Below are positions 1 through 64,000 of a stretch of 64,000 bases of DNA, piece by piece. A program made the translations under genes and the position numbers. The notes beneath the pieces are model-generated. The model worked only from the letters and a program-made list of their open reading frames with translations, was not told the DNA's origin and did not search any database. The stretch is from Leptolyngbya sp. NIES-2104. Lineage in GTDB: Bacteria > Cyanobacteriota > Cyanobacteriia > Leptolyngbyales > Leptolyngbyaceae. Within the stretch, counting starts at the first letter, position 1; every line of letters starts with the position of its first letter. The stretch is from contig NZ_BBWW01000001.1 of the NCBI RefSeq assembly GCF_001485215.1, forward strand, positions 1,302,001 to 1,366,000, given 5' to 3'.

Positions 1-1303
1 TGCTGGGGACTCTATTGCTGCTCTCGCCATCGAAGGACATCCGATCTCTTGCCGTAATCGCGATAGTTCCAGCATTGCCTTGTCCAAACGTGACAGCAGC
101 CACTTGCGCCCCATTGGTGAGAGAAAGTGTGCCTGTGGTGATACTGATGTTGCCGCCCTGACCGATCGCTCCAGGTGCCACCTGATTGAAAGCACCGCTG
201 GGGACTCCATCGCTGTCCTCGCCATCGAAGGACACCCGATCTCTTGCCGTAATCGTGATATTCCCGGCATTGCCTTGTCCCACGGTGACAGCAAACACTT
301 GCACCCCGTTGGTGAGAGAAAGGGTGCCGGTGGTGATATTGATGTTACCTGCATTGCCTGTGCCGCCTTCTGCAACTTGATTGGTGAGCTGCATTTCATC
401 GAGATTTATAACTTCCGTAGCATTAATGTCAATGTCTCCTGCTTGAGCCTCGACAGTTCCTAACCCTGCTGCGATGCCTGCGAATATTCCTGTGCCGAGT
501 CCATTGCCTGTGAAGTTGCGGACGGTAATCGCAATGCTGCCACCGCCGCCAGAACTAACATCGACGATCGCATCACCACCGATCGAGACATCCGCCCTCG
601 TCAATCCATCCGGGACACTCAACCGCCAGTCCTGCCCCTGCTGCCTCAGTCCCACCTCACCTGTTGCAATCCCTGCTAATTCCACCCGTCCTCCAGGTGC
701 GAATAATTCTCCACCCTCAATGGCAACATTGCCACCCACTAGGGCTAAGGTTTGACCAGTCGGAACTTGTAGAATGGCTCCTTGCGATCGCATTTCCCCC
801 GCTCTGCCTCCATACTGCAACCCAATCGGCGCACTAATCGTCAGCAAGGGTGGAGCCTGGGGATCGCCAGCACTGTACCCAAATTCGTTGTCAAACATCA
901 AGCGATCGGCGGTACTCGCAAGAAATGATCCCCCAAGTTCTAATCGAGCATTGGCACCAAACACGATTCCGTTGGGATTGATTAAGAATAGATTGGCTGT
1001 TCCATTTGCTCGAATTAGTCCATCAATGTTAGAGCCACTACTTCCAGTGACGCGAGTAATAATGTTCGTAATGTTCGGAGCATTGTTAAACGAAGCACTG
1101 CCACCTGTGGGAATCGAGAACTGCTGAAAGCTATGAAATAAGTTGCTGCCTCGGATTGCACCGCCGTCGATTTGAGTATCAGCAGTGCCGGAAATGCGCG
1201 ATCGCTCTCCCACCGGCAAGGTCAAATCCGGTACAACCTGAGCGAAAGCGCGATCGCTTAATCCAGCCATTAGCCCTAATACGAGCATCCAAAATCGAAC
1301 CAT
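1..1303 (-). CDS. Filamentous hemagglutinin-like secreted protein, copy 1 (C-terminus beyond window)
   Basis: The reading frame is open on the minus strand from the ATG at 1303 to the window edge, so the C-terminal part is missing. The first ~22 residues form a signal peptide ending around DRAFAQ. A TPS-type (two-partner secretion) N-terminal domain follows, with the family signature INPNGIVFGANA, then Gly/Asn/Thr-rich beta-helix repeats of about 64 residues. It is a very close paralogue of the gene at 5072-7612; most differences are single substitutions. Such proteins are exported through a TpsB/FhaC pore, which is not in this window, and act at the cell surface. Unlike copy 2 it has no CHAT gene upstream; a Nif11 gene diverges from it instead. 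Confidence 0.88.
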   Translation of the reverse strand, partial: MVRFWMLVLGLMAGLSDRAFAQVVPDLTLPVGERSRISGTADTQIDGGAIRGSNLFHSFQQFSIPTGGSASFNNAPNITNIITRVTGSSGSNIDGLIRANGTANLFLINPNGIVFGANARLELGGSFLASTADRLMFDNEFGYSAGDPQAPPLLTISAPIGLQYGGRAGEMRSQGAILQVPTGQTLALVGGNVAIEGGELFAPGGRVELAGIATGEVGLRQQGQDWRLSVPDGLTRADVSIGGDAIVDVSSGGGGSIAITVRNFTGNGLGTGIFAGIAAGLGTVEAQAGDIDINATEVINLDEMQLTNQVAEGGTGNAGNINITTGTLSLTNGVQVFAVTVGQGNAGNITITARDRVSFDGEDSDGVPSGAFNQVAPGAIGQGGNISITTGTLSLTNGAQVAAVTFGQGNAGTIAITARDRMSFDGESSNRVPS

Positions 1304-1413
1304 AGTACATTCTCAATGGTGTGCATTAGCGGGACTCTAGCACGATCAATGTTCTACCTGTGGTGATTCAACCAGATTCGATCGAGATTGACAACACGAG
1401 TAATTTTTACAAC

Positions 1414-1447
1414 ATGAGAATTGATATGAGATTTATGGATTTGAGAA
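1414..1447 (+). promoter_or_regulatory. Candidate operator: ATGAG direct repeat, also found at 10503
   Basis: ATGAG is followed after 7 bases by ATGAGATTTATGGATTTGA. The same arrangement with the same spacing occurs at 10503-10536, upstream of the LuxR-type regulator. The 19-base second part is identical in both places. Here it lies about 165 bp upstream of the Nif11 peptide gene and 110 bp upstream of the diverging hemagglutinin-like gene. A direct repeat with a 12-bp period would suit a response regulator, but binding is inference. The rest of 1304-1609 shows no gene. Confidence 0.4.
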
Positions 1448-1609
1448 TCATCAATTCGTTTCTAGGATAGTTGGTGTGGATCAAACAACAATCTAGTATT
1501 TGCACCAAGCTCAACTGATACTGACATTGTGCATCAGTTGAAGAGTTCAACCACAAATACCATTTAAGTTGCTTGGTACCTACGCAACACAACATTAAGG
1601 AGAAAGGAC

Positions 1610-1867
1610 ATGACGACAAATCCCATCAAACCGACAACGGATCTCGAACAGTTCTACGCCCAGTATTTGAAAGACCCGATGCTGCAAGAGCGACTCAAAG
1701 CAGCAACCACTCCAGACAACCTGTGTGAGTTAGCGGTTGAGTTAGGCAAAGAACAAGGCTACTGTTTCACCAAGGAAGAGGCAATGGCTACCTTGGAGTC
1801 CGGTAGAGTCGGGGAACCTTGCGATCCATCTGATGTAGAGCCTCCCATCCGAATTGCGACCAAATAA
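1610..1867 (+). CDS. Nif11-like leader peptide family protein
   Basis: This 85-residue protein carries the Nif11 domain: Leu/Gln-rich helices with DPMLQERLKAATTPDNLCEL, then LGKEQGYCFTKEEAMATL at about residues 55-65. Nif11 domains serve as leader peptides of ribosomally made natural products in cyanobacteria, but many stand alone with unknown roles. After the domain comes a short tail of about 20 residues with one Cys, two acidic residues and Pro-Pro. It has no double-glycine site, so a modified core is uncertain. A strong ribosome site (AAGGAGAAAGG) precedes the ATG. The intergenic region upstream holds a direct repeat shared with the lanthipeptide locus regulator. A second Nif11 gene lies at 58519. 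Confidence 0.8.
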   Translation: MTTNPIKPTTDLEQFYAQYLKDPMLQERLKAATTPDNLCELAVELGKEQGYCFTKEEAMATLESGRVGEPCDPSDVEPPIRIATK

Positions 1868-2026
1868 CAGGACACCTTCTAGCTCTTAAGAGCGTTAGAT
1901 GCAAGTCCACTAACTCTTAAGGCAGCACTCACTGTCCTAAGCAGCCTTCCTCGATCGTTGTTTCAATACCCACGAGGTTGATTCAGCCACCTTTGTCGCT
2001 AAGTTTAGAATTCAGGAGCATACACT

Positions 2027-2293
2027 ATGTCTGACATCACATCCGTAAGTCAACTGACCGACGTTGACCCAACTCAGTACTATTACAAAGACTTGCAGTC
2101 CTTAATCGATCGCTATGGTATTAGTGTTGGATATCCAGATAACACCTTTCGGGGTGAACAAGCGATGACAAGGGCTGAAGCTGTGCAACTGGTGAATCAA
2201 GCGTTAGATAGAATGTCGGAATTAATCGCAGCATCTATCGCAGCATCTGAAGATAAAATGTTGAAATCAATCGCAGCATCTGAAAATGCCTAG
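2027..2293 (+). CDS. Small single-SLH-domain protein, possibly 3'-truncated
   Basis: The 88-residue product has one S-layer-homology-like unit: YYYKDLQSLIDRYG, then GYPDNTFRGEQAMTRAEAV, with the usual YPDxxFRG and TRAEA signatures. SLH units bind the cell wall or pore proteins, but there is no signal peptide here. The tail is a short repeat (ELIAASIAASEDK, then SIAASENA). The stop codon TAG ends on the first base of a MITE-like repeat that starts at 2293, so the original C-terminus may have been cut by the insertion. A good ribosome site (TCAGGAG) precedes the start. Confidence 0.75.
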   Translation: MSDITSVSQLTDVDPTQYYYKDLQSLIDRYGISVGYPDNTFRGEQAMTRAEAVQLVNQALDRMSELIAASIAASEDKMLKSIAASENA

Positions 2294-2489
2294 GGTGTGT
2301 TTTAAGATTTCTCGCTGCGTTCACGCCCGCCCCAGAATAGAATTCGGGGAACCAGTAAAACGAAGTCCACTGAAGGGGACTGAAAGACAAATCAAGTATC
2401 TTTAGTCCTGAAGGGATTTCGCACAGTTAGCCCCGAATTCTATTCCGGGGCAGGTGTTCGACGCAGTGAAAAGGCTTTAAAGCACACTC
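2293..2489. repeat. MITE-like palindromic element, family B (copy B1)
   Basis: The ends are imperfect inverted repeats (GGGTGTGTTTTAA on the left, TTAAAGCACACTC on the right). Inner arms carry GCCCCAGAATAGAATTCGGG and its complement, and each arm encloses a small AGTCC..GGACT hairpin with a TGAA loop. There is no ORF. It is homologous to copies near 10103, 19684, 32985 and 52632. Confidence 0.75.
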
Positions 2490-2511
2490 ACTAAAAACGA
2501 GGGAATAAACT

Positions 2512-2691
2512 ATGTTTTGGAACAATTCTTCTCAATCATCATCTGAAGCCTACCAAGCAGGGTATCGAGATGGATATTGTGGAAAACAGCCGTCTCCGGA
2601 TAAGTTTCCAGGACAGGAAGAAGAATACTCTAAAGGACACCGTAAAGGGTGGTCTGAGGGATATCAAGGACAGTTCAGAACTACAAACTAG
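2512..2691 (+). CDS. Small YxxG-motif protein (59 residues), unknown function
   Basis: ATG at 2512 opens a 59-codon frame ending in TAG. The product is hydrophilic and has spaced Tyr/Gly motifs: AYQAGYRDGYCGKQ, then EYSKGHRKGWSEGYQGQF. This looks like two copies of a YxxGxxxGY unit. It has no membrane segment or signal peptide. The codons and the repeat argue for a real gene rather than chance. It lies between MITE B1 and the GNAT gene, in the same direction. I do not recognise a characterised family. Confidence 0.6.
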   Translation: MFWNNSSQSSSEAYQAGYRDGYCGKQPSPDKFPGQEEEYSKGHRKGWSEGYQGQFRTTN

Positions 2692-2731
2692 AATGATTTG
2701 AAGGGTAGAACAATCTGTCAAGGCAAACGGT

Positions 2732-3640
2732 ATGTATGAATTTCGCCTTTTAGACCCTATGACTGCTCCTGACTATGAGCGGTTAACATCCCCGATGTTT
2801 CGTTCCCAACTGAGCGCGATCCACGGATCTTTTGCCATCGGCGTACAACACCAATCGCAGCCCTGTGGGTTAATCTTAGCGGAGTATTCACACCGCGATC
2901 GACGCTCAAGAATCTGTTCTCTCTATGTCGAACCCGCTCATCGCCGCCGAGGATTGGGAAAAGCACTCCTCGATCGCATGGAGCAAACTTTAATCGATGC
3001 AGGTTGTGTCGAAGTCGAGTTACACTATACAGTCAACCTGATGACACCTGTGCTAGACCGAATTCTAGAGCAACTCAACTGGTCTCCAGGTGCTCCTTTT
3101 GGCTTAATGTGTGTCATCCAGAGGCATCTTGTTCAGAATGCTCCTTGGTTAAACTACCCATTACCCACTTCCTTGACCCCCTTTCCTTGGTCAGAATTGA
3201 CGCTCCAAGACCGAGAAACCATTCAACAGCAACGCAGTAGTCTCTTGAACTATCCGCCTGAACTCTGCCCATTTCGTGAAGAACACCTAATCGAGCCGCG
3301 TTTTAGTTTCGGGTTGCGTCATCAAGGACAGGTTGTTGGCTGGAACATTGTGCATCGAATTGCTGTAGATACAGTGCGCTATAGTGCCCTCTATGTGAGA
3401 CCCGATCTCCAGCCAGCAGGTCGAGCTATTCCACTGCTAGCAACTGCCGTCCGTCAACAGATTCAGGATCGACAAATCACAAAGGGGATCTTTATCGTCC
3501 TGCTGGATAATGCTGCGATGGTCAAGTTTGTGAAGCACCGTCTCTCTCCCTACCTGACTGAAATTCAACAAACCTGGAAAGCCAGCAAGGATTCGGTATC
3601 AGAAGGTTGCTGCTTGAAGTGCGTCCGAACCATTCTGTGA
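2732..3640 (+). CDS. GNAT-family N-acetyltransferase, tandem-domain
   Basis: The first half is a GNAT domain: the acetyl-CoA-binding motif RRRGLGKALLDRMEQ lies at about residues 71-85, after a YVEPAHR strand. The second half (from about residue 150) resembles a degenerate second GNAT fold (FSFGLRHQGQVVGW, ALYVRPDLQPAG) without a clear Q/RxxGxG/A loop. This suits a two-domain acetyltransferase with one working site. GNAT enzymes move acetyl from acetyl-CoA to an amine; the substrate here is unknown. It is co-directional with the Nif11, SLH and YxxG genes upstream but separated from them by a MITE. Confidence 0.8.
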   Translation: MYEFRLLDPMTAPDYERLTSPMFRSQLSAIHGSFAIGVQHQSQPCGLILAEYSHRDRRSRICSLYVEPAHRRRGLGKALLDRMEQTLIDAGCVEVELHYTVNLMTPVLDRILEQLNWSPGAPFGLMCVIQRHLVQNAPWLNYPLPTSLTPFPWSELTLQDRETIQQQRSSLLNYPPELCPFREEHLIEPRFSFGLRHQGQVVGWNIVHRIAVDTVRYSALYVRPDLQPAGRAIPLLATAVRQQIQDRQITKGIFIVLLDNAAMVKFVKHRLSPYLTEIQQTWKASKDSVSEGCCLKCVRTIL

Positions 3641-3707
3641 GCCAATGCCTAGGTTGGATACTCGATCGCGTACTATTAGAATTTAGCAATTCAGAAGGAG
3701 AGTCCTG

Positions 3708-4094
3708 ATGTCCCCTGAGTTAATTCAAAATCTGGTGACTGCTTACTTTGACAATCTTCAATCCATGAACTTAGCTGGATGGGTGGAACTATTTACCGAA
3801 GATGCGCTTATCTGTGATCCGGTTGGCAAACCGCCGAGCAAAGCGCGTGAGAATGCTCCAGCTTTCTTTGGACTGCTCTCAATGGCGTTTGAGAAGTTAG
3901 AGCTTTCTCAGGACAATGTTTTTATTGCTGGCAATGGAGCCGCTGTAAAGTGGACGATGCGAGTGTTGGGAAAGAGCGGGAAGCCGGGAATGGGTGAAGG
4001 AATTAGTGTGTTTGCAGTGCACGAGTCCGGCAAGATTCAGCAGGTGTCTTCCTACTGGGATGATGCTGCGCTGATGGCTCAGATTAAGGGCTAG
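3708..4094 (+). CDS. NTF2-like / SnoaL-type protein
   Basis: The 128-residue protein has the NTF2-like fold pattern: an N-terminal helix (VTAYFDNLQSMNLAGWVELF), TEDALICDPVG, then strands ending in SGKIQQVSSYWDDAAL. It resembles the ketosteroid-isomerase/SnoaL group, which ranges from isomerases to pure binding proteins, so the substrate cannot be named. A clear ribosome site (GAAGGAGAG) precedes the ATG. It stands alone between the GNAT gene and a decayed hemagglutinin tail on the other strand. Confidence 0.75.
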   Translation: MSPELIQNLVTAYFDNLQSMNLAGWVELFTEDALICDPVGKPPSKARENAPAFFGLLSMAFEKLELSQDNVFIAGNGAAVKWTMRVLGKSGKPGMGEGISVFAVHESGKIQQVSSYWDDAALMAQIKG

Positions 4095-4099
4095 AGGGC

Positions 4100-4208
4100 A
4101 CTGAACAGAAAATAGGGCAAAAGCTTGTGTCATGCTGCCTGGATGTGTCGCAACGAGCGTCACTTGTCCGTTGCGATCGCGAATCCATCCCTGTGCTTCC
4201 ACGATCGC
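4100..4208 (-). pseudogene. Relic of a filamentous hemagglutinin C-terminus
   Basis: Read on the minus strand, this stretch encodes IVEAQGWIRDRNGQVTLVAT followed by HPG. This matches the extreme C-terminus of the intact protein at 5072-7612 (IVEAQGWIRDRDGTIALVAN, HPSG). The frame then runs on without a matching end, and nothing upstream on the minus strand (4209-4261) resembles the rest of the protein. It is a short fossil of a third family member or of a broken duplication. Confidence 0.7.
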
Positions 4209-4261
4209 AAGATAACTTATTTTGAAACAACGATCGCTGATTGCTTATCGATCAGCCTGGT

Positions 4262-4672
4262 TTAGCTTTCAATGATCGCTAGAGAAACCGGAATGTGTGA
4301 TTGAAAGTTCTGAAAATCGTTGTCTGTTGTCAGGATACTGTAATTGCGACGATGAGCAACAGCACATATCAGAAAATCAGTATTTGACCCCTGAATGCCA
4401 TTACCACGGCAGATGTTAAAGAACTCTGCAGCGAGTTCGTAATCTTCAGTGACCAGTTCTAAGTCTGGGAAAGCACGAAGGTAGTCTCGCAGCCTTGTAA
4501 ATTGTTCTGAACTCCGAACTCCAGAAAGGATCTCTTGGCGAATTGCGCCCAATAGGCTCACTCGGTCATCTGCGATCAAATCTTGCAGTTGAGTCACAAC
4601 AGGGGAAGTGTCAGCGAGTGTTCTCCGACGCAAAGCCAACGACCAGACGGCAGTATCGACAATGAGGCTCAT
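4262..4672 (-). CDS. vapC: VapC-like PIN-domain ribonuclease toxin
   Basis: The 136-residue protein is a PIN domain. Acidic active-site positions are visible as the N-terminal Asp in IVDTAVW, a Glu in IRQEILSG, Asp in GSNTDFLICAVA and Asp in ILTTDNDF. VapC toxins cut RNA, often initiator tRNA, and are blocked by the partner VapB. Its start overlaps the end of the antitoxin gene by 4 bases (ATGA), the usual arrangement for translational coupling. The length is normal for the family. Confidence 0.9.
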   Translation of the reverse strand: MSLIVDTAVWSLALRRRTLADTSPVVTQLQDLIADDRVSLLGAIRQEILSGVRSSEQFTRLRDYLRAFPDLELVTEDYELAAEFFNICRGNGIQGSNTDFLICAVAHRRNYSILTTDNDFQNFQSHIPVSLAIIES

Positions 4673-4869
4673 GCTTGCCGACGGTGTTGCTTGTAGTCGT
4701 AGTCTGGATCATAGTCAATCGTGCCAAAGAGGTCTAGCACTTTGAGACGCTTACGACGTTGAATATATTCGCGCAACGCGGTTTCGACTACAGCATCAGG
4801 AGTTGTCTGCTCGTCAAGGGCGAGTGCCTCTTGAAGCAAAGCATCGTTTATGTCGAGTGATGTCGCCAT
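4669..4869 (-). CDS. vapB: VapB-like antitoxin
   Basis: This 66-residue protein begins with a short ribbon-helix-helix-like segment (TSLDINDALLQEALAL, VVETALREYIQRRKRLKVL) and ends with an acidic/aromatic tail (FGTIDYDPDYDYKQ) that would thread into the PIN toxin. It lies directly upstream of vapC with a 4-base overlap. Such antitoxins usually repress their own promoter together with the toxin. The 200 bp between its start and the hemagglutinin stop at 5072 hold no gene that I can see. Confidence 0.88.
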   Translation of the reverse strand: MATSLDINDALLQEALALDEQTTPDAVVETALREYIQRRKRLKVLDLFGTIDYDPDYDYKQHRRQA

Positions 4870-5071
4870 GATTGCACCTCAGCAACGATTAGTAAGCTCA
4901 TTTTACAGCTTAGAGGGGCAGAACATGAGATTTCAGTTCGTTAAGGGTTCTCATCTGCAATATTCAGAATTACGCATGGTTCTGGTCTTTCTTGGGAGTT
5001 TGCCTCGCTCCAATTACTGCAATCGTGCTACTCGTCAAAAATTCAGCCAATCAGCGATCGCAGAAAAATCT

Positions 5072-7612
5072 TTACCGACAAGAGACGGAAGGCTGAGGAA
5101 TTCCACTGGGATGATTGGCGACAAGGGCAATCGTTCCATCTCGATCGCGAATCCATCCCTGTGCTTCTACGATCTGAGGAGTCGGATCAGGGATTGTCGA
5201 TCGAACTTGTCTTGGTGCTCGATCGTCTAACCAAACACTCTCGCCCATCAACGGTTGGCGCGGGTCTTCGGGCAATCCTCCGCGACCTGTAATCGCAAAC
5301 GAATTGCCTTCATCCGCAGGACAGACCGCTGCAATTAATCCGCTCGTATCCTGTAGCTCTGTGGGTAACTGCACCAGTCCTTGGCTTGGATCAACATCTG
5401 GTCTGTTCAGCACGATCGTGCCACTGATGCCAAATTGCGAACTGGCGGTAATGCTGCTCAATCCGGTCGTGGTACTCGATCGCGGTTCAATGCCGAAGAG
5501 TCCTTGTGTGGTGATGCGAATGTTGCCGCCACGACCCGTGAAGGCATTGGCTGTGATATTACTGTTTTCTTCAGGCACAGCGACAATTAAATTGCTGTTT
5601 AAAGTAATATTGCCACCATCTCCACCAGCTTGATCCGTTCCCGCCGTGGTCGAGATGAAACTACCGCGTCGCAACAGCAGCAGGTCGGGCACTTGCAGGG
5701 TAATGTTACCTCCCTGTCCTGATGCCGTTTGTGCCTCAATCGATCCCTGGGTGTCGAGGCGAAGCTGTCGAGTCGTTACCTCTAAGTCGCCTGCTGCCCC
5801 CTGACCTTCAGAGGAGGTGGATAACTGCGCTCCATTCGTGATGGAAAATCGCTCGGTATTAATTGCGATCGTTCCTCCCTGACCGATCGCTCCAGATACC
5901 ACCTGGCTACTAGCAGCGCTGCTAGATCCATTAGTGCCCACCCCATCGAAGGACACGGCATCTCTCGCCGTAATCGTGACATTTCCGGCATCTCCCCGTC
6001 CAAACGTGCTAGCGCTCACTGCCGCCCCGTTGGTAACAGAGAGCGTCCCGGTGGTGATGCTGACGTTTCCTCCCTGACCAATGCCTCTAGATCGTACCTG
6101 GCTACCAGCACCGCTGCTAAATCCATTGCTGCTCACGCCATCGAAGGACACAGCATTTCTCGCCATAATCGTGATATTTCCGGCATTACCTTGTCCACCC
6201 GCGGCAGCAACCACTGCCGCCCCGTTGGCAACAGAGAGCGTACCTGTGGTGATGGTGACGTTTCCTCCCTGACCAATGCCTCGAAATGCCACCGAGCTAA
6301 AAGCACCGCTGCCAAATCCATTGCTGTCCACCCCGTTAAAGGACATAGCATCGCTTGCCGTAATCGTGATATTTCCGGCATTGCCTTGTCCAGATGTGTT
6401 AGTAACCACTGCCGCTCCGTTGGTGAAAGAAAGTGTACCTGTGGTGATGGTGACGTTGCCGCCCTGACCGATGCCTCCAGATTGCACCGAGCTAAAAGCA
6501 CCGCCGCTAAATCCATTGCTGTCCTCCCCATCGAAGGACACGGCATCGCTTGCCGTAATCGTGACATTTCCGGCATTGCCTCGTCCAAACGTGCTAGCGC
6601 TCACTTGCGTCCCGTTGGTGAGAGAAAGGGTGCCTGTGATAATGTTGATATTTCCAGCATTGCCTGTGCCGCCTGCTACAACTTGATTGGCAATTATCAT
6701 TTCGTCGAGATTAATGGCTTCTGTGGCGTTAATGTCAATGTTTCCTGCTTGAGCCTCCACAGTCCCTAACCCTGCTGCGATGCCTGCTCCTACCAGTGTG
6801 CTGGCTCCAGTACCCGTGAAGTTACGAGCGGTAATCGCAATGCTGCCACCGCCGCCAGAACGAACATTGACGATCGCATCATTGTCGATCGAGACATCCC
6901 CCCTCGCTAATCCATCCGGTATGTTCAACCGCCATTCCTGCCCCTGCTGCCTCAGTCCCACCTCACCCGTTGCTGCCACCCCTGCCAATTCCACCCGTCC
7001 TCCAGGTGCAAGTAACTGTCCTCCCTCGATCGCGATATTGCCACCTGTCAGATTTAAGGTTTGACCATTCGGCACTTGTAAGATTGCTCCTTGCGATCGT
7101 ACGTTTCCCGATCTATTCCCATACTGCAACCCAATCGGCGCACTAATCGTCAGTAACGGCGGAGCTTGGGGATCGCTGGCACTAAACCCGAATCCATTGT
7201 CAAACACTAAGCGGTCGGCGGTACTCGCGAGAAATGATCCCCCAAGTTCTAATTGAGCATTTGCACCAAATACGATTCCGTTCGGATTGATTAAAAATAG
7301 ATTGGCAGTGCCATTTGCCCGAATCACTCCATCAATGTTAGAGGCATCACTTCCAGTCACACGAGTAATGATGTTAGTGATCGTCGGAGTATTGTTAAAC
7401 GAAGCGCTGCCGCCCGTGGGAATCGAGAACTGTTGAAAGCTATGAAATAAGTTGCTGCCTCGAATTGCGCCACCATCGATTTGAGTATCAGCAGTGCCGG
7501 ACACTTGCGATTGCTCTCCCACAGGCAAGGTCAAATCCGGTACAACTTGAGCGAAAGCGCGATCGCTTAATCCAGCCATTAGCCCTAATACGAGCATCCA
7601 AAACCGAATCAT
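5072..7612 (-). CDS. Filamentous hemagglutinin-like secreted protein, copy 2 (complete)
   Basis: This is an 846-residue exoprotein. The signal peptide ends near residue 22 (DRAFAQ). The TPS domain covers about residues 25-270, with FSIPTGGSASF and INPNGIVFGANA. Four or five tandem beta-helix repeats of about 64 residues follow (ITITASDAVSFDG, then GGNVTITTGTLS). The C-terminal region contains a VCPADEG Cys motif and the conserved end EAQGWIRDRDG. It should be exported by a TpsB porin encoded elsewhere. The CHAT gene lies 25 bp upstream on the same strand, so the two are probably one operon. It is nearly identical to copy 1 over the first 400 codons, indicating a recent duplication. Confidence 0.93.
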   Translation of the reverse strand: MIRFWMLVLGLMAGLSDRAFAQVVPDLTLPVGEQSQVSGTADTQIDGGAIRGSNLFHSFQQFSIPTGGSASFNNTPTITNIITRVTGSDASNIDGVIRANGTANLFLINPNGIVFGANAQLELGGSFLASTADRLVFDNGFGFSASDPQAPPLLTISAPIGLQYGNRSGNVRSQGAILQVPNGQTLNLTGGNIAIEGGQLLAPGGRVELAGVAATGEVGLRQQGQEWRLNIPDGLARGDVSIDNDAIVNVRSGGGGSIAITARNFTGTGASTLVGAGIAAGLGTVEAQAGNIDINATEAINLDEMIIANQVVAGGTGNAGNINIITGTLSLTNGTQVSASTFGRGNAGNVTITASDAVSFDGEDSNGFSGGAFSSVQSGGIGQGGNVTITTGTLSFTNGAAVVTNTSGQGNAGNITITASDAMSFNGVDSNGFGSGAFSSVAFRGIGQGGNVTITTGTLSVANGAAVVAAAGGQGNAGNITIMARNAVSFDGVSSNGFSSGAGSQVRSRGIGQGGNVSITTGTLSVTNGAAVSASTFGRGDAGNVTITARDAVSFDGVGTNGSSSAASSQVVSGAIGQGGTIAINTERFSITNGAQLSTSSEGQGAAGDLEVTTRQLRLDTQGSIEAQTASGQGGNITLQVPDLLLLRRGSFISTTAGTDQAGGDGGNITLNSNLIVAVPEENSNITANAFTGRGGNIRITTQGLFGIEPRSSTTTGLSSITASSQFGISGTIVLNRPDVDPSQGLVQLPTELQDTSGLIAAVCPADEGNSFAITGRGGLPEDPRQPLMGESVWLDDRAPRQVRSTIPDPTPQIVEAQGWIRDRDGTIALVANHPSGIPQPSVSCR

Positions 7613-7637
7613 AGTACATCCCCAATTTTGTAGTTGC

Positions 7638-10061
7638 TTATTGCCAGTTGCCGACCAATACGAACGGTGCCCAATAGAAAGGTTGTTGATAATCGGGCGA
7701 TCGCAATAATGTCAATTGTGCTTGACGTAATGCTTCCGCTCTTGTCATTCCTGGTTTGCGGAGTGATTCATAGAGTTGAGTCATTAGTAAAGCAGTCGAA
7801 TTATCTTGAACTGACCAAAGGGTTGCGATCGTACTTCGTGCCCCAGATCGTACTGCCACTCCCGCGAGTCCTAAAGCCGCTCGTTTATCTCCCGCCGCAG
7901 TCTGACAGGCACTTAGAATTAATAGCTCGATCGGTCTACGATCGCGGCGATTGCGACCTTCTAGAAGTTGGTCAAACTCTTTTACATTAATCCGCCCGTC
8001 CCAAGTCAACAAGAAAGTATTTTCCGCCTCAGAGGAGAACTGTCCGTGTGTGGCAAGATGTACGATCGGAAAAGGAACCGACTCGACTTTGCCTTCAAAC
8101 TGGGTGCGCGTAAAGGCTTGGTTTAGTAAAACGTTTGTCGGAACTAATGTAGAAATTTGCTCCATTTCTTTCACCACACCCGGAAGCGGTGAAAATCCTT
8201 GACGAGCTTCGGATACTCCACCTGCTAGGGTTTGCAACTGGTCTGAGGGGACTGATTCGGCTGGAGAGCGACGTTGCCAGCGAGGAGGTAACAGTTGCAA
8301 TCCAGGAGATAGCGCAATGCTGTATTGTTCAATTAGGTACTGTTGACCATCATGTAAAGCTGCGATCGGAACTCCTCGCAGAACACCATCTAGAACAAAC
8401 ACCAGAGTTTTGACTTGACTCTGGGCGAGATCTTTTGCAGCGGGACGAATGAGCAAATCGTAGAGTTTCTGATTTGGGCGGAGTGGATCTGAGGTTGCAA
8501 TGAATGGGTTGAGGTTGGCAAAAAGATCATCAAAGGATTTCTCGATCGTACTAACATCTGAAGGGACAGAGGGCGTATAGTACCGCAGCAGTTGACCTGG
8601 TAACGACACAATCACGGCTAATCGATCGGGTAGCAGAATTGAGTAAATAACGGCTGCATTTCGATCGACTTGATCGATCTGTTCAGGTCTAACATCGACA
8701 CAAGCTTCTCGAAAGAAATTGTTGAGTTCTGCGAGTTGGAGGGCTTCAATGACTTCTCTGGCTCGTTGTAGCGTGGGTTGGTTCGGATTGTCCTGTAATA
8801 GCAATTGCACCAATTGGCGGTAAACTGGCTCGACTTGCTCCCGAAATGAAAACTGCACCTCCGGGTTCATCGCAACCAAATCGCCCCGTAGGATCGAGAG
8901 CGTATCGACTGCTTGATTGTAAGCCGCGATCGCATCGGGGATCTGTCCTTGCTGCTTCAGCACTCGTCCTAACTGCCACTGCCAAGAGACTGTAATATCA
9001 TTCGCTTGAATTGTTTGAGCAATTTGGAGCGCTTGTTTCGTGACCTTCTGAGCCTCTGACCACTGCTGCCGTGTTTCGTAGAGATGACCTAATTGCCCTA
9101 ACGCGTAAGCTTCTGCTCTCGAATCTTGAAGTTTTCGCGCTTGTTGGGTGGCATTGACAAGCAGTTGTGCAATTTCTCTTTGATCCTGGTTGCTCATTTT
9201 CGTCAAGCTTTCTGCTAGATTCACTTGAGCGTAGATTGCTGCACGATTTAGAGGTAAATTCTTGATCAGCGATCGTATTTCTGCCAACAAAGAAGCTTGA
9301 GCGGAGGTTGAATTTGTTTCGGCTATCAGGCTCAACTGATTTAGCTTGGCTTGCGATCGCGTTAGAGCATCTGGGGCTAGAGTAGCGGCTTGTTGATAGA
9401 AAGCGATCGCTTCATTCGTCGCATTTTTTCTACTGTCTTTTTGCTCTCGTTGCTTGAGTGCCCTAGTAACATTTCCCAAGGCTAATAGCGTATGACTCCG
9501 ACCCGCATTCATGTTCAGGCGCTGAGAAATTAGTAAACTTGACTGCAAAACGGTTTGAGCTTCTTTGAGATCACCCACTCGAAACCGGGTGATCCCCAAG
9601 CTTCTGAGTCCATCAGCTTTCAGAGCGGAATCTGGCAACCCTTGCAGTTGGGCATTGATTTGCTCTAAGATTGTTCTAGCGCGTCGATATTGACCTAGAG
9701 ATTGCAGGGCTTGCACTTGGTTTAGCTGACTTCCGAGTGTGCCCAGTTTGTCCCCTGCTTGTTCGTATGCTGCTTCGGCTTGCTTCCAGGTGTCGATCGC
9801 GGCTTCAGCTTGTCCGGCTGCCAGTTGATTTGCACCTTGGGTGTTTAGTGTTTGGGCACGAACCAGTGCTGTCGAAGTGTTTGGGGTTTGGGAGATGAGC
9901 GCAGGACTAGAGTGATTGGGTGCGATCTGAGCAATTCCTTGAGCATCTGAGAAAAAGCTCCAAGCGATGACACAGAGGAATGGTAGCAATGCAAGAGTTG
10001 CCAGATACCAAATTTTTGGTAGCCGTACTTTTGTTGCAGGCACTCGCTTTCGTTGTTCCAC
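7638..10061 (-). CDS. TPR-repeat CHAT-domain protein
   Basis: An N-terminal membrane anchor (YLATLALLPFLCVIAW, about residues 19-34) is followed by TPR repeats over about residues 65-400. A C-terminal CHAT domain (a caspase-like protease fold) has the catalytic His in VHLATHGQF and Cys in LILSACQTAAGD. CHAT proteins next to hemagglutinin-like exoproteins are frequent in cyanobacteria; the protease may process or sense partner proteins, but its substrate is not known. The anchor places TPR and CHAT on one side of the membrane, probably the periplasm. It is first in a two-gene unit with copy 2 of the hemagglutinin. Confidence 0.92.
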   Translation of the reverse strand: MEQRKRVPATKVRLPKIWYLATLALLPFLCVIAWSFFSDAQGIAQIAPNHSSPALISQTPNTSTALVRAQTLNTQGANQLAAGQAEAAIDTWKQAEAAYEQAGDKLGTLGSQLNQVQALQSLGQYRRARTILEQINAQLQGLPDSALKADGLRSLGITRFRVGDLKEAQTVLQSSLLISQRLNMNAGRSHTLLALGNVTRALKQREQKDSRKNATNEAIAFYQQAATLAPDALTRSQAKLNQLSLIAETNSTSAQASLLAEIRSLIKNLPLNRAAIYAQVNLAESLTKMSNQDQREIAQLLVNATQQARKLQDSRAEAYALGQLGHLYETRQQWSEAQKVTKQALQIAQTIQANDITVSWQWQLGRVLKQQGQIPDAIAAYNQAVDTLSILRGDLVAMNPEVQFSFREQVEPVYRQLVQLLLQDNPNQPTLQRAREVIEALQLAELNNFFREACVDVRPEQIDQVDRNAAVIYSILLPDRLAVIVSLPGQLLRYYTPSVPSDVSTIEKSFDDLFANLNPFIATSDPLRPNQKLYDLLIRPAAKDLAQSQVKTLVFVLDGVLRGVPIAALHDGQQYLIEQYSIALSPGLQLLPPRWQRRSPAESVPSDQLQTLAGGVSEARQGFSPLPGVVKEMEQISTLVPTNVLLNQAFTRTQFEGKVESVPFPIVHLATHGQFSSEAENTFLLTWDGRINVKEFDQLLEGRNRRDRRPIELLILSACQTAAGDKRAALGLAGVAVRSGARSTIATLWSVQDNSTALLMTQLYESLRKPGMTRAEALRQAQLTLLRSPDYQQPFYWAPFVLVGNWQ

Positions 10062-10102
10062 CGTGCACCTCCTGTAATTGGACTTCAGCGATCGATACTC
10101 TG

Positions 10103-10301
10103 GAGCGTGTTTTAGAATCTTCTGACTGCGTTGTCCACCCGCCCCGGAATGGAATTCGGGGCTAACAGAACGAAGTCCGCGCTCTGGGGACTAAAAGCCA
10201 ATTCGAGTCTCTTCAGTCCTTTTCAAAGGACTTCGCACGATTAGCCCCGAATTCTATTCCGGGGCGGACGTGAACGAAGCGAGAAGCTTTAAATCACAAT
10301 C
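10103..10301. repeat. MITE-like palindromic element, family B (copy B2)
   Basis: About 199 bp. The ends GAGCGTGTTTTAGA and TTTAAATCACAATC are imperfect inverted repeats. Inner arms are CCGCCCCGGAATGGAATTCG and its near complement, and the right arm encloses the hairpin AGTCCTTTTCAAAGGACT. It lies between the CHAT gene and the lanthipeptide locus, on the promoter side of both. Confidence 0.78.
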
Positions 10302-10502
10302 CAGCCCAGAGATTAGAACAACATAGTATTGAAATTGCTTTCATCTATTCAATCAGGAGTAGCCCATTTTTTCAAGATACGTTCTAAATGCTACAATTAA
10401 CCAACTTAGATACTGGTTCTGTTCAAGCAACATTTTGCCTCTTCAACATCAGTACTCATTGTTACAAAAAACACCAGCATGAACTTTAACCCTGAAAAGC
10501 AT

Positions 10503-10536
10503 ATGAGGTTTTAGATGAGATTTATGGATTTGAAAA
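10503..10536 (+). promoter_or_regulatory. Candidate operator: ATGAG direct repeat upstream of the LuxR-type regulator
   Basis: ATGAG, 7 bases, then ATGAGATTTATGGATTTGA: the same layout as at 1414-1447. It ends about 36 bp before the regulator start codon, a position suited to autoregulation. The 200 bp before it (10302-10502) are AT-rich and show no gene. Confidence 0.4.
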
Positions 10537-10572
10537 ATTAAGTCGATCGCTCAAGGTAAAGGGGTGACTAAA

Positions 10573-11268
10573 ATGCTCTTTTCCATTAACCCCATGATTA
10601 CCTCAGAACTGCATCCTACTACCAAGATTAGAAGTTCGACCATTCGGGTTCTATTAATTGATCCGCAGAGTCTCATGCGTACCGGACTGCAAGCAATGTT
10701 AGAGATAGAGACTGACTTGCAAATTGTAGGTAGTCTGGATCATGCAGAAAGCGCGATCGTACAACTTCAGGTTTTGCGTCCCGATGTTGTGTTAATGGAT
10801 AGCTTAGATGGCTGGACTGCGATTCGATCCATCCTCAATCAGTTGCCATCGACAAAAGTTTTAGCACTGAGTACCTACGAGCGAGATGCTGATATTCTTC
10901 AAGCAATGCAAGCAGGTGCAAAAGGATATTTGCTGAAAAATATGCCTGCTCTAGAACTTGCAAAGGCAATTCGTCTTGTTCATTGTGGCTATAGTCAGAT
11001 GGCTCCAGGATTGATGGAAAAGCTGCTTGCTTATGTCTCAGCTTTCACCAATGTTAGGGATCAACTAGGAATAGAGGAAGTCATGCTCACATCCAGGCAA
11101 CAGGATATCTTGCGCCTGATTGGTCAAGGTTGTACAAACCGCGAAATTGCGTTTGAGCTAAATCTTTCAGAAGGAACGATCAAAACCTATGTGACGCAAT
11201 TGTTGAACCGTCTGTCTCTTCGTAATCGATCGCAGCTTGCTATCTATGCAATGTCCATCGTTCTCTAG
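10573..11268 (+). CDS. NarL/LuxR-family response regulator
   Basis: A receiver domain (about residues 20-135) has the phospho-acceptor Asp at about residue 76 in VVLMDSLDG, and KGYLLK supplies the conserved Lys. A C-terminal LuxR-type HTH is seen as LTSRQQDILRLIGQGCTNRE and LNLSEGTIKTYVTQLLNRL. The start at 10573 was chosen for the AAAGGGG ribosome site 8 bases before it; a GTG at 10564 is also in frame. No sensor kinase is adjacent. It is the first gene of a co-directional run ending at 19563 and is the natural candidate to control the lanthipeptide genes. Confidence 0.88.
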   Translation: MLFSINPMITSELHPTTKIRSSTIRVLLIDPQSLMRTGLQAMLEIETDLQIVGSLDHAESAIVQLQVLRPDVVLMDSLDGWTAIRSILNQLPSTKVLALSTYERDADILQAMQAGAKGYLLKNMPALELAKAIRLVHCGYSQMAPGLMEKLLAYVSAFTNVRDQLGIEEVMLTSRQQDILRLIGQGCTNREIAFELNLSEGTIKTYVTQLLNRLSLRNRSQLAIYAMSIVL

Positions 11269-11417
11269 ACGAAAGTAAACACAGAGTATTCTACTTCGTT
11301 CAGTTCAAGTCGAGACGTTCTTCAGATGTTTCTTTCCCGATGAATCTCTAGGATAAAGACATGAAGAACAGCAAAGACTGAACTTCAATCCAACACACAT
11401 TCCATAAGGAGAAACTC

Positions 11418-11771
11418 ATGCCTACTAACATTGACTCCCGCAAAGATGTCGAAACTCAAATCGTCGCTCATGCTTTGAAAGACGATTCATTCAAGCAACA
11501 ACTGCTCAACAATCCTGATGCTGCAAAGGCAGAAGTTGAAAAGCTGCTGGGGCAAAAGGCGCAACCTGGCTTTAAAGTGCAGGTACTTCAAGAGACTGCT
11601 GACACCGCATACATTGTTTTACCCTATGTTCCTTCGACCGAAGGAATGACAGAAGAGCAGTTGGAAGCAGTGGCAAGCGGTACAGTCTCGATCGGCGGTA
11701 ATCTCCAGGTACCCTGTATTCTTGGGTCGGCAACCTTTACCAGTGGCATCAATATCCAAGCTGGTTTATAA
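11418..11771 (+). CDS. NHLP-type lanthipeptide precursor
   Basis: The 117-residue protein has a nitrile-hydratase-alpha-like leader (NHLP): helix VETQIVAHALKDDSFKQQLL, NPDAAKAEVEKLLG, then VQVLQETADTAYIVLPYVP. The leader ends EEQLEAVASG at residue 88, a variant of the double-glycine cleavage site. The remaining 29 residues are the predicted core, with Thr89, Ser91, Cys100, Ser104, Thr106, Thr108 and Ser109, so one thioether ring is possible. A ribosome site (AAGGAGAAA) precedes the start. A LanM gene lies downstream. The leader class is well known for cyanobacterial LanM substrates; the ring pattern is inference. Confidence 0.88.
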   Translation: MPTNIDSRKDVETQIVAHALKDDSFKQQLLNNPDAAKAEVEKLLGQKAQPGFKVQVLQETADTAYIVLPYVPSTEGMTEEQLEAVASGTVSIGGNLQVPCILGSATFTSGINIQAGL

Positions 11772-12014
11772 AACAGGGTTCTGTGTAGGGGCAGATTTTG
11801 CTGAAATCACTGCAAAACGAGCATAGCCTTGCTCAACCTGCTCTTACACGCTCGATTCCACCACCGCTCAACCTGCTTCATTTAGCTCACCCTAACTGAA
11901 GACGGAAATTGCTCAACTGTAAACCGCGATCGCTGATCTTGAGAGTGCCGTTCACCTTGGCTGAATCAGGACTGCGATCGCAGTTCAAACCCCATTACTA
12001 ACCTGGAGTTGTTT

Positions 12015-12686
12015 ATGGATAGAGAGAAGTTTTACGATCGTGTGCGGAATAATTTATTTGGTGGCAGACTGCGTCAGTCACAAGTCGAGGGGATGGAAGC
12101 AATTCTAAATTTTTGGGAAGCGCCACCGATCGCTCCAACCGGAGAATTCAAAATCAATTGGGATATTCGCAGTCTCGGTTGGTTAGCTTATATGCTGGCA
12201 ACGGTCTACCATGAAACTGCTTTCACGATGCAGCCGATCGATGAAGTTGGTAGCGTGGAGTATTTTACTGAGCGGTACGAAGGTTGGGATGAGTTGGGCA
12301 ACAATCAACCAGGCGACGGTGCTAAGTTTCATGGACGTGGATATGTACAGCTTACCGGGCGTAGAAACTATACAACCATGACTCCCATCGTTCGTCAGTT
12401 TTATCCAAACTGCCCAGATTTCACCGTTGATCCTGATGCCGTGAACAATCCCAAATTCGCCGCAGTCATTCTGTTCTATGGTATGTTCATGGGTTCTTTC
12501 ACAGGACATGCGTTGAAGCATTACATTGGTGATCCTGACAAAGGGCAGAAAGTTGATTTTTACAACGCTAGGAGAATCATTAACGGACTTGATCGAGCTA
12601 AATTAATTGCAGATTATGCCGTTAAATTCAACACCGCACTAGAGGGTGCTGATGCTAAGAGCAAGCCGCTTTCTTCAGCCATCTAA
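12015..12686 (+). CDS. GH19 chitinase-like / endolysin-like glycoside hydrolase
   Basis: The 223-residue protein matches the GH19 lysozyme-like fold. The catalytic acid lies in YHETAFTMQP (Glu67), followed by EYFTERYEG and the substrate-cleft strand GRGYVQLTGRRNY. GH19 enzymes cut beta-1,4-linked GlcNAc polymers: chitin, or peptidoglycan in phage endolysins. There is no signal peptide, as in many endolysins that need a holin to reach the wall. ATG at 12015 has GGAG upstream; an in-frame TTG at 12009 is less likely. It sits between the precursor and the LanM gene, which is unusual. Its TAA stop abuts MITE A1. Confidence 0.85.
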   Translation: MDREKFYDRVRNNLFGGRLRQSQVEGMEAILNFWEAPPIAPTGEFKINWDIRSLGWLAYMLATVYHETAFTMQPIDEVGSVEYFTERYEGWDELGNNQPGDGAKFHGRGYVQLTGRRNYTTMTPIVRQFYPNCPDFTVDPDAVNNPKFAAVILFYGMFMGSFTGHALKHYIGDPDKGQKVDFYNARRIINGLDRAKLIADYAVKFNTALEGADAKSKPLSSAI

Positions 12687-12893
12687 GAGGGTGTTTGAAA
12701 AGTATAAAAAGTCTCTTCGCTTCGATTGCCTCCCGCCCTGAAATGAATTTCGGGCTAATGGTGGAAAGTCTACTGAAGTAGACTAAGAGGCAGTTTCAGG
12801 TTCTTAGTTCATTTCAATGGACTTGCGCCGATCAGCCCGAAATTCATTTCAGGGCGGGACGTTGCAACGAACGAAGACTTTTCAAACACTCTC
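12687..12893. repeat. MITE-like palindromic element, family A (copy A1)
   Basis: About 207 bp with terminal inverted repeats GAGGGTGTTTGAAAAGTATA and CTTTTCAAACACTCTC, flanked by TAA on the left (the GH19 stop codon) and CAA on the right. Arms contain CCGCCCTGAAATGAATTTCG and its complement. Each arm encloses a hairpin, AGTCTACTGAAGTAGACT on the left and AGTTCATTTCAATGGACT on the right. There is no ORF. The remaining 80 bp before the LanM gene show nothing else. Confidence 0.85.
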
Positions 12894-12974
12894 CAAGATA
12901 CAGACCTTAGATTGCTCGAACTTTAGCACTGATTCAGCCTAACCGTCGTTGATGCAACAGTGAGTTGAGGAAAT

Positions 12975-15900
12975 ATGCAAATCACCCAAGAAGATCTGAT
13001 CAAAATTGTAGAACAAGCCAGTACAATCCCCGAACGATTGGGAACTGAGTTTTTACCCAACTCAATGCAAATCGACAACAGCACCATTGATTCGCGGATA
13101 GACCATTGGTGTCAAACTGTAGCTCAAGGAAACCCAGCACAATTTGAAAAGCGGCTCACTTGGGATGATTTGGATTTAAGCAAGATTCGTCAGGCACTAG
13201 GTTCTGTTCATCTAGCTAACCCGCAAAATCTACCAGCTTGGGCAGAAACCTTAAGAGCAGTTTTGGAATCTATTGATTTAGATTCTGTGCTTGCTTTAGA
13301 CAAAAATCTCTTAGAGGAAAAGTATCCTTTAGATGCCAAACAACCGCTTCCGTTTGAGGAACTGTCTTTGCCATTCATTGACTTTGCTCGGCAAACATTA
13401 ATGGCTCGATCAGGTTTTAACTATTTCCTACTTTCAGCCGAATCTCATGCCACTTTAGAGCGATCGCTGCTTCAGTCGTTGACGTTGCTCTGTTCCCAAG
13501 CAATGGGAGATGATTTTCTGGTGTTTCGGCTCTATGAACAACCTTGCTTAATTCGTCAAATTGGGCAACTAGAGGGTAGCCATTCCACCGAGCAATACGA
13601 TAAATTTATTCGGAAAATGTTGGCAGGCGAACTGCTCAATTTTTTTCAAGAATACGCTGTATTAGCTCGACTGGTCGCGACACTCACCGATTTTTGGGTC
13701 AATCACTTCAGCGAATTCCTGCAACGATTAGCTTCAGACTGGTCAAATATTCAGGTTACTTTTCAAGGCGGCGCAGAACTCGGACAAGTCGTAAGCATTC
13801 AGCCTGGTCTTTCTGATGCTCATCACAATGGGCGATCGGTAATCAAACTGACCTTTGCTTCTGGATTAAAGCTAATTTATAAGCCCAAAGACTTAGGTTT
13901 AGAGGAAGCTTATTTTCAGCTAGTGTCTTGGTTGAATGAAAATGGAATTCCTCAGCCATTGAAAGTCCTTCAGTTAATCAATTGTTCGGGTTATGGTTGG
14001 GTTGAATACGTCGAACATTGTCCTTGTCCTGATCAAGCAGCCGTGGCGCGGTATTACCAACGAGCAGGAATGCTGTTGTGCTTGCTGTATTCACTCTCAG
14101 GTACAGACTTTCATCAAGAGAATATTATTGCTTGTGGAGAGCATCCCGTCCCGATCGATTTAGAAATGCTGATGTCTGCGGTCGCTCGGCAGGAAGAAAG
14201 CTCAGAGATTACCGCGAACGCTGTATCTATGGCTTTTGATCAGTTTACTTACTCGGTACTAAGCACTAGCCTTCTGCCAAGTTGGGAATTGGGACGAGAC
14301 GGAGTTGCTTATGATATGAGTGGTTTAGGTGGATTTGGGGATCAACCGACCAATTTTCACAGGCTGGTATGGCGAAATATCAACACAGATGGTATGGTAT
14401 TGCATCGAGAAGATGTTAAAACGCGATCGTGCTCCAATGTCGTGATTCTAAACGGCGTACGAGTATCACTGAGCGATTATGCAGAAGAACTGGTGGAAGG
14501 ATTTCGCCAGATGTATCAGTTCCTGATCGCCCACCAAGACACTCTTTTAGCTGCGAATAGTTCATTGATCGTGTTAGCACATCAACGAGTCCGTTCTATT
14601 TTTCGTGCGACTCAAGTTTATACTTCGCTGCTTGCAGAAACACTACAGCCCAAATTTCTTAGAGATGGTGCTGAACGGAGTATCGCATTAGATGTTCTTA
14701 GTAAATCACTCCTCAAATATGAGAAAAAACCAAATAGCTGGAAGATTGTCGCAGCAGAGCAACAAGCGCTAACTCATCTCGATATTCCATTTTTTAGCAC
14801 TCATCCCGATCGCTATGATTTAACGATTAGCGCTGATCAGTCAGTCAAGCATTATTTTGTGGAGTCAAGCTATGACCACATTGTGACTCGATTCCGTCAA
14901 CTGAATGAAACTGATTTAGCACAGCAGATTGGTTTTATTCGCAGTTCGTTGTACACAAATTTTGCAGGCAATTTTGCATCTCCGCTCTCTGAGAAGCCTA
15001 TACTGAACCTTGATGCCATTGAACCGATCGCTAAAAAAACATTGATCCAGCAAGCAGAAGCGATCGCTCTAGAGTTACAAACTCGTGCAATCTGTGCGCC
15101 TGACGGTAGCGTGACGTGGATCGGAATGAGCTATCTACCCGAAGCTGAACGGCTACAACAAATGCCAATGGGCTATGACCTTTATGATGGAACGTTTGGA
15201 GTTGCTCTGTTTCTATCTGCATTAGAAAAAGTGACCGGAAATGGAAAATTTCATCGTTTAGCTTTAGGTGCACTGCAACCTTTATTCAACCTTCTGCAAA
15301 TCTCGAATCCGTTGCACAAGCAGGCTATTCTGAGAAAAATTGGTGTAGGTGGAGGAAAGGGTTTCGGCTCAATTCTCTATACGTTGGTGCGGAGCAGTCA
15401 GTTTTTAGCAGAACCGATGCTTTTGAATGAAGCTCAATCTATTGCCTCTGTCATCATACCAGAACTGATCGCGAACGATCGCAAGTTTGACGTGATCTCT
15501 GGGACAGCGGGGACTATTTTAGGATTGTTAGCGCTGCATCAAGCAACATTCAATCCAGCAGTTCTAGAACAGGCAGTCCTCTGTGGCTATCATTTATTGA
15601 ATCACCGTACCGTGAGTGATAGAGGTCTGAAAGCATGGAAAACCTTGAATGGGGAAGTTTTGACGGGCTTTTCTCACGGTGCGGCGGGCATTGCCTACAG
15701 TTTGCTGCGATTGTATGAAGTGACTCAAAATGCCGAGTTTTTAGCCGCTGCTACTGAAGCGATCGCTGATGAACAAAGCGCCTTTAGGGAAACCTCAGAA
15801 TTTGCGACGAGTTGGTGTAATGGTGCTCCTGGTATTGGTTTAGCTCGTTTAGGGAGCTTGGCAATTTTAGAGACGGATGAGATTCGGCAAGAAATCGCGA

Positions 15901-16211
15901 TCGCGCTGCAAACAACACAGAAGCTCGGAATCCAAGACATTGATCATCTCTGTTGCGGCAACTTTGGGCGGATTGAAACGCTGCTAGTTGGAGCGATTCA
16001 ACTCAAGCAACCAGAACTTGCAGAAATTGCTCAAAAGCAAGCAGCGTGGATTGTAACTAGAGCGATCAATACAGGTTCTTTTCAGCTATTTCCCAAGCTT
16101 TTCAGAGGAATTTATAATCCTGGTTTCTTTCAAGGATCTGCTGGAATTGGGTATGAATTGCTGAGATTAGCACATCCAGAACAGCTTCCTTCGGTATTGC
16201 TGTGGCAGTAA
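12975..16211 (+). CDS. lanM: Class II lanthipeptide synthetase (LanM)
   Basis: The 1078-residue bifunctional enzyme phosphorylates and dehydrates Ser/Thr, then adds Cys thiols to form (methyl)lanthionine. The N-terminal dehydratase domain (about residues 100-650) shows KLIYKPKDLGLEEAYFQLV, the kinase-like GTDFHQENIIACGEHPVPID (His380) and DLEM. The C-terminal LanC-like cyclase (about 690-1078) shows GFSHGAAGIAYS, SWCNGAPGIGLA (Cys948) and HLCCGNFGRIE (Cys993, Cys994). The zinc site is therefore Cys-Cys-Cys, as in ProcM-like enzymes, rather than the usual Cys-Cys-His. The precursor gene lies 1.2 kb upstream. No LanT-type transporter is encoded within the window. Confidence 0.95.
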   Translation: MQITQEDLIKIVEQASTIPERLGTEFLPNSMQIDNSTIDSRIDHWCQTVAQGNPAQFEKRLTWDDLDLSKIRQALGSVHLANPQNLPAWAETLRAVLESIDLDSVLALDKNLLEEKYPLDAKQPLPFEELSLPFIDFARQTLMARSGFNYFLLSAESHATLERSLLQSLTLLCSQAMGDDFLVFRLYEQPCLIRQIGQLEGSHSTEQYDKFIRKMLAGELLNFFQEYAVLARLVATLTDFWVNHFSEFLQRLASDWSNIQVTFQGGAELGQVVSIQPGLSDAHHNGRSVIKLTFASGLKLIYKPKDLGLEEAYFQLVSWLNENGIPQPLKVLQLINCSGYGWVEYVEHCPCPDQAAVARYYQRAGMLLCLLYSLSGTDFHQENIIACGEHPVPIDLEMLMSAVARQEESSEITANAVSMAFDQFTYSVLSTSLLPSWELGRDGVAYDMSGLGGFGDQPTNFHRLVWRNINTDGMVLHREDVKTRSCSNVVILNGVRVSLSDYAEELVEGFRQMYQFLIAHQDTLLAANSSLIVLAHQRVRSIFRATQVYTSLLAETLQPKFLRDGAERSIALDVLSKSLLKYEKKPNSWKIVAAEQQALTHLDIPFFSTHPDRYDLTISADQSVKHYFVESSYDHIVTRFRQLNETDLAQQIGFIRSSLYTNFAGNFASPLSEKPILNLDAIEPIAKKTLIQQAEAIALELQTRAICAPDGSVTWIGMSYLPEAERLQQMPMGYDLYDGTFGVALFLSALEKVTGNGKFHRLALGALQPLFNLLQISNPLHKQAILRKIGVGGGKGFGSILYTLVRSSQFLAEPMLLNEAQSIASVIIPELIANDRKFDVISGTAGTILGLLALHQATFNPAVLEQAVLCGYHLLNHRTVSDRGLKAWKTLNGEVLTGFSHGAAGIAYSLLRLYEVTQNAEFLAAATEAIADEQSAFRETSEFATSWCNGAPGIGLARLGSLAILETDEIRQEIAIALQTTQKLGIQDIDHLCCGNFGRIETLLVGAIQLKQPELAEIAQKQAAWIVTRAINTGSFQLFPKLFRGIYNPGFFQGSAGIGYELLRLAHPEQLPSVLLWQ

Positions 16212-16254
16212 TCTTACTCTGCTTGTCAAAACACCTTTACACACGGCTAGTGCG

Positions 16255-17232
16255 ATGAACGTATCATTACCAACCGTCAACAAATTACCGACAACCGATT
16301 TACCGTTTTACCGCAAACTTGGACGAACCGATCTCACCGTTAGCTGTCTCGGTTTGGGTGGTGGGTGTGGCATTTCGAGCGACGATACCCTTTATGCTTT
16401 CGAGCAGGGAATCAACTATTTCTTCTATTCCAGTGATCTACACCACTTCATGTATAGTTCTATGTCTGGTGCATTGCGTCAGATGTGTGGGCGTGGCTCT
16501 TCAGTGCGTGAGCAAGTGGTATTAGCAACCGTCACTTATATCAAAAATCCAGAGGCAGCGATCGCGGTTTTGCTGGATCAATTTATCGAACTGGGAATTG
16601 ATTACATCGATATCTTGTTTTGGGGTTGGATCGGTACTAATGATAGCAAAGCGCTACAAGATTGCTTACAGATCTCCAATGAGTTAAAGCGCCCAGATTC
16701 TTTTTATCAGAATGCGATCGAACAATTCATGGGGACATCAGAGCGATTAAAAAAGATGGGAGCAGTCCGTTATATTGGTGCTTCTTTTCACGATATCCAT
16801 TTAGCGCAGCAATGGTTAAATAGTCCGCTGCTCGATGTTGTGATGGTGCGGCACAATGCAGGGCATCGGTTTGCCCAAACCCAAATTTTTAACCAACTCA
16901 GTTCTGCGGATACTGAGCGTTCTGGAATTGTCACCTTTAAATCGACAAGCTGTCGGACTGGAAATCTCTGGCAGCAACCAGAGGGTTTACCAAGTGACTG
17001 CTGGCGACCTCAAGCCCCAGATTTGTATCGTTATTCTTTGAGCCAAAACTGTGTCGATGTTTGCTTGACCGGATTAAGGAACAAAGAAGAGATTGATGCC
17101 GCGATCGCAGGTGTGAGACAAGGAAAACTGACCTTGGACGAAATTGAATACCTCAATGTCTACGGAGACTTACATCAAAATCGTCTGCGAGTTCAAAATA
17201 TCCCGATCGAGAAGCTACTTTATCGGGCTTAG
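16255..17232 (+). CDS. Aldo/keto-reductase-like protein lacking the catalytic tetrad
   Basis: The fold of the aldo/keto reductase family is evident: FYRKLGRTDLTVSCLGLGGG at the start, LGIDYIDILFWGW, GAVRYIGASFHDIHLAQQW, and a C-terminal DVCLTGLRNKEEIDAAIAG. The usual tetrad Asp-Tyr-Lys-His is not visible. The region expected to read FDTAxxYG reads INYFFYSSDLHHF, the Lys position reads VVLATVTY, and the His position in strand 4 reads FWGW. It may bind substrate or cofactor without classical reduction, or use other residues. It starts 43 bp after the LanM stop, so it is probably in the lanthipeptide operon. Confidence 0.78.
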   Translation: MNVSLPTVNKLPTTDLPFYRKLGRTDLTVSCLGLGGGCGISSDDTLYAFEQGINYFFYSSDLHHFMYSSMSGALRQMCGRGSSVREQVVLATVTYIKNPEAAIAVLLDQFIELGIDYIDILFWGWIGTNDSKALQDCLQISNELKRPDSFYQNAIEQFMGTSERLKKMGAVRYIGASFHDIHLAQQWLNSPLLDVVMVRHNAGHRFAQTQIFNQLSSADTERSGIVTFKSTSCRTGNLWQQPEGLPSDCWRPQAPDLYRYSLSQNCVDVCLTGLRNKEEIDAAIAGVRQGKLTLDEIEYLNVYGDLHQNRLRVQNIPIEKLLYRA

Positions 17233-17269
17233 TTTCGAGCAAATCGTTACTCTAATTGAGGTGAAAACT

Positions 17270-18133
17270 ATGAATGAACTGCAAAATCTACAGCTAACAC
17301 AGCAAAACGGGGCGGGATGGGTTCCAGACCCTGATGATGAGCGAGACAGAACGAATTACATTGAAATTTTGAGTGATCTACCCACATCAGTAGATTTGCG
17401 AGAATGGTGTTCCCCGATCGAGAACCAAGGTAACATCAATTCTTGTACTGCCCACGCAGCGATCGCATTAGTAGAGTATTTTGAGCGTCAAGCATCCGGG
17501 AAGCACTTGGATTTATCTCGGTTGTTTCTCTATAAAGTGACCAGAAACTTGCTTCGCTGGACAGGAGACAAAGGAGCAAATCCTAGAACCACGATCAAAG
17601 CTTTAGCACTGTTTGGGTCGATCGCAGAAGAATACTGGGCTTATGAAGAAGCAAAACTAGACGAGGAGCCTCCTGCTTTTTGCTATGCCTTTGCGAGTAA
17701 TTACCAAGCTCTAGAGTATTACCGAATTGACATTAAAGGCAGAACTAGAGACGTGGTTTTGCAACAGATTAAAGCAAATTTAGCAGCGGGTCGTCCTTTA
17801 ATGTTTGGTGCAATTTTGCATCATAGCAGCATGCAGCAAGCGACGAAAACGGGGATGATTCCGGTTCCTGTGCAGTCTGATCCGATGTGGGGCGGTCACA
17901 CAATGGCAGCCGTGGGATACGACGACACCATCAAAATTAAAAATACTGATCCGACAGGAACAGAAACAACCGGAGCCATTCTCATTAGAAACTCATGGGG
18001 GCTTGAATGGGGCGATAAAGGCTATGGTTGGCTTCCTTATGAGTATGTCTTAAGACCCTTATCGAATGATTGGTGGACAGTGCTGAAGTCCGAATGGGTA
18101 GATACTGGAAAGTTTGATGCCAAGAAATCGTGA
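17270..18133 (+). CDS. Papain-like (C1A) cysteine peptidase
   Basis: The 287-residue protein has the papain catalytic set: Gln53 and Cys59 in ENQGNINSCTAHA, His210 in GGHTMAAVGYDD and Asn241 in IRNSWGLEWGDKGYGWLPYE. The start GWVPDPDDERD is typical of this bacterial subgroup, and there is no signal peptide or long propeptide. ATG at 17270 has GAGGTGAAAA before it; a longer frame starting at 17144 would overlap the preceding gene by 89 bases. Position in the locus makes it a candidate leader peptidase for the lanthipeptide or a lysis-type enzyme. Both ideas are inference. Confidence 0.87.
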   Translation: MNELQNLQLTQQNGAGWVPDPDDERDRTNYIEILSDLPTSVDLREWCSPIENQGNINSCTAHAAIALVEYFERQASGKHLDLSRLFLYKVTRNLLRWTGDKGANPRTTIKALALFGSIAEEYWAYEEAKLDEEPPAFCYAFASNYQALEYYRIDIKGRTRDVVLQQIKANLAAGRPLMFGAILHHSSMQQATKTGMIPVPVQSDPMWGGHTMAAVGYDDTIKIKNTDPTGTETTGAILIRNSWGLEWGDKGYGWLPYEYVLRPLSNDWWTVLKSEWVDTGKFDAKKS

Positions 18134-18169
18134 CGCGATGGAATCATTCACTTCATACAGGAGATCACA

Positions 18170-18451
18170 ATGACGACAACTCAAGAATCGCTTTCGACAA
18201 ACAAACCCGCACCGAAAAGCATCTTCGCTAGTAGAACGTTTTGGGGCGCAATGCTAACACTGGTTGTTGCGATCGCGCCCAAGGTCGGTGAGATGGTTGA
18301 CAACAAAAAGGTTGATGGAGCAAGCATCTCTCAGCTTATCGTGCTGTTTGGAACAACGACACTGACAATCATCGGGCGGGTTGAAGCGAAACGACCGATT
18401 TACACACCTGATGGGGTGCCAGGTCCAAACAAGTCAGATCTTGCACAGTAA
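18170..18451 (+). CDS. Small holin-like membrane protein
   Basis: The 93-residue protein has a polar N-terminus, a hydrophobic segment FWGAMLTLVVAIAPKVGEMV, a short charged loop, a second one (ISQLIVLFGTTTLTIIG) and then RVEAKRPIYTPDGVPGP. Two transmembrane segments closed by GRVxAK match the layout of several phage holin families. A ribosome site (CAGGAG) precedes the start. It is 36 bp downstream of the papain-like gene. With the GH19 enzyme this gives a holin/endolysin-like pair, but no other phage genes are present. The holin label rests on topology and motif resemblance. Confidence 0.6.
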   Translation: MTTTQESLSTNKPAPKSIFASRTFWGAMLTLVVAIAPKVGEMVDNKKVDGASISQLIVLFGTTTLTIIGRVEAKRPIYTPDGVPGPNKSDLAQ

Positions 18452-18457
18452 TCAAAA

Positions 18458-18489
18458 GCAATGGATAAGCTATATAGCTTATCCATTGC
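18458..18489. promoter_or_regulatory. Perfect 32-bp palindrome without spacer
   Basis: The 16-base half GCAATGGATAAGCTAT is followed at once by its exact complement. It begins 6 bp after the stop of the holin-like gene and ends 27 bp before the next start. There is no T-run after it, so a classic terminator is unlikely. A dimeric protein site or an mRNA-stabilising hairpin are possible. Confidence 0.6.
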
Positions 18490-18516
18490 CACTTCTACAA
18501 TGGTCTAGGAGCCGCA

Positions 18517-19563
18517 ATGCTAAAGACATCATTGCCCAATCGCAATTTGAATGACAATGATCTCCTTGAAACTGCTCTAAAAAGTTATCGGCTTGGTCGC
18601 ACTAAACCGATTCAGTTTGTATTAAAGCAGTATGGAGACTTCTTCACTCACGGGTTATACCTGCGGATGATGTGCCGTTTATCGCAGGAAGACTATGCGA
18701 TTATCCAGCAAGCAGCCAGCGTTCGTGAAACTGCTGTAATGGCGATCCGCTGTGGAGAGTTTGTGAGAGCGGAGCAGCTTTTTGCAGAAATACGCACCTC
18801 GATCGAAGCTAATTTGCTGTCACCAGAAGGCAGTTTGCTACATCAATCTTTTCTTGAACAGGCTGAAGCTTACCTCGATTATCGCAAGGGTGACTTTGAC
18901 CAAGTTTACACTCGCACATTGGCTGCTTTAGCGATCGATGTCGTCTTAGAAAAAGAGTACGGATACGAAATGATGCATATCCACCGCATTCAACTTCTGC
19001 ACAATCTTGTGCGGACTGAGGCAAGACGAATGCGCTATGATCGTGCGATCGAGCTTGCTGCTCAACTGCTGGCTTACCTGGAAGGGACATTAAAGGGTTT
19101 GCCATTTCCAGGAGTCTGGGGTTTTGAGTCTGTCATCTCTCAGCCCGAAGAACTTGTAGCAGCAACCTTTGCACAAATCGCGAGTGAAATCGCTGTGATT
19201 CTGGCAGGAAAACCTCATCAGTTCGCTAGAGAGTTACTAGCAGTTGTCAGGCATTACATTCCCGCACAATTACAGAAACATCATCACGGACATCCACGAG
19301 CTTATGATTGGTTTCTGCTTAAGGAGTCGTTTTTAGAAAACGATATTGCTACCTTTTTAGAACGATCGTCTCACTTCCTAGCAGAGGGACGTACTGATAC
19401 ACCACTGCTTTGGTATGCTACTGTCGCGGATGTGGTCGCATTGTGTAACGATTTTGATCAACCTTACGCGTTTCGGGTAAGGCAAGAAGTTGCTACCGAT
19501 GCTACTAACTGGAAACTGCTTCCGCAAGCATTATCTGTTCTACTTGACATTCAGGCGAACTGA
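18517..19563 (+). CDS. Helical protein of unknown function at the end of the lanthipeptide locus
   Basis: The 348-residue product is rich in alpha-helical, TPR-like segments (ETAVMAIRCGEFVRAEQLFA, FLEQAEAYLDYRKGDFDQVY, YDRAIELAAQLLAYLEG). A His-rich turn, LQKHHHGHPRAYDWFLLKE, lies around residue 260. It has no signal peptide or membrane segment. I do not recognise a named family; a protein-protein scaffold of the tetratricopeptide kind fits best. It is co-directional with the genes upstream but separated by the 32-bp palindrome. About 250 bp after it are gene-free apart from a decayed repeat at 19684. Confidence 0.7.
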   Translation: MLKTSLPNRNLNDNDLLETALKSYRLGRTKPIQFVLKQYGDFFTHGLYLRMMCRLSQEDYAIIQQAASVRETAVMAIRCGEFVRAEQLFAEIRTSIEANLLSPEGSLLHQSFLEQAEAYLDYRKGDFDQVYTRTLAALAIDVVLEKEYGYEMMHIHRIQLLHNLVRTEARRMRYDRAIELAAQLLAYLEGTLKGLPFPGVWGFESVISQPEELVAATFAQIASEIAVILAGKPHQFARELLAVVRHYIPAQLQKHHHGHPRAYDWFLLKESFLENDIATFLERSSHFLAEGRTDTPLLWYATVADVVALCNDFDQPYAFRVRQEVATDATNWKLLPQALSVLLDIQAN

Positions 19564-19683
19564 TTCAGAACTATCTCACTCAAGATTTGAATTCGCGATC
19601 GTGATTTTTGCAAGAATTGACGACAGGTGACAGAACTTTGCACACTTCGATCGAGCAGAGTGGAACAATCAATCCGCTCTGCC

Positions 19684-19745
19684 AGGGCGTGCTTTAAACC
19701 TTTTCGCTTTGTTCATGTTCGCTCTGAAATAGAATTCGGAGAGCT
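19684..19745. repeat. Decayed left half of a family B element (B4)
   Basis: GGGCGTGCTTTAAACCTTTT and, further on, CTCTGAAATAGAATTCGG match the left end and left arm of B1 and B2. The right half is missing or unrecognisable. Confidence 0.5.
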
Positions 19746-19818
19746 TTCTGCTAAATGCTTACAATAAATCAGAGCAGATTGTAAGTCCACTCTGAGTAAC
19801 TTAAGAATTTACGTTAAA

Positions 19819-20124
19819 TTACACTTGCCCAACCAGGGATTGAATTTCAGAAAGCTTGCCAATACTGATAGGCATCGTGAACCTACCGAGTGCAACATGA
19901 TCAGAGCTGTCCGGTTTATAATGAACCCAGAATGCAAGCTTCGGGGGCAACCCTGCGATCAGCCCAAATCCTTCAAATCGATAATCCTGATTTCCTTCAA
20001 TGTCAGTGATGTCTGCTCCGAATTTGAGCGCTGGCGGTAAACCTTTCGCGGTACAAGTGTTGTTGATTGTGTCGATCGTTTGATGAGAATTCGCAAGAAT
20101 TGTCAAAATAGTAGCGACGGGCAT
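19819..20124 (-). CDS. Conserved-looking small protein of unknown function
   Basis: ATG at 20124 was chosen because AAGGAG lies just before it; an in-frame ATG at 20199 lacks such a site. The 101-residue product starts PVATILTILANSHQTIDTI and has the segments KFGADITDIEGNQDYRFEGF and LAFWVHYKPDSSDHVALGRF, which suggest a small beta-rich domain. It has no membrane segment or cysteine cluster apart from one Cys. It stands alone, convergent with the lanthipeptide locus. I do not recognise the family. Confidence 0.6.
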   Translation of the reverse strand: MPVATILTILANSHQTIDTINNTCTAKGLPPALKFGADITDIEGNQDYRFEGFGLIAGLPPKLAFWVHYKPDSSDHVALGRFTMPISIGKLSEIQSLVGQV

Positions 20125-20302
20125 AAGAATCTCCTTGTTCTGGTAATCGTTGTGGTGCTGAACTATGCCTATCTTAGAGATTGAACTGAGGAGAAACATC
20201 TGGAGATCGTCTTAACTCGTGTTAAACGAAATAAGACAGGTCTGATTAACTTTCGTCGTACCTACTAAATCTTCCAGGCAGTCCCACCATTCAAAGACTA
20301 CG

Positions 20303-21877
20303 CTAAACGACTGCAACGGGTTGGTTGAGTTGATGAAGTGGGTCATGCCCGATTTGCTGCGCGATTCGCTCTCTTGCTAAACAGCGATACTCAGCAAAAT
20401 GCTCTCCGGCTGCACACAATCCAAAATAGAGATTTAGCGATCGCGGTCTGCGAATGATCATTTCCCAGAGTTGTTGCCAAAACTGAGCGCGAATCTGACT
20501 TCGACGAATGCCCTGGAGCCAAACCACCTGTAGCATCAATCGCAGCCCCTTCTGAAGTGGGAAATGCAGATTCTGCCGCAGCCGTGGATTCGGAGTTAGG
20601 TTTAGACAGTGCTGAAAACAACGCTTGAGATAGTTCGCCGGTTCATACAGCGTCCACAGCGTTGTGATGTAGTCTTGAGCAATTTCATCGAGCGATCGCG
20701 TCGGATGAAAATTCATCAAGGTATTTTGATCGCCCACTTCCAAAAGGTCTTGTTCGGTGCGTCGCAAGCGGTTCTCGCGCTTCAACCGTTCCCATAAGTC
20801 GGTGTTGGGAAGCGCCTGAAGAATGCCTAACATCGGTTGAGGAATCTGAGTTTCTTCAACAAAGGCTCGAATGCGATCGCCCGCTCCCGATCGTTCTCCA
20901 TCAAATCCCAAAATAAACCCTGCATAAATCAACAATCCTGCTTGTGTGATCGCCTGACAAGCTTGGGCGAGCGGACTGCGAGTGTTTTGATATTTGCGAG
21001 TCGTTTGCAAACTCTCTTGATCCGGTGTTTCAATTCCCAGAAATACGCCGTAGAAGCCTGCTTGCACCATCAATTCTAAGAGTTCTGGATCATCAGCCAG
21101 ATTCACTGAAGCTTCAGTAACGAAGGTAAACGGATAGTCATGAGACTCCATCCACGGAATCAGTTCTTTCAGAAATCGTTTGACGTTGCGCTGATTGCCA
21201 ATAAAGTTGTCATCGACAATAAACACCGACCCGCGCCAACCGAGATCATAAAGCACTTGCAGTTCTGCGATCGCTTGCTGCGGTTCCTTTGTTCGGGGTT
21301 TGCGACCGTAGAGGGTAATAATGTCACAGAATTCACAGTTAAACGGACACCCACGCGAAAACTGAATCGACATCATCAAATACGCCTCTAGGTCGAGTAA
21401 ATCAAACCGAGGAAGCGGACTAATCGTGACATCGGGCTTTTCTGGACTGCGGAAGACTCCTTGTTCTGCGCCGGTTGCCATGGCATCCACAAACTGTGGA
21501 ACCGTCATTTCTCCTTCATCTAACACTAAGTAATGAGCGCCCGAAGCGATCACTTCTTCTGGAACCGAAGTCGGATAAGGACCCCCCACCGCAACTTTCT
21601 TCCCTCGGTCAACCGCTGTTTGAATCAGTGCATGAAAATCTGTTCTTTGTGCCAGCATCGCCGACAAAACCACCAAATCACACCAGTCCCAGTCGTCGTC
21701 GGTTTCGAGTCTCACATTACGATCGCAAAACCGCACTTCCCACTCGGACGGCAATAGTGCTGCAACCGTGAGAATTCCCAGCGGTGGAATAAAAGCTTTC
21801 AGTCCTGCCATCTGGATAAAGCGATCGTAAGACCAAAACGTTTTCGGAAACTTAGGATAGAGCAGAAGTACTTTCAT
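20303..21877 (-). CDS. B12-binding radical SAM protein (DUF4070, HpnP-like)
   Basis: The 524-residue protein has an N-terminal cobalamin-binding Rossmann domain (FIPPLGILTVAALLP, VAVGGPYPTSVPEE). A radical SAM domain follows, with the [4Fe-4S] motif SRGCPFNCEFCDIITLYGRK at about residues 175-194, and then a DUF4070 region. This architecture is that of methylases such as hopanoid C2 methylase HpnP and relatives. Overall order and motifs (SVPEEVIASGA, VDDNFIGNQRNVK, FILGFDGE) agree with that family. No hopanoid genes are nearby, so the substrate is left open. Confidence 0.88.
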   Translation of the reverse strand: MKVLLLYPKFPKTFWSYDRFIQMAGLKAFIPPLGILTVAALLPSEWEVRFCDRNVRLETDDDWDWCDLVVLSAMLAQRTDFHALIQTAVDRGKKVAVGGPYPTSVPEEVIASGAHYLVLDEGEMTVPQFVDAMATGAEQGVFRSPEKPDVTISPLPRFDLLDLEAYLMMSIQFSRGCPFNCEFCDIITLYGRKPRTKEPQQAIAELQVLYDLGWRGSVFIVDDNFIGNQRNVKRFLKELIPWMESHDYPFTFVTEASVNLADDPELLELMVQAGFYGVFLGIETPDQESLQTTRKYQNTRSPLAQACQAITQAGLLIYAGFILGFDGERSGAGDRIRAFVEETQIPQPMLGILQALPNTDLWERLKRENRLRRTEQDLLEVGDQNTLMNFHPTRSLDEIAQDYITTLWTLYEPANYLKRCFQHCLNLTPNPRLRQNLHFPLQKGLRLMLQVVWLQGIRRSQIRAQFWQQLWEMIIRRPRSLNLYFGLCAAGEHFAEYRCLARERIAQQIGHDPLHQLNQPVAVV

Positions 21878-22054
21878 ATCAATTCCTAGCTAAAATTGGC
21901 GGCAATCGTACAGCACATCGTCTGAAGCGACCAAAGGGAATACGCTGCCCTTTGCAGTAGGAGTTGTGAAAAATCTAGTACTTTATTCTGCGATCGGTTT
22001 TCGAGTCATGTTGAAGAAGGTCACAATTTTTAAGATTAACATTCACATCGCTTA

Positions 22055-22261
22055 GAGGATGTTTGAAAAGTTGTCGTTCGTTGCCACGTCCCGCCCTGAA
22101 ATGAATTTCGGGCGGGACGTGGCAAGTCCATTGAAATGGACTAAGAACTTGAAAATAGCTCCTAGTCTACTGAAGTAGACTTTCCACGATTAGCCCGAAA
22201 TTCATTTCAGGGCGGGAGGCAACCGAAGCGAAGAAACTTTTTATACTTTTCAAACACCCTC
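22055..22261. repeat. MITE-like element, family A (copy A2, rearranged left arm)
   Basis: The terminal repeats GAGGATGTTTGAAAAGT and ACTTTTCAAACACCCTC are flanked by an exact TTA duplication. Right-arm motifs are as in the other copies. The left arm contains a perfect 16-bp inverted repeat (22081-22096 against 22110-22125), which is not present in other copies. Confidence 0.85.
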
Positions 22262-22424
22262 TTAGCACTGAGTGAGCCAGAAGCGATCGATAAGTTATAT
22301 CGTTCTCCGGCGATCGGTTTTCCAGGCGGGTCGTCGTAAAAATCGCCTGAAATCCGGAGTTGAACTCGATCGCTTGGTGCTAGTCTAACCCGGCTGAGTA
22401 GATTTGGAAGCCTGTCCCAAATCC

Positions 22425-22490
22425 CTCTCTGGGGGATTTAGGGGGCTACGAAGATCTGTGACACCTAAAGATCAATTTGGTATAAGTGCT
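22425..22490. repeat. Partial copy of a CCCCCTAAATCCCCC repeat (family C)
   Basis: GGGGGATTTAGGGGGCTACG, then AGATCTGTGACACCTAAAGA, matches the right arm of the larger palindromic repeat at 48431-48565 and its flank. Only one arm is present here. The rest of 21878-22614 outside this and MITE A2 shows no gene. Confidence 0.6.
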
Positions 22491-22614
22491 GCCAACTTGT
22501 CGAATTTAGCGATCGCTCTTTCTCTTCAAAATGGCTTTCTGCTCCACCGCAAACGATGAAGCTCCACAGCGGCACTTTCTTGATCGAGCAATGGCAGATT
22601 CACCACCAGTTAAT

Positions 22615-24711
22615 CTAAAAATCTGAAACAAGACCGAAACGATAAGTCAAACCGGGTTGATAAATGCGATTGACTTTTTCATAACTACGATCGGCAAGAT
22701 TTTCAAGGAATACAGTCAACCCTAGCCCACGAGTGACCGGAATTCGTAAACCCAGATCAAAACTGATCCAAGACGGTGAAAACTCACGGGGATTGTCGCC
22801 TGCAAGCGTAAATAAAGCGCGTCGTGCCCCACTAAAGTAGCTGGCAAATAGATTAACCTCCCACCCATTTGAGGCGTAACCAATGCCGAATCGGGCAACT
22901 GAAAACGGAATCGTACTCAATTGCAATCCTCGTTCTGCACCGCTGCCAATCTTGGCATCTGTGTAGGTGTAGTTGACAAAGGTTGACCACTGTGGCGCAA
23001 GCTGCCAACGTAGTGCTGCTTCGATGCCGTTCGTATTGACGAGTCCAATATTTGCCCATTGTCCTGATTGAACAGAGATACGATCGTTTAACCGACTGCC
23101 AAAGTAAGTAAACTGTGCTGCAAAGCTTCTCGATAGTTGCAGATCAAATCCAGCCGTCCAAGACGATCCAGTTTCAGGATTGAGATCAGGATTTGGCAAC
23201 CAATTGTGAACCGTATCAAAAGCGTAGAGTTGATCAAGTCCAGGATTGCGATGCACAGACACCCAACTTCCTCTGAGTGCAAGATTGGGCGACAGTGCCC
23301 AACGCGCTCCCACACTGGGATTGAGATAGCTACCAAATTCGCTGGTAAAGTTCTGCCGCAGACCAAATTCTGCTTGAAAGGTATTGGTAATCTGCCAAGT
23401 ATTTAACGCAAACAAAGCCGCTTGAAAGCGATCGCGATCAAACTCTCCATTAAATCGAGCCAAACGAGGCAACGTACTAAATGCTTCTCCATCGAGCAGC
23501 GAATTTTGTAAATCAACGCCCCACCGCAGAGTATTCGTTTTGCTCGTTTGCCAATTGTGTTCAACTCTGGCATTCAAGCCGCGAGAATTCAGAACCCCTC
23601 GACGAAAGAATGTTGCTTGTGTCGGTCCGTAAGTGCTGAAATAGTCTTGGTTAAACGATAGCGTTGTATTCAGCGTTGAATCGTCTCCACTTCCTAGCGC
23701 TGCTTTCCAAGTCAAGCCGACGTTCACCGTATCGTGATCTAAGCGATCGCGCTGTAGTGGAAATCCGAAGTACAACAAGCCGCGCCGACTTGTGACTGTT
23801 GAAACATCTAGGCTTAGCGAATTACGATCGTTAAGATCAAAACTCAGATTGCCATAGTAATTATCTTGAGTCGAATCGCCGTTGAACAATCGCCCGTCTG
23901 AACCTCGATTGGCGGCTCCAACCGGGACGCGGTAATTATTGTCTGCTTTAAATCGTTGATAACTAAACAGATAATCCACGGCTCCAAGCGAACCAGAATA
24001 GCTGCCCCGGTAGTTCGAGGAACTAAATGATCCCACCTGAGCAAAACCATTAAATTGTGGAAGACCACTCCCTTTTTTCGTCACGACGTTGACAACGCCC
24101 CCGATCGCTTCAGAGCCGTAGAGTGTTGCAGCCGTTCCGCTAGAGAGTTCAACGCGCTCGATCGCGCCTGTCGGAATTGAGTTTAAATCAGTCCCACCGT
24201 GATAGGTATTGACGTTTGAGCCAATCGATCGACCATTGAGCAAAAACACCGATTGATTGATCGAAGCGCCCCGATAAAAGGTTCCAGTGTGAATATCTGC
24301 ACCAAAGCCAGCATCATTGATGGCAAATCCAGGCAACCCGCGAAGAATCTCTGCGAGACTATCAGCACTCTCACGCCGGATCTCATCGGCATCGATCGTA
24401 TAAACCGGGGTTGAGGATGGCTTCTGAAGCTTTTCAACCCCGATAATTTCTTCTTCCTCTTCTTCCGGCGCTGAGGATGGATTCAAGTCTTGTTCTGCGA
24501 TTTCTACAGCATCTTGCTCTACTACGATCGCTGATGGCTCGGATTGAAGCAGTCGAGCATCAGACAGAGGCACTTGAAACTCTCGAAGATTAGAGAGTGT
24601 TGGTTGCTGCTGTGAGGGTGCAGGTACTTCCACACCATGGCTTGACTCGGTTAATACACAGACCCATGCTGCACTGGAAACCAGTACAACGCCGAAAAAA
24701 CAAAATTTCAT
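22615..24711 (-). CDS. TonB-dependent outer-membrane receptor
   Basis: About 700 residues. The signal-like start MKFCFFGVVLVSSAAWVCVL supports 24711 as the start; an in-frame ATG at 24822 would add 37 residues. A plug domain (about 95-230 from the short start) shows LAEILRGLPGFAINDAGFG, YRGASINQSVFLLNGR and GGVVNVVTKKG. A 22-strand barrel follows, ending YQPGLTYRFGLVSDF with the C-terminal aromatic residue. It lacks the AMIN domain common in cyanobacterial siderophore receptors. The ligand could be cobalamin, a siderophore or another chelate. A relic of exbD lies upstream. Confidence 0.9.
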   Translation of the reverse strand: MKFCFFGVVLVSSAAWVCVLTESSHGVEVPAPSQQQPTLSNLREFQVPLSDARLLQSEPSAIVVEQDAVEIAEQDLNPSSAPEEEEEEIIGVEKLQKPSSTPVYTIDADEIRRESADSLAEILRGLPGFAINDAGFGADIHTGTFYRGASINQSVFLLNGRSIGSNVNTYHGGTDLNSIPTGAIERVELSSGTAATLYGSEAIGGVVNVVTKKGSGLPQFNGFAQVGSFSSSNYRGSYSGSLGAVDYLFSYQRFKADNNYRVPVGAANRGSDGRLFNGDSTQDNYYGNLSFDLNDRNSLSLDVSTVTSRRGLLYFGFPLQRDRLDHDTVNVGLTWKAALGSGDDSTLNTTLSFNQDYFSTYGPTQATFFRRGVLNSRGLNARVEHNWQTSKTNTLRWGVDLQNSLLDGEAFSTLPRLARFNGEFDRDRFQAALFALNTWQITNTFQAEFGLRQNFTSEFGSYLNPSVGARWALSPNLALRGSWVSVHRNPGLDQLYAFDTVHNWLPNPDLNPETGSSWTAGFDLQLSRSFAAQFTYFGSRLNDRISVQSGQWANIGLVNTNGIEAALRWQLAPQWSTFVNYTYTDAKIGSGAERGLQLSTIPFSVARFGIGYASNGWEVNLFASYFSGARRALFTLAGDNPREFSPSWISFDLGLRIPVTRGLGLTVFLENLADRSYEKVNRIYQPGLTYRFGLVSDF

Positions 24712-24897
24712 CAGTTTGGTGTTTTTATGACTGTTCAGGCTTGTAGCCTGAGTGCTTTTACACAACTGTTTGTATAAAGGTTTAGCAGGTCTAATGTCAA
24801 ACGACAAAGCGTCATAGATCATCGCTTCAATGACAAAGCAGCAGGATAACTACCGCAGTGAGAACGGTACCAGTTCACCAAGTTAAATCTGATGGAA

Positions 24898-24965
24898 AGG
24901 TGGGGAGTGGGGAGGTGGGGAGCAATCTGAATGAGGACTCTCCCTACTCCCTACTCCCTACCCCT
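24898..24965. repeat. G-rich heptamer-type repeat with inverted C-rich copy
   Basis: TGGGGAGTGGGGAGGTGGGG is followed about 20 bases later by CTCCCTACTCCCTACTCCCT. The two stretches are near complements and can form a hairpin; the G-rich strand has four or more G-runs. This is the short-tandem-repeat type common between cyanobacterial genes. No cobalamin riboswitch was recognised here. Confidence 0.6.
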
Positions 24966-25010
24966 GAAAATCAATGCTCTTGACTAGTACCACCTTGCTG
25001 GATCAGCTTA

Positions 25011-25100
25011 TTATTTTTTCTTCGTCGCGATCGCCATTTTCACGCCGTCAATCTTCCGCATCTCATTCATCACTGCCACAATTTCACCATATTGATACTT
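25011..25100 (-). pseudogene. Relic of an ExbD-like C-terminus
   Basis: Read on the minus strand, the codons give KYQYGEIVAVMNEMRKIDGV then KMAIATKKK and a TAA stop. This is the typical C-terminus of ExbD/TolR proteins (a VVxVMxxLRxxG helix, then an IALAT strand). An in-frame TAA lies directly before it, so only the last ~29 codons survive. It lies just upstream of the TonB receptor on the same strand, where exbB/exbD genes are often found. The remainder of 24823-25246 holds only the G-rich repeat. Confidence 0.6.
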
Positions 25101-25246
25101 TTATCTATCAGGAGGCGTAGAAATGTTAGGTCTTCAGACTGAAGCCTTTTTGCCATGACATCTTTTAACCTAGACAAAGTTTTATTTTGTAAACAAGCGA
25201 TTCTATCGGCTTGTGATGTGCCCAACATTAACACTCTGCTTAGTCA

Positions 25247-27307
25247 ATGTCTGACGAATTCAAGACCAAAGCGCAATTAATCGCAGAAAATACTGCACTC
25301 CGTCAGCGCATTAAACAATTAGAAACCGTTCAAACTCAGTTTCAGCAAATTCAGCAAGCCTTACAGGACAATCAAGCTCTGTTTCGACGGGTGATTGACT
25401 CTAGCATCATTGGCATTAAATTTTGGGATGTCAGCGGTCAAATTTACGAAGCAAATGAAACATATTTGCGAATGATCGGCTACAGTCGCGAAGAATTACA
25501 AGCGGGCGTTGTGCGTTGGGATGATCTTACACCACCGGAGCAGCTTCATCTTAACGATCGTGCTTTAGCAGAAATGCGACAGTCTAGAGTCTTCACCCCC
25601 TTTGAGAAAGAATATATTCTCAAAGACGGCAGCCGTTTACCGATTTTAGTAGGAGGTGCTTTTCTCGAAGGATCACAAGAACAAGGAGTCTGTTTTATTC
25701 TCGACATCAGCAAGCGTAAAAAAGCCGAAGAACAACTTCGATTGTTTGAATCAGCAGTCGTGAACGCAAACGATGTCATTATTGTTACCGAAGCAGAACC
25801 CTTTGATTTGCCTGGTCCACGCATTCTTTATGCAAATCGTGCGTTTACTCGCATGACTGGCTACACGCTCGAAGAAGTCATCGGAAAAACACCCCGCATT
25901 CTACAAGGACCGAACACCGATCGCGCCATTCTCGATCGCATTCGCACCGCACTAAAACAATGGCAATCGGTCGAAGTGGAAGTCCTCAACTATCGTAAAG
26001 ATGGCTCCGAGTTCTGGGCAGAGTTAAGCATTGTCCCGATCGCGAACGAAACAGGCTGGTATACTCACTGGATCGCGATTCAGCGCGAAATCTCCGATCG
26101 CAAACAGGCAGAAACCGAACGAGCAGAGCTTTTAGCACGTGAACAATCCGCCCGCAGCGATGCCGAACGCGCCAATCGGCTCAAAGATGAATTCTTAGCC
26201 ACACTCTCCCATGAACTCCGCACACCGCTAAATGCAATCATTGGTTTTAGTCAAATGTTGCGCTTAAGAAAGCTGAGCGAAACTGAATCGATGCAACTAA
26301 TCGAAACGATCGAGCGCAATGCGCGATCGCAGGCACAACTGATCGAAGATTTGCTCGATGTTTCTCGTATTATTACCGGAAAGCTTCAACTCGAATTACA
26401 GCCTGTGGAACTGGTGCCTGTGATCGAAGCGGCGATCGATACAGTTCGTCCGACTGCACAAGCGAAATCAATTCAACTGCAAGCGGTCCTCGACCCAACC
26501 ACCGGAGCGGCGTTAGGGGATGCCACTCGTTTACAGCAAATTGTGTGGAATCTGCTTTCAAATGCGGTCAAATTTACGCCGAAACACGGGCGCGTTCAGG
26601 TGCGATTAGAACGAGTGCGATCGCATCTTGAAATCATCGTGACCGACAGCGGCAAAGGCATTAGTGCCGAATATTTGCCCTATATTTTTGAGCGGTTTCA
26701 TCAAGCCGATAGCAGCACGACTCGAACTTATGGAGGATTGGGATTAGGACTTGCGATCGTGCGGCACTTAGTAGAATTACACGGCGGCTCTGTTCGGGCT
26801 GCCAGTTTAGGTGAGGGACAAGGAGCAACTTTCACGGTTCAATTACCGCTACCCGCCGTACAAATGCCCCAAGCTAACCAATCTCCATCAATCATGCAGA
26901 TCAATCAAATCGTAGATAATCCATCCGCCCTACAAGGGTTGCAAATCCTCGTTGTCGATGATGAAGCCGATGCACGTCAATTATTAACGATGCTGCTGAC
27001 TGGATGTGGCGCGATCGTGCAAACTGCCGCTTCTGCAACTGAAGCCTTACAAATGTTGAGCGTAGATCAGCCAGATGTTTTAGTTTCTGATATTGGTATG
27101 GCAGAACAAGACGGCTATCAGCTGCTGCAACAAGTCCGGGCACAAGGGTATCGTTTACCTGCGATCGCGCTCACGGCTTATGCTCGCAGCGAAGATCGAA
27201 TCAAAGCCTTGACTGCTGGATTTCAAATGCACGTTCCTAAGCCTGTTGAACTTGCCGAGCTAGTCATGGTGATTCGCTATGTCACTGGGCGAACAGCCGA
27301 AAATTGA
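25247..27307 (+). CDS. Hybrid sensor histidine kinase (PAS-PAS-HisKA-HATPase-REC)
   Basis: The 686-residue protein starts with a coiled coil (about 5-45). PAS1 (about 45-160) has IGIKFWDVSGQIYEANETYL. PAS2 (about 165-290) has NRAFTRMTGYTLEEVIGKTP. The HisKA box is FLATLSHELRTPLNAIIGF with phospho-His322. The HATPase domain shows NLLSNAVKFTP, DSGKGISAEYLPYIFERF and GLGLAIVRHL. A C-terminal receiver has Asp615 in VSDIGMAEQDG. There are no transmembrane segments, so it is a cytosolic sensor; the PAS ligand is unknown. A single-domain response regulator follows 145 bp downstream and probably works with it. Confidence 0.95.
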   Translation: MSDEFKTKAQLIAENTALRQRIKQLETVQTQFQQIQQALQDNQALFRRVIDSSIIGIKFWDVSGQIYEANETYLRMIGYSREELQAGVVRWDDLTPPEQLHLNDRALAEMRQSRVFTPFEKEYILKDGSRLPILVGGAFLEGSQEQGVCFILDISKRKKAEEQLRLFESAVVNANDVIIVTEAEPFDLPGPRILYANRAFTRMTGYTLEEVIGKTPRILQGPNTDRAILDRIRTALKQWQSVEVEVLNYRKDGSEFWAELSIVPIANETGWYTHWIAIQREISDRKQAETERAELLAREQSARSDAERANRLKDEFLATLSHELRTPLNAIIGFSQMLRLRKLSETESMQLIETIERNARSQAQLIEDLLDVSRIITGKLQLELQPVELVPVIEAAIDTVRPTAQAKSIQLQAVLDPTTGAALGDATRLQQIVWNLLSNAVKFTPKHGRVQVRLERVRSHLEIIVTDSGKGISAEYLPYIFERFHQADSSTTRTYGGLGLGLAIVRHLVELHGGSVRAASLGEGQGATFTVQLPLPAVQMPQANQSPSIMQINQIVDNPSALQGLQILVVDDEADARQLLTMLLTGCGAIVQTAASATEALQMLSVDQPDVLVSDIGMAEQDGYQLLQQVRAQGYRLPAIALTAYARSEDRIKALTAGFQMHVPKPVELAELVMVIRYVTGRTAEN

Positions 27308-27452
27308 TCTTTAGAATCTTCTTGCAAGGTAAATTCAGGGTTACAAAAGTTAATAGAAGCAAATCTAACTTTAGATAGGGTAGTCTTTCTTAAGGATGAC
27401 TTTATAGTTTGAAACGTAGAACGTTCTATCTGTCGAAAAGTAGAGAAGCTGT

Positions 27453-27881
27453 ATGTCTGAGCCAAGCTCACTTTTGAAAGGTTTGCAGGTGTTGGTTGTC
27501 GATGATCGCGTCGATGACTGCTCACTCATTACGCTGCTACTCGAAGCGTATCAAGTGCAAGTCGAAACGGTTTATTCTGTGCAGGAAGCTTTAGACTACA
27601 TTCGCAACTCTCCGATCGATGCCCTAATCAGTGATATTGCGATGCCCGGTGAAGATGGGTACTCATTACTTCGCCGTGTCCGGCAGCTACACCCGAATCA
27701 AGGCGGACGGATGCCCGCGATCGCAGTCACTGCACTGGGAACCGAAGAAGCCTATAAACAAGCGCTCGTTGCTGGGTTTCAAGCAGTTCTATCCAAACCC
27801 ATCAAGTTCGATGAACTGACAACACTTTTGGCGGGTCTAACTTGTAGCATTGTTGGGCTAGACACACTATCTCTACCTTAA
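27453..27881 (+). CDS. Single-domain response regulator (receiver only)
   Basis: The 142-residue receiver domain has LQVLVVDDRVDDCSLITLLL, the phospho-acceptor Asp61 in LISDIAMPGEDGYSLL, Thr in AIAVTALG and the conserved Lys in VLSKPIKFDEL. There is no output domain. It resembles the receiver at the end of the kinase upstream, which suggests it arose from that module and takes part in the same phosphorelay. No clear Shine-Dalgarno sequence is seen before the ATG. Confidence 0.92.
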   Translation: MSEPSSLLKGLQVLVVDDRVDDCSLITLLLEAYQVQVETVYSVQEALDYIRNSPIDALISDIAMPGEDGYSLLRRVRQLHPNQGGRMPAIAVTALGTEEAYKQALVAGFQAVLSKPIKFDELTTLLAGLTCSIVGLDTLSLP

Positions 27882-28016
27882 TTTCGACTTCAACCACACG
27901 AATAAAGGTATTCCTCTCAATCCAACATCCCCTTTCATTTGGAAGATGAAGCGACCTTGAACGAACCCTATTCTAAAGTAGAAACACATTTTTTACTTTA
28001 CTTGGGTTAATTCAAT

Positions 28017-28841
28017 ATGGCACTTCATAAGATTAAAGACTTTGATCCAGACTATCGTGATTATTCAGGTGGAGATGATATTGTTGGGTTTGATCTCTAC
28101 TCTAGTGACGGCAAAATTGGCTCAGTCGATGATGTGTTAGTCGATGACCAAGGCGAATTTCGCTATCTCGTGATTCATACCGGAGCGTGGATTCTCGGTA
28201 AACAAGTCCTGCTCCCGATCGGCAATGCGCGAATTGAATTCAAAGACCGCCGCGTTTACGCGAAGAATCTGACTAAAGCTCAAGTGGAACGCTTACCTGA
28301 GTACGACGAAAACAAGATCGTAGACTATGATCACGAAGAGCAAGTCCGCGGTGTTTATCGTCCTGCTGCAACGACCACAGCTTACGATCGCAATTCTTAC
28401 GGGTACGATCGCGATCCTGATTTGTATAATCTCAATGATACTGATCACCAAAGCTTAAGACTGTATCAAGAGCGGTTAGTTGCCAGCAAGACTCGCCGCA
28501 AATCAGGCGAAGTCACGGTTGGTAAACACGTTGAAACTGAGACTGCACGAGTTTCTGTGCCAATCGAGAAAGAGCGGATTGTAATCGAGCGAACTCCTGG
28601 AACGGGTCAAACGGTTGTTCCGGGTGCTAAGGACTTTGTAGAAGGCGAGGTCGCTCGGATGGAAGTCTACGAAGAAGTGCCCGATGTCCACAAAGAAGCT
28701 TTTGTGCGGGAAGAAATTCGCGTGACGAAAGTGGTTGAGCAAGAAACCGTCACCGCAGAAGAGCAAGTTCGCCGTGAAGAACTCGATCTGAATGTCGATG
28801 GCAATCCGACGATCGATAAAGGCGTAAATACCAAACGCTAA
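28017..28841 (+). CDS. PRC-barrel and DUF2382 (YsnF/AvaK-like) stress protein
   Basis: The N-terminal PRC-barrel (about residues 15-95) is seen as DIVGFDLYSSDGKIGSVDDV, FRYLVIHTGAWILGKQVLLP and RIEFKDRRVYAKNLTK. A linker with Tyr/Asp-rich sequence leads to a DUF2382 domain (about 145-265): LRLYQERLVASKTRRKSGEV, ETETARVSVPIEKERIVIER and EEIRVTKVVEQETVTAEEQV. This pairing is common in stress-induced proteins of Nostoc-type cyanobacteria (AvaK) and Bacillus YsnF; the molecular role is unknown. It is a charged cytosolic protein without membrane segments. Confidence 0.9.
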   Translation: MALHKIKDFDPDYRDYSGGDDIVGFDLYSSDGKIGSVDDVLVDDQGEFRYLVIHTGAWILGKQVLLPIGNARIEFKDRRVYAKNLTKAQVERLPEYDENKIVDYDHEEQVRGVYRPAATTTAYDRNSYGYDRDPDLYNLNDTDHQSLRLYQERLVASKTRRKSGEVTVGKHVETETARVSVPIEKERIVIERTPGTGQTVVPGAKDFVEGEVARMEVYEEVPDVHKEAFVREEIRVTKVVEQETVTAEEQVRREELDLNVDGNPTIDKGVNTKR

Positions 28842-28956
28842 CGCTTAAATCAGGATTGACAGGTAGAGCATTCAGGGCTTTACCCGTCATTTTAAATCCT
28901 TGCCTGTATGAAAAACTGCTTTTTTACCTGTTTTCAAAATTTAAGGTACAACGATT

Positions 28957-29862
28957 ATGACTACAGAATTTTCAACCAATTCCGCGACTCAGCTTTCTCA
29001 AACTGACGAACAAATCGTAGAAGAAGTGATGGCTGAGTTAGCTGCAAATCCGCCTGCACTCACCGCAGAGCAGCAAATCGAGGCGCAGCGCCGACTCGCA
29101 TGGGAACGCGATCAAGCGAAGATTGCAGACTTCTTTAACGACCCGTTCAAATACGTTGCAGACTTTTGGCAGCAGTACAAGCCACTTGTGATCACTTTGC
29201 TGGTTGTTGGAGCAGCAATTTTTGCTGTCAAAGTAGTTTTGAGTTTGATTCATTTTGTCACCAATCTGCCTTTGATTAGCCCACTTCTTCAATTGATTGG
29301 ATTGGCTTACACGGCTTGGTTTGTTTCTCGCTATCTGCTCAAGGCGGAAACTCGCAAAGAGCTTTCTGCAAAGGTGGATGAAATCAAGCAAGGCATTATT
29401 GGAACGACCGAAGAGATTGTTGGAGACACCAGCATTGACGTGAAAAAGAGTGTGATGATTCAGAAGTCGCCTGAAGAGCTTTACCAATTCTGGCGCAACT
29501 TCGAGAATCTTCCTCGCTTTATGCGTCACCTGGAGGCGGTCAAAGTTTTAGATGAGACGCGATCGCATTGGGTTGCGAGAGCACCACTCGGTACTACCGT
29601 CGAATGGGATGCTGAGATTATCGATGAGAAGGAAAACCAATCGATCGTCTGGAAATCTCTAGAAGGGGCGGAAGTTGATAGTACTGGTTCAGTTGCATTC
29701 AGCAGCGCCAATGGAAGCGGTACTGAAGTCAAAGTAACGATGAAGTACAACCCGCCCGCTGGTATTGCCGGCGCAGCGGTTGCGAACTTGTTCGGTGAAA
29801 GTCCGCAGCAGCAGCTTGATGAAGATTTGAATCGATTCAAGCAAGTCATGGAAGCAATGTAG
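28957..29862 (+). CDS. CAAD-like membrane domain fused to SRPBCC (START-like) domain
   Basis: 301 residues. The N-terminal part has an amphipathic helix (FFNDPFKYVADFWQQYKPL), two hydrophobic segments (ITLLVVGAAIFAVKVVLSLI and LIGLAYTAWFVSRYLLKAET) and a following helix with RKELSAKVDEI. This is the pattern of the CAAD domain that anchors some cyanobacterial aminoacyl-tRNA synthetases in the thylakoid. The C-terminal part (about residues 160-301) is a SRPBCC/cyclase-like domain: KSVMIQKSPEELYQFWRNFE, LPRFMRHLEAVKVLD. It would hold a hydrophobic-ligand-binding domain at the membrane. The ligand is unknown. A terminator follows 19 bp after the stop. Confidence 0.82.
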   Translation: MTTEFSTNSATQLSQTDEQIVEEVMAELAANPPALTAEQQIEAQRRLAWERDQAKIADFFNDPFKYVADFWQQYKPLVITLLVVGAAIFAVKVVLSLIHFVTNLPLISPLLQLIGLAYTAWFVSRYLLKAETRKELSAKVDEIKQGIIGTTEEIVGDTSIDVKKSVMIQKSPEELYQFWRNFENLPRFMRHLEAVKVLDETRSHWVARAPLGTTVEWDAEIIDEKENQSIVWKSLEGAEVDSTGSVAFSSANGSGTEVKVTMKYNPPAGIAGAAVANLFGESPQQQLDEDLNRFKQVMEAM

Positions 29863-29880
29863 TTTTAACTTAAGAATGTG

Positions 29881-29906
29881 AAGCCTCTTGTACGAGAGGC
29901 TTTTTT
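29881..29906 (+). terminator. Rho-independent terminator after the CAAD-SRPBCC gene
   Basis: The hairpin AGCCTCT-TGTACG-AGAGGCT has a perfect 7-bp stem and is followed by six T. It closes the transcript of 28957-29862 before the SDR gene. Confidence 0.85.
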
Positions 29907-29984
29907 CTGTTTTCACTCCAGAGAAGGTTGTAAGTGAAGTGTACTGCTCCTTACACTGTGCTGAATCTTTATCTCTTCAATTGA

Positions 29985-30770
29985 ATGACAACGGCATTAA
30001 TCACCGGAGCTTCCGCAGGAATTGGAGCGGCTTTTGCTCAAGAGCTTGCATCTCGTGGCATGAATTTAGTTTTAGTGGCTCGCTCTCAGAATAAGTTAGA
30101 AGACTTGGCTAGATCGTTACGATCGCAGTATCGCGTCAAAGTTGATGTGATTGCTCAAGATCTAACGGCTTCTAATGCAGCCACAACGATTTTTGAAACC
30201 ACACAGGCAAAGAACTGCACGATCGATCTATTAATCAACAATGCAGGAACCGGAGACTATGGTGATTTTGCAGAACGCGATCGAGCGTTTCAACTTCAAA
30301 TCATTCAACTAAACGTTGCTGCATTCGTCGATTTAACCCATCAGTTTCTACAACCCATGCGGCAACGCCGTTCAGGAAGCATTATCAATCTTGCTTCAGT
30401 CGCAGCTTTTCAATCAATGCCGTATTTTTCTATCTATGCCGCGACAAAAGCATTTATCCTAAGCTTTAGTGAGGCATTGTGGGCAGAAAATCGTAGCTAT
30501 GGAGTTCACGTTCTTGCAGTTTGTCCGGGTTCTGCTGGAAAGCAATTTTTTCAGCAAGCTGGATTTCCGCCAACGCTGGTCGAACTCTCGTCAGTTGTAG
30601 AAACATCTGCTGAAGTCGTTGTACGCGATGCCTTGAATGCACTAGAAAAACGGCACTCGATCGTCATTCCTGGCAATCTCGGTAATCAAATTTTAGCAAC
30701 GCTGCCAAGATTTATTCCTCGCGATTGGGTTGCATCTTTTTGGAAATTAGTTCTTGGAGCGCAACGCTAG
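29985..30770 (+). CDS. Short-chain dehydrogenase/reductase
   Basis: The classical SDR set is complete: the cofactor loop TGASAGIG (residues 7-14), NNAG at about 84-87, catalytic Ser in INLASVAAF and the YxxxK pair in YAATKAF. The Arg after the first strand-helix unit (LVARSQNKLE) favours NADP(H). It belongs to the DltE/YdfG-like group; the substrate is not evident. The ATG at 29985 follows a stretch without a strong ribosome site. The gene stands between a terminator and a convergent HTH gene. Confidence 0.88.
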   Translation: MTTALITGASAGIGAAFAQELASRGMNLVLVARSQNKLEDLARSLRSQYRVKVDVIAQDLTASNAATTIFETTQAKNCTIDLLINNAGTGDYGDFAERDRAFQLQIIQLNVAAFVDLTHQFLQPMRQRRSGSIINLASVAAFQSMPYFSIYAATKAFILSFSEALWAENRSYGVHVLAVCPGSAGKQFFQQAGFPPTLVELSSVVETSAEVVVRDALNALEKRHSIVIPGNLGNQILATLPRFIPRDWVASFWKLVLGAQR

Positions 30771-30812
30771 CAGTTTAGTCAGAGTTTTTGTCTAGATCAA
30801 ACAGAATTTTGC

Positions 30813-31319
30813 TTAGTTTCCTGACCGGGCTTGTTGACGTTTAGAGACTTTGCGATTGCCTAGAAACTGACCTTTGACAATTTCGTATGCTTGCTTGTAC
30901 ATCTGAAAGTCTGATGGTTGATCCTCTTCGGGAATGGTTTGAATGACTTCGTGAAATGCACGAACGACGATATTGAGACCTGCGATCGCGTTTTCGACTG
31001 GAACTGGCTGCTTCGTTCCCACCTTACTGAACTTCGTTGCATAGGTCAGCTTATTTTGTGCTGCTAACTTTTCTAATTTGCTTTCATGCACTAAACGAGC
31101 AACCTGAGTCAGATCAACTTCGATGATCTGAGCAATTTTTTTAGCAGTTTCTTCGTCGGGAGCGCCCTGCTTGAGACAGAGCCAGCCCAATCCTGCCCGC
31201 GAAATTCCAACCTGCCGCGCTAGCTGACTCATATTGGTATGCGGGTTCTTTTCAAGATACCGCAAAATCAACTTTCCAAAGGGTGAACAGCGTTCAGAAC
31301 GTAACTTTAATGGGTTCAT
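30813..31319 (-). CDS. XRE/lambda-repressor-like HTH protein
   Basis: The 168-residue protein has an N-terminal HTH (LARQVGISRAGLGWLCLKQG) and a second helix pair (DEETAKKIAQIIEVDLTQVA), like XRE-type repressors or plasmid-type regulators. The C-terminal half is helical (IAGLNIVVRAFHEVIQTIPE) with a basic end (GNRKVSKRQQARSG). A DNA-binding regulator is likely; targets are unknown. It converges with the SDR gene (42 bp between stops) and diverges from the saccharopine-dehydrogenase-like gene, whose 240-bp upstream region it shares. Confidence 0.75.
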   Translation of the reverse strand: MNPLKLRSERCSPFGKLILRYLEKNPHTNMSQLARQVGISRAGLGWLCLKQGAPDEETAKKIAQIIEVDLTQVARLVHESKLEKLAAQNKLTYATKFSKVGTKQPVPVENAIAGLNIVVRAFHEVIQTIPEEDQPSDFQMYKQAYEIVKGQFLGNRKVSKRQQARSGN

Positions 31320-31558
31320 ACCAACTTCAATTCAAGGCGTGTAAAACTAAGTTCTAAAACAAACATCTTTCTTGAAAACGAATTAGAAGTTTGATTAAAC
31401 CTAACAGTACGTATCTATTGTAAAACGATCTTCTGTCGATCGCCAGAAACGGTGGTCTAAAGTTTATTCGCTGACTGTGATCTGATACGATCGCTGAAGC
31501 CAAACGAAACGCCAAGCCTTTCGGGGCTATTTGAAGTTCTGCTAGGAGTACTTCTACG

Positions 31559-32785
31559 ATGTCTGAACGTGTTTATGATGTTGTTCTCTACGGTGCAAGC
31601 GGATTTGTTGGCAAACAAACAGTGCAGTATTTCGCTAGTCATGCTGTTTCTGAACCCGTCCGTTGGGCGATCGCTGGACGAAATCGCCAGAAGTTAGAAG
31701 CCGTTCGAGATGAAATTGGCGTAACCGTGGATGTGTTAGTTGCAGACAGTCAAGCTCAGCAGGCGATTGATGCGATTGTTGCTCAAACTCAGGTCATTCT
31801 CACTACGGCTGGACCTTTTGCCCTTTACGGCAATGCCCTCGTCGATGCTTGTGTTCGTTTCAAAACGCATTACGTCGATATCACCGGAGAAACGCCTTGG
31901 GTGAGAACGTTAATCGATCGCTACCACGCACAAGCAGCGATCGACGGTACGCGCATCATTCCCTGTTGTGGCTTTGATTCTGTGCCGTCTGATCTGGGTG
32001 CTTATCTTGTCGTGCGTCACCTGCAACGAGAATTCAATCTATCCTGCAATCAAGTGAAGGCTTATTTTCAAGCGGCGGGTGGTTTTAATGGAGGAACACT
32101 CGCTTCTGCGTTTAATCTCTACACTTCACAAGCGATCGCACAAATGAACGAACCTTTCTTACTCAATCCATCTAGAAATCAGACTCAAGCACAGATCGAT
32201 CGAAATCGTGACCCACAACTGCCATCGTTTGATCCAGATCTGAAAACTTGGATAGCTCCTTTCTTTATGGGACCTGTCAACACTCGCATTGTTCGCCGCA
32301 GTTGCGCCTTGTATGAAGAATGGCAGGAACCTTATGGGACTGGCTTCACGTACCAAGAGTATCTCAAGTTCGATGAACCACTGGCAGGGCTGAAAGCAAC
32401 AGGGTTAACCGCAGGATTGGGACTGTTTGTAGGAGTGTTACAACAACCTCTACTGCGATCGCTCGTGCAACCCGTCTTGCCGCAGCCCGGAAGTGGACCC
32501 TCAGAGCAAACAATGAATGAGGGCTGGTTCTCCTGTGAATTGGTGGGCACTGCATCTGACGGACGGCAGGTACGAGGACTGATTCGAGATCAGGGCGATC
32601 CTGGTAATCGAGCAACCGTCAAATTTATCTGTGAAGCTGCTTTAAGCTTGGCACTTCAACCCGATGAGTTACCAGGGGGTGGGGGTGTGGCGAGAGGGGG
32701 TATTCTCACGCCAGCGACTGGATTAGGTGATGTTTTAGCCGAACGGTTACGCCATGCCGGAATGGTCATAGATGTGCATTTATAA
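31559..32785 (+). CDS. Saccharopine dehydrogenase-like (trans-acting enoyl reductase type) protein
   Basis: The 408-residue protein has an N-terminal Rossmann fold (DVVLYGASGFVGKQTVQYFA, WAIAGRNRQKLEAVRDEIG), then AGPFALYGNALVDACVRFKT, HYVDITGE and CCGFDSVPSDLGAYL. These are signatures of the family that includes mycobacterial trans-acting enoyl reductase and eukaryotic SCCPDH. The C-terminal end has a Gly-rich turn (PGGGGVARGGILTPATGLGD). It probably reduces a C=C bond using NAD(P)H, but the substrate is not predictable. A ribosome site (TAGGAG) lies 9 bases before the start. Confidence 0.85.
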   Translation: MSERVYDVVLYGASGFVGKQTVQYFASHAVSEPVRWAIAGRNRQKLEAVRDEIGVTVDVLVADSQAQQAIDAIVAQTQVILTTAGPFALYGNALVDACVRFKTHYVDITGETPWVRTLIDRYHAQAAIDGTRIIPCCGFDSVPSDLGAYLVVRHLQREFNLSCNQVKAYFQAAGGFNGGTLASAFNLYTSQAIAQMNEPFLLNPSRNQTQAQIDRNRDPQLPSFDPDLKTWIAPFFMGPVNTRIVRRSCALYEEWQEPYGTGFTYQEYLKFDEPLAGLKATGLTAGLGLFVGVLQQPLLRSLVQPVLPQPGSGPSEQTMNEGWFSCELVGTASDGRQVRGLIRDQGDPGNRATVKFICEAALSLALQPDELPGGGGVARGGILTPATGLGDVLAERLRHAGMVIDVHL

Positions 32786-32862
32786 CTTGACAATTTAAGC
32801 TTGAAGTCTGATCTTTCCTCAGTTGGTCGCCCGTCAGCAGACATAGGAGAACTACGACCTAA

Positions 32863-32944
32863 GAGGATGTTTGAAAAGTGTCGTTCATTTCAGGGCGGGA
32901 GCGCAACGGAGCGAAGGAACTATTTATACTTTTCAAACACCCTC
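32863..32944. repeat. Short internal-deletion copy of MITE family A (A3)
   Basis: It is only 82 bp, with intact ends GAGGATGTTTGAAAAGTG and ACTTTTCAAACACCCTC and an exact TAA duplication on both sides. The middle has collapsed to CATTTCAGGGCGGGAGCGCA. It shows that the termini alone define the unit. Confidence 0.85.
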
Positions 32945-32984
32945 TAAGGGAGTTGCCTAAAAATAGATGCCAATAATAAATCAC

Positions 32985-33155
32985 TTCGTTCCCAGCACTG
33001 CCTCGCCCCGGAATGGAACTCGGGGCTAACCGTGCGAAGTCAGTTGAAACTGACTAAAGAATGTAAACCTAGGCTCTTCAGTCCCCTTCAGTGGACTTCG
33101 TTCTGTTAGCCCCGAATTCCATTCCGGGGCGAGTGAACGTAATGAACGATAGGAT
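32985..33155. repeat. MITE-like element, family B (copy B3)
   Basis: The inner arms CTCGCCCCGGAATGGAACTC and CCCCGAATTCCATTCCGGGG enclose the hairpins AGTCAGTTGAAACTGACT and AGTCCCCTTCAGTGGACT. The outer ends are more diverged than in B1 and B2, so the limits are approximate. It lies directly after MITE A3. Confidence 0.7.
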
Positions 33156-33205
33156 TTTGTTAGATAGCAGATCCCTAAGCACGATCGATAAGAGCCAAAC
33201 ACTGA

Positions 33206-33448
33206 TTAGTGAGACTGTCCTGCAATTTTTTGCAATAGTGCTTCATCCGAGTAATCATTCTGCCAATCGCCGGATAACTTGAGCCGAACGGACTGCGCCC
33301 CGCCGCTCGGTGTACAGACGACCCAGTAGGCATTTTCTTGCCCTTTCACTTGGGCGGCTTCTGAGTGTTGGGTATCGTCAGAGAGTCCAGTGAATGCCTC
33401 AACACACGACCAAGTGATGCCGTCTCGATCGCTAACTGTCCGCTCCAT
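33206..33448 (-). CDS. Small conserved-type cyanobacterial protein, unknown function
   Basis: ATG at 33448 lies 7 bases after AAGGAG and gives an 80-residue protein; further in-frame starts at 33454 and 33505 fit less well. The product begins MERTVSDRDGITWSCVEAF and has VVCTPSGGAQSVRLKLSGDW, then a helix YSDEALLQKIAG. The sequence looks like a compact single domain with two Cys. I know of similar small proteins in cyanobacteria, without assigned function. It is followed by the repeats at 32863-33155 on its 3' side. Confidence 0.65.
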   Translation of the reverse strand: MERTVSDRDGITWSCVEAFTGLSDDTQHSEAAQVKGQENAYWVVCTPSGGAQSVRLKLSGDWQNDYSDEALLQKIAGQSH

Positions 33449-33560
33449 TTCCATTCTCCTTTCACCGATGGTTACCATCGTGGCAAGTCGTCGGGCAGAA
33501 AGCATCAGCCCTTGAGCAGAGACAAATCAGCGATCGACGATTCTTGACTATGTGCTGCAT

Positions 33561-33592
33561 CCCGACGCTGAACCAGAAATTACAGCGTCGGG
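33561..33592. other. Perfect 10-bp-stem hairpin downstream of ftsH
   Basis: CCCGACGCTG and CAGCGTCGGG are separated by 12 bases. It lies 17 bp after the ftsH stop on the minus strand. There is no T-run, so it may be a factor-dependent terminator or an mRNA 3' stabiliser. Confidence 0.6.
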
Positions 33593-33609
33593 CTTCTGCC
33601 TATTGGAAC

Positions 33610-35493
33610 TTACACAGCGACTTCGTGAGACACTGGAGTTTGATTTGGAGATTGAACCTCGCCTAACAGATTCCGCAATGTGTCGCCTTCAATCACTTCA
33701 GTTTCAAGCAGTTGATTCGCGATCGTTTCTAGCAAGTCTTGATTCAACCGCAGAATTGCTAGGGCATCTTCGTGTGCCGTTTCTACGATTTCCTTGACTT
33801 CGATATCGATCGCTTTTGCGGTATCCTCGCTCACCATCCGCCGAGGATTGGACGAATCGCCCAAGAACATCGCTTGTTGTCCTTGCTGATAAGCTAACGG
33901 TCCTAATACCTTACTCATACCGTAAGTTGTTACCATGCGTTCAGCAAGATCAGTGGCACGCTGTAAATCGTTCGATGCACCCGTGGTAATGCTGCCGAAA
34001 ATGACTTCTTCTGCCGATCGCCCGCCTAATAAAGTTGCAATTTGACCTCGCAGTTCGGTTTCATTGAGCAAAAAGCGATCCTCAGTCGGAAGCTGCAACG
34101 TATAGCCTAAAGCCGCCATACCGCGAGGCACGATCGAGATTTTTTCAACTTGACCATTTCCCGTTGTTAAGGCTCCGACGAGAGCATGACCGACTTCGTG
34201 ATATGCCACGATCTTCTTCTCGGTTTCATTGAGCACCCGACTCTTTTTCTCAAGTCCAGCCACGACCCGCTCGATCGCTTCTGCAAAATCCGCTTGAGCG
34301 ACCGTTAAGCGCTGATTTCGAGCCGCTAATAGTGCAGCTTCATTCACCAAATTCGCAAGATCGGCTCCGGCAAATCCTGGAGTACGAGTTGCGATCGCCT
34401 TTAAATTGACATCCTCACCCAGCTTTACTTTCTGAGCGTGAATTCTCAAAATCGCATCCCGACCGGAAAGATCAGGACGATCAACTAACACTTGTCGATC
34501 GAATCGACCCGGACGCAAGAGTGCTTGATCTAACACTTCGGGGCGGTTGGTTGCTGCTAATACAATCACGGTGGCATCGGTCGCCGCAAATCCATCCATT
34601 TCAGTGAGCAATTGATTCAGCGTTTGTTCGCGTTCATCATTACCACCATACATACCGTTGCTGCTGCGAGATCTCCCGATCGCATCGAGTTCATCGATAA
34701 ACACAATACAAGGAGCTTGCTTTTTCGCTTGATCAAACAAATCGCGGACTCGTGAAGAACCGACCCCGACAAACAGTTCGACAAATTCAGATCCCGAAAT
34801 ACTAAAGAATGGAACTCCCGCTTCTCCCGCAACCGCTTTCGCCAACAATGTCTTTCCGGTTCCAGGCGGACCTACTAACAATACACCTTTCGGAATCTTT
34901 GCGCCGATCGCGGTATAACGGGCTGGAGTCTTGAGAAAATCGACAATCTCGACTAACTCAGTTTTTGCTTCTTCGACTCCGGCAACATCAGCAAACGTAA
35001 TTTTTTCAGCCTCTCCTTCGACATAGACTTTCGCTTTACTTTTCCCGATCGACAATGCTCCTTGCGGACCGTTTGCGCCTCGTGCTAAAAAGAACTGCCA
35101 AATCGCCACAAAAATCAGCGGCGGAATCACCCATCCGAGCAGGCTAGTGAACCAACCGTTTCTCGATGGTGGCGTTGCTGCAAACTCGACTCCTTTTGTT
35201 TCTAAAAGTTTAGGTAACTCTAAGTCAAAAATCGGAGTCGTCGAAAACACTTGCCCCGGAGTGCCGTCTTCGGTTTTCAGTTGATATCGAATCTGATTTT
35301 GACCGACTGAAACTTGACTCACCTCTCCTTCTTGCACTTGGTGAATAAACAAGCTGTAAGGAACAGCCGGAACCTGAGCACCAAACAGATTTGGCAGAAA
35401 CAAATTCACAAGCAGGAACGCGCCTGACACTGCTAATAGAATATTTGAGACTAAGCGCGATCGCGGCGGCGTTGGTTTTTCTTTAATTGCCAT
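33610..35493 (-). CDS. ftsH: ATP-dependent zinc metalloprotease FtsH
   Basis: 627 residues from the ATG at 35493 ([13 protein letters not shown]); an in-frame ATG at 35553 would add 20 residues. An N-terminal membrane segment ([20 protein letters not shown]) and a second ([20 protein letters not shown]) flank the periplasmic/lumenal domain. The AAA+ module has Walker A GPPGTGKT, Walker [13 protein letters not shown] and the SRH region [20 protein letters not shown]. The protease site is HEVGH, with the third Zn ligand further on. FtsH degrades membrane proteins, including damaged photosystem II D1, as hexamers. All catalytic residues are present. Confidence 0.95.
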
Positions 35494-35553
35494 AGGGGAA
35501 TCACCAGAATGTTTAATTAACGGTAGAGGTTTAAACTTTAAGTTGCAAGTCAA

Positions 35554-35935
35554 CTAAAGAAAGACTCGATCGCGGGCTGTCATCAAGCGATCGATGACTC
35601 CTGTGAAAGGTTGTGTTTGATTTGATGTATAACTTGCGTAGAACTGATACAAATTCTGGTGAACCCTTCAAAAGCCGTAGATGATGCTCTGCATCTCTCC
35701 CTAAAAAGGTATAAACGAGATTGAATGTTTTCTGTTGTATTAGAACATATCAACCTTGAGTCAAATCTGCAACTGCAATATTTGCGAAGGTTTCTATTTT
35801 TCATCATGCTCAATCCGTCAGCTTTACAGGAGGTGAGGGCATCGTGAAAGGCAACCACTCCAAGGCTGGAATCAGTGATATGCAGCACAATTCAGGCTTT
35901 GTTACACCGATACTTCAATACATCTAAGGAAATTT
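35554..35935. other. Intergenic region between ftsH and desC
   Basis: About 380 bp between divergent genes. I see no convincing coding frame, repeat or RNA here. It should hold the promoters of ftsH and of the desaturase gene, the latter after AAGGAAAT near 35926. Confidence 0.4.
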
Positions 35936-36790
35936 GTGACTGGTCAATCCTTTAGTTCTGCTTCGACAGAACAACCGCTCGTACTAAACTGGACGAATGT
36001 GATCTTTTTTAGTACAGTTCATCTCCTCGCGCTCCTTGCACCTTGGTTCTTCTCCTGGTCAGCCTTCGGAGTCATGCTTACACTTCATTGGCTATTCGGC
36101 AGCTTGGGCATCTGTTTGGGTTATCACCGTTTATTGACTCATCGTAGTTTCCAAGTTCCGAAGGCACTAGAATATACCTTTGGCTTTCTGGGCGCACTTG
36201 CGATGCAGGGAGGTCCGATCTTCTGGGTCGCTGGACATCGACTCCATCACGCTTTTACTGAAGATGTCGAGAAAGATCCTTATTCTGCTCGACGCGGCTT
36301 CTGGTGGAGTCACATTCTTTGGATTCTTTATCCGCGTGATCAGTTCTTTTCGACTGATACCTATTATCGATATGCGCCTGACTTAGCTCGCGATCCGTTT
36401 TACCTCTGGCTCGATCGCTATTTTCTACTCCTTCAACTGCCGATCGGACTGCTGCTTTATGCGATTGGCGGTTGGTCGTTCGTGGTCTATGGTGTGTTTG
36501 TCCGAATTGTATTACTCTGGCATACAACTTGGCTCATCAACTCAGCTACTCATCTGTTTGGCAATCGAACCTTTGACACCGAAGATGGGTCGCGTAATCT
36601 CTGGTGGATAGCCCTGCTTGCATTTGGAGAAGGGTGGCACAACAATCATCATGCTTATCCGAATGTGGCAAAAGCAGGCTGGAAATGGTGGCAGATCGAT
36701 GTGACCTGGTGGGCAATTCAAACACTCAAAACCCTAGGAATCGCTCGAAAAGTCGTCATGCCGCCTGTTCAAGCAGAAAGCATCAAGTAG
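35936..36790 (+). CDS. desC: Acyl-lipid delta-9 desaturase
   Basis: The 284-residue membrane protein has the three histidine boxes of acyl-lipid desaturases: HRLLTH (in LGYHRLLTHRSF), HRLHH (in VAGHRLHHAF) and HNNHH (in GEGWHNNHHAYP). They bind the di-iron centre. Hydrophobic segments flank the boxes (FFSTVHLLALLAPWFFSW, LPIGLLLYAIGGW). The enzyme introduces the first double bond at C9 of fatty acids in membrane lipids, with ferredoxin as electron donor. The length is normal for DesC. It begins with GTG at 35936 after AAGGAAATTT. Its end overlaps the convergent subtilase gene by 8 bases. Confidence 0.93.
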   Translation: MTGQSFSSASTEQPLVLNWTNVIFFSTVHLLALLAPWFFSWSAFGVMLTLHWLFGSLGICLGYHRLLTHRSFQVPKALEYTFGFLGALAMQGGPIFWVAGHRLHHAFTEDVEKDPYSARRGFWWSHILWILYPRDQFFSTDTYYRYAPDLARDPFYLWLDRYFLLLQLPIGLLLYAIGGWSFVVYGVFVRIVLLWHTTWLINSATHLFGNRTFDTEDGSRNLWWIALLAFGEGWHNNHHAYPNVAKAGWKWWQIDVTWWAIQTLKTLGIARKVVMPPVQAESIK

Positions 36791-38351
36791 AAAGTGCGTA
36801 ATCTAGGCTTGTTTCTGCGATCGCGGCTTGGTTGAAGTCAATCATCGCAAAAGTTTGATTCACAGTAGACAACCGATTCGTTGATCCTGTAATGATCTGT
36901 TGCACCTGATCATGCGTGAGATTTGGATTCGCGCTTAGCATCAAGGCTACAACACCCGCCACCGCAGGAGCCGCCATCGATGTACCGCTAGAGAAATCAT
37001 AGTTGCCTGGAACCGTTGAGTAAATTTCTACTCCTGGTGCAACGACATGCCGAAGCGAACGATCTGATCCGGCTCGATTAGAGAAAGATGCGATCGCGCT
37101 ATTACGATCGACGGCTCCAACAGACAAGCCCCAGCGCGTGGCATAACTTGCAGGGTTGCTGGGCGCTGACTCAGCTAAATTACCCGCAGCACTGACTGTA
37201 ATCACGTTTCGAGCAGCCGCATAAGATAATGCACTTGCCAATTCAGCCGAATCTGACCAGCCCAAACTCAGATTAATCACTCGCGCTCCATTGTCAACCG
37301 CGTAGCGAATCGCTTGAGCCAAATTTCCCCCATTCGTGAAGCGATTGTTAGACACATCTCCGAGTCTTAATGCCATAATCTGAGCATTCGGCGCAACTCC
37401 TGTTACTCCAAACTCATTGTTTAAAGCTGCGATCGTGCCCGCGACGTGAGTTCCGTGACTCTGACCTGGATCAGAAGTTCCAGGCATGACATTGTTGTTG
37501 TTTTGTCCTTGTCCGAAGTTCCAGCCATAAAGATCATCTACGTAGCCATTTTGATCATTATCAATACCATCGCTGGCAACTTCGCGACGGTTCACCCAAA
37601 TGTTATTGGCTAAATCTGGATGTGTAATATCGACTCCAGAATCAATCACAGCAACTGTAATTCCTCGACCTGTGATGTTTCTCGCCCAAACTTCTGGTGC
37701 ATTGATCATATCGTTTCCCCAGTTTCTACCGCCCAAATTAGGGATATCTGCGAATCGCGATTGCGAGATTGCTTGAGCAACGGCTGCGGCTGCGTCAACC
37801 AATCCATAGCCGTATGTGCTGTTGAATGCTCTACTTGTCGGAGGTGTCGGTGTAGTGCTAATCTGTTGAGCTTCAATTTCATAGCTTCCGATCGCATAGA
37901 GCGCAAAACTGGTTGCTCGAATCAGATAATCTTTGCCAGCTTCGATCGTGATTGTTAGCTCTGAGTTGCTGGAACTTCCAGTATCGTCGTTGTCAGTGAG
38001 AACGGTTCCTGTATTGAAGTCGATTAGCTGAAGGTAAGTATCGAACTCTAATGAGTTCATTTGAATGCGGAACTGTCCACCCGCTGCACTATTGAGACGA
38101 TAATCATCCTTAAACGTTGCTCCACGGGTTGGATTGAAATCGTCGTAGAAGTCGAGTTGAGCACTGATCGCTGAGAGTGATTGATCCGGTGTTGCTTCCG
38201 AGTATCTTTCGAGTGCGGGAACAAAGCGCGATCGACTAATTTGACGGTATGTTTCGCTTGAATCTCTCAATGGATCAAGCGCTGAAAAACTCGAAGTGAG
38301 GCGATCTAGTGGTTCTAACCCGATCGATGCAGTCTTGATTTGATTAAACAT
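36783..38351 (-). CDS. Subtilisin-like serine peptidase (S8) with N-terminal PPC-like domain
   Basis: 522 residues. The N-terminal region (about 60-165) resembles a bacterial pre-peptidase C-terminal (PPC) beta-sandwich: FRIQMNSLEFDTYLQLIDFN then DYLIRATSF. The S8 domain has catalytic Asp in VAVIDSGVDITHPDL, His in SHGTHVAGTIAAL, oxyanion Asn in VSAAGNLAE and Ser in SSGTSMAAPAVAGVVALML. Asp/Asn-rich loops (DGIDNDQNGYVDDLYGW) suggest Ca2+ sites. No classical signal peptide is visible, so the export route is unclear. Putting the PPC domain before the peptidase is less common than after it. Confidence 0.9.
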   Translation of the reverse strand: MFNQIKTASIGLEPLDRLTSSFSALDPLRDSSETYRQISRSRFVPALERYSEATPDQSLSAISAQLDFYDDFNPTRGATFKDDYRLNSAAGGQFRIQMNSLEFDTYLQLIDFNTGTVLTDNDDTGSSSNSELTITIEAGKDYLIRATSFALYAIGSYEIEAQQISTTPTPPTSRAFNSTYGYGLVDAAAAVAQAISQSRFADIPNLGGRNWGNDMINAPEVWARNITGRGITVAVIDSGVDITHPDLANNIWVNRREVASDGIDNDQNGYVDDLYGWNFGQGQNNNNVMPGTSDPGQSHGTHVAGTIAALNNEFGVTGVAPNAQIMALRLGDVSNNRFTNGGNLAQAIRYAVDNGARVINLSLGWSDSAELASALSYAAARNVITVSAAGNLAESAPSNPASYATRWGLSVGAVDRNSAIASFSNRAGSDRSLRHVVAPGVEIYSTVPGNYDFSSGTSMAAPAVAGVVALMLSANPNLTHDQVQQIITGSTNRLSTVNQTFAMIDFNQAAIAETSLDYALST

Positions 38352-38445
38352 GGAATTTTTCTGAAGGTGAAAGGTTGCTATGATTATTCCGCCTTCAGAC
38401 TCAGCCAGTTATGCAGTTTTCTACAATCTTTTACAGCGAATTGCC

Positions 38446-39300
38446 ATGATTTTTGTAACGGGAGCATCGGGAAATGTAGGAGCGGCAGTGGTTGAAAGAC
38501 TGCGCGATCGTCAGATTCCCTTTCGAGTCGGGCTGCGAAATTTGGAGCGGGCACAGCAAACGGGCGGGGAAGCCGTTCGGTTTGATTTTCTCGATGCTCG
38601 TACCTATCGTACTGCGGTACAGGGATGCGATGCCGTGTTTCTGCTGCGTCCGCCTGCTATTGCCGACACCCGCAAAACGCTCAACCCATTTCTCGAAGTG
38701 GCGCGGCAGGAAGGTGTCCGTCAGGTTGTCTTTGTCTCGGTTGCAGGAGCAGCCGACAATCGGATCGTGCCTCACTATGGAGTAGAACAACACCTGATGC
38801 AGAATCCTGGCGGCTGGACGATTCTCAGACCGGGCTTTTTCGCTCAGAATCTAGGAGGTGCCTACCGTACGGATATTGTGGAAAACGATCGCTTATTTGT
38901 GCCTGCGGGTCAGGGTTTAGTCGCTTTCATTGACGGACGCGACATTGCAGAAGTCGCGGTCAAGGCGCTGCTGGAACCGGATGCACACACAGGACAAAGT
39001 TACACGCTGACTGGATCAGAAGCAATGTCGTTTGATCAAGTTGCTGCGCTTCTCTCTGAAGAACTCGATCGCACGATCGTCTACAAACCCGCTAGTATTC
39101 CAGGCTATGGCTTTCATTTACTGCGCCGCCGAATGCCGATCGCTCAGATTGCCATTCAGACGATTCTTCACGTCGGATTACGATATGGACAAGCAGAAGC
39201 GGTAGACGATACGCTACCCAAACTGCTAGGACATCCGCCTCACTCGATGCGCGATTATCTCCACGACTTTCGATCGCTCTGGTTACGATCGAGTCATTGA
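38446..39300 (+). CDS. NmrA-like NAD(P)-binding protein
   Basis: From the ATG at 38446 the product is 284 residues and starts with the dinucleotide loop MIFVTGASGNVGAAVVERLR (TGxxGxxG). It continues FLLRPPAIADTRKTLNPFLE, VRQVVFVSVAGAADNRIVPH and GWTILRPGFFAQNL. The catalytic YxxxK of classical SDRs is replaced by HYGVEQH, as in the atypical NmrA/HSCARG-like and quinone-oxidoreductase-2 groups. It may act as an NADP-dependent reductase or redox sensor. An earlier in-frame start at 38380 would add 22 residues that do not fit the fold. Confidence 0.85.
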   Translation: MIFVTGASGNVGAAVVERLRDRQIPFRVGLRNLERAQQTGGEAVRFDFLDARTYRTAVQGCDAVFLLRPPAIADTRKTLNPFLEVARQEGVRQVVFVSVAGAADNRIVPHYGVEQHLMQNPGGWTILRPGFFAQNLGGAYRTDIVENDRLFVPAGQGLVAFIDGRDIAEVAVKALLEPDAHTGQSYTLTGSEAMSFDQVAALLSEELDRTIVYKPASIPGYGFHLLRRRMPIAQIAIQTILHVGLRYGQAEAVDDTLPKLLGHPPHSMRDYLHDFRSLWLRSSH

Positions 39301-39353
39301 CCACACAAGAAGAACGCTGATCACGACTGATGCTTGAATTAGACATCGGAACA

Positions 39354-40190
39354 TTAGATCTGCAACTCATCCACATCAATTCCTCGTGCGCGGAGTTGTT
39401 CCAGCAGACGTGCATTTTCTTGCTCCGCCTGCTCCGCTCTGGCTCGTTCTGCCTCCGCTCTGGTTCGTTCTGCCTCCGCTCTAGCTCGTTCTGTCTCCGC
39501 TCTAGCTCGTTCTGTCTCCGCTCTAGCTCGTTCTGCCTCTTCGGGTAGTGGCACAAGCTGCCCATCCGAATCATAAAATCGCAACCATTGGCAAGTTCCG
39601 GTAGCAGGTTCTCGATCGATTACGCCGTCCCAGGTTCCTAACCAGAGCTGTAAACTTTCACACCAGAGCCAGCCTTGTGCATTCGGTTGCAGCGGTTGAT
39701 AGCCTTGACCCAGTTGGAGCCGCCAGCCTCGCAATGAATCGGGGTTAAACGGATCAAAGATAAAATAATCGGGAGTCTTAAAAATCCGTTCATAAAGGCG
39801 CTTCTTATCCTCACGGTCTACTCGTTCTGTGCTAGCAGATAAAAGCTCAACGATCACATCAGGATACCGCCCGTCTTCTTCCCATAGAATCCACGATTTT
39901 CGCTCTCGGCTGCCATCGACATCGAGCGCGACGAAGAAATCCGGTCCACGAAAGTCCCGATTCATCGCTTGATTGCGACTGTAATAGACAAACATATTGC
40001 CGCCTGCAAAGAAGTCAGTGCGGTCTCTAAGGGCGAACTGGACTGAACGAATTAGGAGATTCATCGCGATGCGATGGCGGGCGCTTTCCAAGGGGACTCC
40101 ATCGTCAAAAGGGAGATCAGTCGGCGGGGTCGGCATCTCCCACTCAGGAGTAACCGGACTGGTCGAAGATTGTACGATCGACGTTTCCAT
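39354..40190 (-). CDS. Uma2-family protein with C-terminal coiled coil
   Basis: About 278 residues; GTG at 40196 or ATG at 40190 may start it. The Uma2 (PD-(D/E)XK-like, DUF820) domain shows GPDFFVALDVDGSRERKSW, GRYPDVIVELLSASTERVDR and FKTPDYFIFDPFNPDSLRG. A tail of about 60 residues repeats the heptad RARAETE/RARAEAE and ends AEQENARLLEQLRARGIDVD, a coiled coil. Uma2 genes are greatly expanded in cyanobacteria; some may be endonucleases, the rest have no proven role. The coiled coil is encoded by 21-bp tandem DNA repeats. Confidence 0.87.
   Translation of the reverse strand: METSIVQSSTSPVTPEWEMPTPPTDLPFDDGVPLESARHRIAMNLLIRSVQFALRDRTDFFAGGNMFVYYSRNQAMNRDFRGPDFFVALDVDGSRERKSWILWEEDGRYPDVIVELLSASTERVDREDKKRLYERIFKTPDYFIFDPFNPDSLRGWRLQLGQGYQPLQPNAQGWLWCESLQLWLGTWDGVIDREPATGTCQWLRFYDSDGQLVPLPEEAERARAETERARAETERARAEAERTRAEAERARAEQAEQENARLLEQLRARGIDVDELQI
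39432..39537. repeat. Five tandem 21-bp repeats within the Uma2-family gene
   Basis: Unit CTCCGCTCTAGCTCGTTCTG plus one base, about five copies with single-base differences (GG/AG, GCC/GTC). Each unit encodes seven residues of the coiled coil, so changes in copy number keep the frame. Confidence 0.75.
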
Positions 40191-40412
40191 AGACACCGCA
40201 TGGGGATAGGAATGCCTTTCATTCTATCGCGATCGCTGAATTTGCTTTTGCGTCTTTGCGATCGTGCAATGGACTCGATCGACAAAGCCATCATACAAAA
40301 TCTGTAAAACATAACTTTTGCAACAGAAAGCAATTGGAAAACGTGGTTTTGGCTTACGATAATAGCTCCATAAGCAGCATTGTTTCTTCGCCAAAAGAAT
40401 TCGCTGATTGCA

Positions 40413-42371
40413 ATGAATTATCAAATCGTCCACAGTATTGCCGGACGGTTACGCCTCCGTATTCCTCGATTGTGCGGCGATATCGATTTTGCCAATCGCT
40501 TAAATCGGCAAATCGAATCGCTTGCAGGCGTAACCGATGTTCGCATCAATTCAGCCGCTTGCTCGATCGTGATTACCTATGAAGCAAGAAACTGCGAAAT
40601 CATGCAGCAACAGGTGCTCACTTGTCTATGGAAATCTGATGTTGCGGATCTAGCAGCGACGATCGATCCGCCTGAATCTTTTGAAGAGGCTGAACCTGAA
40701 GTCAATCATTGGCAGGATTTGGGCTTGCCTGCGGTGAGTTTAGCAGTGGCATTGTTAGCGGTTCCTTTAGAGTTACCTGCGATCGTTGTTGGAAGCGCGA
40801 TCGCAGGAGCTGCAATGCCGTGGTTTGTTCGAGCGACTGAGAGCTTGGTCACACAGCGTCAGCCCAATGTTGATCTGCTAGATTCGCTCTGGATGACCTT
40901 GCAAACTTTACAGGGACAGTATGCGGCTCCCGCTTTGAAAACTTGTTTAGTCGAAGTGCGACGGGCGTTGCGCGGAACTACGGCAGAGCAACGGGAACGC
41001 GCCGCACGAGCAATTTTAGAAGAGTTCGATCGACCGAGATGGATTGAACTCAATGGAGAACGGAAATGGATGGCAGTGGGAACGATTCAACCGGGCGATC
41101 GTGTAGTCGTTCATTCAGGCGAATCGATTCCGGTGGATGGCTGGGTGTTAGAAGGCACAGCATTGATCAATGAGCAGAATTTAACTGGAGAGAATATTCC
41201 AGTGGTTTGTTCTGTCGGACAAGCCGTTTATGCGACCACACAAGTGTTAGAAGGCAAGCTTTGTATTGTTGCAGAACAAGTGGGGTGCAAGACTCGCATT
41301 GGTATTGTTGCTCAGCTTACTTTATCTGCTCCAGTGCATGACACAGAGATTGGGGTGCTGCAAGCTGAATTTTTGAGAAGTGCAATCTTCCCGACGATTT
41401 TGTTTGGTGGAGCAATGTTTGCGCTAACCGGGAACTTTGGAGCAGCCGTTTCGCCGTTTCAACTCGACTTTGGAAGTGGAATTCCCATCTCTGTTCATAC
41501 GACGTTACTCAGCGCGTTAACTTACTCAGCAAGTCACGGTATCTATATTCGGAGTGCACGGACTTTAGAGCTACTTTCTCGATTAGATGCGATCGTTTTT
41601 GATCAAACTGGCTTGCTCGATCCAGTTGGAAGATTACGCGCTGAAAGTCAGACGACGATCGCAGAACTACAGCGTCAAGGGATTGAAATTTACTGGGTTA
41701 CGCAAGAACACCATTCGATTAACATTCCTCAGCCGCATATCTGTGAGAAAACTTCACCGGAAATGCTTGTGTCTGGACTGCGGCATCAGGGTAAGACGGT
41801 TGCCTTTGTTGGAAGTCATGAACTTGCTGCGATTCAAGCGGATGTTTCGATTTCGTTTGCTGCTCAGCCTGATGGTTCGGATGTTGTCTTAATGCACGAA
41901 GATTTGCGCGGTTTGATCGAGGCGATCGCGATCGCGCAACGAGCAATTCAAGTGGTTTACGAAAATACAGCAATGATTGTATTGCCAAACTTGTTGATTC
42001 AGATTGGAGGAGGCATGATTTTGGGTGTGAATCCAGTAGTGAATGTGATTACGAACAATAGTTCTGCTTTTGTAGCTGAGTTTGTTCATGGAGCGCGTCC
42101 GTTGTTTGATCGACAAACTCCCACCCCGATCGCATCTCGTCGCCAAAAATCACGCAAAACGATTCAGCAAGGAACCACTCCAGCGCTACAAACTGCGGCG
42201 GAATTTTTGCGACAAGGCGAACTTGCAAGACGCTTAGGCGTTCCGTTTCAGACGTTGACTCCTCAGCGATCGAAGCCAGAATTCAAGCAATGGGCACAGA
42301 AAAAAGATCCTGAAGGAAAAGCTTGGCAGTATGATGCGACGTTGAAGGGCTTTTATGCGATCGAAAGTTAG
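40413..42371 (+). CDS. HMA2-type P-type ATPase homologue with degenerate catalytic site
   Basis: 652 residues. An HMA2-like N-terminal domain (MNYQIVHSIAGRLRLRIPRL) lacks CxxC. The membrane region and actuator domain follow, with INEQNLTGENIPVV. The phosphorylation motif DKTGT reads FDQTGLLDP (Asp397, Lys replaced by Gln, last Thr by Leu). The nucleotide-binding domain is greatly shortened without the HP motif, and GDGxND reads VGSHELAA. So the fold is kept but ATP hydrolysis is doubtful. The C-terminal end has the tail LARRLGVPFQTLTPQRSKPE and KDPEGKAWQYD, shared with the proteins at 42826 and 59472. A start at 40380 (TTG) is also possible. Confidence 0.83.
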   Translation: MNYQIVHSIAGRLRLRIPRLCGDIDFANRLNRQIESLAGVTDVRINSAACSIVITYEARNCEIMQQQVLTCLWKSDVADLAATIDPPESFEEAEPEVNHWQDLGLPAVSLAVALLAVPLELPAIVVGSAIAGAAMPWFVRATESLVTQRQPNVDLLDSLWMTLQTLQGQYAAPALKTCLVEVRRALRGTTAEQRERAARAILEEFDRPRWIELNGERKWMAVGTIQPGDRVVVHSGESIPVDGWVLEGTALINEQNLTGENIPVVCSVGQAVYATTQVLEGKLCIVAEQVGCKTRIGIVAQLTLSAPVHDTEIGVLQAEFLRSAIFPTILFGGAMFALTGNFGAAVSPFQLDFGSGIPISVHTTLLSALTYSASHGIYIRSARTLELLSRLDAIVFDQTGLLDPVGRLRAESQTTIAELQRQGIEIYWVTQEHHSINIPQPHICEKTSPEMLVSGLRHQGKTVAFVGSHELAAIQADVSISFAAQPDGSDVVLMHEDLRGLIEAIAIAQRAIQVVYENTAMIVLPNLLIQIGGGMILGVNPVVNVITNNSSAFVAEFVHGARPLFDRQTPTPIASRRQKSRKTIQQGTTPALQTAAEFLRQGELARRLGVPFQTLTPQRSKPEFKQWAQKKDPEGKAWQYDATLKGFYAIES

Positions 42372-42721
42372 CCCCAATCGCTATAAGTCGTTTGGGTGAC
42401 AATTTTGAGTTGATTGGCAACGAGTTCTAAACCGCGTGTTGTTGCTTTTGCACCAAACACCTGCATAAAGGTTGGTAAGGCGGCAATGCCACCCGACATT
42501 GTACCCGCTACGATCGCGCCTGCGCTTGCAAGCACAAGACATTCTCCGACTGCTTTCCAAAACTCTTCATCTGCATTTTCTGGTGGATCAATCGATAGGA
42601 ATGTATGAACGGTTGTACTTCGAGTCTCAAGCATTGGAAGTGGAACAAACCCTTGATTTGCAAGAATGACTCTAGCTTCTGGAAGACCTGGGATGCTGCC
42701 AATCGGAAGTAAAGTAGACAT
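42368..42721 (-). CDS. Small Gly/Ala-rich membrane-associated protein, unknown
   Basis: The 117-residue product begins STLLPIGSIPGLPEARVILA and has PPENADEEFWKAVGECLVLA. A Gly/Ala-rich hydrophobic stretch (SAGAIVAGTMSGGIAALPTF) follows, then a polar helix. It could be a single membrane helix or a buried helical hairpin. I do not recognise the family. It lies between two genes of the HMA2 set, convergent with the degenerate pump (4-base overlap) and in line with the pump-less HMA2 gene, so a linked role is plausible but unproven. Confidence 0.6.
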   Translation of the reverse strand: MSTLLPIGSIPGLPEARVILANQGFVPLPMLETRSTTVHTFLSIDPPENADEEFWKAVGECLVLASAGAIVAGTMSGGIAALPTFMQVFGAKATTRGLELVANQLKIVTQTTYSDWG

Positions 42722-42825
42722 GTTGTAATCCGAAACAACAATGTAATTGATTATAGTCTCTGTACCTTGGGTTAGGACGGTTAAAAAGTTTATCGCAGCT
42801 ATTGCTTGTGAGCAGTCGATCGCGT

Positions 42826-43530
42826 TTAAGTTAAATCTGGTTTTGCTAGCTTGCTCTTTTCATTTAGAGTCTCGTCTATGCTTTCTACTATTTTATGTGA
42901 GTCTGGTCTAGCAGTAACAGGATGAAACGATCGAGAAACTGCGTCATAGTACCAAGCGATTCTTTCTGGATCTTGAGCTTGCGTCCAAATCTGAAAATCT
43001 GCTTTTGTTCTACGGCGTGTAATCGCTTGCGAAGTCACTTTTAATCGTTCCGCGAGTGATGCGGTGGAATGAGGTTCGGGAAGCGAACTTTCCGGCGCTA
43101 GAGTGCTTGGAGTTTCGTCGATCGAGACAGATTCATCCCAAGGAGAAGGGATTTCAGGAATGACAGATGATTGGACTGGGGCAGACTGAGAAGTTTCAGA
43201 AACTGGCTCAGGTTCATCAGGTTCCGCTTCGGGTGGAGTCTCGATCGTAGTTGTCTGAATCGGAGGAGTCAGTTTAACTTGCTGCATTAAACCAATGAAG
43301 AGTTCTTCTGCTTCTGCAATACTAATCTGTTTCGAGTTGTACTCAATCACGATCGAGTGTGCGAGTGGATTCAGCCGAACCGCATTGACATAACTCAATG
43401 CTTCTAATAGTCGTTGGTATTTGCTGGCAGATTCCACATCCGTTTCGAGCCAGGAAACCCGAATCCGAGTTCGCCCAGCGATCGAGTGAACAATCTGGTA
43501 GCCAATCTGTTTCAAGAGATATTCCAGCAT
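42826..43530 (-). CDS. Pump-less HMA2-domain protein with HTH-like tail
   Basis: 234 residues. Residues ~1-90 form an HMA2-like domain without CxxC (GYQIVHSIAGRTRIRVSWLE, AVRLNPLAHSIVIEYNSK). A Pro/Glu/Ser-rich linker follows (about 95-155), then LAERLKVTSQAITRRRTKAD, FQIWTQAQDPERIAWYYD and a charged end. Both ends match those of the HMA2 P-type ATPases at 40413 and 59472, but the ATPase between them is absent. It may compete with, dimerise with or regulate the pumps; this is inference. It diverges from the Ca-ATPase gene. Confidence 0.8.
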   Translation of the reverse strand: MLEYLLKQIGYQIVHSIAGRTRIRVSWLETDVESASKYQRLLEALSYVNAVRLNPLAHSIVIEYNSKQISIAEAEELFIGLMQQVKLTPPIQTTTIETPPEAEPDEPEPVSETSQSAPVQSSVIPEIPSPWDESVSIDETPSTLAPESSLPEPHSTASLAERLKVTSQAITRRRTKADFQIWTQAQDPERIAWYYDAVSRSFHPVTARPDSHKIVESIDETLNEKSKLAKPDLT

Positions 43531-43800
43531 ATAGTAGGTTGATCAACATCATACAAGAACTTTTACGAACGATTAATGAAATTGCTGTCTGCACAATCCT
43601 GCTTCAAATTCGAGCGGTAATAATTGCCAATGCTTGTGTTCGATTTGAGCAGAGTTCTATCGCGTCTAAGTAGCCGAACGGTAACCAACTCGATCGAACT
43701 TCATCAATCTTATTCAAACCATTTAATAGTGCTAAGCAGACTATTAAATTACTAAAAAATAGTGCTATAACTCAGAATAGCTTTTTTGGAATTAAATACT

Positions 43801-46644
43801 ATGTCTTCGATGTCTCCCCCAGTTATGGCTGAGCCAGTAACGACTGTGGCTTGGCACACGTTGGAAGCAGAGAAATCGCTCTACAATCTTCGGAGCAATC
43901 GCACCGATGGACTCACGAGCGATTCTGTGGTCGATCGTCTAGAGAAGTACGGAGCCAATGAACTCACCGAAACGGGCAGCAGGAGTGCCCTAGCAGTCTT
44001 ATGGGATCAATTCAAAAACATCATGTTATTGATGCTGATTGCAGTCGCGGTGATTTCTGCAATCTTAGACATCCGGGAAGGATTCACTACCGGTACCTTT
44101 CCATTTCCCAAGGATGCGGTTGCCATTTTTGTTGTTGTGCTGCTCAATGGTGCTCTGGGCTATCTTCAGGAAAGCCGAGCCGAGAAAGCGTTAGCCGCTT
44201 TGAAAGGATTATCCTCGCCGAGAGTTCGGGTACTGCGCGATGGTAAACCGATGGAGGTCAATTCTAAAGACCTCGTTCCAGGCGATGTCATGCTGTTAGA
44301 GGCAGGAGTGAAGATTTCAGCCGATGGCAGATTGCTCGAAGCGATTAATCTACAAGCACGTGAAGCTGCTTTGACCGGAGAAGCTCATGCTGTCACCAAG
44401 CAAGCAGAAGTGATTTTGCCAGAAGATGCCCCGTTGGGCGATCGCATTAATTTAGTGTTTGAAGGGACAGAAATCGTTCAGGGACGTGGAACGGTTTTAG
44501 TTACAGAAACCGGAATGCGAACCGAGCTAGGAAAAATTGCGGCAGCCTTACAATCGGTTGAGACTGAGCCGACTCCACTCCAGAAGCGGATGAATCAACT
44601 CGGCAATACTTTAGTGACCGGTGCTTTGATTCTCGTGACGATTACGATCGTGGGTGGCACCTTATTCAAGCCGAGTTTGTTTGAAGAATTAGTTAAAGTG
44701 TCGCTCAGTATGGCAGTTGCAGTCGTGCCAGAAGGCTTGCCTGCGGTGATTACGGTAACACTGGCGCTGGGAACTCAGCGAATGGTGCGAAGAAATGCTC
44801 TGATTCGGAAGCTTCCCGCTGTTGAAACTCTGGGTTCTGTGACGACGATTTGTTCTGATAAGACGGGAACCTTGACGCAAAACAAAATGGTTGTGCAAGC
44901 CGTTCACACGCACGAATGTTCTGTAAAAGTTACGGGTGAAGGATACAGCCCGAATGGTGAGTTTTTGATTGACGATCGTACGATCGAGCCAAATCAGCAT
45001 CCCGATCTGCAAGCCTTGTTACTTGCCTGTGTGCTGTGTAATGATGCGGTGCTGCAACGAGAACAAGGTGAGTGGGCAATTCTCGGTGATCCAACTGAAG
45101 GCGCATTGCTTTCTCTAGCGGCAAAAGCAGGATTAGACAAGCAGAAAAAAGACCGATGGTTGCCGCGTGTAGCAGAGTTCCCATTCTCATCAGAACGAAA
45201 GCGAATGAGTGTGATCGTCGATGCTCAAGGACATCGCCATGAGTCAACTTTGAGTCTGGCATTGATGGATCAGAACTATCAGCCCTACTTTATGTTTACT
45301 AAGGGTTCGCCAGAACTCACTTTAGAGCGATGCACTCATATCGAGACGGCAACCGGAACTGAACGCTTGAACGATCGACAACGAAACAGCATTCTTCAGC
45401 GGAATAATGTGCTGGCAAGTCGAGGCTTACGAGTGTTGGGGTTTGCTTATAAAACCTTGAACGAAATTCCTCCAGAATCGTCAGAAAACCGCTCTGAACA
45501 GGAGTTAGTCTGGCTAGGCTTGGTGGGAATGCTCGATGCGCCTCGTCCAGAAGTGCGTGAAGCGGTTTCCCGGTGTCGGAGTGCTGGAATTCGTCCGGTG
45601 ATGATTACGGGTGATCATCAGTTAACAGCGAAGGCGGTTGCAGAAGATTTGGGCATTGCTCGTGCAGGCGATCGAGTCTTAACAGGTCGTGAATTAGAAA
45701 AATTCGATGCCTCACAACTCGAAAGTCAAGTTGATCAAGTGAGTGTTTATGCTCGTGTTTCACCCGAACATAAACTACGGATTGTTCAAGCTTTGCAACG
45801 TCGCAAACACATTGTTGCTATGACGGGCGATGGCGTGAATGATGCACCTGCACTAAAACAAGCGGACATCGGGGTCGCGATGGGCATCACAGGTACAGAT
45901 GTCAGTAAAGAAGCGAGTGATATGGTGCTGCTCGATGATAACTTCTCGACGATCGTATCCGCGATCGAGGAAGGGCGCGTCGTTTATATCAACATTCGGC
46001 GCTTTATTCGGTATATTTTGGGCAGCAACATCGGGGAAGTGATGACGATCGCGGCGGCTCCGTTGTTAGGACTCGGCGGAGTGCCGTTATCGCCGTTGCA
46101 AATTTTGTGGATGAACTTAGTGACAGATGGGGTGCCTGCGTTGGCGTTAGCGGTTGAGCCAGGACGACCGATCGTGATGAAAAATCCGCCCAAGGATACG
46201 CAAGAAAGCATTTTTGCGCGGGGACTAGGGGCTTATATGATTCGGATCGGGCTTGTGCTGGCAGTGGTGACGATCACGATGATGGTGTGGGCGTATGGGT
46301 ATACCGAGCAGGTACAAGGGGGATTGTTAGAGCGCGATCGCTGGAAAACGATGGTGTTTACCACGCTGTGTCTGGCGCAGATGGGTCATGCTTTGGCAAT
46401 TCGATCGAATACCCGATTGTTTATTGAGGTGAATGCGTTCTCGAATCCGTTTATGTTAGCTTCGGTGGTGTTTACGGTGATGCTTCAGTTAATGCTGATC
46501 TATGTAGAGCCATTACGGAATTTCTTTAGTACGCATTTTCTGAGCTTTACGGAGTTGATGGTTTGTGTGGGCTTTAGTGCGTTGATCTTTGTTTGGATCG
46601 AACTGGAGAAGTTGTTTATTCGATGGTTTGTCGATCGACGGTAA
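43801..46644 (+). CDS. P2A-type cation (Ca2+-like) ATPase
   Basis: 947 residues. Cation_ATPase_N ([20 protein letters not shown]) comes first, then the actuator with LTGEAHAV. Transmembrane 4 has [19 protein letters not shown], whose PEGL is the Ca2+-binding signature of SERCA/PMCA-type pumps. The phosphorylation site is [14 protein letters not shown] (Asp353); FTKGSPE marks the nucleotide domain and [20 protein letters not shown] the hinge. It has about ten transmembrane helices and a normal length. All catalytic motifs are intact, so it should export Ca2+ or a similar cation. ATG at 43801 was chosen over an upstream TTG. MITE A4 starts directly after its TAA. Confidence 0.93.
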
Positions 46645-46851
46645 GAGGGAGTTTGAAACGTATAGAAAGTCTTTTCGCTTCGATTGCACCCCGCCCTGAA
46701 ATGAATTTCGGGCTAACTGTGGAAAGTCTACTGAAGTAGACTGGGAGGCGGTTTGAAGTTCTTAGTCCATTTCAATGGACTTGCGCCGATTAGCCCAAAA
46801 TTCATTTCAGGGCGGGACGATGCAGCGAACGAAAGCTCCTCAAACACTCTC
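46645..46851. repeat. MITE-like element, family A (copy A4)
   Basis: It begins at the base after the Ca-ATPase TAA stop and has an exact TAA duplication (46642-46644 and 46852-46854). Ends GAGGGAGTTTGAAACG and CTCCTCAAACACTCTC. Arm hairpins are AGTCTACTGAAGTAGACT and AGTCCATTTCAATGGACT. It separates the ATPase gene from a terminator. Confidence 0.87.
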
Positions 46852-46864
46852 TAAGGTTGCTTTG

Positions 46865-46904
46865 AACTGTGAATTAGATAAAATGCCTAATTCACAGTTT
46901 TTTT
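46865..46904 (+). terminator. Rho-independent terminator downstream of the Ca-ATPase gene
   Basis: AACTGTGAATTAG and CTAATTCACAGTT form a perfect 13-bp stem with a 9-base loop, followed by a T-run. It probably ended the Ca-ATPase transcript directly before MITE A4 was inserted between them. Confidence 0.85.
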
Positions 46905-47035
46905 CATCAGATTTATTGTGCTAAGCTGAGAGCTATAGCAAGCTTAAATTAGTTGTAAGAGTAAGCTTCTAGTTTGTCCGGGTAAGATGCTGACCCTAAA
47001 GGTCAGTTAGGTTTGCTAAATCAAATCATTCGGTA

Positions 47036-47188
47036 ATGCAAATGTTTAAACAGATTAGAAATGCGGCAAGAATTGTTGCGGGCACGGTCTGTGCGATCGT
47101 GGGCGTGATTGGGGTTATTCTCCCTTTGATTCCTGGGATTCCTTTTCTGATTCTTTCTGCTGTTTGTTTTAGCTCATTGGAGCCTTAG
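47036..47188 (+). CDS. Short DUF454/YbaN-like membrane protein (50 residues)
   Basis: ATG at 47036 opens a 50-codon frame: a basic N-terminus (MQMFKQIRNAARIVAG), then the hydrophobic VCAIVGVIGVILPLIPGIPF and LILSAVCFSSLE. The PLIPGxPFLILSAxCF pattern is the core of DUF454/YbaN and related small membrane proteins, which usually continue for another 60-70 residues. Here a TAG follows after FSSLEP, so it is either a short form or truncated. It lies 120 bp before the ArsA-like gene, same strand. Confidence 0.55.
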   Translation: MQMFKQIRNAARIVAGTVCAIVGVIGVILPLIPGIPFLILSAVCFSSLEP

Positions 47189-47198
47189 TCTGACGATT

Positions 47199-47233
47199 AG
47201 ACCTTCTGCATGAATCTTTCATGTAGGAGGTCT
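47199..47233 (+). other. Long hairpin between the DUF454-like and ArsA-like genes
   Basis: AGACCTTCTGCATGAA pairs with TTCATGTAGGAGGTCT over 16 positions (two G:U) with a 3-base loop. There is no T-run. It could stabilise or regulate the downstream transcript. Confidence 0.5.
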
Positions 47234-47306
47234 ATTGAATTTGCTGCCTCGCTGCCATCTGTTACAAGGAACAGATGGGGATTTTGTCGTACTTGGAGAT
47301 GGCATC

Positions 47307-48410
47307 ATGAGCAGAATTATTACATTTTTGGGTCAAGCAGGAACGGGACAGACTACACTCGCGATCGCAACGGCGAAATGGTTTACCGAACGAAATCAAA
47401 GCGTTCTGCTGGTCACTCACAATCCTAGTCCCAGTGCCGAAAGACTGCTGGGAATTCCTTTAGCAGCGCAGCCTCAAGTGATTTCAGCAAAACTAGAAGC
47501 GGTTCAACTCCAGACAACGGTGCTACTAGAGCAGTCTTGGAAGACGCTAAAAGAGCTAGTTTCGATTTATCTTCCGACTCCTGCTTTAGCTGATGAAATT
47601 TATCCTGGAGAGCTAATCATCCTGCCTGGATTTGATAGTGTGCTGGCATTCAATGCGCTGTGTCAGTACTATCTAAGTGGTGACTACGATGTGATTATCT
47701 ATGATGGGCGCGGGGATCTTGAAACACTCCGATTATTGGGCGTTCCGCATGTTTTAGATTGGTACTTCCGGCGGTTCTATCGCTTCTTTCAGAATTTAGA
47801 TTTGTCGAAGATTGTAGAGTTGATCGGGGGACCGATCGCTAGTGCTCTATTCACGACCAACATTGATACGCAGAAGATCGAACAGGAGATGAAGCAGGTT
47901 CGGAACTGGATTGATCAAGGGGTTGCAGTCGTGAACAATCCGCAGCAATTCACTGCCTATTTAGTCACGATCGATGAACCGAGCGCGATCGCACAAGCAC
48001 AATGGCTGTGGGGCAGTGCTCAACAGGTCAGACTCAGAGCAAGTGGTGTTTTGGTCTATCAGCATCAAGGCAATGAGATGCCGGAATTACAGCAAGCGTT
48101 TGAGCCGTTAGCGGTTTATTCAGTTCCAACCCTGCGCGACGAGAATTGGGAACCGCTGATCAGAGCACTGCCTGATTTCGATCAGATTCCATCGGTTCCT
48201 GATCCGGTTGAGATTGACCTAGCACAGCGTCAAGTTCGAGTGTTTTTACCTGGCTTGAATCGGAAGCAAGTAAAGCTCACTCAATATGGTTCAGAAGTAA
48301 TCGTTGAAGCAGGCGATCAAAGACAGAATATTGCTTTGCCTCCTGAGCTTCAAGGACTGCTCATTCAATCGGGGAAGTTTGAGGAACCGTATTTGATTAT
48401 TACGCTCTGA
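47307..48410 (+). CDS. ArsA/Get3-like ATPase with HSP20-like tail and altered P-loop
   Basis: The 367-residue protein starts MSRIITFLGQAGTGQTTLAI. Alignment with the family P-loop GKGGVGKTT puts Gln at both Lys positions. Other family parts are present: VLLVTHNPSPSAERLLG, YDVIIYDGRGDLETLRLLG and VVNNPQQFTAYLVTIDEPSA. The C-terminal end (about 300-367) resembles the ArsA_HSP20 domain: VEIDLAQRQVRVFLPGLNRK, then EEPYLIITL. Loss of the Walker A Lys suggests weak or no ATP hydrolysis, although cyanobacterial relatives may carry other residues there. ATG at 47307 has GGAG 7 bases before it. Confidence 0.85.
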   Translation: MSRIITFLGQAGTGQTTLAIATAKWFTERNQSVLLVTHNPSPSAERLLGIPLAAQPQVISAKLEAVQLQTTVLLEQSWKTLKELVSIYLPTPALADEIYPGELIILPGFDSVLAFNALCQYYLSGDYDVIIYDGRGDLETLRLLGVPHVLDWYFRRFYRFFQNLDLSKIVELIGGPIASALFTTNIDTQKIEQEMKQVRNWIDQGVAVVNNPQQFTAYLVTIDEPSAIAQAQWLWGSAQQVRLRASGVLVYQHQGNEMPELQQAFEPLAVYSVPTLRDENWEPLIRALPDFDQIPSVPDPVEIDLAQRQVRVFLPGLNRKQVKLTQYGSEVIVEAGDQRQNIALPPELQGLLIQSGKFEEPYLIITL

Positions 48411-48430
48411 TATCGAATCCATCTGTTAAT

Positions 48431-48565
48431 GCTGTAGATCCTCGCCCCCTAAATCCCCCAGAATGGGGGACTTTGAAACCTGCAACAGTTCTGACTTCCA
48501 GGGAGATTTCACACTCAAAGTCCCCCACGAGTGGGGGATTTAGGGGGCTACCCAGATCTGTAGCG
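48431..48565. repeat. Palindromic CCCCCTAAATCCCCC repeat (family C)
   Basis: The left arm GCCCCCTAAATCCCCCAGAA and the right arm GTGGGGGATTTAGGGGGC are inverted copies. Inside, GGGGGACTTTGAAACC and CTCAAAGTCCCCC are inverted too. It is a widespread cyanobacterial intergenic repeat type. A single-arm copy lies at 22425. Confidence 0.75.
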
Positions 48566-48590
48566 ATTAAAGATCAATTTAATATGAGTC

Positions 48591-48628
48591 GCAAAAAAGC
48601 TGGAGACTAAGATTTGGTCTCCAGCTTG
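48591..48628 (-). terminator. Rho-independent terminator for the small membrane protein gene
   Basis: On the minus strand, AAGCTGGAGAC pairs with GTCTCCAGCTT (11 bp, 9-base loop) and is followed by TTTT. It lies 20 bp after the stop at 48649. Confidence 0.85.
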
Positions 48629-48648
48629 CAAGGCAAAATAGTTCAGAA

Positions 48649-48840
48649 CTAGCGATCGATAGAATTTTTCACTTGTTGCGCTTTTGGCACCATCTCAGCC
48701 GTGTTCTTACTGGAAGTTTGAGGGTGGCTGAGAGTCCAAGACAAATTGATCGCACTAAACAGTAACAGTAACGAAAGTGGCGCAGCGGTCAGTATCGTAG
48801 CCAGACTGCGAACATTCAAGAAATCTGGATGTTCAGACAT
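48649..48840 (-). CDS. Small single-span membrane protein (63 residues)
   Basis: ATG at 48840 has GGAGG four bases before it and gives a 63-residue protein; a longer frame from 48912 has no such site. The product is MSEHPDFLNVRSLATILTAA, then the hydrophobic PLSLLLLFSAINLSWTLSH, and a polar basic tail. One transmembrane helix is clear. It has its own terminator. I do not recognise the family; it has the general look of small photosynthetic-complex subunits, but no signature supports that. Confidence 0.65.
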   Translation of the reverse strand: MSEHPDFLNVRSLATILTAAPLSLLLLFSAINLSWTLSHPQTSSKNTAEMVPKAQQVKNSIDR

Positions 48841-49069
48841 AAAACCTCCGGTGTTGAATGGATCATGGCTTGCGCGATCGCAAATTTGAGCGAAATGTCT
48901 GTCCTTGTACAAATCAATCAGGATGGCTGTAGTACTCTTCCTTGAAGCGAACTCAATTTCAAGAGAAAATCGTCTCTATCCCTGCTGAGACAGCATAGAC
49001 AGAGATAGAAGATGAGGGTTTCCGAAGAATGCTTGGAAGCTTCAGAGCGCGTTTTACGAAATCACGCAG

Positions 49070-49381
49070 CTACCCGATGGTCACTTCGCGAGGAATACTC
49101 TCTTCTGTGCCGTTCTTCGAGTTTCCCATCTCTGATTTTGCTTCAGCAATCAAATCTTGCATCGATTCACTCGCTTCAGCCACAGCATGTTGAGCCTTGT
49201 CAAAGGTTTCAAATGCCACAATCAAACCATTCTTTGCAACGTTTCTCGTGCCCTCTGAAAGTGTACTTCCCGTCATTGAATCGATCGCGCCCACAACCGG
49301 CACGAGAACTAACGCTCCCACACCAATTGTCATTGCGGTCACTGGCTCTAGCCCTAACAACAAAGCTTCTAGCTCAAACAT
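49070..49381 (-). CDS. DUF5132-type membrane protein
   Basis: The 103-residue protein has MFELEALLLGLEPVTAMTIG then VGALVLVPVVGAIDSMTG (one hydrophobic segment). A helix with NGLIVAFETFDKAQHAVAEA and SMQDLIAEAKSEM follows. This agrees with DUF5132, whose members have a VGALVLAPVVG-type segment and an AYDxxxEALAEAxE helix. Such genes often neighbour HMA2-type P-type ATPase genes, as here. The function is unknown. Confidence 0.7.
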   Translation of the reverse strand: MFELEALLLGLEPVTAMTIGVGALVLVPVVGAIDSMTGSTLSEGTRNVAKNGLIVAFETFDKAQHAVAEASESMQDLIAEAKSEMGNSKNGTEESIPREVTIG

Positions 49382-49860
49382 GGGTCTAAACCTCCAGAAT
49401 TTTAGAGTGAGGATACTTGCGAAACAGTGTTCCGCAAACTTAAAAGCGGCTGGAAATACTGCATCAATCTTGTATCGTTGCTGTCAAACCAAAACAGCTT
49501 CAGAACAGACCAGAGTCTGATACGAATTGTATGAAAATCAAGCTGAGGATTAACTGCATCATTGAGATAGATGCGGATCAACAGGTGACAAGAGAAGGTT
49601 ACGCGGTTCTAGCAATTCAGTAACTCTGTCACGCCTTTTACTTTAACCTAAGAAGGTAATGCTAGGTATATCTAATAATACTGAAAAACAGTACTAAGCA
49701 ATCGAGTATTTAACTTTCTTAAAATGCTACTCGGAATAAAAATTAAGCAACTGTTCTTGTCGCAGCTACAATAAGCAAATCTATATGGTTAACTGAGTGA
49801 GAAAGCCGGGATATCAGTTCTGGTTAAGCTAGACTTAGCAAGAAGTGAACATTCACAGCC

Positions 49861-49889
49861 TTCACATTCTAAGATAAGTCTTCTATAAT
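49861..49889 (+). promoter_or_regulatory. Sigma-70-type promoter for a candidate small RNA
   Basis: TTCACA (-35), a 17-base spacer, then TATAAT (-10). Spacing and -10 are ideal. No coding frame with a ribosome site follows before the terminator at 50041. Confidence 0.55.
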
Positions 49890-49895
49890 TCCTGT

Positions 49896-50078
49896 ACATC
49901 AAGTCAGCAGATTTGAAGTGCTTTAACTGATCTGTGTTCAGTTAGATGACCCGGTTCCTCGATCGCGGTCTAGCCCAAAGTAATCAAGGGAGCAATACAA
50001 GTCTTCTCGTTTGTATTGTTCGCTCTTATGGAGTTCTTAGAGCATCATGAGATATTTGACCTCAAGGTGCTTTTTTTT
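49896..50078 (+). ncRNA. Candidate structured small RNA, about 185 nt
   Basis: The stretch runs from a strong promoter to a terminator-like hairpin (AGCATCATGAG, loop, CTCAAGGTGCT) with eight T. Inside, two further hairpins are visible: AACTGA-loop-TCAGTT near 49923, and GAGCAATACAAG-loop-TTTGTATTGTTC near 49992. The only ORF is 34 codons without a ribosome site. It does not match tmRNA, SRP RNA or RNase P RNA by eye. The remaining 49390-49860 has no feature I can support. Confidence 0.45.
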
Positions 50079-50177
50079 GTCTAGATCATTCGCAACTCGA
50101 AGTTTTCGCTCATGTTCTAAGTTTTCCTGACTTGCTCAAAGCAAGCGTTCCTTACACCTCACACGGAGATTGCAGCT

Positions 50178-50492
50178 ATGGCGTTTATCAAGCTTGAGGA
50201 CGTTGTGATCAATACCTCTTACATCGCTGCGATCCGTTTGGAGTGCAGGACGCGATCGGGAGAGCCTTGCGTCTCGCTATTGATTGCAATTCCACCTGCC
50301 GCACTCTGCCCGCAAGAGTCCCCGACCCAGGGTTTATATCACTATGAATGGTTGCGCTTTACCGGAGATGCAGCGCGGGCACTCCAGGATTATTTTAGTA
50401 GTTTTAATAATGTGATTGATTTGCTTCCGCAATACAGTACGTCAACTTGCTGTAGCAATTCATCCTGGTCGAGTGGAGGATCTCCAGATTGA
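50178..50492 (+). CDS. Conserved-type cyanobacterial protein, unknown function
   Basis: The 104-residue product begins MAFIKLEDVVINTSYIAAIR, has SLLIAIPPAALCP, and the most specific part is HYEWLRFTGDAARALQDYFS then FNNVIDLLPQ. The rest is a Ser/Cys-rich tail. It looks like a compact beta-rich domain with a terminal helix. CACGGAG lies upstream of the ATG. I recall similar small cyanobacterial proteins without known role. It is the first gene after the candidate RNA and is convergent with the transporter gene at 50605. Confidence 0.65.
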   Translation: MAFIKLEDVVINTSYIAAIRLECRTRSGEPCVSLLIAIPPAALCPQESPTQGLYHYEWLRFTGDAARALQDYFSSFNNVIDLLPQYSTSTCCSNSSWSSGGSPD

Positions 50493-50604
50493 TGCGTAAA
50501 GCCCCCTAAATTTGAACAATCTAGAGGGCTGGAATGATTGCTTAAACAGCAATCCGATCGACTTCGGTGAGTGGAACTCGAACAGTCCTTCTATGCGCTG
50601 AGAT

Positions 50605-51306
50605 CTAAGGAATGAAATACTCATAAATTCCTAATGCAATCACCATCAGCCCAGACACCACACCCGCAGAGATGCCCGTGATTCTGGTGGTAAAGCGATC
50701 GCCTAAATAGTATCCGCCTGAAACCGCCATCACGCTAAATGCAAAGGTCAATCCAGTTGTGAAGGGCACATTAAAATCAGAGATGCCTGCCCCCACTCCA
50801 GTGCCAAGATTGTTAATGGTTAGCCCAAACGCGATCGCAATTGCTTCTCGAACATCGATATAACCCGATTGATCAGTATCGGCTTTCTCTGGATTTTCCA
50901 GAAAACTTTCATAAGAAAGACTATCTATCGAAGACGACTCAACGGCTTGAGATTGAACAAATTGAGTCGAGTCCATTCCAACCGCAACGAGCGATCGCGA
51001 TCGCGTCTGTCTCATTTTTACGCTCTGCCGCTTGCGCTCTCGTTCCAACGTGTCCCAAATTCCCCAAATCCCGATCGCAATCAAAACTCCGCTCCCCAAG
51101 AAATTTGCAACTTGATCCGATAAGTACCGTCCAATGACTTCTCCGACCGAGAGCGAGAGCAATGTTCCCAAGGCTGAAACCAATGCAATTAGAAGGTTGC
51201 TTAATCGCCCGATTCGCAGGTTTTTTACACCATAAGCAACTGCGACTGCAAAGTTATCGACATTCGAGGAAAAACATAAAATAAATGCAGAAAGAAGATG
51301 TGTCAT
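50605..51306 (-). CDS. MntP/YtaF-like (DUF204) membrane transporter with EF-hand loop
   Basis: The 233-residue membrane protein is made of two halves. The first half has FSSNVDNFAVAVAYGVKN and the second IAFGLTINNLGTGVGAGIS; the paired Asp/Asn motifs are the core of the DUF204 fold shared with Mn2+ exporter MntP and YtaF. The cytosolic loop between them contains DTDQSGYIDVREA, a complete EF-hand Ca2+ loop (Asp1, Asp3, Ser5, Gly6, Ile8, Asp9, Glu12). About six transmembrane helices are predicted. The transported ion could be Mn2+ or another divalent cation. Confidence 0.85.
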   Translation of the reverse strand: MTHLLSAFILCFSSNVDNFAVAVAYGVKNLRIGRLSNLLIALVSALGTLLSLSVGEVIGRYLSDQVANFLGSGVLIAIGIWGIWDTLERERKRQSVKMRQTRSRSLVAVGMDSTQFVQSQAVESSSIDSLSYESFLENPEKADTDQSGYIDVREAIAIAFGLTINNLGTGVGAGISDFNVPFTTGLTFAFSVMAVSGGYYLGDRFTTRITGISAGVVSGLMVIALGIYEYFIP

Positions 51307-51437
51307 TGCGAAGAATCCTACCCGATGTGAGGTGTGCGACGGATTGAAAAGAACTCATCATTTAGCTCCAACGCTGCCAGAGACGATAGTGATCGCCGTG
51401 CCAATCATGTCAATAGAATTACGATCGCGGATGAGTG

Positions 51438-52181
51438 TTAAAGCAATCCGCCAACAACACCGACACTCAAGGCAATGATGACACTATAGAAAAAGAATGA
51501 GACTAACCCATGACCCAAAGCAAGTCGCCGCATTGAAGCTGTGTTGATTGAAATATCTGAAGTCTGAGAAGTCATGCCGATCGTAAATGAGAAATAGAGA
51601 AAGTCTAGAAAATCTGGCTGTCCTTCATCGGGAAGTGTGATTCCTCCGGCATAGTCTGCTTCTGGATTGGTGCAATCTTCGCGGTAGTAGCAACTGGTGT
51701 AATGCAATGCAAACATCGTATGGGTTAAGAACCAGGACGATAGAATTGCGACGACCGACAAGACGATTTGAAGGGTTGTAACCGCAGACGGAACCTCTTT
51801 ATTGTCTACGAGCATGAGTGCGATCGCGAAAATACTCGTGAGTGCGGTGCAGACCACCAGCAAAAAGATTGTCCAGTGTTGAGCTTCTTGATTTTGGGCG
51901 CGAACGTAAGTTGTCTGTGGATCGGCGCGACTCATCATTAAAAATACAAGGGTGAGAAAAAAGGCGTTGCCCGCAATCCAAGAAGCGAGGATGCGACTAT
52001 CAAGGTGCATTGAATCTGGAAATAGCAAAAAGACTGCCATACCAACCATGATCGATAGTCCAATTCGATATCGAGAGTCAAGCTGAGTTAATGTCTGAAT
52101 GATTGGATAGCCCAAATTCTTCAACAATCGAGGTCTAGCGCGTAAAGAATTGGCGCGATTCGATAGAGGATTCGTTTTCAT
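51438..52181 (-). CDS. DUF1345 membrane protein
   Basis: The 247-residue protein has about five to six hydrophobic segments (IGLSIMVGMAVFLLF, ASWIAGNAFFLTLVFLMM, HWTIFLLVVCTALTSIFAIA, LQIVLSVVAILSSWFLTH, ALGHGLVSFFFYSVIIALSV). The DUF1345 signature is FALHYTSCYYRE followed by DFLDFLYFSFTIGMTSQTSD. The latter resembles a pore loop of ion channels, but the function is not established. The gene lies 130 bp upstream of the DUF204 transporter on the same strand. Confidence 0.87.
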   Translation of the reverse strand: MKTNPLSNRANSLRARPRLLKNLGYPIIQTLTQLDSRYRIGLSIMVGMAVFLLFPDSMHLDSRILASWIAGNAFFLTLVFLMMSRADPQTTYVRAQNQEAQHWTIFLLVVCTALTSIFAIALMLVDNKEVPSAVTTLQIVLSVVAILSSWFLTHTMFALHYTSCYYREDCTNPEADYAGGITLPDEGQPDFLDFLYFSFTIGMTSQTSDISINTASMRRLALGHGLVSFFFYSVIIALSVGVVGGLL

Positions 52182-52631
52182 AGTGCTTTTAGGAATGCTG
52201 ACGGAACTGGGAGAAAAGGTTGCATCAAGTCAGATTCGTGAAGGCAAAGAAGCGATCCTCCTGGAGGAGGTTCCAGGAGGGTCGATGTTCACATAAGCAG
52301 TTAACAACGATGATTCAACTCACTCACACCTTTCGGCAGCAAGTTATGCGATCGTCAAATTTAGCTTGAAGAGAACGCAGGAGATTCCTAGACTCTGAGA
52401 TGCAGAGCGAACGAGCTGCGAGTGCAACTTAATGTGCAGAAGTGACTCAACTAAAATTCCTGCAAGTCCTGTTAAAAGCTTCGATCGCTCTTAACTTGCT
52501 TGACTAACAAGTTTACTGTATGTCTCAAGAGAGAGATAGAAACTTTTGTAAACTCAATATTTCAGATGGTTAAGGAGTGCAACGGGTTTGTAGATTGAGC
52601 ACGATCGATAAAGTAGACTTCCTGCATGAAT
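52182..52631. other. Intergenic stretch with one short hairpin
   Basis: No gene seen. CCTCCTGG and CCAGGAGG near 52258-52281 form an 8-bp stem with an 8-base loop. The rest shows no clear signal apart from the promoter region of the DUF1345 gene. Confidence 0.35.
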
Positions 52632-52975
52632 CCGAACTGCCAGCCGAATAGAATTCGGGGCTACACAGACAAAGTGTGCGTCAAGCACACTAGGAGGATG
52701 TTTGAAAAGTTGTCGTTCGTTGCCACATCCCGCCCTGAAATGAATTTCGGGCTAATCGGCGCAAGTCCTTTGAAAAGGACTAAGAGACTGAAACTGGCTC
52801 CCAGTCTACTTCAGTAGACTTTCGTCGGTTAGCCCGAAATTCCATTTCAGGGCGGGAAGCAATCGAAGCGAATAGACTTTATATACTTTTCAAACACCCT
52901 CTAACAACCGTTTTTCGGTCAGTCCGCGCCCGGTGGACTTCGTTTGTATAGCCGCGAATTCTATTCGCTAGGGCA
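52632..52975. repeat. Family B-like element split by an inserted family A element
   Basis: GCCGAATAGAATTCGGGGCT lies at about 52640, and the matching GCCGCGAATTCTATTCG at about 52951. Between them sits a complete family A copy (52694-52901). Joined across it, the outer parts form one palindromic B-like unit. Confidence 0.7.
52694..52901. repeat. MITE-like element, family A (copy A5, nested)
   Basis: Ends GAGGATGTTTGAAAAGT and ACTTTTCAAACACCCTC, flanked by TAG and TAA. Arm hairpins are AGTCCTTTGAAAAGGACT and AGTCTACTTCAGTAGACT. It is inserted within a family B-like element. Confidence 0.87.
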
Positions 52976-53012
52976 TTAATTCATCTATAAACCGAAGAAC
53001 GTCTTTATCCAA

Positions 53013-54329
53013 TCAATCCGTTTTCTCAGGAGCCGCTCCTGTCCACGTTTGCCATCGATCGAGCGCCCGATTGACCAACTCCGGAGCAGTCTCACCCGCA
53101 AAACAAACCCGATCCATGCGCTCACACGTCATCAAGACTTCTCCATTGCCCAAACCTGGATTTAAGACAAAATGACCTGGCTTCGTGTAGAGACTGACCA
53201 AATACGAGACGATCGCCTCTATTCCTTCAATTCCTAAAGGTTGCTCTGGCTTTAACAAGGAATGATGTGAAAACAGTCCAAGATAAAGATCGCCAATCAG
53301 TAGCTCAAACTGAAAGGGCAGTTGATGAATGCGGCAAAACTGATGAATGCCTCCCTGAGTTCGTAACACCGCAACAACTCGCGCTTCATCTGCTAGAAAA
53401 TCATGATTCCAATCCACCTGCGGAGGAACGATCGCTAACGCCGCATTAGAAGGCAAACAATCGCGAAATCCCTCGCTCGTCGTTTCGCCGTAATACACTA
53501 AGTGTCGTTTCAGCAACCAAGTATCACCCCATTGCAGATTCCGTTTCGCCGTTTTAACTACGATCGATTCCTTAGTCGCCGCTTTTCTGGTCGATTTTGC
53601 GACTTTTTCCGCCTCCACGCTTTGCAGCGCCATGATCTGAAGTTCTTTCTGTTTCGCTCTTGCTTCCTCTGCGATTCTGGCTTGTTTGGCGGCTTCTGCT
53701 CTTAGGCGTTTCGCCTCGGCTTGTTTCGCGGCTCGTTCCGCTTGTTCTGCTTGTTTGCGCTCTTCACCTCCAGCGCGGGCAACTTGAAGTAGAGCCTTCG
53801 GACTTTTTGCCGCTGAAGTGCCGCGAATTAATGTTTTGACTTCCGGTACAATGTCTCGCGCAATTTGTTTACCTTGCTGAAAGGTGCGCTCGGTGTAGCC
53901 GATTTCTTGTGCGAGTTCAACTGTCGTTTTCGGAGGTGGTGAATTCGTTTCGCCTCCTCTTTGAGTAAATTGGTTATCGCCCGCCCGCGCCCGTAGTCCC
54001 ATACGATCGAGAATCGAATCTCGCTCTAGCCAAAGCTCCGATCGCTCTAACGCATCGAGTTCATTGCGAATCAGATTCTCATCAATCTCAGCTAAGCGGG
54101 CATGATCGCGATCGCAGCTCACCACCTTGCATTCAATTTGAGTAAATCCCAACAGTTTGCAAGCGGTTAACCGATGCAGCCCCGCAATCAGCGTAAAATT
54201 CTGGTCGAGCGTAATTGGATTGAGTAAGCCATTGGTCTGGATCGATTGCATCAAGTCCGCCACCTTTTGATCCTTCAAAGGTCGCCGATTTAATCCCACA
54301 CTCACTTTATCAATATCAATAAGAGACAT
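53013..54329 (-). CDS. ParB-like protein fused to a degenerate DNA-methyltransferase domain
   Basis: 438 residues. The ParB/sulfiredoxin-like N-terminal domain (about 1-100) shows GLNRRPLKDQKVADLMQSIQ, LIAGLHRLTACKLLG and a Glu/Asn stretch (EIDENLIRNELDALERSELW). An HTH-like region (TTVELAQEIGYTERTFQQGK) precedes a long Ala/Glu/Lys coiled coil (about 190-245). The C-terminal third follows the order of N4/N6 methylases: GDTWLLKRHLVYYGETTSE, then AIVPPQVDW where DPPY is expected, then NPGLGNGEVLMTCERMDRVC for the SAM site. The catalytic motif is lost, so methylation is unlikely. Such fusions occur on mobile elements. Confidence 0.8.
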   Translation of the reverse strand: MSLIDIDKVSVGLNRRPLKDQKVADLMQSIQTNGLLNPITLDQNFTLIAGLHRLTACKLLGFTQIECKVVSCDRDHARLAEIDENLIRNELDALERSELWLERDSILDRMGLRARAGDNQFTQRGGETNSPPPKTTVELAQEIGYTERTFQQGKQIARDIVPEVKTLIRGTSAAKSPKALLQVARAGGEERKQAEQAERAAKQAEAKRLRAEAAKQARIAEEARAKQKELQIMALQSVEAEKVAKSTRKAATKESIVVKTAKRNLQWGDTWLLKRHLVYYGETTSEGFRDCLPSNAALAIVPPQVDWNHDFLADEARVVAVLRTQGGIHQFCRIHQLPFQFELLIGDLYLGLFSHHSLLKPEQPLGIEGIEAIVSYLVSLYTKPGHFVLNPGLGNGEVLMTCERMDRVCFAGETAPELVNRALDRWQTWTGAAPEKTD

Positions 54330-54815
54330 AATAGATTCGAGTTCTAATGCGTTGTATTTGAAGCTAAGGTAGAGGTACAGTCCTAGATTTTATAGAGGTG
54401 CGATTTTAGGAGCTTCCCCCGATCGCACGAGAGTCACTGGGAGTGCAAACAAGCAGAAATAGAGCGCATAATCCGAACTCAACACAGGAGAACAACTCTG
54501 GCGGCAAAGCTAAATTTTCGTACTAATTTTTCTTTGATATAATATACCAGGACGATCGTGAAATGCCTTTCTTGTTTTGATTCTTTTTTAAATTGAGCGT
54601 TCATAGCAGGATTGGTTTATTGTGAAAAAATCTCGCTCTTAAGCTTCCCCTTCGCTTAAAGAGAATCGACTAAAAGGATACGCTTACATCTCCATCCTCC
54701 GGCAAAGCATGTTGAGCGGTAATCTATCGCAAGATATGTTGAAGAACTTTGTTATCCCTGACACAATCCAGTTTATCAGACCGCGCCCTATTGGTTTGAA
54801 TTCAAACTTTACAAC
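54330..54815. other. Intergenic region with promoter-like TATAAT before the HMA2 ATPase
   Basis: 486 bp between divergent genes. TATAAT occurs at 54538-54543 within an AT-rich stretch, about 270 bp before the ATPase start; a good -35 box is not evident. No gene or repeat seen. Confidence 0.35.
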
Positions 54816-57083
54816 ATGGCAACACAAGTCAACGATCGAACCATCGTCTGCTTAGGCTCTCCGAATCGCATGACCTATCAAATGGTGCATACGGTTCCAG
54901 GACGTTGTCGGTTTCGAGTGCCCCGATTAAAACAAGAACAGGAGTATGCGGAGCGACTCAATTGGTTTGTTGAGTCGTTGAGTTTTGTCATCACTCTCCG
55001 CATCAATGCACTTGCAGAATCATTGGTGATTTACTACACACCGAATGCGATTACTTTAGAGTCATTGGAAAGCGCGATCGCAGGAGCACTCGATCTCGCC
55101 ACAACTGGAGAAATCCCAATCGGAGCAATCTCGACCAAAACCGAGTATCGTCCCGAAATCAATTGGTTAGAACGATTGGGGCTGCCTGTTACGAGTTTAG
55201 GACTTGCGATCGCAGCAGAACAGCTTGCTTTACCTCTAATTCCAACTTTATTGGTTGGGGGAGTTGTCATTGCTGCTTCACTGCCGTTCATTGTCCGCAC
55301 GATCGAAACCACGCTAAAAGAAAAGCGACTCGATGCAGACATTCTAGATGCCCTCTGGATGACGTTGTACACGATCAAAGGGGATTTGGTCGCTCCTTCG
55401 CTGATGGTGAGCTTAATGGAGACTGGAGAGGCACTCCGCGATACAACTGCCCGCGTCAGTGAACGCGAAGTGTCTCAACTCGTCGGAGGAATGAATCAAA
55501 CAATTCGCATCGAGCGGGGTGGACAAGAAGAATGGGTTCCCATCGACTCGATTAAGCTTGGCGATCGCGCTGTCGTTTATGCAGGCGAAAGGCTTCCCGT
55601 GAGTGGGCGCGTCCTGCGTGGAACGGGATGGATCGATGAACACGAACTGACCGGAGAATTGACGTTTGTGTGTCGCTCTGAAGGGCAAGTCGTTCATGCG
55701 GGGACGCTACTTTTAGACGGAAAACTTTGCATTCTGGTCAAACGCATGGGCAGAAATACTCGGCTCGGTTTGACGCTGCAATTGCTGCAATCGGCTCCGG
55801 TGCATGATACTCGCGTCGAAGACTACGCCGCAAAATTAGCAAATATGGCGATCGCTCCGAGTTTGATTTTAGGCGGCATTATTTTCGCGCTAACCAGAGA
55901 CGTGTCTCGCGCTCTAGCTCCGCTGCATTTAGACTTTAGCCACGGGATTCGATTGTCAGTGCCCTCGACTGTGCTTTCTGCTTTAACGTACGCTTCTCGG
56001 CATGGAATCTATATTCGCAGCGGGCGTGCTTTGGAAGTGTTGGCGCGAGTCGATGCGATCGCGTTTGATAAAACTGGAACGCTGACGCAAGGAAATGCTG
56101 CGGTAAAAGTCGTTCGGACGGTGAATACTCGGACTTCGATCAAAGAAGTGCTCACGCTTGCGGCTTCTGTTGAGAAGGACAATAAACATCCGGTCGCGGC
56201 TGCGATTCTGAATGCGTCTGCAGCGAAAGGAGTTCAGCTTCGGGAGTGTGAAACTTGGGAATATCGAGTCGGGGCGGGAATTGTTGCACAGATTGACGGG
56301 CAGCAAGTTCTTGTGGGGAGTCATCGACTGATGCAGAAAGAAGAAATTGAGACGACTGTGATTCATTCTCGTTATCCAGAGCTACAAACAGAATGTTTCT
56401 CGCTGGTTTACGTGGCGCGGAGTGGTAAACTGCTTGGTGCAATTTCTTACACTGATCCGCTACGACCTGAAGCACATCAAGTAATTCGTCAGTTACATCA
56501 ATCTGAAGACGGCATTGAAACTTACATTCTGACTGGGGACAATCCGCAAGTTGCTGAAGAAGTCGCGGCACAGTTAGGGATTGATACCGATCGTGCTTAT
56601 GCTGAAATGTCACCCCAAGGCAAAGTGAAAGTGATTCAGCATCTTCAAGCACAGGGTAAGGTCGTTGCTTTTGTAGGAGAAGGGATTAATGATGTGGCAG
56701 CATTGGCTCATGCGGATGTGTCGATCGCGATCGCAACAGGCAGCGACATGGCACGAGAAACCGCCGATATTGTCCTACTCGATGATGATTTAGAAGATGT
56801 GATTCATGCGATCGAGATTGCGAAGCGATCGATGGAAATTATCTATCAAAATACGGCGCTTGTTGCAGTTCCAAACATTAGTGTGGTTCTCGCTGGAATT
56901 ATCTTTGCTCTAGATCCGATCTTGAGCGTCATCATTAGTAATGGCTCGATGCTGTTAGCAGAATTGAACAGTTTTCGTCCGCTCTTCGATCCGGGTGAAG
57001 ATCCTTTTGCCAAGAATCAACCGCCTGCACCTCCGAAGCAAATCAACTCAACTGACTCTCCCATCATTGCTGAACTGGCTTAA
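54816..57083 (+). CDS. HMA2-type P-type ATPase (active-site complete, no HTH-like tail)
   Basis: 755 residues. The N-terminal HMA2-like domain (MTYQMVHTVPGRCRFRVPRL) lacks CxxC. The actuator has DEHELTGELTFVC. The phosphorylation site is [10 protein letters not shown] (Asp418); the HP motif is NKHPVAAAIL, and the hinge is VGEGINDVAALAHADVSIAI, with Glu where most pumps have Asp. The membrane segment before the phosphorylation site, where P1B pumps have CPC, reads HGIRLSVPSTVLSAL. The cargo is therefore not predictable from known P1B rules. The end after FRPLFDPGED is a short Pro-rich tail. The FGE-type gene follows after 22 bp and is probably co-transcribed. Confidence 0.88.
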   Translation: MATQVNDRTIVCLGSPNRMTYQMVHTVPGRCRFRVPRLKQEQEYAERLNWFVESLSFVITLRINALAESLVIYYTPNAITLESLESAIAGALDLATTGEIPIGAISTKTEYRPEINWLERLGLPVTSLGLAIAAEQLALPLIPTLLVGGVVIAASLPFIVRTIETTLKEKRLDADILDALWMTLYTIKGDLVAPSLMVSLMETGEALRDTTARVSEREVSQLVGGMNQTIRIERGGQEEWVPIDSIKLGDRAVVYAGERLPVSGRVLRGTGWIDEHELTGELTFVCRSEGQVVHAGTLLLDGKLCILVKRMGRNTRLGLTLQLLQSAPVHDTRVEDYAAKLANMAIAPSLILGGIIFALTRDVSRALAPLHLDFSHGIRLSVPSTVLSALTYASRHGIYIRSGRALEVLARVDAIAFDKTGTLTQGNAAVKVVRTVNTRTSIKEVLTLAASVEKDNKHPVAAAILNASAAKGVQLRECETWEYRVGAGIVAQIDGQQVLVGSHRLMQKEEIETTVIHSRYPELQTECFSLVYVARSGKLLGAISYTDPLRPEAHQVIRQLHQSEDGIETYILTGDNPQVAEEVAAQLGIDTDRAYAEMSPQGKVKVIQHLQAQGKVVAFVGEGINDVAALAHADVSIAIATGSDMARETADIVLLDDDLEDVIHAIEIAKRSMEIIYQNTALVAVPNISVVLAGIIFALDPILSVIISNGSMLLAELNSFRPLFDPGEDPFAKNQPPAPPKQINSTDSPIIAELA

Positions 57084-57105
57084 TTCCCGACTCAAGGAGC
57101 CATTT

Positions 57106-58344
57106 ATGCCGCGCTGTCCTGTTTGTCAAACTCGCTCTAGTAAAGCTGAACGCTGTGTCATTTGCGGCTGGGATGTTCAGCCGCTCTCGTTTGTTACAGG
57201 ACTGATTCCCGAAGTTGCCGACAAGGAGGCGGTTAGATTGGACTGGGCGAAACGGCTTTGGAGCAAAATGCAGTCGAGTCAAGCGCAACTAAGACAGCTT
57301 CAAAATCAAATTGAAGAACTCCACGATCGAGAAAACTATCTGCAAGCTCAACTTGACCAAGCAACTCAGGAAGCAGCCATTTTATCTCAAGATTTAGACC
57401 AACTCCCAAAACGCCAATTGTTTGAGCCACAGCCTGAATTCTTGCCACCTTATTTAGAACTCGATCGTGTGATTCCGTCCTTTGAAGTGCTACCGACAAA
57501 ACCTTTATTGTTAGAACCTTTTACTTTTGAAACGATCACGCTCACCGCAGAAGGAGCGCGAGTGGAGCAACAGACTGCAACGTCACTCAAAGAGTCATTG
57601 AATAGCGATATTCATTTAGAAATGGTTTATGTTCCAGCGGGTCAATTCTGGATGGGATCTGAAGAGACAGAATTGGGACGGGACTTACATGAAAGTCCTC
57701 GGCATCGAGTGACGATCGCGCCCTTTCTAATGAGTCGATTCCCGATCACACAAGCGCAATGGAAAGCGATCGCGGCTTTGCCGAAAGTTCAGCGATCGAT
57801 CAGTCTTTACCCTGCCCATTTTGAAGGTGATGATCGTCCAGTCGAGCAGGTTTCTTGGTGTGACGCGATCGAGTTTTGTGCTCGCCTCGTTCAAATGACC
57901 GGACAACCCTACCGACTCCCCAGCGAAGCTGAATGGGAGTATGCTTGTCGGGCTGGAACCACGACCCCTTTTCACTTCGGAGAAACAATTTCTGCTGAAC
58001 TTGCAAACTATGACGGTAACTATACTTACGGGTCTGGAGTTGCAGGAGGCTATCATCAAGAAACGATTCCGGTGACAGCCGAGCATTCGACGAATGGTTT
58101 TGGGTTAGCTCAGATGCACGGTAATGTGTGGGAGTGGTGTGCGGATGCTTGGCACGATACCTATGAGGGAGCACCCGAAGATGGCACTGTGTGGGAGGAA
58201 GAGGATGTGACCTATCGAGTGCTGCGGGGTGGCGCGTGGTATTGTTTGCCTGAACTGTGTCGATCAGCGCAACGACACTGGAATCAACCAGATATGGCAG
58301 GCAGTGGTATAGGATTTCGCGTGGTGTGTTCCGTTCCGATATAG
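57106..58344 (+). CDS. Formylglycine-generating-enzyme-like (SUMF1) protein with zinc-ribbon N-terminus
   Basis: 412 residues from the ATG at 57106 (GGAG just before it). The N-terminal zinc ribbon is CPVCQ then CVICG (four Cys within ~19 residues). A coiled coil follows (about 60-100: QLRQLQNQIEELHDRENYLQ). The FGE-sulfatase domain (about 175-412) shows MVYVPAGQFWMGSEETELGR, RLPSEAEWEYACRAGTTTPF, MHGNVWEWCADAWHD, VLRGGAWYCLPELCRSAQR and GIGFRVV. In FGE itself two Cys bind copper and oxidise a sulfatase Cys; most bacterial relatives have other or unknown roles. It follows the HMA2 ATPase gene by 22 bp. Confidence 0.87.
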   Translation: MPRCPVCQTRSSKAERCVICGWDVQPLSFVTGLIPEVADKEAVRLDWAKRLWSKMQSSQAQLRQLQNQIEELHDRENYLQAQLDQATQEAAILSQDLDQLPKRQLFEPQPEFLPPYLELDRVIPSFEVLPTKPLLLEPFTFETITLTAEGARVEQQTATSLKESLNSDIHLEMVYVPAGQFWMGSEETELGRDLHESPRHRVTIAPFLMSRFPITQAQWKAIAALPKVQRSISLYPAHFEGDDRPVEQVSWCDAIEFCARLVQMTGQPYRLPSEAEWEYACRAGTTTPFHFGETISAELANYDGNYTYGSGVAGGYHQETIPVTAEHSTNGFGLAQMHGNVWEWCADAWHDTYEGAPEDGTVWEEEDVTYRVLRGGAWYCLPELCRSAQRHWNQPDMAGSGIGFRVVCSVPI

Positions 58345-58518
58345 AAGTTTTGAATCGTATCTATTTTTGTGATTGTACTTGTAGCAGGGGTGCGATAGAG
58401 TGATAGAACTATTTTGGATTTTGAATATGAAGAGGCTTATTGAGTCTCTATGGGTCGTTTGCAAATCCAAGATCTGTTGTCGATCGCTTTATCTCCACAC
58501 TTCAACGGAGGAATCATT

Positions 58519-58722
58519 GTGTCAAACCAGGTCGCACAGTTTCATCAATTAGCCTTGCAGAATCACACTCTTGTTGAGCAATTACGCAAAGCAACCGATT
58601 TTCAGAGCTTTGTTGTCCTCACGGTCAAACTTGGTAAAGAACACGGCTACAGTTTTACTTACCGAGAGGTTGAACAGTATGTTCGCCGCAATATGATCAC
58701 CTTAATGCGACAGTTCTCCTAG
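58519..58722 (+). CDS. Nif11-domain small protein, leader-only form
   Basis: GTG at 58519, after GGAGGAATCATT, gives 67 residues. The Nif11 pattern is visible: VAQFHQLALQNHTLVEQLRK, FVVLTVKLGKEHGYSFTYRE, VEQYV. It ends shortly after the domain (RRNMITLMRQFS), so there is no core peptide region. It may be a non-precursor Nif11 protein or a remnant. Its TAG stop overlaps the first base of MITE A6. A longer frame from the ATG at 58450 is possible but lacks a ribosome site. Confidence 0.75.
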   Translation: MSNQVAQFHQLALQNHTLVEQLRKATDFQSFVVLTVKLGKEHGYSFTYREVEQYVRRNMITLMRQFS

Positions 58723-58930
58723 AAGGTGTTTGACAAGCATAAGAAGTCTTTTCGCTTCGATTGCTTCCCGCCCTGAAATGGAATTTCGGGCTAACCGTGG
58801 AAAGTCTACTGAAGTAAACTGGGAGATAGTTATAGATTCTTAGTCCATTTCTAATGGACTTGCGCCGATTAGCCCGAAATTCATTTCAGGGCGAGATATG
58901 GCAACGGACGACAACTTTTCAAACATCCTC
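58722..58930. repeat. MITE-like element, family A (copy A6)
   Basis: Ends GAAGGTGTTTGACAAGCATA and CAACTTTTCAAACATCCTC; left flank CTA, right flank TTA. The left hairpin is AGTCTACTGAAGTAAACT and the right one AGTCCATTTCTAATGGACT. Its first G completes the TAG stop of the Nif11 gene. Confidence 0.82.
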
Positions 58931-59471
58931 TTAGCGAAAGTTTCATTCTAATCGATCGAGCTTTTTAATTAAAGCGCTCTATGTTCAGAGTGATCCGCGA
59001 TCGCTTTTCATCTTGCTGCGCCTCAAATTGCATGATTAATCATGAATGTTAAACACTATGAATTAGGTTTACAAATCAGTTGGATTATGACAAGCTATCG
59101 ATGGGAGAAGAGTTAATAAAAACTTTCTTTTTGCATCGCTACATCTACAGTAAGCTCTTAAGTATTCGATTGGGGCGCAGGCAAGAAATCGAGTTTTAGT
59201 CCTCGATGAACGATACTAGCCTGGAAGGTTTCACAGCAAATTCTAATCACTCCTTGGCATTGTAGTGGAAGCTACTCCAGTCAAGCTTTGCACATAGGCG
59301 ACAACGAGAGTATCGGGCACGTGTTCGTTCGTGCTGATCAGGAATCGTTTAAATTTGTCAGTTTTGGAAGGAGCTATTTCCATTAGCAAATAGCTAACTC
59401 TAGGTTTTTTGATTTTCAGCCCGTTTGTATGTAGTTGTCTTACTTCATTTACCCCGCTTCAGGAGATTGTC
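58931..59471. other. Intergenic region before the third HMA2 ATPase, with a 14-bp palindrome
   Basis: 540 bp without a coding frame that I trust. CATGATTAATCATG at 59031-59044 is a perfect palindrome and a possible regulator site, though about 430 bp from the start codon. No riboswitch recognised. Confidence 0.35.
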
Positions 59472-62162
59472 ATGGTGGTTGCTACAGCAGGGAACTCATC
59501 GGTCGTAACGGATACAGTGGTCACGATCGAGAATGTGTATTACGAGATTGTTCATTGGATGCCGGGTCGATTCCGCATTCGGATTCCACGCCTCGCTCAA
59601 AATGAAGAATATGGAGCAAAACTGAAGTACCTGGTTGAATCGCTGAACTTTGTGACTGAGGTGCGGCTCAATTCGATCGCGAGTTCACTGATTGTGGAAT
59701 ATCGCCATGAATCGACCGCTGTTGGTATCGCAACGATTCAAGAAAAACTGTTTCGATCGATTCAAGATGCCGTTTCTGCAAAAGTCGATTTGGCGTTAGT
59801 TGCTAAAGAAGAAAAGAAATCGAATAACGAAATTGACTGGATGGAGCGGCTGGGATTCCCAGCAGCAGGATTAGTTCTGAGTGTTGCATCAATGGCAGGC
59901 GCACCCGTTCCACCTTTATTGATTGGGGGTGTTGTGCTAGTCGGTGCGATTCCTGTGTTTAAACGAGCGTGGGAAGCGATTCAACAAGACCAGCAATTAA
60001 CGATCGACTTTCTCGATGGATTAGCGATCGCGCTGCATACCTTCCAAGGACATTTCTTTGCACCGTCCTTTATGTTGGGCTTAGTTGAAGGGGGCGAAGC
60101 GATTCGAGATATGACAGCACGCGGCAGTGAGCGAGCGTCTCTAGATTTGCTCGATTGCTTGAGTAAGACTGCCTTTGTAATTCGCGATGGGCAAGTTGTA
60201 GAAATTCCAACTCAAGATGTGATTGTCGGTGATCACGTTGTTGTTTATCCAGGCGACCAAATTCCAGTTGATGGTGTTGTCTTAGAGGGAACTGGCATCA
60301 TTGATCAATGCAAACTGACGGGCGAATCAGTTCCGGTGACGCGCTCAGTAGGAGATGAAGTCTTCGCTTCGACCTTGTTAGTAGATGGCACATTAACCAT
60401 TCTGTCAGAGCGTGTAGGCAACAATACCAGAGCAGGCGTGATTGTGAATCTGATGCAAGCGGCTCCGGTGCATGATACTAGAGTCGAAAACTATGCCGCA
60501 GCAGTTGCAAACCAGGCTGTACTCCCGACATTGCTCATCGGTGCAGGAGTGGGAATCTTTAGCGGTAACTTAAACCGAGCGGTTGCACTGTTGACGCTAG
60601 ACTTTGGAACTGGAATTCGGGTTTCTGTTCCGACTACGATTTTATCAGTGTTGACTTATGCGGCTCGAAACGGGGTGCTGATTCGGAGTGGTCGAGCGAT
60701 CGAAATTCTTGCTCGCATTGATACGATCGTTTGTGATAAGACCGGAACGCTCACGATCGGACATGCAGGAGTCAATGATATTGATGTCATGGACGATCGC
60801 TTTAGTAAAGATGAAGTGCTGTGTTTCGCGGCTTCGGCAGAAAAAGGGTTAACTCACCCGATCGCAGAAGCGATCGTGCATCACGCGAAAGATACGGGTG
60901 TCGCGCTCAAAGACTGCGAGGAGTGGGAATACAAAGTTGGATTGGGAGCAATGGCAACGATCGAGGGCATGAACATTATTGTGGGCAGCCCTCGTTTCAT
61001 GAAACAAGAGAATGTCAGTTTGGATGAGTATGATATTCGCTATCCAGACGCGAAATCCGGCGGACAATCTCTGGTGTATGTTGCGACGGATGGCAGGCTC
61101 TTAGGAGTGATTCGCTATAGTGATCCGCCTCGTCCAGAAAGTAAAGAAGTGGTGAAAGAACTCAAGCGCATGGGTATCACCGTACACATGCTCACTGGAG
61201 ACGTGACGCGGGTGGCTCATTCGATCGCTGGAAACCTCGGCATCGAACCCAAACACGTTTATGCAGAAGCTTTCCCCGAAAAGAAAGTGGAAGTCGTGAA
61301 AGCGGTACACGATAGCGGCAAGACGGTTGGATTCTGTGGAGATGGTATTAATGACTCAGCCGCTTTAGCGTATGCGGATGTCTCGATCTCCTTTGCAGGT
61401 GCGACGGATATTGCACGAGAAACGGCTGATGTGGTGCTGATGGAAGATGATTTGCGCGGCTTGATTATGGCGATTAAATGCGCTCGGCAAGCAATGGACA
61501 TCATCTGGCAAAATACCGCGATCGTCGCTGTTCCGAACTTGGGAGCATTGGTCTCCGGTATCTTCTTCGCGCTCGATCCGATCTTGGCGGTGGTCATCAA
61601 CAACGGAACTGCAATTCTGGCAGAACTCAATGGGTTACGTCCGTTAATGGGTCCAGGTGGCGAAGTCATGCCACCGACGCATCATATTAGTGCAGCGGAA
61701 CTTGCGGAAGAGGAAAAACGGCTGCGGGAAATGGCAGAAGCGTTTCGCCAGAAGTCCGCGCCAGAACCTGCCACCCCTCAAGAACCTGCCACGACAACGA
61801 TCGATGTTGTTGCTGCCAGTGTGATTCCTCAAAGCAATGGAAGCTCTACGAATGGTCATCATAATGGTAAAACCGCGCTCGTGACTGAAGCAGTAAAATC
61901 TGCGGATAGCGAGAGTGCTCCTAGTTTGCCTGCTCCCCTTGCAATGCTGAAACAAAATGCGTTAGCACAACGGCTTGGAATTGCGACTCAGACGATTACA
62001 GCAAAGCGATCGAAGCCTGATTTTCCTCAATGGAGTACTGCAAAAGATCCAGAAGGTATTGCTTGGTACTATGAACCCGCAACAAAGAACTTCTGTACGT
62101 TTGCAACTGGAAAGTCAATGTCCGATCTGCAAAGTCAGAACCGTGAGATGTCGAAAGTGTAG
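59472..62162 (+). CDS. HMA2-type P-type ATPase with C-terminal HTH-like tail
   Basis: 896 residues from the ATG at 59472 (CAGGAG before it). The HMA2-like domain (YYEIVHWMPGRFRIRIPRLA) lacks CxxC. Catalytic parts are complete: LTGESVPV, CDKTGTLTIG (Asp422), THPIAEAIV and CGDGINDSAALAYADVSISF. The CPC position reads TGIRVSVPTTILSVL. After the ATPase comes a charged helix (LAEEEKRLREMAEAFRQKSA), a Pro/Thr/Asn linker and the tail LAQRLGIATQTITAKRSKPD, WSTAKDPEGIAWYYE. It shares both ends with the pump-less protein at 42826. A strong terminator follows. Confidence 0.9.
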   Translation: MVVATAGNSSVVTDTVVTIENVYYEIVHWMPGRFRIRIPRLAQNEEYGAKLKYLVESLNFVTEVRLNSIASSLIVEYRHESTAVGIATIQEKLFRSIQDAVSAKVDLALVAKEEKKSNNEIDWMERLGFPAAGLVLSVASMAGAPVPPLLIGGVVLVGAIPVFKRAWEAIQQDQQLTIDFLDGLAIALHTFQGHFFAPSFMLGLVEGGEAIRDMTARGSERASLDLLDCLSKTAFVIRDGQVVEIPTQDVIVGDHVVVYPGDQIPVDGVVLEGTGIIDQCKLTGESVPVTRSVGDEVFASTLLVDGTLTILSERVGNNTRAGVIVNLMQAAPVHDTRVENYAAAVANQAVLPTLLIGAGVGIFSGNLNRAVALLTLDFGTGIRVSVPTTILSVLTYAARNGVLIRSGRAIEILARIDTIVCDKTGTLTIGHAGVNDIDVMDDRFSKDEVLCFAASAEKGLTHPIAEAIVHHAKDTGVALKDCEEWEYKVGLGAMATIEGMNIIVGSPRFMKQENVSLDEYDIRYPDAKSGGQSLVYVATDGRLLGVIRYSDPPRPESKEVVKELKRMGITVHMLTGDVTRVAHSIAGNLGIEPKHVYAEAFPEKKVEVVKAVHDSGKTVGFCGDGINDSAALAYADVSISFAGATDIARETADVVLMEDDLRGLIMAIKCARQAMDIIWQNTAIVAVPNLGALVSGIFFALDPILAVVINNGTAILAELNGLRPLMGPGGEVMPPTHHISAAELAEEEKRLREMAEAFRQKSAPEPATPQEPATTTIDVVAASVIPQSNGSSTNGHHNGKTALVTEAVKSADSESAPSLPAPLAMLKQNALAQRLGIATQTITAKRSKPDFPQWSTAKDPEGIAWYYEPATKNFCTFATGKSMSDLQSQNREMSKV

Positions 62163-62186
62163 GATTGCCTCCTCTCCTTAAGCGAC

Positions 62187-62253
62187 TGACTGACGATCCT
62201 TGAAGCGCGGTAATTTCGAGAGTCGAACTTTGTAGGATTGTCAGTCATTTTTT
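62187..62253 (+). terminator. Rho-independent-type terminator after the third HMA2 ATPase
   Basis: TGACTGACGATCCT pairs with AGGATTGTCAGTCA (14 bp, one G:U) around a 33-base loop, followed by six T. The loop is long for a simple terminator but the stem and T-run are clear. Confidence 0.75.
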
Positions 62254-62381
62254 CAATCGCATCTCTTATAGCAAAGGTGTGAGGTATGAGGTGTGAGGGG
62301 CGAGGTCAAATTCATTCACCGCTTAGGTTCGGAGGTTGAGAACGTCCTAACCGTTCTGCGTACCGCTATACAAATTGAGCT

Positions 62382-62855
62382 ATGTTTCAGAAAATTTTAG
62401 CAGTGGTCGATCAGAGTCACCGATCGCTGCTGCAAAGATCAATTTCATTCTCACAGTGCAGTGGGGCGAAATGGTCGCTATTACATTTGCTGAAGGTGCA
62501 AGGTGAGATCCTGTTCTTGTTCTCTGATTTAGAGCGACAGAAACACTGGGCAGGAGCAGAGTTAACCGATTGGAATGTTTGGAACGATCGAGAGCGGAGT
62601 CTAAAGCGAGTTCGTCCCAAGACAAAGCTCAAAGTCGCGGCAAACGTTGCTACTTTAGAGCCAACGGTATTGAATGATCAGAAGTTCGATCGCATTTCGA
62701 CGACGGATGATTTAGGACAGTCGATCGTCGAGATTGCTCAATGGTGCAAAGCAGATTTGATTGTGATGAGTCTGTCGCCAACGGTCTGTCTGGATGTCGC
62801 TCGAATGGCTCATTGTTCAGTGTTGATTGTTAAAGATGAAGAGTCGATGATTTGA
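62382..62855 (+). CDS. Divergent universal-stress-like (UspA) protein
   Basis: The 157-residue protein starts MFQKILAVVDQSHRSLLQRS, the usual first strand and helix of Usp proteins, and ends IVEIAQWCKADLIVMSLSPT, HCSVLIVKDEE, the usual last strands. The ATP-binding G-2x-G-9x-G(S/T) motif is not visible (SLSPTVCLDVARMAHCSVLI instead), so it probably does not bind ATP. It lies 36 bp upstream of the Ca2+/H+ antiporter gene and is probably in one operon with it. Confidence 0.75.
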   Translation: MFQKILAVVDQSHRSLLQRSISFSQCSGAKWSLLHLLKVQGEILFLFSDLERQKHWAGAELTDWNVWNDRERSLKRVRPKTKLKVAANVATLEPTVLNDQKFDRISTTDDLGQSIVEIAQWCKADLIVMSLSPTVCLDVARMAHCSVLIVKDEESMI

Positions 62856-62891
62856 CAGTTTTAAATTGCGACCTTAACGAATCTCCTCACC

Positions 62892-64000
62892 ATGACTAGA
62901 ATCCCCAATTTTATCGAAGCTGAAGAAGAGGCACTTGCTCGAATTGAGTGGGCAAGAACGATGTCTCGCAAAGATCGATTTTTACTGCAAATGTTAGTCT
63001 TTGTGCCCATCTGTCTGACGCTTGATTGGGCACAGGCTGATCCGATTATTGTGTTTATTTTTGCTGGAGTCTCGATCATTCCGTTAGCGGCTTGGATTGC
63101 AAATTTTACAGAAGCGATCGCGACTGTGATCGGGGCATCCTTTGGTGGATTGCTCAACGCGACTTTTGGCAACGCAACAGAGTTAATTGTCTCGATCGTT
63201 GCACTCCAAGCAGGAATGCTCGATGTTGTCAAAGCAAGCCTCGCTGGGTCAATTATCGCGAACTTACTGGTAGGGTTAGGAATCTCGTTTCTCTTAAATG
63301 GAATTTGGTTTCGCAAGAAAGACATCAAAGTGAATTTACTCAAGGCAAATGTTTCGCGACTGAATGCTGGGTCATTAAACCTTGCAGTGATTTTTCTACT
63401 TACTCCGGCTGCAATTCAATTTACTTCTAGAACATTAGATGTCAATCTTCAGCATACTCGCCTTTCTTATGTTGCTGCAATTCTACTGCTGGTCTTTTAT
63501 GCTTTGATGCTGTTCTTCTCGATGAAGACGCATAAGTATATGTTCGAGCAGGTAGAAGATGCGGAGCCAGAAAGCTACGGAGGTGAAGGAATGCAGCCCA
63601 TGCATTTCTGGACGAATGTAGGACTGTTGCTGGGAACAACGATCGTCTTAGTGTTTGTATCGGAAGCATTAGTGGCGAATTTGCAGGAAGCGGTTCGATC
63701 TCTAGGCTTAACGGATTTGTTTATGGGAGTGATCATTATTCCGTTGTTTGGTGCTGCGGTTGAGTATATCACCTGTGGAATTTGTGCAATGAAGAACAAG
63801 GTGGATTTAGCGATTTCGGTTGCGATCGGGTCAAGTTTGCAGATTGCTTTGTTCGTTGCTCCTGTGCTGGTGCTGGCAGGGTGGTTTATGGGGCAGCCAA
63901 TGAATTTGGCGTTTAATACGTTCTCAGTTCTGGGTGTGGGAATTGCGGTGGTGATGACAAATTCAGTGAGTACGGATGGTCGGCATAATTGGTTAGAAGG
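62892..64000 (+). CDS. cax: Calcium/proton exchanger of the CaCA family (C-terminus beyond window)
   Basis: The frame is open from the ATG at 62892 to the window edge (369 codons). The first alpha-repeat has FGGLLNATFGNATELIVSIV, the hallmark GNATEL of Ca2+/H+ antiporters. An acidic stretch (EQVEDAEPESYGGEGM) separates the halves. The second repeat has IIPLFGAAVEYITCGICAMK, with Ala for the usual Asn but the key Glu kept, then SVAIGSSLQIALFVAPVLVL. About nine transmembrane helices are visible. It exchanges cytosolic Ca2+ for protons. It follows a Usp-like gene. Confidence 0.92.
   Translation, partial: MTRIPNFIEAEEEALARIEWARTMSRKDRFLLQMLVFVPICLTLDWAQADPIIVFIFAGVSIIPLAAWIANFTEAIATVIGASFGGLLNATFGNATELIVSIVALQAGMLDVVKASLAGSIIANLLVGLGISFLLNGIWFRKKDIKVNLLKANVSRLNAGSLNLAVIFLLTPAAIQFTSRTLDVNLQHTRLSYVAAILLLVFYALMLFFSMKTHKYMFEQVEDAEPESYGGEGMQPMHFWTNVGLLLGTTIVLVFVSEALVANLQEAVRSLGLTDLFMGVIIIPLFGAAVEYITCGICAMKNKVDLAISVAIGSSLQIALFVAPVLVLAGWFMGQPMNLAFNTFSVLGVGIAVVMTNSVSTDGRHNWLE

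Follow-up and report, generated by a model that had tools for sequence, protein, structure and literature searches.

A probable C1A leader protease in a class II lanthipeptide cluster of Leptolyngbya sp. NIES-2104

The eight genes from the regulator to the helical protein (Table 1) make up a class II lanthipeptide cluster that probably has its own C1A leader protease. All eight lie on the forward strand, at positions 10564–19563 of the window (i.e., the whole 64-kb stretch of DNA analyzed here), and gaps of 36 to 65 bases separate the five that run from LanM to the helical protein. Gene calls and family matches agreed with an earlier, sequence-only reading of the stretch as to this gene set, its strand and its positions. 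The gene arrangement is unusual but explainable.

Table 1. Features of the locus, in window coordinates
Feature	Position	Strand	Basis
NarL/LuxR-type response regulator	10564..11268	+	PF00072 + PF00196
Predicted precursor promoter element: 24-mer plus -10-like block (AATCTCTAGGAT)	11310..11354	+	conservation
NHLP precursor	11418..11771	+	TIGR03793, 65.3 bits (cut-off 50.9)
GH19-type (endolysin-like) hydrolase	12015..12686	+	PHROG 181 endolysin, 1.2e-26
Palindromic repeat in the GH19/LanM gap	12731..12859	no strand	58-nt arms
LanM, class II lanthipeptide synthetase	12975..16211	+	TIGR03897, 947 bits
AKR-fold protein	16255..17232	+	PF00248, 28.2 bits (cut-off 24)
Stand-alone C1A papain-like peptidase	17270..18133	+	PF00112, 53.9 bits (cut-off 20.7)
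93-aa protein, two hydrophobic helices	18170..18451	+	AF2 model
TPR-like helical protein	18517..19563	+	AF2 model
Small gene, likely start 20124	19819..20199	-	homologue in G022
Second promoter-element copy, ahead of small gene	20171..20215	-	24-mer/21-mer match plus block

The precursor, which was the sole TIGR03793 match of the genome, carries a nitrile-hydratase-like (NHLP/proteusin-type) leader, as its score above the cut-off of that model indicates. The leader ends in LEAVASG, and the core that follows (TVSIGGNLQVPCILGSATFTSGINIQAGL) contains one Cys and several Ser/Thr residues, as expected of a class II lanthipeptide precursor. The LanM, also the only one of the genome, has both a dehydratase and a LanC domain (TIGR03897, PF13575 and PF05147), which places it in class II, and a motif alignment located the WC and CCG motifs, which we take to be the zinc motifs of LanM. 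In the related cluster of genome G076, the core is free of Cys, alongside the loss of one Cys of the CCG pair in its LanM; a complete loss of the zinc site there was rejected, as the alignment showed the first Cys to be kept. A small-ORF search in the rhizobial LanM–C1A clusters gave no convincing precursor candidate.

The peptidase belongs to the C1A papain family, since the Gln, Cys, His and Asn motifs are present (motifs at 51, 208 and 239); its best solved relative was 3ois_A (1.4e-30). In a tree of 70 rows, the LanM-linked C1A enzymes (those of the window, Calothrix, G076, S. medicae and R. etli) formed one clade, with support of 100/99 and in 100% of 200 bootstrap trees, the rhizobial sequences standing on a long branch. 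None of the other 65 rows was seen linked to LanM in a neighborhood check that sought the window's own proteins. The linkage to LanM spans two phyla within one clade, which would be surprising for a bystander.

For this LanM, 11 of 11 Sinorhizobium plasmids had the C1A match starting about 435 bases from it; being near-identical copies, they are not independent. LanM nevertheless often occurs without C1A, which counts against the leader-protease reading: of the 26 plasmid records that carry this type of LanM, 12 had a C1A match and 14 (11 from Rhizobium and three from Mycetohabitans, one of the 14 being inspected directly) had none, and among the 20 LanM loci retrieved from the cyanobacterial class sample, 19 were without C1A. 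The Calothrix enzyme is split over two frames, its last ~30 residues, beyond the catalytic motifs, being encoded in another frame. We also considered a mutual exclusion between C1A and C39, and dropped it: C39 was found near LanM in 0 of 4 C1A-bearing clusters versus 8 of 19 others, which is not significant (p = 0.26).

A precedent for leader removal by such an enzyme is PoyH, a C1A protease that cuts an NHLP leader after LDQAAGG, a double-glycine-like end (PMC10885120 and PMC9505594). Together with the LanM-linked clade, this precedent supports the earlier proposal that the papain-like enzyme acts as leader protease: the C1A is the likely leader protease for the NHLP precursor, with cleavage of the precursor as its candidate activity. 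The comparison with PoyH is by description, and LEAVASG resembles LDQAAGG. The polytheonamide cluster as a whole (with the C1A PoyH and the inhibitor PoyG) is similar to ours in combining an NHLP precursor, a LanM-type dehydratase and a stand-alone C1A. However, PoyF consists of the dehydratase domain only (same sources), whereas the LanM of the window is complete, cyclase motifs included, and is accompanied by an AKR-like protein; neither a chagasin-type inhibitor nor the remaining poy enzymes occur among the eight window genes. Class II lanthipeptides with Nif11/NHLP leaders, such as the nostolysamides, likewise have a LanM and a long leader with a double-glycine-like end, but they employ a C39 exporter (NpuT for the nostolysamides, PMC13060382), while the window cluster has a C1A protease and no exporter. 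Literature searches on C1/papain-like leader proteases in RiPP and lanthipeptide clusters, on holin-mediated lanthipeptide release and on AKR proteins with HopA1, covering mostly papers outside subscription, listed none that we recognized as reporting this arrangement.

As for the AKR-like protein, all 18 places seen of its family have a Ser/Thr dehydratase alongside: LanM in three and, in 15, the APH kinase and HopA1 lyase of class V lanthipeptide/thioamitide cassettes, from which the window differs by having a LanM as dehydratase. Canonical aldo-keto reductases possess an Asp-Tyr-Lys-His tetrad. Asp, Tyr and His were replaced in 16 of 16 family rows, in an alignment that had one canonical reference only and in which the Lys column was gapped; at the Lys position, the eight family rows listed read VLATV versus the canonical VLATK. 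A sequence search for PDB relatives at E ≤ 0.01 gave none. The AKR-fold protein is thus a candidate lanthipeptide tailoring enzyme, devoid of the canonical catalytic residues. The chemistry of CaoK and CaoY, from a class V cassette, is treated in PMC9486802, and one thioamitide cluster also includes a C1A, named ThoK.

The sequence-only reading had seen no local transporter, and indeed none of the six C39 matches of the genome falls in the 64-kb window, so that the cluster bears no LanT (C39–ABC) of its own. A complete NHLM-type exporter, with ABC1, ABC2 and HlyD above their cut-offs and small GG peptides adjoining, is located ~650 kb away in the same genome. NHLM ABC1 also exceeded its cut-off in Calothrix, in 30 of 145 genomes of the class sample and in 0 of 14 controls, while G076 and S. 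medicae had no NHLM exporter above cut-off. In both the window genome and Calothrix, NHLP matches occurred only within the LanM–C1A clusters. A C39 domain was found in the stretch examined for 8 of 20 cyanobacterial LanM loci, and the figure rose to at least 11 of 20 once NHLM exporters lying as far as 19 kb off were counted; a missing local exporter is thus no rarity. The NHLP–LanM–AKR loci of G148 and G160 have an NHLM exporter within 6–19 kb, and the stretch searched there showed no C1A. Given the 8 of 20 loci and the NHLM exporter elsewhere in the genome, the premise that LanM loci normally carry a LanT is weak. Of an exporter elsewhere in the genome dedicated to this precursor, which had been named beforehand as an argument against release by lysis, the exporter was found and the dedication was not.

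The regulator is 62–63% identical to regulators of G076, of G020 (a member of the same genus) and of a Gloeocapsa plasmid; no histidine kinase gene adjoins it. The 24-mer ahead of the precursor has exact copies (24/24) in G076 and G020, and its 21-mer (≤3 mismatches) occurred 0 times in 100 shuffles of the window sequence, suggesting that the 24-base element links the precursor with the regulator. The second copy, at 4/24 mismatches (2/21 over the 21-mer), is also accompanied by the -10-like block; it belongs to the small gene, and the unit may reach that far. This small gene had no Pfam match; its homologue in G022 (35% identity over 103 aa) precedes the 93-aa gene. The palindromic repeat has four near-copies, 87–89% identical, elsewhere in the window. 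The helical protein was modeled as all helical (pLDDT 64.7), a low-confidence model whose fold search gave TPR-like matches only at E ≥ 0.04. It has relatives in the Calothrix cluster (72%) and in G119 (33%), the latter adjoining a radical SAM gene and GG-type peptides.

With moderate confidence, we favor a class II NHLP-type lanthipeptide cluster whose leader is trimmed by the stand-alone C1A, whose product leaves through an unlinked ABC exporter, and to which the GH19 gene was added later. The NarL-type regulator would switch on the precursor through the conserved promoter element. LanM, judging from its domains and motifs, would dehydrate Ser/Thr and close at most one thioether ring, because the core has one Cys. 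The AKR-fold protein, given the company its genes keep, may introduce a further change dependent on the dehydrated residues. The C1A would then cleave after LEAVASG in the cytosol, much as PoyH does after LDQAAGG, and the product would most likely leave through an ABC exporter, be it the unlinked NHLM system or another one. Two further proteins that travel with LanM and C1A, the TPR-like one and the 93-aa membrane protein, might serve in self-protection or in membrane hand-over (a guess), and GH19 would be tied to the regulator, not to LanM.

In a rather unlikely alternative, leader cleavage and export would both fall to the unlinked NHLM exporter, with the C1A acting elsewhere, e.g., in defense or degradation. 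According to PMC10885120, C39 enzymes need hydrophobic leader residues at -4, -7 and -12; the precursor, as read from its sequence, has them, and therefore C39 alone could suffice, all the more as the NHLM exporter is complete, G148 and G160 combine a nearby exporter with no C1A found, and many related LanM loci are without C1A. The linkage of C1A to LanM in two phyla and one clade speaks against it. Improbable, in our view, is also that a single stress regulator (in a module with a kinase and cytochrome c peroxidase) drives changing peptidases, wall enzymes and peptides, so that a common switch, and no common mechanism, would unite the RiPP genes with the lytic ones. The same regulator module does recur in G076, G020 and the Gloeocapsa plasmid, with the promoter element ahead of the first output gene each time and with differing outputs (Nif11 precursor–LanM–C1A; caspase–GH19; crystallin–CAP–PatA/PatG protease). 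However, Calothrix has LanM, C1A and the 93-aa gene in one group, and the 20.9 kb examined there gave no relative of this regulator; in the window the regulator alone of the module stands beside the cluster.

The sequence-only reading had proposed release by a holin/endolysin-type route, the 93-aa protein acting as holin and GH19 as endolysin, with the C1A as leader protease. Some cells would then burst and free the peptide. We now consider such release by lysis quite improbable. Hydropathy showed no hydrophobic N-terminal stretch in either GH19 or C1A, and the 93-aa protein, present in 3 of 3 cyanobacterial LanM–C1A clusters (window, Calothrix and G076), was modeled with two hydrophobic helices (22–44 and 50–70; pLDDT 65.6); this protein and the GH19 enzyme are reminiscent of a phage holin–endolysin cassette. 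In G020, the 62%-identical regulator is followed by a caspase domain that matches Phage_holin_1 weakly (26.6 bits against a cut-off of 22, with no stretch passing singly), and then by GH19. In G022, the neighbors of a 74% homologue of the 93-aa protein are Amidase_3/glucosaminidase and a C39_2 match that stays under its cut-off. In G017, such a homologue and a GH19 relative of 42% identity are separated by ~4.5 kb with other genes. On the other hand, 5.5 kb that includes LanM separates the two window genes, and GH19, which had no Pfam match at E ≤ 0.1, was found in one of the three clusters, i.e., not in those of Calothrix and G076; none of its three closest homologues was seen adjoining LanM, and it is probably an addition to the cluster. 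By eye, we recognized no adjoining wall hydrolase within 2.6 kb at any of 16 more listed loci that carry a member of the 93-aa family. The window protein had no Pfam match and reached a PHROG holin at 0.26 only, and 15 family members reached holin families only at E ≥ 0.03 (PF04531 in 2/15, best 0.055; phrog_34682 in 1/15, 0.032). With its low-confidence model, a holin topped the viral matches at E = 0.89, and its phage relatives amounted to a single record, a hypothetical protein (E = 2e-3); the protein is weakly holin-like, by shape only. An ABC exporter, moreover, exists in the genome. Of the 25 class-sample places of the 93-aa family, 23 were in genomes without a LanM match.

An adjacency of the G020 GH19 to LanM across a contig gap was considered and found unsupported, the 0.8-kb tail after GH19 sharing no 15-mer with the LanM-contig ends. 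This tail ends within the start of another gene, by eye presumably DJ-1/PfpI-like. Very improbable, finally, is a regulator-controlled island in which cysteine peptidase, small membrane protein and wall hydrolase make up a recurring lysis module joined to a lanthipeptide; leader removal and release by lysis would then be one programmed act. What may speak for it is the recurrence across the genus, in three species: that of the window, G020 and G022.

Under the favored reading, in which the C1A trims the leader, the LanM-linked C1A clade of cyanobacteria and rhizobial symbiosis plasmids would comprise likely leader-cutting enzymes, and stand-alone leader proteases are useful for RiPP production outside native hosts. 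The AKR-fold family, standing beside class II and class V Ser/Thr dehydratases without the reductase residues, may represent a new tailoring enzyme.

The locus encodes a class II lanthipeptide system, with an unusual AKR-fold partner and a C1A (papain-like) protease that is probably dedicated to it. The genes observed in the sequence-only reading hold: NarL-type regulator, NHLP precursor, GH19 endolysin-like hydrolase, LanM, AKR-like protein, C1A peptidase, 93-aa protein and helical protein were all confirmed, all on one strand. The window spans C1:1302001-1366000 in a 6.39 Mb genome of five contigs (99.96% complete) where LanM is single-copy. The precursor carries an NHLP leader with a LEAVASG end and a 29-residue core with one Cys. 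By motif alignment, the zinc-site motifs WC and CCG are both retained in LanM, and the Gln, Cys, His and Asn motifs of the C1A peptidase are all present. A simple hydropathy look revealed no hydrophobic N-terminal stretch in C1A or GH19.

LanM was detected (E ≤ 1e-50) in 33 of the 291 genomes of the class sample, and a C1A-query scan of GTDB genomes confirmed 85 stretches, from which 80 loci were kept. Besides that of the window, LanM–C1A clusters were found in two cyanobacteria. Calothrix sp. NIES-3974 packs into 9 kb two NHLP precursors (65–70% to the window's), LanM (74%), C1A (76%), the helical protein (72%) and the 93-aa protein (41%); no GH19, AKR-like gene or regulator was found in this cluster. 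Its C1A occupies two reading frames, the last ~30 residues, past the catalytic motifs, lying in the other frame near the 3' end, which may reflect decay or a sequencing error. A single locus of genome G076 holds the regulator (63%), a Nif11-type precursor, LanM (42%), C1A (68%) and the 93-aa protein (86%), and GH19 was not found there. The core of this precursor is Cys-free and the CCG motif of the adjoining LanM reads CGG, suggesting a product that would undergo dehydration only. The helical protein, modeled at low confidence (pLDDT 64.7) as a TPR-like superhelix and present in two of the three clusters, looks RiPP-linked, because its sole relative among the 291 class genomes (33%, in G119) adjoins a radical SAM gene and two GG-type peptides.

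Genes that match the C1A closely (E ≤ 1e-45) were located at 29 places in 25 of the 291 class genomes, and LanM is a neighbour at just two of these places. At first sight this would refute the C1A–LanM link, but the tree says more. In the main tree, built from the 70 best-scoring rows of the gathered set, the five LanM-linked C1As, including those of S. medicae and R. etli, form one clade (support 100/99, present in 100% of 200 bootstrap trees). None of the other 65 rows was seen beside LanM, sought with the window LanM as sole query in flanks of up to 10 kb, some very short (GTDB loci), or among genome-wide LanM places (class genomes). A quicker tree of 119 rows, which lacked G076 owing to a duplicate filter and contained an unlabelled copy of the window C1A, likewise grouped the rhizobial pair with the window and Calothrix (SH-aLRT 78).

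All 11 Sinorhizobium plasmid records with this LanM type, near-identical copies, have a C1A match ~435 bases from LanM; R. etli has both genes, with a shortened LanM. The symbiosis plasmids of R. etli and S. medicae (L310, L311) carry a divergent form of this pair, which in R. etli lies close to nodA and nodB; we found no precursor for it on either plasmid. A fixed LanM–C1A pairing is counted against by the other 11 Rhizobium plasmid records (LanM 78–86% identical) and three Mycetohabitans records (LanM 35%), all without a C1A match, and by the class LanM loci, since 19 of the 20 that were fetched in addition to the window had no C1A within the stretch fetched. In the single C1A-less record opened, a R. 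leguminosarum plasmid, the neighbours of a related LanM are TfuA, YcaO, MoaD/ThiS, MoeB and methyltransferase genes; this may be a RiPP cluster of the thioamide type.

The window leader ends in M-T-E-E-Q-L-E-A-V-A-S-G, which resembles LDQAAGG, the cleavage site of the C1A protease PoyH in an NHLP leader, and also fits the pattern wanted by C39 enzymes (PMC10885120). Leader cutting would be the likeliest role of C1A. The proposal that the papain-like enzyme removes the leader was supported by the LanM-linked clade and the PoyH precedent, and widened. In genome G016, a C1A not beside LanM adjoins a chagasin-type inhibitor (PF09394), as in PoyH with PoyG.

The window contains no LanT, as originally noted: six C39 matches occur genome-wide, none inside it. 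The same genome encodes a full NHLM system (TIGR03797, 1038 bits; TIGR03796, 1178 bits; TIGR03794, 390 bits; all above cut-offs). TIGR03796 also exceeds its cut-off in Calothrix, though not in G076 or S. medicae; given its background rate (30 of 145 genomes in the class sample; 0 of 14 control genomes), its presence in both the window genome and Calothrix could be chance at ~4%. TIGR03793 hits in these two genomes are confined to this LanM cluster. Service of the window precursor by the NHLM exporter is counted against because the latter has its own small GG peptides alongside. A remote exporter is not odd for a LanM locus, since a C39 domain was present in eight of 20 fetched LanM loci (tblastn, five C39 queries, within the stretch fetched) and three more had an NHLM exporter 6 to 19 kb away.

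Release by a holin/endolysin-type route, the other half of the earlier proposal, was not supported. Many class genomes (121 of 291) have a GH19 relative, and relatives with at least 65% identity occur in just three others: G020 (80%), of the same genus, G163 and G199. The latter two have no LanM at E ≤ 1e-50 genome-wide, and their GH19 gene, read by eye, adjoins an arginyl-tRNA synthetase-like gene. In G020, GH19 comes after genes for a regulator and a caspase, close to a contig end, with LanM on a different contig; the order caspase-domain protein, then GH19, stands behind a conserved kinase-regulator module. This caspase scores 26.6 bits as a whole protein against PF04531 (Phage_holin_1; cut-off 22), with a weak match in its C-terminal part and no single stretch passing. 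The 93-aa family occurs at 25 places in 20 of the 291 class genomes, two in LanM clusters and 23 in genomes without a LanM match. At the 20 places whose surroundings were inspected, one homologue (G022) adjoins an amidase as well as a C39_2-type match that falls short of its cut-off, another (G017) is separated by ~4.5 kb and several other genes from a GH19 relative of 42% identity, and at 16 further loci no wall hydrolase was recognised by eye within 2.6 kb. In a Pfam scan of 15 family members, two reached Phage_holin_1, at E 0.055 at best; against PHROGs, 14 hit a family whose function is unknown and one a holin family (E 0.032). We therefore did not file the 93-aa protein as a holin. Of the three cyanobacterial LanM–C1A clusters found, all contain C1A and the 93-aa protein, whereas GH19 and the AKR-like gene are each present in one.

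A 24-mer, TCGAGACGTTCTTCAGATGTTTCT, precedes the precursor in the window; a 21-mer form of it, with up to three mismatches allowed, had no match in 100 shuffles of the window. A second window copy has four mismatches. G076 has copies before the Nif11 precursor and before a second gene; in G020 one copy, with a single mismatch, precedes the caspase and another a gene at the contig end. A -10-like block, AATCTCTAnGAT, follows five of the six distinct copies and is missing after the G020 copy at the contig end. A Gloeocapsa PCC 7428 plasmid has a 54-base match at 85%, one of two places, downstream of the same set of kinase, peroxidase and regulator genes and upstream of a crystallin-type gene. 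The window precursor is thus probably linked to this regulator, and relatives of the regulator elsewhere are followed by other outputs; in the window, GH19 could share the precursor's transcript. The Gloeocapsa plasmid and G076 have in common a module of DAHL kinase, cytochrome c peroxidase, kinase and regulator, with variable output genes, a PatA/PatG-type protease among them. A palindromic repeat separates GH19 from LanM in the window.

Coordinates of features in the window and at compared loci
Feature	Location	Remark
24-mer element	window 11310	
Small gene	window 19819-20199	preceded by second element copy
Palindromic repeat, five copies of one kind	window 12691-12900, 22051-22257, 46651-46855, 52690-52897, 58726-58925	four 87-89% identical to copy at 12691
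Palindromic repeat, related kind	window 10121-10300	
Possible further precursor-like genes	window 1640-1801, 58531-58686	weak similarity to G076 Nif11-type precursor (E ~2e-6, small database)
NHLM system	C1:653062-659850	
Calothrix C1A	L102 9938-10869	
G076 LanM	L082 10114-13464	
G076 Nif11-type precursor	L082 13530-13844	
Kinase/peroxidase/regulator module, Gloeocapsa plasmid	L342 3133-12036	also in G076 L082
G020 caspase and GH19	G020:C177 L237 6171-8051	
C1A with chagasin-type inhibitor, G016	L038 9209-10731	
R. leguminosarum plasmid cluster	L340 1-8931	
APH/HopA1/AKR-like cassette	L324 3993-8034	14 more loci: L314-L323, L325-L328

The AKR-like family occupies 18 places in 16 of the 291 class genomes, three of them beside LanM (window, G148, G160); at the other 15 the neighbours are always an APH-type kinase and a HopA1-type protein, named after the Pfam matches of one representative, and in class V lanthipeptides this pair carries out Ser/Thr dehydration (PMC9486802). 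These conserved cyanobacterial cassettes, with a tetrad-less AKR-like protein and, in 13 of 15 loci, a PPIase, are class V lanthipeptide-like. LanM is commoner in genomes with the AKR-like family (7/16 vs 26/275, p = 0.0007, kinship being ignored in the statistic). Aligned to one canonical AKR, all 16 rows have the catalytic Asp, Tyr and His positions replaced; the Lys column is gapped, and the printed family rows read VLATV vs VLATK in the reference. The protein probably performs no ordinary AKR reaction.
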